From Deltaproteobacteria bacterium (GTDB lineage Bacteria > Desulfobacterota > Binatia > UBA12015), in assembly GCA_016874795.1 (NCBI GenBank), contig VGTG01000058.1:1-32686 (forward strand): 32,686 nucleotides of DNA, written 5' to 3'. The position numbers and the translations under genes are program-made. Of the stretch, positions 1 through 32,686 are shown piece after piece; within the stretch, counting starts at the first letter, position 1; every line of letters starts with the position of its first letter. The notes beneath the pieces are model-generated. The model was given only the letters and a program-made list of their open reading frames with translations. It was not told the origin of the DNA and made no database searches.

Positions 1-20
1 CCTCGACGCCCCTCGCGGCG

Positions 21-122
21 TCACACCTCCTCGAAATATGCCAGATATTCCTTCGTCGGCGTTCCTTGCGAGGGACGCCGATGAACGGCAATCTGCTTGA
101 CGCTATCTCGACGGCGGTGCAC
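21..122 (-). other. Possible ORF remnant at the left edge
   Basis: A 33-residue frame can be read from a GTG at 122. Its C-terminal part ends in KEYLAYFEEV before a TGA, and it has no convincing ribosome binding site. Third codon positions are much less G/C-biased than in neighbouring genes (several AT-ending codons such as GAT, ATT, GTT and TAT), so it may be the tail of an imported or broken gene. I do not recognise it. Bases 1-20 and 123-175 hold nothing further that I can support. Confidence 0.2.
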
Positions 123-175
123 TAGCCGGCCGGCCTCGAGAGGCGGCGAACCCCGGTGACCCGAGGGAGCGGCTC

Positions 176-1174
176 GTGCGCGTGATGTCGCTCGCCCGTC
201 CAGGCGATGCGCGGAGCGCTCCGCTCGAGCTGCGGGAGCGCTCGACTCGAGCACCGGAGACGAACGAGGTGCTCGTGCGGGTCGAGGCCTGCGGCGTCTG
301 TCGCACCGACCTGCACGTCGTCGAGGGGGATCTGCCGGAGCGTCGCAGCGGGATCGTACCGGGCCACGAGATCGTCGGGCGCGTCGTGGCCGTCGGCCCC
401 TGCGTGACCAGTCTCGCGACGGGCACGCGCGTCGGAGTCGCGTGGCTGCATCGCTCGTGCGGCATCTGTCGCTTCTGCCAGCGAGGCGCGGAGAACCTGT
501 GTCTCACCCCGATCTTCACGGGGTGGGACGTCGACGGCGGCTATGCGGACGAGGTGATCGCATTCGCGGAGTTCGTCTACGCGCTTCCGGAGGAGATTCC
601 GGCGACCGATCTCGCACCACTCCTCTGCGCCGGGATCATCGGCTACCGCGCCTACGCGCGCTCGGGCATCCGCGCGGGCGGTCGCCTCGGGCTCTATGGC
701 TTCGGCGGCTCCGCACACATCGTGATCCAGCTCGCGCGTCACCAGGGCTGCGAGGTCTACGTGTTCAGCCGCGGCGGCGCGCATCGCGAGCACGCTCTCG
801 AGCTCGGCGCCGCATGGGTCGGCGACAGCTTCGAGCGGCCACCGCGTCCGCTCGACGCGGCGATCCTCTTCGCGCCGGCGGGCGAGATCGTGCCGGCGGC
901 GCTCGCGAGCCTCGATCGCGGCGCGACGCTCGCGGTCGCGGGCATCCATCTGACGGACGTCCCGCCGCTCGACTATCAGCGGCATCTCTTCCAGGAGCGC
1001 GCGCTCGCGAGCGTCACGGCGAACACGCGCGAGGACGGGCGCGCGCTGCTGCGGCTCGCGGCGGAGATCCCGATCCGCACGCGGACGCGCGTCCTCCCGC
1101 TCGCGTCCGCGAATGACGCGCTGCTCGACCTGAAGGAGGATCGGATCCGGGGCGCCGCCGTTCTCGTCCCCTGA
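176..1174 (+). CDS. Zinc-dependent alcohol dehydrogenase (MDR family)
   Basis: This 332-residue cytoplasmic enzyme belongs to the medium-chain dehydrogenase/reductase family, which oxidises alcohols with NAD(P). The catalytic-zinc ligands are visible as Cys42 (ACGVCRTDLH), His64-Glu65 (PGHEIVG) and probably Cys151. The structural-zinc lobe has four cysteines at 95, 98, 101 and 109 (CGICRFCQRGAENLC). A Rossmann-type turn GLYGFGGSAH lies near residue 173. The length and the short C-terminal domain fit the AdhA/AdhP-like group. The GTG at 176 is preceded by a GGGAG at about 164-168; an ATG three codons later is an alternative start. It stands alone upstream of the Cys-rich gene with a gap of about 75 bp. 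The substrate cannot be told from sequence. Confidence 0.9.
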   Translation: MRVMSLARPGDARSAPLELRERSTRAPETNEVLVRVEACGVCRTDLHVVEGDLPERRSGIVPGHEIVGRVVAVGPCVTSLATGTRVGVAWLHRSCGICRFCQRGAENLCLTPIFTGWDVDGGYADEVIAFAEFVYALPEEIPATDLAPLLCAGIIGYRAYARSGIRAGGRLGLYGFGGSAHIVIQLARHQGCEVYVFSRGGAHREHALELGAAWVGDSFERPPRPLDAAILFAPAGEIVPAALASLDRGATLAVAGIHLTDVPPLDYQRHLFQERALASVTANTREDGRALLRLAAEIPIRTRTRVLPLASANDALLDLKEDRIRGAAVLVP

Positions 1175-1249
1175 GATGCGCGCGAGAACCCGCTCCGCGC
1201 TTGACCGAAGCGCTGGCCGGTGATTTGGGGCGTGGCGAAGGAGACTTCC

Positions 1250-1621
1250 ATGAAGGTGTGCGCTCGAGTCGTCGTCGCTCTCGCTGTCGTCTTCGCGTTC
1301 GCCGCTCCGGCGCGCGCGGATGTCCCCTGTGCGGCGGACATCGCGAAGCTGTGCAAGGGCGTCCCTCCCGGTGGCGGCCGCATCCAGGATTGCCTGAAGC
1401 AGCACGAGGCGGAGGTCTCGGCCGAGTGCAAGGCGCGCGTCGACGAGCTCGCGAAGGAGCTCCAGCTCGCCGCCGCGGTCTGCCGCTGGGACATCGGCCG
1501 CCTTTGCTCGGGAGAGCATCCGGGTCACGGCAAGCTCGCCGCGTGCTTGAAGAGCCACGAGAACGACCTGTCGCCGGCCTGCAAGAAGCAGCTCGAGAGC
1601 TTGAAGGCGCCGCCCGCCTAG
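1250..1621 (+). CDS. Secreted cysteine-rich repeat protein (GLG1-type)
   Basis: This 123-residue protein has a Sec signal peptide: Lys2, a hydrophobic core VVVALAVVFAFAA, and an AxA cleavage site just before DVPC. Two repeats of about 45 residues follow, each of the form C-x2-DI-x2-LC-x-(G/S)-x-G-x-CL-x-H-E/H-x-S-x2-C. They match the Cys-rich Golgi glycoprotein-type repeat (PF00839) found in many secreted bacterial proteins of unknown role. It probably resides in the periplasm with internal disulfides. The ATG at 1250 was chosen over an upstream GTG at 1220 because GAAGGAGA precedes it at good spacing and the signal peptide starts there. Its stop codon directly abuts the nested inverted repeat, which could also act as its transcript end. 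No enzymatic motif is seen. Confidence 0.85.
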   Translation: MKVCARVVVALAVVFAFAAPARADVPCAADIAKLCKGVPPGGGRIQDCLKQHEAEVSAECKARVDELAKELQLAAAVCRWDIGRLCSGEHPGHGKLAACLKSHENDLSPACKKQLESLKAPPA

Positions 1622-1886
1622 GGGGTCCGGTTCGTTACGGCGCATCTGCACCTAGCCTGCATTTCTCACCAGATCACGTCGCGAGGCGGTCGAGAGTGCC
1701 GAAGATTCGCGAGCCTCGGACCGGAGGGCGACGCAGGCGTACTTGAACAGTACGTCGAGGAGCCCGGAGGGAGAAGCTCGCGAAGATTCGGTGCTATCGG
1801 CCGCCGCAGTAGGGATCTGGTGAGAAATGCAGGCTAGGCAGACTGGCGAGCCTGGGTGCAGATGCGCCGCAACGAACCGGACCCCC
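1621..1886. repeat. Nested inverted-repeat element (MITE-like)
   Basis: Two pairs of inverted repeats are nested. The outer arms, 1621-1652 and 1855-1886, are 32 bp long and match at 31 positions (the mismatch is at 1637). The inner arms, 1651-1675 and 1814-1838, are a perfect 25-bp match beginning CCTAGCCTGCATTTCTCACC. The right side carries about 16 extra bases between its arms. Near the centre are a further imperfect inverted pair around CGAAGATTCGCGAGC and a small hairpin at 1739-1753. No transposase is encoded, and no clear target-site duplication is visible. Long terminal inverted repeats around about 140 bp of non-coding DNA suggest a non-autonomous mobile element or its solo remnant. 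The structure would also fold into a long RNA hairpin and could end transcripts from both convergent flanking genes. Confidence 0.75.
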
Positions 1887-1965
1887 TCTCGGCGTGCGCC
1901 GCCGGCGCGAGCGTCGTGGCGAGCAGGATCGTCGCTGCGATTCCGTTCCGGATTCTCGCGCTCAT
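1834..1965 (-). CDS. Small secreted-peptide ORF, probably truncated
   Basis: This 43-residue ORF overlaps the stop codon of the upstream kinase gene in an ATGA arrangement, so translation is likely coupled. An AGGA lies a few bases before its ATG. Residues 1-25 resemble a Sec signal peptide (MSARIRNGI, then AATILLATTLAPAAHA) with an AHA cleavage site. Only 18 residues follow, and these are encoded entirely by the right arm of the inverted repeat; the stop TAG lies inside the inner repeat arm. The simplest reading is a secreted protein whose mature part was cut off when the element arrived. A genuine short peptide cannot be excluded. Function unknown. Confidence 0.5.
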   Translation of the reverse strand: MSARIRNGIAATILLATTLAPAAHAERGSGSLRRICTQARQSA

Positions 1966-3710
1966 TCGTCGTTCCTTTCTCGTCGTCCGACATCCCCGCC
2001 GCTTCGGAACGGCAGCACGGGATGCCCGCGTCGCCAGCTCCAGACGAGGTCGAGCGCGCGCTCGAGGACGTCCCCTTGCGCACCCGACGCATCGACGCGC
2101 AAGCTCGGCTCGTCGGTGCGAAGCGGGTCCGCCTCGCTGCGCTGGCGAAGATAGACGTCCCAGCCGGCGTCGGAGAGCGCCGGCGCGCCGGGCGTCTCGC
2201 CCGCGCGCGCGCGCTCGGCGAGACGCTCCCGGATCACCTCGGGATCGGCGAAGCACTCGAGGAAGACGTGCGGCACGCCTTTCCGGCGCGCGAGCTCGGC
2301 GACGAGCCGTCGATCCGCTTCGTCGGTGAAGGTCGCGTCGGCGACCACGAAGCGTCCCGCTTCGAGCGCTTCACCCGCTGCCGAAACGAGATCGCGATAG
2401 ACCGCGTGCCTCGCCTCGTCCGTGTAGAGCGACGCGCCTTGCTCCGCCGAAGCCGGCTTCTTCGGGTCGAGGCCGGCGCGACGCTTGCGGAGCTCGTCGC
2501 TCGACACGAGCTTCGCCCCGAGCCTCTCTGCGAGAGCGATCGCGAGAGTCGTCTTGCCCGTGCCGGAGAGTCCCATGCACGCGACGAGAGCCGGACCCGC
2601 GGCCTGCCAAGCGGTCCGCGTCGCCTGCGTGAAGAACGCGCGGGCACGCTCTTCGGCTCCGGCGCGCTCGTCCGCGGCGAGGCCCGTGTCGCACGACGTC
2701 CGGCCGTGCACCATCCCGCGCACGCAAGCGCGATGCGTGACGTAGTAGGGCAGGAGCGTGCGGACCTCGCGGTCGCCCGAGGCGTCCTCGTACGCGTCGA
2801 CGAAGGCTTCGGCGAGCTCGCGGTGGCCGCGCATCTCGAGGTCCATCACGAGGAAGGCGACCTCGGACGCGACGTCGTTCGAGCGAAGGTGCGCCGAAAA
2901 TTCGATGCAGTCGAAGGCGTAGAGCCCGGCGGGCACGGCGGGCGCGTTCGCGACGGCGGGCAGCGGCGGATCGACGAGGCAGAGGTTCGCCGTGTGGAGA
3001 TCGCCGTGTCCCTCGCGGATGCGTCCTCCCCTCTGTCGCGCACGGACGAGGCGCTCGTGCGCCGCGACGAACCGCGCACCGAAGTCGCAGAGGAGATCGC
3101 GATCCGAGGGCGACAGGACCTTCCCGACGAGGTCGTCGGCGTTCTCGAGGACGTCGTCCCAGCGGCGTCGGAGGCCCTCGGGGCCGGCTGCCGCGACCCA
3201 CTCCGCCTCCGCGGGCGCACCGTCGTGGAAGCGGGCGAGGTCGTGCGCGAAGCGCGCGAGAAGCTCCGCGTCGACGCGGCCTTCGCGCAGAGCCTCGGGC
3301 AGCATGCCGGACGCGGGAAGAGCGCGCATGCAGACGAGCGTCTCGACGGTGGTGCTCGCCTCGCGCGCGCTCGTGTCGCCCGCTTGCGAGACGGCTTGCG
3401 TCTCCCCGACGACGAAGCGCCCGTCCGCGCCGCGCGTGACGGATGCGACGCCGAGATAGAGCGGCGCGCAGAGCCGCCGGTTCAGCAGGACCTCCGTCGC
3501 GCAGGAAGCGCGGCGCAGCTCGCGCGTGCCGAAGTCGACGAACGAGAGCCGTACCGGCTTCTTCAGCTTGTACGCGAGCGGCTCCGCCACGAAGACGTGC
3601 GAGAGGTGCGTCTGCAGGTGCACGACGCGCTCGGGGCGGTGCGGGTATGCCGCCGGCTCGGCGAGAGCCGCGACGATCTCGCTCTGGTCGTTCTCGGAGC
3701 GCTCGTCCAT
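1962..3710 (-). CDS. APH-like / P-loop kinase fusion protein
   Basis: This 582-residue cytoplasmic protein has two domains. Residues about 30-340 resemble an aminoglycoside-phosphotransferase-like kinase, with the catalytic-loop motif HGDLHTANLC at 235-244 and a metal-binding FD at 266-267. Residues about 372-560 form a P-loop NTPase of the AAA_33/zeta-like kinase type, with Walker A GLSGTGKTT at 380-388. This architecture is common in proteobacteria under names such as 'bifunctional aminoglycoside phosphotransferase/ATP-binding protein'; the substrate is not known, and antibiotic resistance should not be assumed. The ATG at 3710 has GAGGG immediately before it, so the start is uncertain. It follows the glycosyltransferase gene by 54 bp and overlaps the small ORF downstream, as the third gene of a minus-strand operon. 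Confidence 0.85.
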   Translation of the reverse strand: MDERSENDQSEIVAALAEPAAYPHRPERVVHLQTHLSHVFVAEPLAYKLKKPVRLSFVDFGTRELRRASCATEVLLNRRLCAPLYLGVASVTRGADGRFVVGETQAVSQAGDTSAREASTTVETLVCMRALPASGMLPEALREGRVDAELLARFAHDLARFHDGAPAEAEWVAAAGPEGLRRRWDDVLENADDLVGKVLSPSDRDLLCDFGARFVAAHERLVRARQRGGRIREGHGDLHTANLCLVDPPLPAVANAPAVPAGLYAFDCIEFSAHLRSNDVASEVAFLVMDLEMRGHRELAEAFVDAYEDASGDREVRTLLPYYVTHRACVRGMVHGRTSCDTGLAADERAGAEERARAFFTQATRTAWQAAGPALVACMGLSGTGKTTLAIALAERLGAKLVSSDELRKRRAGLDPKKPASAEQGASLYTDEARHAVYRDLVSAAGEALEAGRFVVADATFTDEADRRLVAELARRKGVPHVFLECFADPEVIRERLAERARAGETPGAPALSDAGWDVYLRQRSEADPLRTDEPSLRVDASGAQGDVLERALDLVWSWRRGHPVLPFRSGGDVGRRERNDE

Positions 3711-3764
3711 CCCTCGGGACCGTATCGGAAGCCGTACGACGGGGCGACGTCGCAGCGAGGATCC

Positions 3765-4736
3765 TCACGTCGCGATCCCCACGGCCGCGCAGACGTCGGC
3801 GAGCCGGTGTGCGGCGGTGTGCGCGCTTTGCACGCGCTCGATGCCGCGGCCCGTCACCTCCGCGTAGTGGGCGTCGTCGCCGAGGAAGCGCTCGATCGCG
3901 TCACGGGCCTCGCGCTCGTCGCGCGCGACGGCGACGACGTCGCCGAAGAGCCGCTCCATGCCGACGCTCGGCGAGCTGACGACGGCCGTGCCGCACGCGA
4001 GGAGCTCGAACACGCGCCGCGCGAACATCGTCGGCGAGCTCGCGACGGAGTTCACGTTGAGGAAGATCCGGTGGCGGCGATAGTGGTCGGGAAGGTCGAC
4101 GTAGCGGACGGGCGGACGGAGGTACGGCGCGAAGCGGTCCGGAAAGCGCTTGTGCGGACCACGAGCGCGATCGAGGATCGTGAGCCCGAACGGAGCTCCG
4201 GCGTCGAGCAGGACCTCGAGCTCGCGACGGCGCTCCGGGAGCTCGGGCTCGCCGTAGGAGCCGGCGAAGCACACGGTGCTCGTCCGCGCGGCCTCGCCGG
4301 GCCGCGGCGGCCGGTGGAGCTCGGGCTGTGCGAAGAACGGCAGGCAGCGTACCGCGTCGCTTCCGCGCCGGAGACGACGCTCGTACTTCGGCAGGCACGC
4401 CTCGTCGGTCGTGAAGACGACGTCGAAGTGCTTCGCCGTGTCGAGGAACCGATCGAAGAAGACCGGGTCTTCCTTGTTCCAGAACGCGGTCGGGACGCCG
4501 CGCTTCCGGCAGTGGGAGACGATCGCCGGGATCTCCTCGAGGCTTCGCTTCCAGCTCTCGGCGCGGCCGAGCCAGACCGACTCGACGAACAGGAGATCGG
4601 GACGCCGCGCCGTCGCGAGCTGGAGCCGCCAGCGGCGCGCGTGCAGGTCGAGAAGCTTCACCTCGGGGGCGAGGCACGCGCGCGAGAACTCGTCGAGGAC
4701 GGCCGCGACGCGCAGGTGGCCGAACGGCCTGCTCAC
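3765..4736 (-). CDS. CgeB-like glycosyltransferase
   Basis: This 323-residue protein looks like the glycosyltransferase group annotated as CgeB/spore-maturation protein (GT-B fold). The N-terminal half has a DLLFVESVW segment and an FWNKEDP motif typical of that group. The C-terminal half has the signature of PF13524, including IFLNVNS, ARRVFELLACGTAVVSSP and GMERLFG around residues 220-266. It probably transfers a sugar from a nucleotide donor in the cytoplasm; donor and acceptor are unknown. It starts with GTG at 4736, 19 bp after the MAPEG stop codon, so the two are likely cotranscribed. The predicted binding site (GAGCGAGG) is weak. Confidence 0.8.
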   Translation of the reverse strand: MSRPFGHLRVAAVLDEFSRACLAPEVKLLDLHARRWRLQLATARRPDLLFVESVWLGRAESWKRSLEEIPAIVSHCRKRGVPTAFWNKEDPVFFDRFLDTAKHFDVVFTTDEACLPKYERRLRRGSDAVRCLPFFAQPELHRPPRPGEAARTSTVCFAGSYGEPELPERRRELEVLLDAGAPFGLTILDRARGPHKRFPDRFAPYLRPPVRYVDLPDHYRRHRIFLNVNSVASSPTMFARRVFELLACGTAVVSSPSVGMERLFGDVVAVARDEREARDAIERFLGDDAHYAEVTGRGIERVQSAHTAAHRLADVCAAVGIAT

Positions 4737-4755
4737 GTTGCGCGACGAGCCTCGC

Positions 4756-5178
4756 TCAGAAGACGGCGAGGGCGGTGCGGATCGCCATCACCGCGAGCGC
4801 GATCGTCGAGAGGGTGAAGACCGTGAACCGGACCATCACGAGGTTCACCGTGCACTGGATCAGCGAGTGGACGACGCGGAGCACGACGTACGTCCACGCG
4901 AGGCCGACGTTCGTCGGGTCCCCCTGGCCGGCGATCTGCGCGGCGAGCGCGGTCGCGTAGAAGATCGTCGGCTGCTCCATCAGGTGGTTGTAGTTGTCGG
5001 AGACCCACATCACCTCGGGCGGAAGGTTCAGCGTCCGCGTGCGCGCTGCCTCTTGCGCGTCGAGGTTCGCGCGCTGGATCGCAGGGATGCGCGTCGCGTA
5101 CATCCAGATCCAGATCACGAGCGTCCACAGGACGAGCGCCAGGATCGGCGGGACCAGCGCGGGTGCGGTCGTCTCCAT
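4756..5178 (-). CDS. MAPEG-family integral membrane protein
   Basis: This 140-residue protein has about four hydrophobic segments, among them ILALVLWTLVIWIWMYATRI and FTVFTLSTIALAVMAIRTAL. It contains MAPEG-type features such as a conserved region around NHLMEQPTIFYATALA and the helix WTYVVLRVVHSLIQ. MAPEG proteins (PF01124) include glutathione transferases and eicosanoid enzymes; bacterial members are mostly uncharacterised. The ATG at 5178 is preceded by a strong GGAGGAGAA, which decides the start against a much longer upstream open frame. It heads the minus-strand operon and is divergent from the YdbH-like gene. Confidence 0.85.
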   Translation of the reverse strand: METTAPALVPPILALVLWTLVIWIWMYATRIPAIQRANLDAQEAARTRTLNLPPEVMWVSDNYNHLMEQPTIFYATALAAQIAGQGDPTNVGLAWTYVVLRVVHSLIQCTVNLVMVRFTVFTLSTIALAVMAIRTALAVF

Positions 5179-5234
5179 CGGTTCTCCTCCGGCCCGGCGT
5201 CTTATGCCGCGGCCCGCGGGGGTGGCAAGCGGTC

Positions 5235-5260
5235 GCCGACCGTTGCCGACCGTTGGCGAC
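5235..5260. promoter_or_regulatory. Tandem and inverted repeat in a divergent intergenic region
   Basis: The 120 bp between the divergent MAPEG and YdbH-like genes contains two head-to-tail copies of GCCGACCGTT (5235-5244 and 5245-5254). These are framed by an inverted pair, GTCGCC at 5232-5237 and GGCGAC at 5255-5260. The position suits an operator acting on one or both genes. I see no convincing -35/-10 pair. The regulatory role is inferred. Confidence 0.3.
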
Positions 5261-5298
5261 GAGGCACCGTCGCGAAAGATGGAGTAGGATCGACGACG

Positions 5299-7776
5299 GT
5301 GGGGGCGGCGGGAGGAACGGCAAGGCCGGCGCGACGATGGCTTCGTCGCTTCCTCGTCGTGCTCGCCGCGCTGCTCGCGGTCTCGGTCGCTCTCGTCGCC
5401 TTCGCCCTTCGGTACGCGGGCGGGCGGTTGCCGGAGCTGCTTCACTGGGCGGCCGCGGAGCTTCTTCCCGGGTTCGACGTGCGCGTCGGGAGCGTCGACC
5501 TCGATCTCCGCTCGCACCTCGACGTGCGCGACCTCTCGGTCTCCGCCGGGACGGGCGAAGAAGCCGAGCCCCTGGTCGCCGCCGATCGATTGACGGTCCG
5601 CTTCGCGCCGCTCGAGCTGCTCCGCGGCCGCGTCGAGGAGGTGCGGGCGGTGCGGCCGATCGTGTGCGTGCCCGCCGCCCTCCTGGACGCGGACGCGGGC
5701 GATCCCGGCGCGGTCGATTCCGACGGCAGCACCGCCTTCGGCGGTCTCGTCGAGTCGATCGGGCGCTTCGTCGTCGAGGACGGGCGCTTGACGATCGCGC
5801 CGTCGGAGGCCCGTCCGGAGATCGCGTTCTCGGTCGATCTCGACGTCGCCGGCCTCGGCGCGGATGGGACGGCGCTCGAGACGGAGCGCGCGTTTCGCCT
5901 CCGCGACGTTCGCGTCGGTCGCGCGGAGCAGCCGCTTCTCGTCGCCCGGGAGATCGACGTCGAGGCTTCGTTCGACGATTTGCGGCGCGCTCGCCTGGGC
6001 GCGGTGAACGTCGTCGACCCCGTGGTCACCGTGCCCGCGGATCCGGCGGCGATCGGGCTCGGCGCCGCCGGTGAAGCGTCCGCGACGAGCGCTTCGCCCG
6101 CGGAGCCGTGGTCCATCGAGAGGCTCCGCGTCGAGAGCGGCGTGCTCCGCGTGCCCGGAGGCGGGACGCGGCCGGAGGTGACGACGCGCTTCTCCTTCGA
6201 CCTGCGCGAGATCGCGGCTTCCGGCGAGCGGGCGGAGAAGCCGCAGGAGGTGCAGCTTCGCGACGTGCGCATCGTCCTGCCGCGCGCGCCGGCGCCGTTC
6301 CTCGCTCTCGCTCAGGCGGCGGTCGTCGTCACGCCGGCCTCGCTGCTCGGAGAGGGTCGCATCGACGAGGTGGAGGTCGGACGCGGTGCGCTCCGGTTCG
6401 ATGCGCCGGGGCGCGCGGTGCTCTCCGGTACGGCCGCTTCGGCTCCGCCGGCGGAGTCGGCCACGCCGCACGTGAGTCCGGCGTCCGGGTCCGCGCCGTC
6501 CGCGTCCGCGCCTTCATCGCCGCCGGCACCGGCCGACGCGCCGTGGAGCATCGGCACGCTCGCGATCGCCGGGCTCGACGTTCTCGTCGCCGATCTCGGT
6601 CCGCCGCTTCCGGACTTCTCGTTCGTGCTGCGCACGACGCTGCACGACCTGCCGCTCTCGGCCGCCGCGGCGTCGATCGCCGACGAGAGCCAGCGGCTGG
6701 AGCTCGCGGATCTCGCGCTCTTCTCGCCGTTCGATCCGTTCAAGAAAGTCGTGACGGTCGGCAGCGTGTTCGTCGGCTTCTCTCTCGCCGGCGTGATGCG
6801 AAGCGAGATCACCGAGGTGACCCTCCTGCGGCCGACGATCTTCCTGTCGGAGGACCTCTTCTGGTACATGACCGAGGAGCGGCGCGACGTCGGAGGACCA
6901 AATCCGTGGACGATCGAGCTCCTCCGCGCCGAGCTCGGCAACGTCCTGCTCGAGATCGGGAAAGCGACCCGAGTCGGCTTGCCGATCACCTTCCACACCG
7001 AGGCGAAGGACGTGCGGCTCGACAACCTCGCCGACCTCGAGATCGCGGCCGAGCTCGAGGTCCCGCGCGAGAGCTATCGCTTTCCGGCCTACGATCTCGC
7101 GCTCGATGGGATGCGCGGCGACCTGCACTTCGCCTATCCACCCGGCTCGGGCGCCGAGAACGTCGTCAGCGTGCTGCGCGCCGACGTCGTCGAGTGGCGC
7201 GACTATCGCTTGCGGGAGGGATGGCTCTCGCTCACGTTCGACACGGCGGGGATCAGCGGTACGTTCGGCGGCTCGGGCTACGCCGGCTACGTGAACGGCG
7301 GCGTGACGATCCCCTATCAGTGGGGGCAACCGTGGAACGGCTGGCTCGCGGCGAGCGATCTCGATCTGAAGGAGCTCTCCACGGTCGCGACGAGCGATGC
7401 CGTCGGCCTGACGGGACCACTGAATGCGCGCTTGACGCTCGTCCTCGTCGATCAGACGCTCGAGAGCGCCCTCGGCGACTTCACGTTGAAGGAGCCGGGG
7501 CGGCTCGAGATCACCAAGCTCGACGAGTCGATGATCCCGGCGAGCTGGCCGGGCTGGCAGCGTGACCTCGGCCGGATCGCGATCACCGCCCTGCGCGACT
7601 TCGACTACACGAGTGGCAAGGGCGACCTCCGCTACGGCGACCGACGCGGCTTCCTGGACGTCGACCTCGAAGGACCGCGCGGCGGGCGGCGTCTCGAAGC
7701 ACGCTACCACGGAGCCGGCGGAGACCCACTCGCGCTCGACGTGAAGGTCGCTTCGCGACAGGATGAAGCGCGATGA
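5299..7776 (+). CDS. ydbH: YdbH-like AsmA-superfamily intermembrane lipid-transport protein
   Basis: This protein of about 825 residues has one N-terminal membrane helix (FLVVLAALLAVSVALVAFAL) and a long, beta-rich body with many alternating hydrophobic residues, as in AsmA/TamB/YhdP bridges. The C-terminal part contains ALRDFDYTSGKGDLRYGDRR followed by a G-x-LDVDLEG strand, the pattern of the YdbH C-terminal domain (PF11739). In E. coli, YdbH, TamB and YhdP redundantly support phospholipid movement to the outer membrane. A Ser/Pro/Ala-rich linker lies near residues 390-415. The GTG at 5299 was chosen because GGAGTAGGA precedes it and the membrane helix follows within 20 residues; the frame is open much further upstream, but that part overlaps MAPEG on the other strand. 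Its TGA overlaps the next ATG (ATGA), so the pair is translationally coupled. Confidence 0.8.
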   Translation: MGAAGGTARPARRWLRRFLVVLAALLAVSVALVAFALRYAGGRLPELLHWAAAELLPGFDVRVGSVDLDLRSHLDVRDLSVSAGTGEEAEPLVAADRLTVRFAPLELLRGRVEEVRAVRPIVCVPAALLDADAGDPGAVDSDGSTAFGGLVESIGRFVVEDGRLTIAPSEARPEIAFSVDLDVAGLGADGTALETERAFRLRDVRVGRAEQPLLVAREIDVEASFDDLRRARLGAVNVVDPVVTVPADPAAIGLGAAGEASATSASPAEPWSIERLRVESGVLRVPGGGTRPEVTTRFSFDLREIAASGERAEKPQEVQLRDVRIVLPRAPAPFLALAQAAVVVTPASLLGEGRIDEVEVGRGALRFDAPGRAVLSGTAASAPPAESATPHVSPASGSAPSASAPSSPPAPADAPWSIGTLAIAGLDVLVADLGPPLPDFSFVLRTTLHDLPLSAAAASIADESQRLELADLALFSPFDPFKKVVTVGSVFVGFSLAGVMRSEITEVTLLRPTIFLSEDLFWYMTEERRDVGGPNPWTIELLRAELGNVLLEIGKATRVGLPITFHTEAKDVRLDNLADLEIAAELEVPRESYRFPAYDLALDGMRGDLHFAYPPGSGAENVVSVLRADVVEWRDYRLREGWLSLTFDTAGISGTFGGSGYAGYVNGGVTIPYQWGQPWNGWLAASDLDLKELSTVATSDAVGLTGPLNARLTLVLVDQTLESALGDFTLKEPGRLEITKLDESMIPASWPGWQRDLGRIAITALRDFDYTSGKGDLRYGDRRGFLDVDLEGPRGGRRLEARYHGAGGDPLALDVKVASRQDEAR

Positions 7777-8330
7777 GGAGGTGGGGATCCGGAGGCCGCG
7801 GGGCCGTCGCGGCCGCTCTGGCGGCTTCGATCGCGGCTCTCGCCGCTTGCTCCCTCCCGCCCGTGACGGTCGCGACTCCGGAGCCGATCGCGATCGACAT
7901 CAACATGCGCGTCGACGTGTACCAGCACGCCGGCACGGAGCCGGCGGCGCCGGGCGCTCCTCTCGACGCCTCGCGCGCCGCAGTCGAAGCACGTCGGCGT
8001 GCGCGCATGTCGGAGATCCAGACGCTGAAGAACGGGCGACTCGTCGGCGAGGGACGCGACGGTCTCCTCGCCGTTCGCGATCGCCCGCCCGGCGACTACG
8101 GCGACTACGTCGAGCGGACGGCTCTGGCGGAGAACGTCGATCGGACCGCGCTGATGGAGGACGTCGCCCGCAGCGAGAAGAAGCCGCTCGACCAGGTCCG
8201 CACGGAGATCGCTGCGCTCTGGCGCGAGCGCTCGTTCCCGGGGGAGTGGATCGAGGTACAGGCGGCCGCGGGCGAGTGGCAGTGGGTACAGAAGCCCGCC
8301 GCGGACGCCGGCGAGAAGCCACCTTCCTGA
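7773..8330 (+). CDS. Lipoprotein fusing YnbE-like and YdbL-like (DUF1318) parts
   Basis: This 185-residue protein has a lipoprotein signal with lipobox LAAC (Cys26). Residues 26-50 (CSLPPVTVATPEPIAIDINM and following) match the small outer-membrane lipoprotein YnbE, whose mature form also runs Cys-x-P, EV/TVA-x-P, EPI and IN/IDINM. Residues about 78-175 match YdbL/DUF1318: GRLVGEGRDGLL (as in G-R-V-G-E-x-x-x-GYL), a central helical stretch, and a C-terminal PGEW plus GEWQWVQK, where YdbL has PGEYVQGINGKWVRK. In E. coli ynbE and ydbL are separate genes after ydbH; here one gene seems to encode both in the same order. The product should sit in the periplasm anchored to the outer membrane, as partner of the YdbH-like protein. 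The assignment is made from remembered motifs, not an alignment. Confidence 0.8.
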   Translation: MRRWGSGGRGAVAAALAASIAALAACSLPPVTVATPEPIAIDINMRVDVYQHAGTEPAAPGAPLDASRAAVEARRRARMSEIQTLKNGRLVGEGRDGLLAVRDRPPGDYGDYVERTALAENVDRTALMEDVARSEKKPLDQVRTEIAALWRERSFPGEWIEVQAAAGEWQWVQKPAADAGEKPPS

Positions 8331-8359
8331 CGGCCGACGCCTGCGCGCTGCTCGGCGGC

Positions 8360-9295
8360 TCAGCGGAACGCGGGCATCACCTTCTGGGCGAAGAGCCGCG
8401 CGGGCTCGCGCGTGTCCTTTCCGAAGAACTCGATCACGAAAGCCGTGCAGCCGAGCTTCACGTGCTTCGCGATCCGGTCGATCACCCCCTGCGGCGTCCC
8501 CCAGATGCCGGACTGTGCCAGCTGACCGCCCATGTGCCCGCCGTAGATCTTCTCCGCCTTCGCGAGCGCGGCGCGCGCTTCGTCGTCGTCGGCGCCGATC
8601 ACGACGACGCACTGCTGCGAGACCTCGATCGAGTCGAAGTCGCGTGCGACCTCGTCGCAGCGGCGCTTCAGCACCTGGATCTTCTCGGGGAGCAGCGCTT
8701 GCGTCGCGGCCATGTTGTTCCAGATGTCGGCGTGGCGCGCGACGATGCGCATCAGCACCTTCTCGCCGGCTCCGCCGATCAGGATCGGCGGGCGACGCTC
8801 GGGCTTGGGGAAGCAGACCGCCTCGTGGACGGACGCGTGCCGCCCCTCGTACGTCGCCCCGTCCTCGCTCCACAGCCGCTTCATGATCTCGATCGTCTCC
8901 TCGAGAGCGCGGAGACGCTCGCGGACCGGCGGGAAGCTGCAGCCGTAGCCGCGGAACTCCGCCTCGAACCAGCCGACGCCGAGGCCGGCGATCACGCGGC
9001 CGTGCGAGATCGCGTCGATCGTCGCGATCTGCTTCGCGAGAACGGCGGGATTCCGGAAGAAGGGCGGGGTGACGAGGGTACCGAGGCCGACGCGCTCGGT
9101 GATCGCGGCGACCGCCGCGAGCTCCGTCCACGCCTCGAGGATCGGCAAGTTCGGCAAGGGCACGCCGTAGAGGTGATCGCACACCCAGACGGAATCGAAG
9201 CCGAGGCGGTCGAACTCGACCGCCGCGTCGCGCGCTTGCTCCCACGTCCGCTTGATCTGCGGCAGCGTCACTCCGAAACGGATCGGTCGCGTCAT
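8360..9295 (-). CDS. LLM-class (F420-dependent type) oxidoreductase
   Basis: This 311-residue protein has the bacterial-luciferase-like TIM-barrel fold. Visible family features are IRFGVTLPQ at the N-terminus, GFDSVWVCDHLY, TERVGLGTLV followed by FRNPAVLAKQIATID, and the strongly conserved ISHGRVIAGLGVGW-x-EF, plus RPPILIGGAG. These are typical of F420-dependent LLM oxidoreductases (TIGR03619-like); the cofactor could also be FMN. The ATG at 9295 follows AAGGAG at good spacing. It is convergent with the YnbE-YdbL gene, with 29 bp between the stops. The substrate is unknown; many relatives occur in actinobacteria and uncultured proteobacteria. Confidence 0.9.
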   Translation of the reverse strand: MTRPIRFGVTLPQIKRTWEQARDAAVEFDRLGFDSVWVCDHLYGVPLPNLPILEAWTELAAVAAITERVGLGTLVTPPFFRNPAVLAKQIATIDAISHGRVIAGLGVGWFEAEFRGYGCSFPPVRERLRALEETIEIMKRLWSEDGATYEGRHASVHEAVCFPKPERRPPILIGGAGEKVLMRIVARHADIWNNMAATQALLPEKIQVLKRRCDEVARDFDSIEVSQQCVVVIGADDDEARAALAKAEKIYGGHMGGQLAQSGIWGTPQGVIDRIAKHVKLGCTAFVIEFFGKDTREPARLFAQKVMPAFR

Positions 9296-9374
9296 GCTCG
9301 TGCTCCTTGCTCGTCGCTGTCGACTCGATCTTACGCACGCAGATCCGCGATTCACAAAACGGGCAAACACCGGC

Positions 9375-9526
9375 TCAGCGACGCGGCAGGAGCCCTCTCT
9401 TTCCCCCGCCTGGCACGCGAACGCCGTCGATGTCGTCGAAGTCGAGAGTGATCGCCCGGACACGGACGCCGAGCTCGCCGGGCCGGGCTCCGGCGTCGCC
9501 ACCTCGTCGATCCGGAGCGCCGTCGT
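9375..9526 (-). pseudogene. Relic of an MDR (quinone-oxidoreductase-type) N-terminus
   Basis: Two minus-strand frames each hold part of a typical MDR N-terminus. The first reads ALRIDEVATPEPGP; the second continues GELGVRVRAITLDFDDIDGV. Adding one G in the CCCGGCCCGGCG run near 9478-9485 would join them into the family pattern 'E-x-PEPGPGE-x-x-VRVRA'. The expected ATG is an ACG (about 9526). After about 35 residues the similarity ends and a stop follows at 9375. It is therefore a start-less, frameshifted and 3'-truncated remnant. The rest of the 9296-9612 gap shows nothing beyond the ribosome binding sites of the two flanking genes. Confidence 0.5.
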
Positions 9527-9612
9527 CGGAACCCCCTACTCGTGCACCTGGAATGCTCTCGTCGGGGATCCTATGCCATGATCCTTCTTCGGAAGGGAGT
9601 GCGAGGAGCGCC

Positions 9613-10191
9613 ATGAGCGACGGCAAGACCGATTCGACCACGTTCACACGGATGCAGGACGCGACGAAGGCCGACTACGAGCTCATCGGCCAGCGCTCCG
9701 CGCACTTCTTCCTCGGGCTTCCGCACCGCGTCCTCGCGCATCTCCGGCTCCTCGCCGGCGACACGGGCGGATACGCGGTCGACCGGCTGACGCACAGCTT
9801 GCAGTCGGCGACGCGCGCCCTCCGTGATGGGCGCGACGAGGAGTACGTCGTGTGCGCCCTGTTGCACGACATCGGCGACACGCTCGCGTCGACGAACCAC
9901 TCCGAGCTCGCGGCGACGGTCCTCGAGCCCTTCGTCTCGGAGAAGAACCACTGGATCGTCAAGCACCACGGCGTCTTCCAGGGCTACTACTTCTTCCATC
10001 ATCTCGGGCTCGACCGGAACATGCGCGACCGCTACCGCGACCATCCGCACTGGCGGGACTGCGCCGAGTTCTGCGCGCTCTACGACCAGAACTGCTTCGA
10101 CCCGGCCTACGACACGATGCCGGTCGAGGAGTTCGAGCCGATGGTGACGCGCGTCTTCTCGCAGATCCGGAAATCGATCTACATGGCCTGA
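9613..10191 (+). CDS. HD-domain protein (COG4341/PhnZ-like)
   Basis: This 192-residue cytoplasmic protein has the HD metal-binding pattern: His61 (LTHSLQSATRA), His85-Asp86 (ALLHDIGDTLA), His96, His118/His119 (VKHHG) and Asp158 (ALYDQN). This spacing fits the COG4341 group of predicted HD phosphohydrolases, which also includes the mixed-valent di-iron oxygenase PhnZ. It could therefore be either a hydrolase or an oxygenase. The ATG at 9613 is preceded by AGGAG at 9604-9608; the open frame extends far upstream but overlaps the relic and the LLM promoter region. It is convergent with the GT-C gene, with 14 bp between stops. No phosphonate gene is nearby to support a PhnZ-type role. Confidence 0.75.
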   Translation: MSDGKTDSTTFTRMQDATKADYELIGQRSAHFFLGLPHRVLAHLRLLAGDTGGYAVDRLTHSLQSATRALRDGRDEEYVVCALLHDIGDTLASTNHSELAATVLEPFVSEKNHWIVKHHGVFQGYYFFHHLGLDRNMRDRYRDHPHWRDCAEFCALYDQNCFDPAYDTMPVEEFEPMVTRVFSQIRKSIYMA

Positions 10192-10205
10192 GTCAGGGGT
10201 CTACG

Positions 10206-11711
10206 TCAGCTCCGGCGGTAGGACATCACGACGACGCCCTCGAGGTCCTCGCGCGTCGCCGGAGCGTACCGCCCGCTTCCGAAGGACTCGACGATCTCCC
10301 GCGGCTGGAGCCGGCTGCCTCTGGCGATCACGACGATGACGCGGTCCCGCGGTGCGTTTCGGGACGCGACCGTCCCCAATCGATCGTCGTCGACGCAGAG
10401 GACGCCGATCGCTTCGAGGGTGCTCTCCCCGCGCACGAAGAGCTCTTCCAGGATTTCCGGCTCGAGGTAGTACGCGAGCGGCAGGCACTGGCCGTAGGGA
10501 GAGACGACGATCAACGCGTCGTCGCCGCGAAGCCGTGCGACGGTGGCCGCAGCGCCGCGCCAGTCCGGCTTGACGTACGCGACGGGATTGGGACTCGCGA
10601 GAGCGAGCGCGGCCAGAGAGAGCGCGATGGTACCGCGATACGACCCGCGAATCGGCAAGCCCGAGAGGACCACGGCCTGGAGCACGATCGCGCCGAGAGC
10701 CGCCGTGAGGACGTACCGCGTCCCGAAGATCGGAAACCACTGCGCGATCACGAACGACAGTGCGATCGGGAGCGTCGCCCAGAGCACCAGGACCCCGAGC
10801 TTGCGCGCGTCGGCCGTGACGCGAAGGCGCCCCGAGGCTGCGAGGAGCAGGCCCGCCGCGAAGACGAGAGCCGTCCCCGCGATCTGCCAGGGTGAGCCGA
10901 AGAGCCCCCGCAGGACGCCGGAGAGAGCATCGATTCCCGGCGACGAGAGCCACGAGTCTCCCCGTGGCGTGTTGCGGATCAGGTAGGGCACCCACGGAAG
11001 GAACGCGACGGCGGCCGCCGCCTGGCTCAGCACGTAGTGCACGAGAGCCTGCCGCCGCCGACGGTAGAGGGTCGAAGCGGCCACGAGCTGCGCGAGGAAT
11101 GCCAGGAGGATCGTGAAGTGCACGTAGGCGCCGAGCGCGTTGACGATTGCGAGCGCGATCGACCGGGCGACGCGAGGACTCTCGAGGTTACGGAGGAACA
11201 GGAGGAACGAGAGCGCGCACAGGAAGGCGGTGAGCGTGTACGAGCGCGCTTCGTGCGCGTAGTAGAGGAAGACGCCGGAAGTCGCGTACGCGAGAAAGGC
11301 GTAGAGCGCGGCCTCGCGTCCGAACTGACGAAGGGCGAGTCGGTGGAGCGCCAGCCCCGCGAGGATGCTCGCCGCAAGCGAGAAGCCGCGCAGGCTCGCG
11401 GCCGAGATGCCGAAGACGGCCGCCCACGGCGAGAGCAGCAGATGATAGAGGGGCGGATTCACGTCCGCCCGGCACCTCTCGACGATCACGCTCGCGGGCT
11501 GGAGCGCGAGGGCCGCGGTCCACGACTCGTCCCACCAGAGCGACTCGGAGTCGAGCCCGGGCAGGCGGATCGCGAGCTGAAGCGCGACGAGGACGATCGC
11601 CGTGACGATCGGGTGCTCGTCCTGGGCAGCGAGCAGCCGCTCGGCCCAGCCGCCGATCGTCGATCGCGGTGCGCCGTCCGACGCCGGGCCTGCCGTTCCT
11701 TCGTCCGTCAC
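10206..11711 (-). CDS. GT-C (GT39/ArnT-like) polyprenyl-phosphate glycosyltransferase
   Basis: This 501-residue integral membrane protein has about ten hydrophobic segments (for example TAIVLVALQLAIRL and LAAFLPWVPYL-like helices). The first extracytoplasmic loop carries the acidic catalytic motif WWDESW (Asp61, Glu62), followed by VNPPLYHLLLSPW, as in the PMT/ArnT superfamily (GT39 and relatives), whose members transfer sugars from lipid-linked donors on the outer face of the inner membrane. The last 130 residues are soluble and carry no recognised domain. It starts with GTG at 11711. It stands alone on the minus strand, divergent from the DUF2804 gene. The acceptor is unknown. Confidence 0.85.
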   Translation of the reverse strand: MTDEGTAGPASDGAPRSTIGGWAERLLAAQDEHPIVTAIVLVALQLAIRLPGLDSESLWWDESWTAALALQPASVIVERCRADVNPPLYHLLLSPWAAVFGISAASLRGFSLAASILAGLALHRLALRQFGREAALYAFLAYATSGVFLYYAHEARSYTLTAFLCALSFLLFLRNLESPRVARSIALAIVNALGAYVHFTILLAFLAQLVAASTLYRRRRQALVHYVLSQAAAAVAFLPWVPYLIRNTPRGDSWLSSPGIDALSGVLRGLFGSPWQIAGTALVFAAGLLLAASGRLRVTADARKLGVLVLWATLPIALSFVIAQWFPIFGTRYVLTAALGAIVLQAVVLSGLPIRGSYRGTIALSLAALALASPNPVAYVKPDWRGAAATVARLRGDDALIVVSPYGQCLPLAYYLEPEILEELFVRGESTLEAIGVLCVDDDRLGTVASRNAPRDRVIVVIARGSRLQPREIVESFGSGRYAPATREDLEGVVVMSYRRS

Positions 11712-11781
11712 GCGAGCGCGAACGTCCTATCACGTCAGCCCCGCGTTGCGACGGCGACGGATCGGTGGCATTCGAGCCGCC

Positions 11782-12862
11782 GTGCCGAGCACGCTTCCGG
11801 ACTTCCTGCCGATCGTCGCCGACCGCTTGCGGCGCGGCGACTCCCTTGCGACGTACGATGAGCGCGAGATCACCTCGGCGGTCGACCTGTGCGACGCGCA
11901 GGGCCGGTTGAATCCCGCCGCCGTCGGCTGGGCGCGCTCTCCGCTCGTGCGCGCGAACCTGCGCGGCCACTGGCCGCGGAAGAAGCGCTGCAACTTCTGG
12001 AACTGGATCTCGCCACGCTTCGTCTTCTCGGTGACGCTCGCGGACATCGACTACGCCGCGTTCTGCCAGTTCACCTTCATCGATTTCGCGACGGGCAAGA
12101 CGTACGCGGGCATGGCGCCGGCTCTTCCCGGCTCCCTCGCGCTTCCGGAGCACGTCGATCGCACGGTCGCGTTCCAGAGCGCCTGGATGCGCTATGCGAA
12201 CGTGCACGAGGACGGCCGCATGAAGGTCGACTTCACGGGGAAGGCGAAGGGCGGCGAGCCGGTCGTCGCCGACTTCGTCGTGCACGTTCCCGCGGGCCAG
12301 GAGAGCCTGAACGTCGTCGTGCCGTGGAGCGCTTCGCGCTTCCAGTCGAACTCGAAGCACGCCGCGCTTCCGTGCGAGGGATCCGTGCGCATCGGCGAGA
12401 CGGTCTACGCGATGGAGCCGCACGAGTGCCGCGGTGTGCAGGACTTCGGTCGCGGGCTCTGGCCGGTACCGCTCGTTCTGGAACTGGGGTGTGGCGACCG
12501 GCGTGCAGGGCGGCGTCCGCATCGGCGTCAACGTCGGCGCGAAGTGGACGACCGGCACCGGGGTCAACGAGAACGGGATCTTCGTCGACGGCCGTCTGCA
12601 CAAGGTGATGGAGGACCTCCGCTGGGAGTACGATCCGAGCGACTGGATGCGGCCGTGGCGCGTCCGCGCGGAGCACTCCGGGATGCTCGACGTGACGCTC
12701 GAGCCGCTCTTCGCGCACCGCACGCGGATGAGCCTCGGCGTCCTCGAGACCGGCGGCGTGTGCTGCTTCGGCCGCTGGAGCGGCACGCTGCGCGTCGAGG
12801 GCAACGAGATTCGCGTTCGCGACGTGATCGGCTGGGCGGAGGAGTTCGCGCACCGCTGGTAG
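11782..12862 (+). pseudogene. DUF2804 protein gene, interrupted by one frameshift
   Basis: The first frame gives about 230 residues with WPRKKRCNFWNWISPRFVFS-type DUF2804 sequence and ends in the motif VQDFGRGLWP. The family continuation, YRSFWNWGVATGVQGG then VGAKWTTGTGVNENGIFVDG and ending RVRDVIGWAEEFAHRW, lies in the next frame. Deleting one G at 12465-12466 (TGGCCGGTACCG) restores the expected LWPYRSFWNW and a protein of about 359 residues. Everything else in the family pattern is intact, so this is a very recent mutation or a base-calling/assembly error. The start is uncertain: the GTG at 11782 lacks a good binding site, and a TTG lies upstream. DUF2804 (PF10974) proteins have no established function. 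Confidence 0.8.
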
Positions 12863-12882
12863 CGACGCTATACCGACCGTTC

Positions 12883-13650
12883 GTGAACATCCGCGGAAAG
12901 AAGGCGATCGTGGTCGGCGGCGCGTCGGGCATGGCGCGCGCGACGGCCGAGATGGTGGTCCGGGAAGGCGGTCAGGTCGCGATCCTCGACCTGGCGAGCT
13001 CGAAGGGAGAGGAGGCCGCGTCGGAGATCGGCGGCGGGACCCGCTTCCATCCCTGCGACGTCACGGACTTCGCGGGGACCGAGGCCGCGATCGCGCGCGC
13101 CGCGGACGAGCTCGGTGCCGTCCACTTCGGCGTCAACACCGCCGGCGGCGGCATCGCGAAGCGTACGCTCTCGAAGGACGGGCCGCACTCGCTCGACGCG
13201 TTCCGCAAGGTCGTCGACCTGAACCTGATCGCGAGCTTCAACATCGCGCGTCTCCAGGCCGAGCGGATGAGCAAGAACGAGCCGGACGAGAACGGCGAGC
13301 GCGGCGTGATCCTCATGACGGCCTCGATCGCGGCGTTCGAGGGACAGATCGGTCAAGTCGCGTACTCGGCCGCGAAGGCCGGCATTGCGGGCATGACGCT
13401 CACGATGGCGCGCGACCTCGGGAGCCTCGGCATCCGCGTGCTGACGATCGCGCCGAGCCTCTTCCACACGGGTCTCACGCGCGGCATCCCGAAGCCGATG
13501 GAAGACGGCCTCACGAAGGACGCCGCGTTCCCGAAGCGGATGGGCCAGCCCGAGGAGTACGCGCACCTCGCGCGCGCGATCTTCGAGAACCCGATGCTGA
13601 ACGGCTCGACCCTGCGCCTCGACGGCGGGCAGCGCTTCGCGCCGAAGTAG
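12883..13650 (+). CDS. Short-chain dehydrogenase/reductase (3-hydroxyacyl-CoA dehydrogenase type 2-like)
   Basis: This classical SDR of about 255 residues has the cofactor turn VVGGASGMARA at residues 10-20, Asp36 after the second strand (favouring NAD), NTAGGG in place of NNAG, and the catalytic Ser148, Tyr161 and Lys165 (YSAAK). The segment TIAPSLFHTGL and the C-terminal end LDGGQRFAPK resemble HSD10-type 3-hydroxyacyl-CoA dehydrogenases of fatty-acid oxidation. The GTG at 12883 is chosen because the beta-strand KKAIVVGG follows; no strong binding site is visible. It starts 20 bp after the DUF2804 stop codon on the same strand, so the two are likely cotranscribed. The substrate is inferred only. 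Confidence 0.88.
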   Translation: MNIRGKKAIVVGGASGMARATAEMVVREGGQVAILDLASSKGEEAASEIGGGTRFHPCDVTDFAGTEAAIARAADELGAVHFGVNTAGGGIAKRTLSKDGPHSLDAFRKVVDLNLIASFNIARLQAERMSKNEPDENGERGVILMTASIAAFEGQIGQVAYSAAKAGIAGMTLTMARDLGSLGIRVLTIAPSLFHTGLTRGIPKPMEDGLTKDAAFPKRMGQPEEYAHLARAIFENPMLNGSTLRLDGGQRFAPK

Positions 13651-13790
13651 CTCGACGCGATCGCTCCGGCCCGGTGCTTCGGCCGTCGATACGGAATCCG
13701 CGGCGAGGGCCTCGTGATCACGCTCGCTCACGTCGCCTGCGTCGCGCGCTCGACGCGTGCGAGGAGCGGCCCTTCCGGTCGATCCTGGGA

Positions 13791-14231
13791 CTACGACGGC
13801 AGCTTGAAGGGGTTCTCTACGGTGATGGCGTCGAACCTGAGGAAGTCCATGTCGCCGGTCACCAGCGTGGAGACGCCGTGCTCGACGCAAAGCGCGACGA
13901 TGTGCGCGTCGAACACAAGATTGCCCGTCACCCCGGATCGGGAGACGATCGATTCGAGCACTGCGACGTGCCGGTCGGACTCGCCGAGCATCGTGAGGGA
14001 CGGGGACGCCAGGATCGCCAGAAGATCGGCGAGGGCCACCGGGGCGGGAACTGGAGGATGGTACACACGCGGGTGCGTGACCACCCGCAGGAACTCGTAC
14101 GCGCACGGCCAAGGCAGCGCCCACGCCTCGGCCCCTTCGGCGAGACCGCGCAGGACCGAGCGGGCGACCTCGTGGAACGGGCTCGACGTGATCTCGGCGT
14201 AGACCAGGATGTTGGTGTCGACCGCCTTCAC
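13791..14231 (-). CDS. vapC: PIN-domain toxin (VapC family)
   Basis: This 146-residue protein shows the PIN-domain acidic residues expected of a Mg-dependent ribonuclease: Asp5 (VDTNILVY), Glu46 (CAYEFLRV), Asp108 (FDAHI) and Asp127/Asp129 (TGDMDF). VapC toxins usually cleave tRNA or rRNA and are held inactive by VapB. Its ATG overlaps the antitoxin stop codon (ATGA), the usual coupled arrangement. All acidic residues are present, so it looks active. The 140 bp between it and the SDR gene (13651-13790) shows no feature I can support. Confidence 0.88.
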   Translation of the reverse strand: MKAVDTNILVYAEITSSPFHEVARSVLRGLAEGAEAWALPWPCAYEFLRVVTHPRVYHPPVPAPVALADLLAILASPSLTMLGESDRHVAVLESIVSRSGVTGNLVFDAHIVALCVEHGVSTLVTGDMDFLRFDAITVENPFKLPS

Positions 14232-14470
14232 GCCTTACGGCCGTCCATGACCTCGTAGAGCGCATCGCGGTCTCGAATCTCGACGCCCGGAAGCTCTCGC
14301 GCCGACCAGCCCCGCAGCTCGAGCTTGAAGGGTGAGCGCCTGGCGGGGCGGGCCAGCGCCTGGCGGAGCAGGTCATTCGCCACGGCCTGCAGACTGCGCC
14401 CCTCGTCGGCGGCGCGCTGCTTGAGGCGGCGCAGGAGCTTCTCCTCGATCGCCAGCGTGGTGCGGGGCAT
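14228..14470 (-). CDS. vapB: Ribbon-helix-helix antitoxin (VapB type)
   Basis: This 80-residue protein starts with an RHH-like strand and helix (RTTLAIEEKLLRRLKQRA, then a second helix AVANDLLRQAL), typical of DNA-binding antitoxins. The C-terminal half (SARELPGVEIRDRDALYEVM) would wrap the toxin. It precedes and overlaps vapC by 4 bp. No Shine-Dalgarno sequence precedes the ATG; instead a promoter ends so close that the transcript should be leaderless. Antitoxins of this type bind their own promoter, and a perfect 10-bp palindrome lies on the -10 box. Confidence 0.85.
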   Translation of the reverse strand: MPRTTLAIEEKLLRRLKQRAADEGRSLQAVANDLLRQALARPARRSPFKLELRGWSARELPGVEIRDRDALYEVMDGRKA

Positions 14471-14506
14471 GCATCATGATGTATTGCGAAGTCATCAAAA
14501 TGTCAA
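14471..14506 (-). promoter_or_regulatory. vapBC promoter with palindromic operator
   Basis: On the minus strand there is a consensus -35 TTGACA (14506-14501), a 17-nt spacer and a -10 TACATC (14483-14478). Transcription should begin about 7 nt further on, near 14471, one base before the vapB ATG at 14470, giving a leaderless mRNA. The perfect palindrome CATCATGATG covers the -10 box and start site and is a good candidate operator for VapB. This patch is visibly AT-richer than its surroundings. The remaining DNA up to the polX start (14507-14737) has no gene I can support. Confidence 0.65.
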
Positions 14507-14737
14507 TCGCGCTCCGCTCTGCCGATGCGCGAGCTCGTCGGGCGAGATCGGACGAGGGCGCGACGAGCGGCTCGCGCGGCATGCACGTGAACGTCCGCAT
14601 CGAGCCGCGCTGGACGTTCGCGGAGGTGCGCCGCTCGGCCGGGAAACGAGAGCACGGACGCGCACCTCGACCCCCGCGACGGTCAGGACCTCGGCCTCCT
14701 CTTTCTTCGCCACCGCTTCGAGGGCTACGGCTTTCTC

Positions 14738-15658
14738 ATGGCGGACACGAAGCAGGACGTGCTCGACATGCTCCGTGAGCTTGCCGAGCTCGTCATTCTG
14801 GACGAGGGGGATCCGCAGTCGTTCCGCGTGCGGGCGTACGAGAGCGCTTCGTACGGAGTGGAAGCTTTCGCGGGCGATCTCGCGAAGCTTTCCGTGAAGG
14901 AGATCGAGAAGATCCCCGGCGTCGGGAAGAGCACGGCCGCGAAGATCCTCGAGCTCGTCGAGAAGGGTAAGGTTCAGAAGCTCGAGGACCTGCGCGCGAA
15001 GCATCCCGCCGGCGTCGTCGCGCTGATGCGCATCCCGGGGCTCGGTCCGAAGGCGATCCGTCGCCTCCGCGACGAGCTCGGCGTCGCGAGCATCGACGAC
15101 CTGAAGACCGTCGTCGCGGAGCACCGGCTCCGCGACCTGCGCGGCTTCGGCAAGAAGTCGGAGGAGAAGCTCGCCGCGACGATCGCGCGGATGGAGGAGC
15201 GAGGCTCCGCGAGCCGGACGCCGATCTCCGTCGCGCTGCCGCTCGCGGAGCGCGTCGTCGCGCACCTCTCGGAAGTGCGAGGCGTCACGCACGTCTCCTA
15301 CGCGGGCTCGCTGCGCCGCTTCTGCGAGACGATCGGCGACGTCGACGTCATCGTCGCGGCCGAGGAGGCGGCCCCGGTGATGGAGACGTTCGTCGGAATG
15401 AACGTCGTCGACCGCGTGCTCGGCAGCGGCGAGAGCAAGACGAGCGTCGTCACGCGGCGGGGGACGCAGATCGACCTGCGCGTCGTCGGTCATCATCAGC
15501 TCGGCGCGGCGCGGCTCTACTTCACCGGCAGCAAGGGGTCGAACGCGCCGACTGCCCGGCCGACGGACCGACGAGCAAGGCGGACTGCCTCAACTGGATC
15601 CTGCAGGGGATCCGCCATCGCGAGCGCACGACGGGCGTTCCCTTCCAGATCTTCGTGA
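14738..15658 (+). pseudogene. polX: PolX-family DNA polymerase, N-terminal half only
   Basis: Residues 1-268 are a well-preserved family X polymerase. They comprise an 8-kDa-like helical region, three helix-hairpin-helix turns (KIPGVGKSTAAK, RIPGLGPKAIRR, DLRGFGKKSEEK), the nucleotidyltransferase motif YAGSLRR...GDVDVIVA with two catalytic Asp, and the third Asp in TQIDLRVV. After LYFTGSKG (about 15536), where PolX should continue with HN-x-x-LRQRAL and later a PHP exonuclease domain, the sequence jumps to another gene. The last 38 residues of the frame are out-of-frame nfrB. Full bacterial PolX is about 570 residues, so more than half is missing. It may be a deletion fusion or an assembly chimera. 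No strong binding site precedes the ATG. Confidence 0.85.
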
Positions 15659-17438
15659 TGCACGACGCGGAGGATGTCGTCCATCCCTGTCCCTGAAGCT
15701 CTTCAACTACTTGATGCCGCGTTTCGCGATGATCCAGACGCCGGTCTTCTCGTTGCAGCGCCGGCTGCGCGATCTCACGGCCGGCGTCTACATCGACGAG
15801 TTCGCGGAGCTGCACACGAAGGATCTCGTCGTGCGCGAGCGCCTCGGGCACAACGTGCCGAGCGCCGGCGTCGGGACGGCGTTCTCGCGCGAGGCGTTCG
15901 ACCACGTGGCCGAGTCGAACCGCAACCAGGTGTTCCGCCTCGACTCGCTCACGGAGGACTACGACTTCGGCTTCCGGCTCGGCGAGCTCGGCCTCAAGTC
16001 GATCTTCGTTCGGTTCCCCGTCGAGCACGAGGTGACGCGCCGGCCTTGGTGGTCGACGAAGCCGCGCAAGACGATCGTCCGCGACTACGTCGCGACGCGC
16101 GAGTACTTCCCGAACAAGTTCTGGGCTTCCGTCCGTCAGAAGACGCGCTGGGTGATCGGCATCGCGCTGCAGGGATGGGAGCATCTCGGCTGGCGCGGCA
16201 GCTGGCGCACGAAGTACGTGCTCTTCCGCGACCGGAAGATCCTCTTCACGTCGACGGTCAACATCCTCGGCTATGTCGTCGTCTCGGTCGTCGCGGGGTT
16301 CTGGCTCTACGAGCACCTCGCCGACGTGCCGTACCGCTTCTCGCCGCTCGCCGGCCTCGACGGGTGGGTGCTCGTCCTCCTCGTGCTGAACGGTGCGTTC
16401 TTCCTGCTTCGCCTCGTGCAGAGCGCGATCTCGGTGACGCGGCTCTACGGAATCCGTCAAGGCTTGATGAGCGCGCCGCGGCTCGTCCTCGGGAACGTGA
16501 TCATGTTCCTCGGGTGCTGGCGGGCGATGTGGCAGTAGGCCAAGGCGCGCTGGACGGGGCAGCGGCTCCGCTGGGACAAGACGGACCACGCGTTCCCGAG
16601 CGACTCGCAGCTCGAGCGACACCGCCGGAAGCTCGGCGATCTCCTGCTCGAGCGCCGCTTCGTCACGGTCGACGCGCTGAAGCGCGCGCTGGAGGTGAAG
16701 GAGCGTACGGGGCAGCCGCTCGGCGCCGTGCTCATCGAGCTCGGCCTCGCGAAGGAAGCGGACGTCCTCGAGGTGCTCGGAGCGCAGCTCCGCATCGCCG
16801 TGCGCGAGGTCGATCCGTACGCCGTTCCGGACGAGGTGCTGCGGCGCCTTCCCGCAGAGGTGGCGCGGCGGCTCGGCGTGCTGCCGATCGAGGAGCGCGG
16901 TGGCAGGCTCGTCGTCGCGACGGATCGGCTCCTGCAGCGAGCGGAGATCGAGGAGATCGAGCGGGCCGTCGGCGGACCGGTCGAGCTGACGCTCGCGACG
17001 CGGAGCGAGGTCGCGTTCGCCTTGCGCCGGCGCTACGGCCACGGCGCGGCCGACGGCACGGATTCCGGAAGTCGCGACACGGACGGCGCGCCGCGGCTCG
17101 GCGAGCATCTGGTCGCGGCGGGCGCGCTGACGCGCACCCAGCTCGAGGAAGCGCTCCAGGCGCAGCGTCGCAGCTATCGCCGCCTCGGCGACATCGTCGT
17201 CGAGCTCGGCTGGCTCGACCGCACTCGCATGGAGGAAGCGGCCGCGGCGGCGCGCGCACGTACGCGCGCTCTCGGCGCCGAGCTCCTGGAGCGCGGCTGG
17301 GTCACTCCGGAGCAGCTCGACGACGCACTGCGCCGTCAAGCGCAAAGCAATCGGCGGCTGGGCGACCTTCTTCTCGAGCGGAACATGTTGAGTCGGGAGA
17401 CGCTGGACGATGCGCTCGAGAGCCTCTCGCTCCAGTGA
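15550..17438 (+). pseudogene. nfrB: NfrB-like glycosyltransferase with MshEN domains, headless and interrupted
   Basis: Homology begins abruptly at about 15550 with CPADGPTSKADCLNW; the N-terminal membrane helices and first GT2 motifs are missing. A GT2 core follows: HDAEDVVHP, AGVGTAFSREAF, LTEDYDFGFRLG and RQKTRWVIGIALQGWEHLGW. Then come two to three membrane helices and a C-terminal region with several MshEN/GspE_N-type repeats (KLGDLLLERRFV, PLGAVLIELGLA, RLGDIVVELGWL, RLGDLLLERNML), the module that binds c-di-GMP in related proteins. Two further lesions are visible: one C is missing at 15684-15687, shifting the frame, and TAG at 16536-16538 replaces the Tyr codon of MWQYAKARW. The 3' part (from about 16695) could still be translated separately. 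It overlaps nfrA by 29 bp. Confidence 0.85.
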
Positions 17439-20400
17439 GGCGCCGGGCGCACGCGGAGCGGGTCTCGGTCGGACCGCTCGCGGCGCGCTCGTGGCTCTCC
17501 TCGCCGTGCTCCTCGCCTGCACGGGCGCGGCAGCGCTCGCCACGGAAGCGCCCGCCGCGGAAGGCGAGGGCGCAAAGGCCGGTGAGGTCGTCGACTACGC
17601 GAAGCTCCTGGCGCCCGACCGCTCGGGCGAAGGAGTGATCGCGCGCACGCGGCGCGAGACGACCACCTATCCGTACATCGAGCGTGCGCAGCGCCTGATC
17701 GCGCAAGGGAACCTCCCGGAGGCGCGGAAGGACCTCGACGTCTACCTCGAGCGCGATCCGGACGATCTCTCGGCGCGCTTCACGTACGGCGTCCTCGCGT
17801 CGTCGCTCGGCGATTCGCACGCGGCCGTGCAGGCGATGACGAAGGTCCTCGAAGGACGGCCGGGCTTCGGTCCGGCGCTCCTCTACCGCGCGGTCGCGCG
17901 CCAGAAGGACGGCGACGACGCGGGAGCGCTTGCCGACTATCAGGCGGCCGCGAAGAGCGACGTGCTCACGCGGGCCGATCGCGCCGAGGCGCTCGACTCG
18001 GTCGCGCAGGTCGCCGTGAACCTGCATCAGAACGACGTCGCGCCGAGGCGCTCGACTCGGTCGCGCAGGTCGCCGTGAACCTGCATCAGAACGACGTCGC
18101 GCTGCAGGCGCTCGACCAGCTCGACGAGCTCGATCGGCGCGAAGGCAGACCTCGGAGCGCCGAGCGCGATCTTCTGCACGCTTCCCTCCTCGCGGAGTCC
18201 GGCGACACGAAGCGCGCTCTCGATTTGCTTCAGAGATGGACGGCCGCCGACGCGCCCCCGCAGATCCGCGTCGAGGCCCTTCGCCGCATCGGCGTCCTCG
18301 CGGTGGAAGCGGGACGGCTCGACGAGGCGCGCGCGGCCGCGGAGGAGGGCGCTCGCCTCGAGCCGAACGATCCGGGCTGGCCCGAGCGGCTCGCGGAGAT
18401 CGCCTCGCGCCAGGGCGACGTGAAGGCTGCGGTCGCGTACCGGCGCGACGCCGCACGCGAGGGCCCGTCGGTCGAGCGCGAGCGCGCGCTCTCGATCACG
18501 GAGGAGCAGGCGGGAGACCGCTCCGCGGCCCTTGCTTCGGCGCGCGCCGTCGTCGCGGAGCAGGGAGAAGCGACGGCGCAGCAGTCGGATTTGCTCCGTC
18601 TTGCGGTGCTCGAATCGGAGAGCGGCGAACCGCTCGACGCGGCGGCGCTCTACGAGGCGGCGTGGAAGATGGGACCGGATCGCGATCCGGCACTTCTGCT
18701 TCGCGCGGCGCGCGAGTATCGCCGCGGCGGCGACGCCGAAGCGGCGAGCACTCTCCTCGAGCAGCTGGCGAACGACGGAGCCGCACCCGCGCGTCTCCGC
18801 GGCGAAGCGCTGGCGGAGCTCGCCGACCTCGACGCGAGGTCCGGCCGCGACGACGCGGCGCGCGCCGCCCTCGAGCGTGCGATCGCGCTCGGCGGCGGGA
18901 CCTGGGCCGTGCGCCAGACCCTCGGTGACCTGCAGCTCCGGAGCGGTGACGCGCGCGCGGCTCTCGCGACCTATCGAGAAGCGCTTCGCATGCGCGATGC
19001 ACCGCGGACGCGCCTCGGGCTCGGCTACGCGTACGCGAAGCTCGCGAAGCCGGGGCTCGCCGTGCACGAGATCGACCGCGCGCTCGCGAAGCGCGGAGAC
19101 CTCCCCTCGGAGACGCGGCTCGAGGCGCTCCGCACCGAAGGATATCTCTACGCGGAGATCGGCGAAGCCGCGCGCGCCGCGAGAGCCTGGTCGAGCGCGC
19201 AGGTGATCCAGCCGGACACGGAGATCGCGCTCGGTCTCGCGCGTGCCGAGCGGCTCGCGGGCGATCCCGCCGCCGCCGCGCGTGCTCTCGACGGAGTCGC
19301 GCCGGAGGGCCTCTCGCCCGCGCAGGGAGCGCGCTACTGGGACGAGAGGAGCGCTCTCGCCGAGATCGGGAACGATCGCGAGACCGCGGAAGCCGATCTC
19401 CGCCGAGCGATCGCACTCGAGACGACGCCCGATCGCGACGAGCGCCTCGGCGTCCTTCTCGCGGAGAGCGACCGACCGGAGGAGGCACGTCCGCTCCTCG
19501 CGCAAGCGCTCGAGAAGGGCGGCTTCAACGCCTCGTGGGCCGCCGCGCTCGGTCACGTGGACTCCGACCTCGACGATCCCGAGGCGGCGAGCGCGCTCTT
19601 CGACCGCTCGCTCGAGGCCGATCCGGACCAGCTCTCGCTCTACGAGGATCTCGGCTACGCGCACCTCCGCGAGCTCGAGAACGAGAAGGCGATCCGGCGC
19701 TTCGAGGAGGCGATCGACAACCGGCCGCTCTACCCCGTCGGGACGGCGGCGGAGCGAAAGGCCCTCGACCGCCGCATCGAGCGCTTGCGCCGCGAGGTGA
19801 CGGAGGTCGACCGGTGGATCTCGCTCGTCGCCTACACGTCGATCTGCTTCGGCGACAGCCACTGCCGCCTCGGCGACACGGCGCTCGTCGAGGGCGCGAG
19901 CGAGTCGCAGGGTGGTGCAGAGCTCGCGATCCGTCCGCCGGTGATCGGGTTCCGGAACGGGCGCATCTTCGAGATCATCTCGCGTGTCCTCTTCCAGCAG
20001 GAAGTCAACTCGATCGAGCCGATCGGGAGCAGCACCGTGGCGACGCTCGGCGTTCGCTACAAGCCGTTCCGCACGCACGACTTCTACGCGAGCGTCGAGA
20101 AGATCTTCGCCGTCGGCAGTGACACGACCGGAAACAAGCTCCTGCGCGGCAGCTACGGCTGGCTCCGGGGCTACCGGATGCAGCCGGGCGTGTCGCACTG
20201 GAGCTACACGAACCTCTACGCGGACCTCTCGTACACGGTCGAGTACCCGCGGAACTGGTTCTTCTACGCCGAGGCGCGCCAGGGCGTGACGTTCAACTAC
20301 GCCGACCGCGCGATGCCGACGCCGCTCCTCTACCTGCGGAACCGGAATCTCGGCGGCGACGGGGACGACGACTACAACGACCTCGACCTCGGCGTCGGCG

Positions 20401-20543
20401 TCTCGGCGCGCTGGCTCTGGAACGACGACCGCTACCACGACTACCGGTCGAGCTTCGAGATCCTGCCGAGGATCGGGTACGACGCGTACAACTCGGACGG
20501 TCGCGGATGGAACATCTTCTTGACGGTCGTGGTGCAGTTTTGA
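17410..20543 (+). pseudogene. nfrA: NfrA-like TPR outer-membrane protein, broken by a 59-bp duplication
   Basis: This reads as two frames, 17410-18078 and 18075-20543. A 59-bp tandem duplication at 17979-18102 causes the break; removing one copy restores a single protein of 1,024 residues, close to the roughly 990 of E. coli NfrA. Features are an N-terminal signal sequence (ALVALLAVLLACTGAAALA), TPR repeats over most of the length, and from about residue 780 a C-terminal domain with YKPFRTHDFYASVEK, WFFYAEARQGVTFNY and a terminal aromatic (TVVVQF) fitting an outer-membrane beta-barrel (PF13283-like). NfrA is the outer-membrane partner of NfrB and was first known as a phage N4 receptor. The second frame could be reinitiated but would lack a signal peptide. 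Confidence 0.85.
17979..18102. repeat. 59-bp tandem duplication inside nfrA
   Basis: The segment beginning TCGCGCCGAGGCGCTCGACT at 17979 is repeated exactly starting at 18038, and the identity runs 6 bases past the second unit (65-bp repeat, 59-bp period). The two copies have no mismatch. Because 59 is not a multiple of three, the second copy shifts the frame and stops translation at 18078. Perfect identity means the event is recent, or that it is an unmerged overlap at a contig join. Confidence 0.95.
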
Positions 20544-20551
20544 GGGCCGCG

Positions 20552-21643
20552 ATGCGGATGGGAAGGAAGGGGCGGCGGCTCCGCCGGTTGCTCCGGGTCT
20601 TCGCGCTCCTCTGCCTCGCTTCGACGGCGGAAGGGGCTTCGCGGTGCGCCGAGCGCTCGGCGATGGCGGGAACGTTCCTCCAGCCGACCGAGGCCCTCGT
20701 CGCCCGCGACGACGCGGCCTGGGACGCGCTCTTCGGGGAGATTGCGGCGCTCGGCATGAAGGACGTCTACCTGCAGTGGTCCGCCGCGGACGGCGTGTAC
20801 GAGGAGGGCGTGATCCGCTGGCCGCGAAGCCCTGCGGCGCTTGCGAAGCGCGTCCTCGATGTCGCCGCGAAGCACGGTCTTCGCGCGTGGATCGGGCTCT
20901 CTTATACGGACGCGTGGTGGCAGCGGATCGAGCGAAGCCGTTCCCTCGAGAGCGTCACGGTCTATCTCCGGCGTCGCCTCTTCGTGAACGAGGCGGCGGC
21001 GCGCGACGTCGCGCCCGTCGCCGTCGCGCATCAGGCCTTCGCGGGCTGGTACGTGACGGAGGAGATCGACGACAAGAACTGGCTCGAGCCGGCTCGGCGC
21101 GCCGCGATCGCCGAGTACGCGGGCGCTCTCGCGCGGAGCCTCCGCGCACTCGCGCCGGAACGGCCGATCGCGATCTCGGGCTTCGCGACGGGCTTCGCCT
21201 CGCCGGGCACTCTCGCTTCGCTGTGGACCTCGATTCTCGAAAAGGGGCCAATCGACGTCGTCCTTCTGCAGGACGGGATCGGTGCAGGGCATCTCGACGA
21301 GCCCGAGCTCGCGATGGTGTTGCCCTCTCTTCGTAACGCCGTGACGGCAGCGGGGCGTCAGCTCGGCATGGTCGTCGAGCTCTTTGCCGTGAACGAGCCG
21401 GCCGTGAACGCGACCGCCGTGAAGAGCGAAGCGACGGAGAACGAGACCGCCGAGCCGAAGTGGAGCGCGCGTCCGGCGACGCTCGCGCGCATCGAGCGCC
21501 AGATTGCGCTCGCACGGCGCTTCGCGACGGGTCCGCTCGTCGCCTTCAGCGTCCCGGACTACATGAGCCCCTTCGCGGGCGGCAACGCGGCGCGGCTCTA
21601 CTCCGAGTACCGCGCGCGCGTCCTCCGCTGCCCATCGCGCTAG
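20552..21643 (+). CDS. DUF4434 putative glycoside hydrolase, exported
   Basis: This 363-residue protein has an N-terminal signal (basic RKGRRLRRLLR then VFALLCLASTAEGASRC) and the TIM-barrel pattern of DUF4434 (PF14488): SAMAGTFLQPTEA, MKDVYLQWS, GLRAWIGLSYTDAWW, AGWYVTEEIDD, ISGFATG and DVVLLQDGIGAG. The acidic residues in YVTEEIDD are at the usual position of a barrel glycosidase's catalytic acid. Activity on a polysaccharide is inferred, not shown. The ATG at 20552 is chosen because GAGGG sits 5 nt upstream. It begins 8 bp after the nfrA stop, so it is the last gene of the nfrB-nfrA operon and may trim or process the polymer made there. It is intact, unlike its two upstream partners. Confidence 0.8.
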   Translation: MRMGRKGRRLRRLLRVFALLCLASTAEGASRCAERSAMAGTFLQPTEALVARDDAAWDALFGEIAALGMKDVYLQWSAADGVYEEGVIRWPRSPAALAKRVLDVAAKHGLRAWIGLSYTDAWWQRIERSRSLESVTVYLRRRLFVNEAAARDVAPVAVAHQAFAGWYVTEEIDDKNWLEPARRAAIAEYAGALARSLRALAPERPIAISGFATGFASPGTLASLWTSILEKGPIDVVLLQDGIGAGHLDEPELAMVLPSLRNAVTAAGRQLGMVVELFAVNEPAVNATAVKSEATENETAEPKWSARPATLARIERQIALARRFATGPLVAFSVPDYMSPFAGGNAARLYSEYRARVLRCPSR

Positions 21644-21734
21644 CGCCACGCGGCGGACGGGTCGCGGCCCGTCTCGGACCGGTCGTGCGGAACGCCTTGC
21701 CCGGAGGATGCGCAACAGCGACCGTACGAGGCGC

Positions 21735-23156
21735 ATGTCCACGCAAGCCTCCGCGTCCGTGGCCCCTCGAGCGGACGTTGCAGCGGAGAGAGCGGCACCG
21801 GCCGCGCCCCTCTCGCTCGGGCGCCGTATGCTCTACGGCGCCGGCGAGCTCGCGGTTTCGATCCGTCTCGCGTCGCTCGGGATCGTCCTTTTTCCGTTCT
21901 ACACGGACGTGGCGCTCCTTCCGCCGGCTCTGGTCGGCGGTGCGATCGCGCTCGGGCGCATCTGGGACGGGCTGAACGATCCCGTCATCGGCTGGCTCTC
22001 CGATCGCACGCGCACGCGCTTCGGACGAAGACGTCCCTACTTCGTGTCGATGATCTTGCCGCTCGCGATCGCGTACGCCGCGATCTGGGCTCCGCCCGTC
22101 GGCGACTCGAGCACCGTGTTCTGGTACCTCGTCGGCGCGCTCTTCTTCTTCGACGTGTTCTTCGGCTTCTACTCGACGCCGTACCTGGCGCTCGGAGCCG
22201 AGCTCAGCATCGACTACGCGGAGCGCGCGCGCATCGTCTCGACGCGCGCCGTCTTCCACAATCTCGGGTTGCTCGTCGGAGGCGGCGGCTTCCTCGCGCT
22301 CGCGGTCGCGGCCGGCGGCGGCCGCGAAGGCTACCGCATCGTGGGCGCCGCGCTCGCTGTGGTGATGCTCATCGGCGGGTTGACCGCATTCTTCGGGACG
22401 CGCGAGCCCGAGATGCCGCGCGATGCAGAGCGCGGAAGCTTTCGGTTGTTTCTCCGCGATCTGCTTGCGGCGCTGCGCCAGCGCTCGTTCCGCATCATCT
22501 TGATCGGGTCGGCGATCCTGATCACGGGCTCCTCGATCAACCAGGCGTTCGCCGTTTACGTCTTCCGCGACGCTTTCGGGGTCGGCGCGGAGGCTCCGCT
22601 GATGATCGCGCTCTACCTGCTCGCGGCGACCATCAGCTTCCCGGGCTGGGCCGCGGCCGCGACGCGCTTCGGAAAGAACCTCGCGTTCGGCGTCTGCATC
22701 CTCCTGAGCATCGTCTTCCTTTCGCTCTCGCCCGTCATCGACGCGTCATGGCCGCAGTGGGTCTTCCTCGCGTTCATCCTCGTCTCCGGGCTCAGCGTCG
22801 GAGGCTTCGTCCTTCCCGTCGCGATCGTCGCCGACGTCTTCGACGAGGACGAGCTCGAGTCCGGACGGCGACGTGAGGGTGCGTACTTCGGCGTCTGGAC
22901 TCTCGTGATGAAGCTCGGCAGCGCCGTCGGAATCGCGCTCGCGGGCGTCCTCCTGCCGTACCTCGGTTACGTGCCGGGCGCGGCGCAGCAGACTCCCGAG
23001 ACGATCTCGATGCTGAAGCTCGCCTGGGGTCCGGTCCCGGCGTTGTTCCTGCTCGCCGCGTTCCTCGTCGTGCGAAGGTTCCCCCTGAGCCGGGAGCGGC
23101 ATCTCGAGATCCAGGCGGCTCTGCGCGCGCGACGCGAGGGCACGACGCAGGCCTGA
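21735..23156 (+). CDS. GPH-family (MelB-type) MFS transporter
   Basis: This protein of about 473 residues has about twelve membrane helices and the hallmarks of glycoside-pentoside-hexuronide:cation symporters (MFS_2, PF13347): GELAVSIRLASLGIVLFPFY, IWDGLNDPVIGWLSDRTRTR-x-GRRRPY, and YLALGAELS followed by ERARIVSTRAVF. In the C-terminal half, DVFDEDELESGRRREGAYFG is the conserved central loop. The substrate is likely a sugar or another small organic anion. Two ATGs compete: 21708 has GGAGG directly against it with no spacer, and 21735 has GAGG at 3 nt; I chose 21735. It lies 91 bp after the DUF4434 gene on the same strand. Confidence 0.85.
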   Translation: MSTQASASVAPRADVAAERAAPAAPLSLGRRMLYGAGELAVSIRLASLGIVLFPFYTDVALLPPALVGGAIALGRIWDGLNDPVIGWLSDRTRTRFGRRRPYFVSMILPLAIAYAAIWAPPVGDSSTVFWYLVGALFFFDVFFGFYSTPYLALGAELSIDYAERARIVSTRAVFHNLGLLVGGGGFLALAVAAGGGREGYRIVGAALAVVMLIGGLTAFFGTREPEMPRDAERGSFRLFLRDLLAALRQRSFRIILIGSAILITGSSINQAFAVYVFRDAFGVGAEAPLMIALYLLAATISFPGWAAAATRFGKNLAFGVCILLSIVFLSLSPVIDASWPQWVFLAFILVSGLSVGGFVLPVAIVADVFDEDELESGRRREGAYFGVWTLVMKLGSAVGIALAGVLLPYLGYVPGAAQQTPETISMLKLAWGPVPALFLLAAFLVVRRFPLSRERHLEIQAALRARREGTTQA

Positions 23157-23199
23157 AGCGGACGTTTCCCGGCGACCGCGCCGGAGCTAGAACGTCGCC

Positions 23200-24705
23200 A
23201 TGGCCACCGAAGCGATCGTCCCCGAGCCCACTCTCGTCGTTCTCGATCCGGCGCGCGGCAGCGTCGTCCAGGAGCTGCCGATCGACCGTGCGGGAGACGT
23301 CGCCGCGGCGGTCGCGCGGGCGCGCGAAGCGCAGCGCGGCTGGGCCGAGCTCTCGGTGAAGGAGCGCGGCAAGCGGATCCGCAAGGCGCGTCGCGCAATG
23401 GTGCAGGCGCGCGCCGAGATCTTCGACCTCCTCGAGCGCGAGACAGGCAAGGCGCGCTTCGACGTCGTCGGCGAGCTGATGGGCGTCAGCCTCGACATCG
23501 GGTACCTCGTCTCGCGCGCACCGAAGTGGCTCCGTCGCGAGCGCGTCAGCACGCGGCCGCTCTTCGGGAAGCGCGGCTACGTTACCTACAAGCCGCGCGG
23601 CGTCGTCGGGATCATCAGCCCGTGGAACGCGCCGCTGAACCTGGCGCTCGGCGACACGGTGCCGGCGCTCCTCGCGGGGAACGCGGTCGTGATCAAGCCG
23701 TCCGAGCTGACGCCGCTCGCCACGCGCCGCGCCGTCGCCGCGATGAACACCGTGCTGCCGGCCGATCTCCTGCAGGTGCTGATCGGCCATGGCGAGACGG
23801 GTGCTGCGCTCGTCGACGAGGTCGACATGATCTGCGTCACCGGCTCGCCGGAGACGGGGCGCCGCGTGATGGAGCGTGCGAGCCGGCGCTTGACGCCGGT
23901 CCTCCTCGAGCTCGGTGGGAAGGACCCGATGATCGTGCTCGCCGACGCGGATCTCGACCGCGCCGCGAAGGCGGCCGCGTGGGGCGGCTGCATGATGACG
24001 GGGCAGGTCTGCATGTCGGTCGAGCGCGTCTACGTCGAGGCGCCGGTCGCGGAGGCGTTCACCGAGAAGCTCGTCGGAGAGATGCGGAAGGTGCGCACGG
24101 GCGAGAACGGCGCGGACGCCGAAATCGATTACGGGACGTTCACGAGCCCGCGGCAGATCGAGATCGTCGAGCGGCACCTTGCGGACGCGACCGCGAAGGG
24201 AGCGAAGGTGCTCTGCGGCGGCGAGCGCGTCGCGTCGTCGGGCGGGGTCTCATTCGCGCCGACGGTCCTCGCGAACGTCGATCACTCGATGTCGCTCCTG
24301 ACGGAGGAGACCTTCGGCCCGATCGTGCCGGTGATGCCGGTCGCGGACGCGGAGGAGGCGCTCCGCTTCGCGAACGGCTCGCGCTACGGGTTGAATGCGA
24401 GCGTCTGGACGCGCGACGTGAGCCGCGGCATCGCGCTCGCCGGGCGTATCGAGAGCGGCAACGTCTGCGTGAACGACTGCCTCGTTTCCGCGGGCGTCCA
24501 GGGCCTTCCGTTCGGCGGCATCAAGCAGAGCGGCGTCGGCACGCGTCACGGAGGCGCGGAGGGCATGCGCCAGTTCTGCGTGCGCCAAGCGATGCTCGTC
24601 GAGCCGCGAACGCGGCGAAAGAGCGAGCCGCAGTGGTTCCCGTACACGCCGAAGAGGGCGAAGCAGATCGACATGCTGCTCGGGCTGATGTTCGGCTGGC
24701 GCTGA
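23200..24705 (+). CDS. Aldehyde dehydrogenase (NAD(P)-dependent)
   Basis: This 501-residue cytoplasmic enzyme has all the superfamily residues: Asn143 in SPWNAP, Lys166 in VIKPSE, the cofactor loop TGSPETGRR at about 214, Glu237 in LLELGGKDP, catalytic Cys271 in MTGQVCMS, and EETFGPIVPVMP. The end carries GGIKQSGVGTRHGGAEGMRQF. The length and pattern fit class-3-like/succinate-semialdehyde-type ALDHs; the substrate is unknown. The ATG at 23200 follows a GGAG about 14 nt upstream, which is rather far. It lies 43 bp after the transporter gene, so the two may be cotranscribed. Confidence 0.92.
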   Translation: MATEAIVPEPTLVVLDPARGSVVQELPIDRAGDVAAAVARAREAQRGWAELSVKERGKRIRKARRAMVQARAEIFDLLERETGKARFDVVGELMGVSLDIGYLVSRAPKWLRRERVSTRPLFGKRGYVTYKPRGVVGIISPWNAPLNLALGDTVPALLAGNAVVIKPSELTPLATRRAVAAMNTVLPADLLQVLIGHGETGAALVDEVDMICVTGSPETGRRVMERASRRLTPVLLELGGKDPMIVLADADLDRAAKAAAWGGCMMTGQVCMSVERVYVEAPVAEAFTEKLVGEMRKVRTGENGADAEIDYGTFTSPRQIEIVERHLADATAKGAKVLCGGERVASSGGVSFAPTVLANVDHSMSLLTEETFGPIVPVMPVADAEEALRFANGSRYGLNASVWTRDVSRGIALAGRIESGNVCVNDCLVSAGVQGLPFGGIKQSGVGTRHGGAEGMRQFCVRQAMLVEPRTRRKSEPQWFPYTPKRAKQIDMLLGLMFGWR

Positions 24706-24724
24706 GGCGGGCTTCCGCTGGGCC

Positions 24725-24740
24725 CTCAGCCATCGCTGAG
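24725..24740. terminator. Weak hairpin after the aldehyde dehydrogenase
   Basis: CTCAGC and GCTGAG form a 6-bp stem around a CATC loop 20 bp past the ALDH stop codon. No T-run follows, so it is at best a weak or factor-dependent terminator. Confidence 0.3.
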
Positions 24741-24812
24741 AGCGCAACCGCGGGCGTTCGACCGCATTCGGCCGATCGCAAGAAGCAAAGGGCCGTCTCA
24801 CGGCGGCGTTCG

Positions 24813-24829
24813 TCCACGGTGTCCGTGGA
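24813..24829 (-). terminator. Hairpin directly after the minus-strand ORF remnant
   Basis: TCCACGG and CCGTGGA form a perfect 7-bp stem with a 3-nt loop, beginning on the minus strand at the base after the remnant's TGA (24832-24830). Further along that strand comes a short CCCTTT. Its placement suggests the former terminator of that gene. Confidence 0.35.
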
Positions 24830-24961
24830 TCATCGTGTCAGCCATCCATCCGGTCTGGACCAACGGACCTCGATCTTGAGCGACACTTCGAGCTTCTGTG
24901 AGACACGGGGAACATCGCCCGATTCAAGTCGCCCGTGGATATATTTTAATTGACTTCGCAA
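24830..24961 (-). other. AT-rich ORF remnant of foreign composition
   Basis: The minus-strand frame reads SQLKYIHGRLESGD, then SQKLEVSLKIEVRWSRPDGW, and stops at 24830. It looks like real protein sequence but has roughly balanced third codon positions (TTA, AAA, TAT, GAA, TCA) against the strong G/C bias of every neighbour. Upstream of 24961 the sequence returns to high GC with no start or binding site, so the 5' end seems lost. It contains the most AT-rich patch of the window (24936-24951). I do not recognise the family. The rest of 24706-25104 shows no gene. Confidence 0.3.
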
Positions 24962-25104
24962 GCGGGGCGGCGAAGGAGGTACCGCCCGTCGAGAACGATG
25001 AAGCGCCCGAAATCGCCGCAGCGCGGACGTGGCTCGCGCGCCTCGGGTGGCGTCGACACGGCCTCGTCGATCCCTCCGAAGCTCCCGGGAGGTGAACCGG
25101 CGAG

Positions 25105-25356
25105 CTACCCCGCTCGCGCGGCGCTCGCGAGGCGGATCGCCTTCTCCGGGCATGCCTCGACGCAGAGTCCGCACGCGTGGCAATCCGCCGCGCGCACCGC
25201 GTACGCCTGGCGATGGCCGTGGCCGAACGCCTTCAGCATGCCGATCCACGAGAGCTGCCTTCGCTCTCCGCGCGACAGCACGCCGATCTCGAAGACGTTC
25301 CACGGGCACACGCGGAGGCAGTCCTCCTTCGCCTCGCAGCGGTTCCGGTCGATCAC
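25105..25356 (-). CDS. Ferredoxin with two Fe-S cluster motifs
   Basis: This small protein of about 83 residues starts VIDRNRC. The N-terminal motif is C-x5-C-x3-CP (RCEAKEDCLRVCPWNVF) and the C-terminal one is a standard C-x2-C-x2-C-x3-CP (CHACGLCVEACPEKAI). Only three cysteines are in the first motif, so the first cluster may be [3Fe-4S]; the second is [4Fe-4S]. It would carry electrons in the cytoplasm. Start choice is uncertain: the GTG at 25356 fits where the family begins, while a GTG at 25425 would lie 2 bp from the amidohydrolase stop but lacks a spaced binding site. It follows the amidohydrolase gene on the same strand and is probably cotranscribed. Confidence 0.75.
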   Translation of the reverse strand: MIDRNRCEAKEDCLRVCPWNVFEIGVLSRGERRQLSWIGMLKAFGHGHRQAYAVRAADCHACGLCVEACPEKAIRLASAARAG

Positions 25357-25427
25357 GGGGACGAGCCGACCGCTTGCCTCGTCGCAGCGCTCGCGGCCTC
25401 GGGCGTCCGTCGTGCCTCCAGCCACTC

Positions 25428-26951
25428 CTACACCCGGCCGAAGCGATCCGGCTCGCGGCCGCCGAAGGCGAGCTGCAGGAACTCGCGGCGCGTCTTCGGG
25501 CCGTAGGTACGAAGGCTCGGCTGCGCGTCGTTCAGATACTCCGCGCGCGCCTGCGTCAGCGGGTCGCTCGGGAGCGTGCAGCGCACCTCGTCGACGTCGA
25601 CCTTGTAGAGGCGCGCGGCGTTCAGGCCGAAGATCTGCCGCTTGATGTCCGTCGTGATCTCGGGGTAGCCGAACTCGTCCATCAGCCGCTGCGGCATCTG
25701 GAACGTCTTCAGCGCATTGATCTGCCACTGCGGCGAGCCGTACCAGATCGAGTCGGTCCCCCAGAGGATGCGATCCGCGCCGAACGCGCCGACGAGCTTC
25801 CCGAGGAGGTGGCCGATCTGGTCGATCGCGTTGTCGGACGACACCGCGCCCGCGAAGACCGCGCCGAGCTCCGTGTAGACGTTCCTCTCCTGCGCCAGCT
25901 GGTTCCGCTTGATCGCCACCCAGTCGTCGAGGACGCCGGCCGCCGAGTGGTAGCAGACAAAATTCATGTTCGGCCAATCCTTGGCCGCCTTCACGAAGTC
26001 GCGCGGATGCAGGTAGTCCGGGTGGAACACGCCGAGCTGCAGGCCCTTGTGCGCGTTGACGATGTCGATGCCGAGACGCTCCGCCTCCGCGTACATCGGA
26101 TAGGCGATGGCCTCGTCGTCGAGCTCCCAGGGCGGCACGTTCACGAAGAAGCCGAACCCGCCCGCGCCCGTGTAGGTCTTCAGCGCTCGGATGCCGAGCT
26201 CGTTGACCAGGTACTCCATGTCCTGGATCCGCGTGTCGGTATCGGCGCTCTCGCGGAAGTTCGGCGTGAGCATCCCCTGCGTCAGCATACGCTGCGAGGC
26301 GCCGAGCTGATCGCCGACGTCGCGCGTTCGCGCCATGCCGGCGTTCGAGATCACCGCGAGGTCCGCCTGCGGCGCAGGGAGTCCGCTCATCATCGCGACG
26401 GCGGTCTCGCTGTCGAGGAACATCTCCTTGATGTAGTTGGCCTGCGACAGCTCCATGATGTCGCCGCGGGTGCAGCTCCCGTTCGCGACCGCGTCCGGGT
26501 TGCAGATGCGGAACGGAGCGAAGAAGTCCTGCAGTGCATCGGCGAGCGGTCCGGTTCCGGCCGCGCCGTCGAGATCGACGTGATGTGTCTGCACGTCCAT
26601 GATGAAGTAGTCGCTCTCGAAGAGCTCGCGCGCCGCGGCGGGATCGCGCGTCGCGCAGTCGTCGACCGCGAAGCCGCCGGTCACCGGGTCGCTGCTCCCG
26701 CAGCCGTTGACGATGTTGATCGCCATCAGCGCCGTCGCCATGCCGGCGGACGTTTGCAAAAAGCTCCGTCGCGACATCCCGAGCTTCCGCGCCCGCTCGT
26801 CGGCCATCTCGCGGACGAGCTCGCCGAGCTTCCGCTGGCTCTCGCTCTGCGGGGGCGGGGTGAACTCGCCGTTCGAGACCCACTGCGTCGGGATCGGAAG
26901 ACCGCCGTCGTCTTCCTCGAGAACGCTCTTTCGGTTGGTTCGGAGCAGCAC
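25428..26951 (-). CDS. Tat-exported amidohydrolase (amidohydrolase_2 family)
   Basis: This 507-residue protein has a twin-arginine motif SRRSFLQ at residues 60-66, followed by TSAGMATALMAINIV and a Cys at 84. The N-region of about 60 residues before the motif is unusually long. The catalytic part resembles amidohydrolase_2/ACMSD-type metal-dependent hydrolases: DVQTHHVDLDG (His123-His124), IVNAHKGLQLG, FVCYHSAAG and the metal-binding Asp in ILWGTDSIWYG. Export to the periplasm, possibly membrane-held, is inferred. The GTG at 26951 is decided by a perfect AAGGAGGT at 26963-26956. The substrate is unknown; relatives decarboxylate or hydrolyse ring-derived acids. The next gene is a ferredoxin, an odd partner for a hydrolase. 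Confidence 0.85.
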   Translation of the reverse strand: MLLRTNRKSVLEEDDGGLPIPTQWVSNGEFTPPPQSESQRKLGELVREMADERARKLGMSRRSFLQTSAGMATALMAINIVNGCGSSDPVTGGFAVDDCATRDPAAARELFESDYFIMDVQTHHVDLDGAAGTGPLADALQDFFAPFRICNPDAVANGSCTRGDIMELSQANYIKEMFLDSETAVAMMSGLPAPQADLAVISNAGMARTRDVGDQLGASQRMLTQGMLTPNFRESADTDTRIQDMEYLVNELGIRALKTYTGAGGFGFFVNVPPWELDDEAIAYPMYAEAERLGIDIVNAHKGLQLGVFHPDYLHPRDFVKAAKDWPNMNFVCYHSAAGVLDDWVAIKRNQLAQERNVYTELGAVFAGAVSSDNAIDQIGHLLGKLVGAFGADRILWGTDSIWYGSPQWQINALKTFQMPQRLMDEFGYPEITTDIKRQIFGLNAARLYKVDVDEVRCTLPSDPLTQARAEYLNDAQPSLRTYGPKTRREFLQLAFGGREPDRFGRV

Positions 26952-27131
26952 GCAGACCTCCTTGGGCCGTGAAGATTCGTGGCTACCACGGTTCGGGTGG
27001 ACCGAGCCAGGTCACTCGAGCCCTGCGTGCAGAGTTCTTCGCGAACTGCACGGAGGCGTGCGCCATCCTTCCGAGACGCGGTGCATCCGGCTTCTCTGGA
27101 ACGCGGCTTCGGGACGGGGTACCGACGCCGG

Positions 27132-29504
27132 ATGCGAGGCTCGCCGTGGAGCGGTGCGTTGGCGGGCGCGTGCTTCCTCGTTCTCGCGAGCGCGGGATGC
27201 GAGCGCGGTACGGGCGACGACGCACCGCGTCCCGCCGGTGCGCCCTCGCCCTCGGCCGCGCCCGCAGCGGCTTCGGCGAGCCCCGCGCCGACGGCGTCGG
27301 CAGAGCGCGTCGCTTACGTCGGTGGCGGAGTCTGTGCGGAGTGCCATCCCTCCGAGACGACCGCGTGGCGCGGCTCCGACCACGACCTCGCGATGCAGGA
27401 GGCGACCGTCGAAACCGTCCTCGGCGACTTCGCAGGCGCGACCTTCACGAAGGACGACGTGACGACGCGCTTCCGCCGCGACGGCGAGGCATTCGTCGTC
27501 CACACGCAGGGACGCGACGGCACGATGGCCGATTTCCCGGTCCGATACGTCTTCGGCGTCCGTCCGCTGCAGCAGGTCCTGCTCGACGTCGGTGGCGGCC
27601 GCCTGCAGGCGTTTCCGATCGCGTGGGACGTCGACGAGAAGCGCTGGTTCGATCTCTATCCCGCGGAGAAGATTCCGCCCGGCGATCCCCTTCACTGGAC
27701 CCGCTTCGCTCTCAACTGGAACCAGGGCTGCGCCGAGTGCCACTCGACGTACCTGCGCAAGGGATACGACGTCGCCGAAGACGTCTACGCGACGACGTGG
27801 AGCGAGATCGACGTGAGCTGCGAGGCGTGCCACGGGCCCGGCGAGCGACACGTCGCGTGGGCGCGCGCCGTCGGCGCGAAGGAACCGCATTCCGCCGAAG
27901 CGGACCAAGCGGACGAAGCGAAAGGGCTCTTGACGCACCTCGACGTCGGCCCCTTCCCGGGCCGCGACCGCGCGCGCCAGCTCGCGCAGGTCGACGTGTG
28001 CGCGCCGTGCCACGCACGCCGCTCGCTCACGCATCCCGACGCCTGGGGACGATCGCTCCTCGACGCGTGGCGCCCCGAGCTGCTCGGCGAGGGGCTCTAT
28101 CATGCGGACGGCCAGATCCTCGACGAGGTCTACGAGTACGGCTCGTTCACGCAGAGCCGGATGTTTCACGAGGGCGTCGCGTGCAGCGACTGTCACGATC
28201 CGCACTCGCTGAAGCTCCGCGCGCAGGGAAACGCTCTCTGCCTGCAATGCCACGAGGCCCCGCGCTTCGACGTCGCGACGCACACGCATCACCCGGCGGG
28301 CTCGCCCGGCGCGCAGTGCGTCTCGTGCCACATGGTCGAGACGACCTACATGCAGATCGACGAGCGCCGCGATCACGGCTTCCACATCCCGCGGCCGGAT
28401 CTCACGGTCGAGATCGGCGTGCCGAACGCGTGCCAGCGCTGTCACGCGGAGCGCGGACCCGAGTGGGCGCGCGATCGCATCGTGGAGTGGTTCGGTCCCG
28501 TGCGTCCCGACGACGTACACGCGGCGCGGACGATCGCGGCGGGGCGCGCTCGGGCGAAGGATTCGTCCGTGGCGCTCGCGGCGCTCGTCACGGATCCCGC
28601 GCGGAGCGCGATCGTGCGTGCGACGGCCTTGACCCTCCTGCGAAGTGACGACGACGCGCCGTCCCGGAACGCCGCCGCCGCGGCGTTGCGCGACCCCGAG
28701 GCGCTCGTCCGTGGCACGGCGATCGAGAACGTCGCCGCTCAGGCGACGACACGAGCCGACTTCGAGAAGATCGTCCCACTCCTCGGCGATCCGAGCCGCT
28801 GGGTGCGGACGGAGGCGGCACGCGTGCTCTCCGGGATGGGCCCGCAGCGCTTCGCGGATCCGGACGCGGCGGACGGGCGCCGATTCCACGCAGCTCTCGC
28901 CGAGTACCGTGTCGGCCAGGAGGCGTCCGCCGACCAGCCCGCTGCACACATGAACCTCGGCGTCTTGCAGCAGAACCGGGGAGACGCGGCCGGAGCGCGC
29001 AGCGAATACACGACCGCGCTCCGGATCGATCCGTCGTTCGTGCCGGCGCGCTTCAATCTCGCGATGCTCGAGGCGCTCGCGGGCCGGCGCGACGAAGCGG
29101 AGGCCGGCTTCCGCGAGGTGATCCGGGTCGCGCCCGCCTTCGCCGAGGCGCAGTACTCGCTCGGCCTCCTTCTCGCCGAGGATCCGGCGCGGCTCGGAGA
29201 GGCGGCCACCGTGCTGCGCGAAGCGGCCCGCGCCGCGCCGGGCAACGCGCGCATGCAGTACAACGCGGGTCTCGCGCTCCAGCACCTCGGCGGCGACGAG
29301 GCCGAGGCGTTCCTGCGCGCCGCCGTCCATCTTTCCCCCGACGATCCCGAGTTCCGGAATGCGCTCACGATCCTCTACGTGCAGCAGGGGAGGTGGGAGG
29401 AGGCGCTGCCGCAGGCCCGTCGGCTCGCCGAGCTCGCCCCCGGCGACCCGCGGGCGCGCGCGCTCGCCGCTCAGGTCGAGCAGCGCGCCGGCACGGCGCC
29501 CTGA
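27132..29504 (+). CDS. Exported octahaem cytochrome c with HEAT and TPR domains
   Basis: This 790-residue protein has an N-terminal export signal (ALAGACFLVLASAGC; Cys23 is a possible lipid anchor, though ASA before it could also be a signal peptidase I site) and a Pro/Ala/Ser linker to about residue 58. Eight CxxCH haem motifs start at residues 68, 200, 230, 290, 351, 370, 396 and 434. The arrangement resembles cytochrome c-554-type multihaem proteins with doubled CxxCH (PF13435). Residues about 470-590 have HEAT-like helical repeats (VRTEAARVLSGMG). Residues about 605-785 are TPR repeats (MNLGVLQQNRGDAAGARSEY, FNLAMLEALAGRRDEAEAGF). It should act in electron transfer in the periplasm or at the outer membrane. 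The ATG at 27132 is chosen from the signal peptide; the binding site is unclear. Confidence 0.88.
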   Translation: MRGSPWSGALAGACFLVLASAGCERGTGDDAPRPAGAPSPSAAPAAASASPAPTASAERVAYVGGGVCAECHPSETTAWRGSDHDLAMQEATVETVLGDFAGATFTKDDVTTRFRRDGEAFVVHTQGRDGTMADFPVRYVFGVRPLQQVLLDVGGGRLQAFPIAWDVDEKRWFDLYPAEKIPPGDPLHWTRFALNWNQGCAECHSTYLRKGYDVAEDVYATTWSEIDVSCEACHGPGERHVAWARAVGAKEPHSAEADQADEAKGLLTHLDVGPFPGRDRARQLAQVDVCAPCHARRSLTHPDAWGRSLLDAWRPELLGEGLYHADGQILDEVYEYGSFTQSRMFHEGVACSDCHDPHSLKLRAQGNALCLQCHEAPRFDVATHTHHPAGSPGAQCVSCHMVETTYMQIDERRDHGFHIPRPDLTVEIGVPNACQRCHAERGPEWARDRIVEWFGPVRPDDVHAARTIAAGRARAKDSSVALAALVTDPARSAIVRATALTLLRSDDDAPSRNAAAAALRDPEALVRGTAIENVAAQATTRADFEKIVPLLGDPSRWVRTEAARVLSGMGPQRFADPDAADGRRFHAALAEYRVGQEASADQPAAHMNLGVLQQNRGDAAGARSEYTTALRIDPSFVPARFNLAMLEALAGRRDEAEAGFREVIRVAPAFAEAQYSLGLLLAEDPARLGEAATVLREAARAAPGNARMQYNAGLALQHLGGDEAEAFLRAAVHLSPDDPEFRNALTILYVQQGRWEEALPQARRLAELAPGDPRARALAAQVEQRAGTAP

Positions 29505-29520
29505 CAGACACGAATTCCGG

Positions 29521-29549
29521 TTGACAGCGAGAGTCCGCCATTGCATAGG
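29521..29549 (+). promoter_or_regulatory. Candidate sigma-70 promoter for the RTX-repeat gene
   Basis: A consensus TTGACA (29521-29526) is followed by a 17-nt spacer and CATAGG (29544-29549), which matches the -10 consensus at only three positions. It would give a 5' leader of about 105 nt before the ATG at 29663. It starts 17 bp after the cytochrome stop codon. Confidence 0.4.
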
Positions 29550-29662
29550 CGGTGCTGAGCTCGATGTGGGATGCGAAGCCCCTCATCCCGAGCTCGTACC
29601 GAAGACCACGCTACCCCCAACGCCTGCGTAACTCCCACCCACTTCCTTCACGGAGGCGACTG

Positions 29663-30553
29663 ATGAGCTCACGTCGTCGGGTTCTCCCGATCGCAACCTT
29701 CGCGCTCGCGATCTCGTGCCTCGGCTTCGCTCGCGAAGCCGACGCTGGACCGCTCGATTGCGCGAGCGCGTGCGCGAGCCCGAACGCCATCCAAGGTACG
29801 GCCAGCAACGACCGGCTCTGGGGGACGACGGGCCCCGACATCATCTGCGGCAACGGCGGCAACGACCGTATCCGCGGCCGCCGCGGCGACGACGTCCTCT
29901 GCGGCGGGCCCGGAGACGACGACATCCAGGGCGGAAACGGCGCCGACTTCATCGACGGCGGTGCCGACGACGACGACCTCGACGGCAACGGCGGCCGGGA
30001 CACGATCCTCGGCGGCGAGGGCGACGACGATCTGAGCGGCGGCGACTCCGCCGATGTCATGGACGGCGGACTCGGCGACGACGAGGTTCGCGGCCGGAGC
30101 GGCGCCGACCAGGCCACCGGCGGACCCGGCGACGACAAGCTCTACGGCGGGAGCGGCGGCGACTTCCTCGACGGCGGTCCCGACCGTGATCGCATCGCGG
30201 GCACCGCCGGCGTCGACACGTGCGTGAACGGCGAGCGCGTCACGACGTGCGAGATCCTGGGCCCAACCCCGACGCCTGCACCGACCGCGTCTCCGACGCC
30301 GTCTCCGACCCCGGTGCCCGCGACACCGACCCCGGTGCCCGCGACGCCGACCCCGGTGCCGACGGCGACCCCGGTGCCCGCGACGCCGACCCCGGTGCCG
30401 ACGGCGACCCCGGTGCCCGCGACACCGACCCCGGTGCCGACGGCGACCCCGTCCCCGAGCCCGGTGCCGACTCCCATCTCTACGCCGACGCCCGGCGGTT
30501 ACGGCTCGACCTCGCGCGCCTTCGTAGTCGCGCCCGAGACGCTGCTCCAGTAG
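29663..30553 (+). CDS. Secreted RTX-type calcium-binding repeat protein with Thr-Pro tail
   Basis: This 296-residue protein has a Sec signal peptide ([20 protein letters not shown], cleavage after EADA). Residues about 44-180 are glycine- and aspartate-rich nonapeptide repeats of the GGxGxDxLx type ([42 protein letters not shown]), which bind calcium in a parallel beta-roll. Cysteines flank the roll (33, 37, 62, 80, 187, 196). Residues about 200-278 are a Thr-Pro-Val-Ala linker encoded by a minisatellite. The protein ends with [15 protein letters not shown]. Having a Sec signal instead of a type I secretion tail is noteworthy. GGAGG at 29652-29656 supports the ATG at 29663. Its role may be surface or cell-wall binding; this is inferred. 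Confidence 0.85.
30308..30445 (+). repeat. In-frame minisatellite coding Thr-Pro-Val-Pro repeats
   Basis: Seven units begin with ACCCCGGTGCC: 21-bp units coding TPVPATP and 18-bp units coding TPVPTA, in the order 21-21-18-21-18-21-18. The last six units form three copies of a 39-bp composite, and the copies differ only by an A/G in one Thr codon. All unit lengths are multiples of three, so copy-number change would lengthen or shorten the linker without breaking the frame. Confidence 0.9.
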
Positions 30554-30570
30554 GGAGCGATCCACCGAGA

Positions 30571-30598
30571 GGGCGGCCGGGCTTCGGTCCGGCCGCCC
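30571..30598 (+). terminator. Strong GC hairpin with UUCG loop
   Basis: GGGCGGCCGGGC and GTCCGGCCGCCC form a 12-bp stem (one G-U pair) closed by a C(UUCG)G tetraloop, 18 bp after the RTX-protein stop codon. No U-tract follows, but stem strength and position make it a likely transcript end or 3'-stabilising structure. The remaining DNA to 30706 holds only the binding site of the next gene. Confidence 0.65.
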
Positions 30599-30706
30599 GT
30601 CCGGGTCCCGCCTTCTTCGCGCTTGACGGCGGCATGCCGTCCGGCCTACGCCCGATGACGAAGCGTCACCGGGCCGGCCCTCCAACCGCCGGCGACGGAG
30701 GTCGGG

Positions 30707-32491
30707 ATGCACCGGTTCGGAGGATCGCGGTCGTTGCCACTCGTGCTGGCTCTTGCGGCGAGCCTCGCCGCTTGCGGCGGAGGCGGCTCCTCCGGGGGCT
30801 CGACTCCGATTCCCGGCTCGGATCCCGAACCGACCGCTTCACCCGGGCCGTCTCCCTCGCCGGGTCCGTCGCCCGCTCCCGGAGAGTGCGACGAGTCCTT
30901 CGACGGCACGTTCGAGGCGATCCAGACCGTCGTCTTCGAGCGCGAAGGTTGCACGACGGACGCGTGCCACGGCAGCGCGCAGTCCGGCGGCCTCGATCTC
31001 CGGCCCGACGCTGCGTACGCGAACCTGATCGAGGCGCCCTCGACGGCGAGCCCGCACCCGCGGCTCCAGCCCGGCGAGCCGGGCGAGAGCTTCCTCTACC
31101 TGAAGCTCCTCGCGGCGACGTCGCCCGAGAGCGGCGTCACCGTCGCGGGGGGCCCGATGCCGAGCGGCCGCGCTCCGCTCGGCACGGAGAGGCTCGAGGC
31201 CATCCGCCTGTGGATCGAGGGCGGCGCGCCGGAGACCGGCTCGCTCGGCGACGGCACGACGGGATCTTCGGACCACATCGCCGACCTGCTCGGTGCGTGT
31301 CTGCCCGCGGCGGAGCCGATCAGCATCCGGCCGCTCGATCCGCCGCCGCCGGAAGAGGGCATCCAGTTCCGCATGCCGCCCTTCACGCTGCCCGCCGCGA
31401 CGGAGCTCGAGGTGTGCTTCGCCTCGTACTACGATTTCGGCGAGCGCGTGCCCAAGCGCTTCCAGGACGAGGCCGGGACGGTCTTCTACGTGAACGGCGC
31501 GCGGCTTCGTCAGGATCCGCAGAGCCATCACTTCGTCTTGACGCACTCCGGCCTCGGCGCCTCGCGCGCCGACGACCCCGAGTTCGGCGCGTGGACCTGC
31601 CGCGGCGGCGATCGCGCCGGCGAGACGTGCGATCCGCTCGACCAGGATTCCTGCGGGAGCGGCCTCTGCGCGAGCGAGGTCCGGAACAGCATTGCGTGCA
31701 TCGGCTTCGGGCCGAGCGACATCTCCGTCGACGTCGCGAACGAGGGCATCGGCGGCGCGCAGACGGCGCAGCAGTACATCGAGCCGCGCGAGGGCGTGTT
31801 CAAGGAGGTGCCGCTCCGCGGGATCGTGCTGTGGAACTCCCACGCGTTCAACCTGACGACGCAGGACCACGACATGAACTCGCGGCTGAACCTCTACTTC
31901 ACGGACGACCTGCGTCTGCGCGAGGAGCTCTACACGGAGATCTCGAACATCTACATCGCCTCCGGCCAGCCGCCCTTCACCGTCGAGACGTACTGCGCGA
32001 ACCACGTCGCGCCCCGCGGCGCGATGATGATCCGCATGGGCTCGCACACCCACAAGCGCGGCAAGCACTTCTGGGTCGAGCTCGCGAACGGCACGCAGAT
32101 CTACGAGAGCTTCACCTACTCGGACCCGCTCGACGCGATCTTCGACCCGCCGATCCTCTTCGACTCGCCGGATTCTCGGGAGCGGACGCTGCGCTACTGC
32201 GCGACGTACAACAACGGCGTGGCCGAGGACGGCTCGCCCGATCCCGAAACCGTGACGCGGCGCTCGCGGATGCCCGATCGCACGGACTGCCGGCCCGTCG
32301 CCTGCGCGGAGGGCCGCGTCGGCGCGCCGTGCTCGGGCAGCGAGGACGACGCGACGTGCGACACGTCGCCGGGAGCCGGCGACGGTCTCTGCGACGCGTG
32401 TCCGATCACTGCGGGCGTCACGACGGAGAACGAGATGTTCCTCGTGATCCCGACGTACGTGCTGCCGGAGGGCGTCCAGGTCGGAGATTGA
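30707..32491 (+). CDS. Lipoprotein with cytochrome-like motif and PHM-type dicopper monooxygenase domain
   Basis: This 594-residue protein is a lipoprotein with lipobox LAAC (Cys23) and a Gly/Ser/Pro spacer to about residue 60. Residues about 60-195 resemble planctomycete-type cytochrome c domains, with CTTDACHG (Cys82-x4-Cys87-His88, not the usual CxxCH), GGLDLRPDAAYANLI and PGEPGESFLYLKLL. Residues about 205-594 match the copper type II ascorbate-dependent monooxygenases (PHM/DBM): HH at 274-275 (SHHFVLTH) and His379 (WNSHAFNLT) for one copper, His447-x-His449 (GSHTHKRGKH) and Met577 (TENEMFLVIPTYV) for the other. GGAGG 5 nt upstream supports the ATG at 30707. Cys-rich inserts (298-331, 528-565) are typical of secreted delta-proteobacterial proteins. 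The stop codon lies in the first unit of a tandem repeat. Confidence 0.8.
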   Translation: MHRFGGSRSLPLVLALAASLAACGGGGSSGGSTPIPGSDPEPTASPGPSPSPGPSPAPGECDESFDGTFEAIQTVVFEREGCTTDACHGSAQSGGLDLRPDAAYANLIEAPSTASPHPRLQPGEPGESFLYLKLLAATSPESGVTVAGGPMPSGRAPLGTERLEAIRLWIEGGAPETGSLGDGTTGSSDHIADLLGACLPAAEPISIRPLDPPPPEEGIQFRMPPFTLPAATELEVCFASYYDFGERVPKRFQDEAGTVFYVNGARLRQDPQSHHFVLTHSGLGASRADDPEFGAWTCRGGDRAGETCDPLDQDSCGSGLCASEVRNSIACIGFGPSDISVDVANEGIGGAQTAQQYIEPREGVFKEVPLRGIVLWNSHAFNLTTQDHDMNSRLNLYFTDDLRLREELYTEISNIYIASGQPPFTVETYCANHVAPRGAMMIRMGSHTHKRGKHFWVELANGTQIYESFTYSDPLDAIFDPPILFDSPDSRERTLRYCATYNNGVAEDGSPDPETVTRRSRMPDRTDCRPVACAEGRVGAPCSGSEDDATCDTSPGAGDGLCDACPITAGVTTENEMFLVIPTYVLPEGVQVGD

Positions 32492-32608
32492 CCAGGTCGG
32501 AGATCGACCGGGTCGGAGATCGACCGGGTCGGAGATTCACCGCGTCGGAGATTCGACCGGGTCGGAGATTCGACCGGGTCGGAGATGGACCGCGTCGGAG
32601 ATTCGACC
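32476..32608. repeat. Tandem array of 16-17-bp units
   Basis: About eight degenerate copies of ACCGGGTCGGAGATTCG follow each other, varying at the GG/CG/AG position and at the ATTCG/ATCG/ATGG end. The first unit supplies the last codons (VQVGD) and TGA of the monooxygenase gene. Unit lengths vary between 16 and 17, so the array does not keep a frame. Confidence 0.9.
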
Positions 32609-32656
32609 GCGCGCACGCCTTGCGGCTCGCCGCGCCGCACTGCGGCATCCAATCTT

Positions 32657-32686
32657 ATGCTCGAGATGAGAAAAACTGCTCGATCG
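32657..32686 (+). other. Possible start of a further gene at the right edge
   Basis: An ATG at 32657 (or 32666) opens a frame that runs off the window end (MLEMRKTARS). No ribosome binding site is visible and only ten codons are available, so this is only a possibility. Confidence 0.15.

Follow-up and report, generated by a model that had tools for sequence, protein, structure and literature searches.

The gene and its surroundings

The window analysed here is the whole 32,686-nt contig, and its end falls 195 bases 3' of a gene for a lipoprotein that joins a c-type cytochrome domain to a copper monooxygenase domain of the PHM/DBH type (Table 1). The open reading frame begins with ATG and has no internal stop, and its GC content at third codon positions is 0.92, compared with 0.66 and 0.60 in two overlapping frames; judged from this base composition and the GGAGG upstream, its coding character is clear. 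As read from the sequence, the signal peptide ends in a lipobox of the bacterial lipoprotein kind with an invariant cysteine, which bears out the lipid anchor proposed in an earlier, sequence-only reading of this DNA. The residue numbers given in that reading for the candidate copper and haem ligands are correct.

Table 1. Features of the monooxygenase gene, in window coordinates
Feature	Position	Strand	Basis
Entire lipoprotein gene (594 aa): c-type cytochrome domain, then dicopper monooxygenase domain of PHM/DBH type	30707..32491	+	ORF, homologues
Shine-Dalgarno-like GGAGG, 5 nt 5' of ATG	30697..30701	+	read from sequence
Signal peptide of lipoprotein type with lipobox LAAC (Cys23) at its end	30707..30775	+	Cys23 aligned in 25/25 homologues
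Pro/Ser-rich linker, residues 24-59	30776..30883	+	sequence
Cytochrome c domain, residues 60-199	30884..31303	+	domain-alone AlphaFold pLDDT 96.9; PSCyt1/Cytochrom_C matches in homologous domains
Haem-attachment motif CTTDACH (Cys82-X4-Cys87-His88)	30950..30970	+	C, C, H invariant, 67 domains
Met151, probable axial haem ligand	31157..31159	+	invariant, 67 domains
PHM/DBH-type catalytic core, residues 206-586	31322..32464	+	DBH Z 18.6, PHM Z 18.2
His274-His275, CuH ligands (PHM His107/His108)	31526..31531	+	profile alignment, conservation
Cys-rich insert 1, residues 296-331, CuH half between His275 and His379	31592..31699	+	absent from L042, L043
His379, CuH ligand (PHM His172)	31841..31843	+	profile alignment, conservation
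His447-X-His449, CuM ligands (PHM His242/His244)	32045..32053	+	profile alignment, conservation
Cys-rich insert 2, residues 528-565, directly before CuM methionine	32288..32401	+	alignment
Met577, CuM ligand (PHM Met314; TTENEMF vs TSSDEMC)	32435..32437	+	profile alignment, conservation

Further upstream, genes for a Glycosyltransferase 2, an NfrA C-terminal domain with TPRs, and a DUF4434 protein follow one another (15711-21643), and the stretch looks like an exopolysaccharide synthesis/export locus. The gene at 25428-26951, for an Amidohydrolase 2 family member that may carry a TAT signal, is divergent from one at 26979-29504 in which a multihaem cytochrome with Cytochrome_C554/C7 motifs is joined to HEAT and TPR repeats. 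The latter lies two genes upstream of the monooxygenase and is not conserved beside other copies of the family; it is a conceivable electron partner. Between the two, at 29552-30553, lies a gene for an RTX-type calcium-binding nonapeptide repeat protein, whose Thr/Pro-rich tail is encoded by 21/39-bp DNA repeats. At the other end, a near-palindromic unit of 16 bp, GGTCGGAGATCGACCG, is repeated in tandem about eight times (32479-32609), the array starting within the last codons of the monooxygenase gene; the exact pattern is absent from the rest of the genome, and a check for a plasmid origin gave no match.

A copper core of the PHM/DBH type

An AlphaFold2 model of residues 60-594, built with 29 homologues as input (pLDDT 89.7, pTM 0.85), has the two-domain catalytic fold of the PHM/DBH superfamily. 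All of its top 31 PDB matches in Foldseek are PHM or DBH (best E 1e-10), and in VIA-align it superposes on DBH over 268 residues (Z 18.6, rmsd 3.3) and on PHM over 258 (Z 18.2, rmsd 3.1), with the best unrelated fold reaching Z 8.6. The comparison of an AlphaFold model with PHM, suggested along with the sequence-only reading, thus finds the overall fold expected.

Neither the query nor its family profile retrieved a PHM or DBH chain from the PDB by sequence, so it is the fold search, together with a profile built from distant relatives, that ties the query to PHM. That profile, led by L042, a homologue from the Cytophagales, aligns in hhalign with rat PHM over 245 columns (E 4e-7; the rat sequence used is identical to the PDB chains across all 297 residues), and its HH, H, HxH and M land on PHM His107/108, His172, His242/244 and Met314. 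The query in turn is aligned with L042 at all six ligand columns. When its own family profile was compared with PHM, the Met motif alone aligned, and a narrower profile led by a second distant homologue, L043, gave no significant match. The query also misses the Pfam cut-offs, which, like the empty PDB sequence search, counts against the explanation that we favour: it scores 12.3 against the 23-bit cut-off of PF03712 (Cu2_monoox_C), which is passed by L042 (35.8) and by L022, a homologue in the same genome (28.8), and PF01082 (Cu2_monooxygen) matches neither the query nor anything in 198 genomes, including its own, nor in control genomes.

Conservation was assessed over 87 sequences, comprising a close set of 77 full-length homologues and a distant set of 10. 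The five histidines are present in 77/77 and 10/10, respectively; Met577 is kept in 76/76 close homologues (one has a gap) and in 8/9 non-gap rows of the distant set, where the L106 6300 row is misaligned at this column and has EMC in its own sequence at the expected place. Both the CuH site (HH and H) and the CuM site (HxH and Met) of the superfamily can therefore be read from the sequence, in the order that had been proposed from the letters alone, and conservation on this scale in homologues shows that the ligand residues did not line up by chance. In the superfamily these are two mononuclear sites about 11 A apart.

The core also has two Cys-rich inserts flanking the copper sites, one in the CuH half and one in the CuM half. 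Each carries five to six cysteines that are nearly invariant across the close family, and both are missing from L042 and L043. They are probably disulfide-stapled lids. These inserts, like the CX2CH paralogues and the ancient multi-copy expansion described below, go beyond what the sequence-only reading had observed.

PHM/DBH enzymes are regarded as essentially eukaryotic (PMC8812541) and as ascorbate-driven. With rat PHM (PDB 1OPM/1SDW) the query shares the double jelly-roll fold (Z 14-18), the six copper ligands in order and a TSSDEMC-like Met motif; it differs in its identity of 12-15%, its two extra Cys-rich inserts, the cytochrome domain in place of PAL, and its nature as a bacterial lipoprotein. 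With DBH (PDB 4ZEL), its top structural match, it shares an accessory domain placed N-terminal to the CuH/CuM core. L042 and L022 have the same cytochrome-PHM order and are 26-28% identical to the query, from which they differ in lacking the Cys-rich inserts. We conclude that the query is a new variant within the PHM/DBH superfamily.

A fused c-type cytochrome domain

The N-terminal domain carries a haem-attachment motif. Cys82, Cys87, His88 and Met151 are invariant over 67 aligned domains, planctomycete ones included, and occur in 77/77 close full-length homologues. A survey of motif spacing in related domains counted CX4CH in 92, CX2CH in 15 and CX5CH in 4; CX2CH occurs at the same site in four close PHM-fused paralogues (L097, L098, L099 and L129), which share one clade with CX4CH copies in the tree. 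The C-x4-CH motif that had been singled out at first is thus the rule, and its two cysteines and histidine are invariant, but its spacing is not, and the alignment indicates that the conserved feature is C-Xn-C-H rather than a fixed CX4CH. The wider spacing is itself a known haem motif, used twice in tetrahaem cytochrome c3 (PMC10454114), an otherwise unrelated multihaem protein with which the spacing alone is shared.

The order of elements in the domain model is N-terminal helix (9-19 in domain numbering), haem motif (23-29), helix, Met loop (Met92) and C-terminal helix (101-112). This is the order of class I cytochromes c, and the sequence and model together point to a class-I-like c-type cytochrome with C-Xn-C-H after a helix, a Met ligand and a C-terminal helix. 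The query itself has no match to PSCyt1 (PF07635) above the cut-off; L098 clears it (26.5 vs 22 bits), and 18 of the 67 aligned domains match at E 0.01. The domain is homologous to PSCyt1, from which the query differs in its CX4CH spacing, its sub-cut-off score and its fusion to a PHM core. Taken with the invariant motif, these matches support the early description of the domain as planctomycete-cytochrome-like, and from its sequence it is a c-type cytochrome of the planctomycete PSCyt1 kind that is predicted to bind haem. An isolated model of the domain, built without haem, found no significant PDB match in Foldseek, a result that we count against our best explanation and, since the model lacks the haem, do not take as evidence against a cytochrome. 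The genome encodes haem-c assembly proteins as well as further cytochromes. We rejected a disulfide between Cys82 and Cys87 on account of the invariant His88 and Met151 and of the CX2CH paralogues.

The two domains also occur joined in reverse order, with the PHM core first and a C-terminal cytochrome, at L106 6300-8792 (from another genus of the same family, beside a normal family copy) and at L025 6921-8717 (in the query's own genome). By reading, the copper ligands are SHH, NSHY, SHEH and EDEMC in the former and YHH, GIH, PHYH and DQEMC in the latter. Because the domains have been fused in both orders, their repeated joining suggests that they work together.

It is plausible that the haem would supply the electrons that ascorbate gives in animals, and the fusion in both orders argues for this. 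The converse, that the copper core is an ordinary hydroxylase dependent on a small reductant and that the cytochrome is vestigial or structural and stands outside catalysis, has a precedent in the accessory DOMON of DBH, a beta-sandwich with a cytochrome-domain fold and no haem ligands (PMC4846438). The query's accessory domain, in contrast, is mainly helical and has a haem motif, and a vestigial role sits badly with the invariance of C, C, H and Met in 67 domains, with the canonical CX2CH that some paralogues carry at this site, and with the fusion in both orders. We regard it as improbable.

Ancient paralogues and a proposed function

The genome holds 13 full-length copies of the family and one cut by a contig end, and full-length copies were found in 14/14 genomes of the same taxonomic family, with 2-18 in each (maximum about 18). 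A phylum-wide sample added six further genomes of the class, in which full-length forms lie within longer frames; beyond the class, a single genome gave a match, to the cytochrome only. The relatives that carry names are MAGs under the labels Candidatus Binatia or Deltaproteobacteria. In the tree, each copy from the query genome groups with other genomes and not with its own paralogues; since all 13 of these rows need their own label change, the expansion predates the genera, and we rejected recent gene amplification.

This distribution bears on the idea of a non-catalytic surface lipoprotein that binds or handles copper. Surface location and copper ligands by themselves would fit it; the retention of exactly two PHM sites and a haem domain across ancient paralogues argues against it, and copper storage does not readily explain as many as about 18 copies in one genome, which leaves the idea very improbable. 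Many ancient paralogues are most simply seen as enzymes for different substrates, and the copies would plausibly form a putative toolkit for oxidising many different compounds.

No conserved operon emerged from the neighbour clusters of family copies, and Pfam tallies over 114 neighbours and 114 control genes drawn from the same genomes gave no convincing enrichment. TonB receptors and AMP-ligases each number four among the neighbours and are absent from the listed control rows, and acyl-CoA dehydrogenases number four against two in the controls; these counts are too weak, and we rejected neighbour genes as a clue to substrate.

We consider it likely that the protein is a monooxygenase performing haem-fed hydroxylation of the PHM type. 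As an outer-surface or periplasmic lipoprotein, it would meet its substrate outside the cytoplasm. Its cytochrome domain, with haem attached to Cys82 and Cys87 and held by His88 and probably Met151, would take single electrons from the cell's c-type electron carriers and hand them to the CuH site (His274, His275, His379), and O2 would be activated at CuM (His447, His449, Met577), as in PHM and DBH, with one oxygen atom entering a C-H bond of the substrate and the other leaving as water. To our knowledge, bacteria do not use ascorbate in this manner, so a fused cytochrome standing in for it would suit them. The description of the enzyme as self-sufficient overstated the case, since a single haem c depends on an outside electron donor.

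Another chemistry or electron direction is also conceivable for an enzyme that combines the PHM copper fold with a genuine haem domain: it could be, for example, a copper oxidase or dehydrogenase passing substrate electrons to the cytochrome, or an H2O2-driven oxygenase. Neither the fold nor the ligand set determines which reaction is catalysed, one haem c may accept electrons as well as donate them, and the neighbour genes gave no clue to substrate or product; the ligand set and its order, however, are those of the O2-activating PHM/DBH enzymes, whose cores need electron input, and we hold such chemistry to be unlikely, though less so than the two alternatives above.

Haem-fed hydroxylation, if it operates across the paralogues, would extend to a bacterial class in which ascorbate-independent, haem-c-wired monooxygenases of the PHM type, numbering as many as about 18 ancient surface enzymes in one genome, oxidise many compounds extracellularly in a role comparable to that of P450 families; we advance this broader proposal tentatively, as somewhat under an even chance. 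Should they be active, these proteins would open up a large group of secreted bacterial oxygenases that is as yet unexplored. A cytochrome-PHM fusion is not described in the literature searched, itself only part of the whole, and genome work on Binatota lists CuMMO but is silent on peptidylglycine or ascorbate enzymes. Long-range electron transfer between the copper sites of DBH is hard to explain and still debated (PMC4846438), and a natural fusion to haem c would provide a built-in spectroscopic electron donor with which electron entry could be followed directly.

Several further observations concern individual copies. Two or three family copies stand in tandem in other genomes (L133 7287-13808 and G056:C3 372076-376362), and in G396 and G395 a few copies carry one in-frame TAG, suggesting that some paralogues have decayed or contain sequencing errors. 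On another contig of the query genome (C181), a P450 open frame (L024 6936-9086) ends in 40 residues that are 67% identical to the Cys-rich/Met segment at the C-terminus of the PHM family, as a gene remnant, a chimera or a tail swap.
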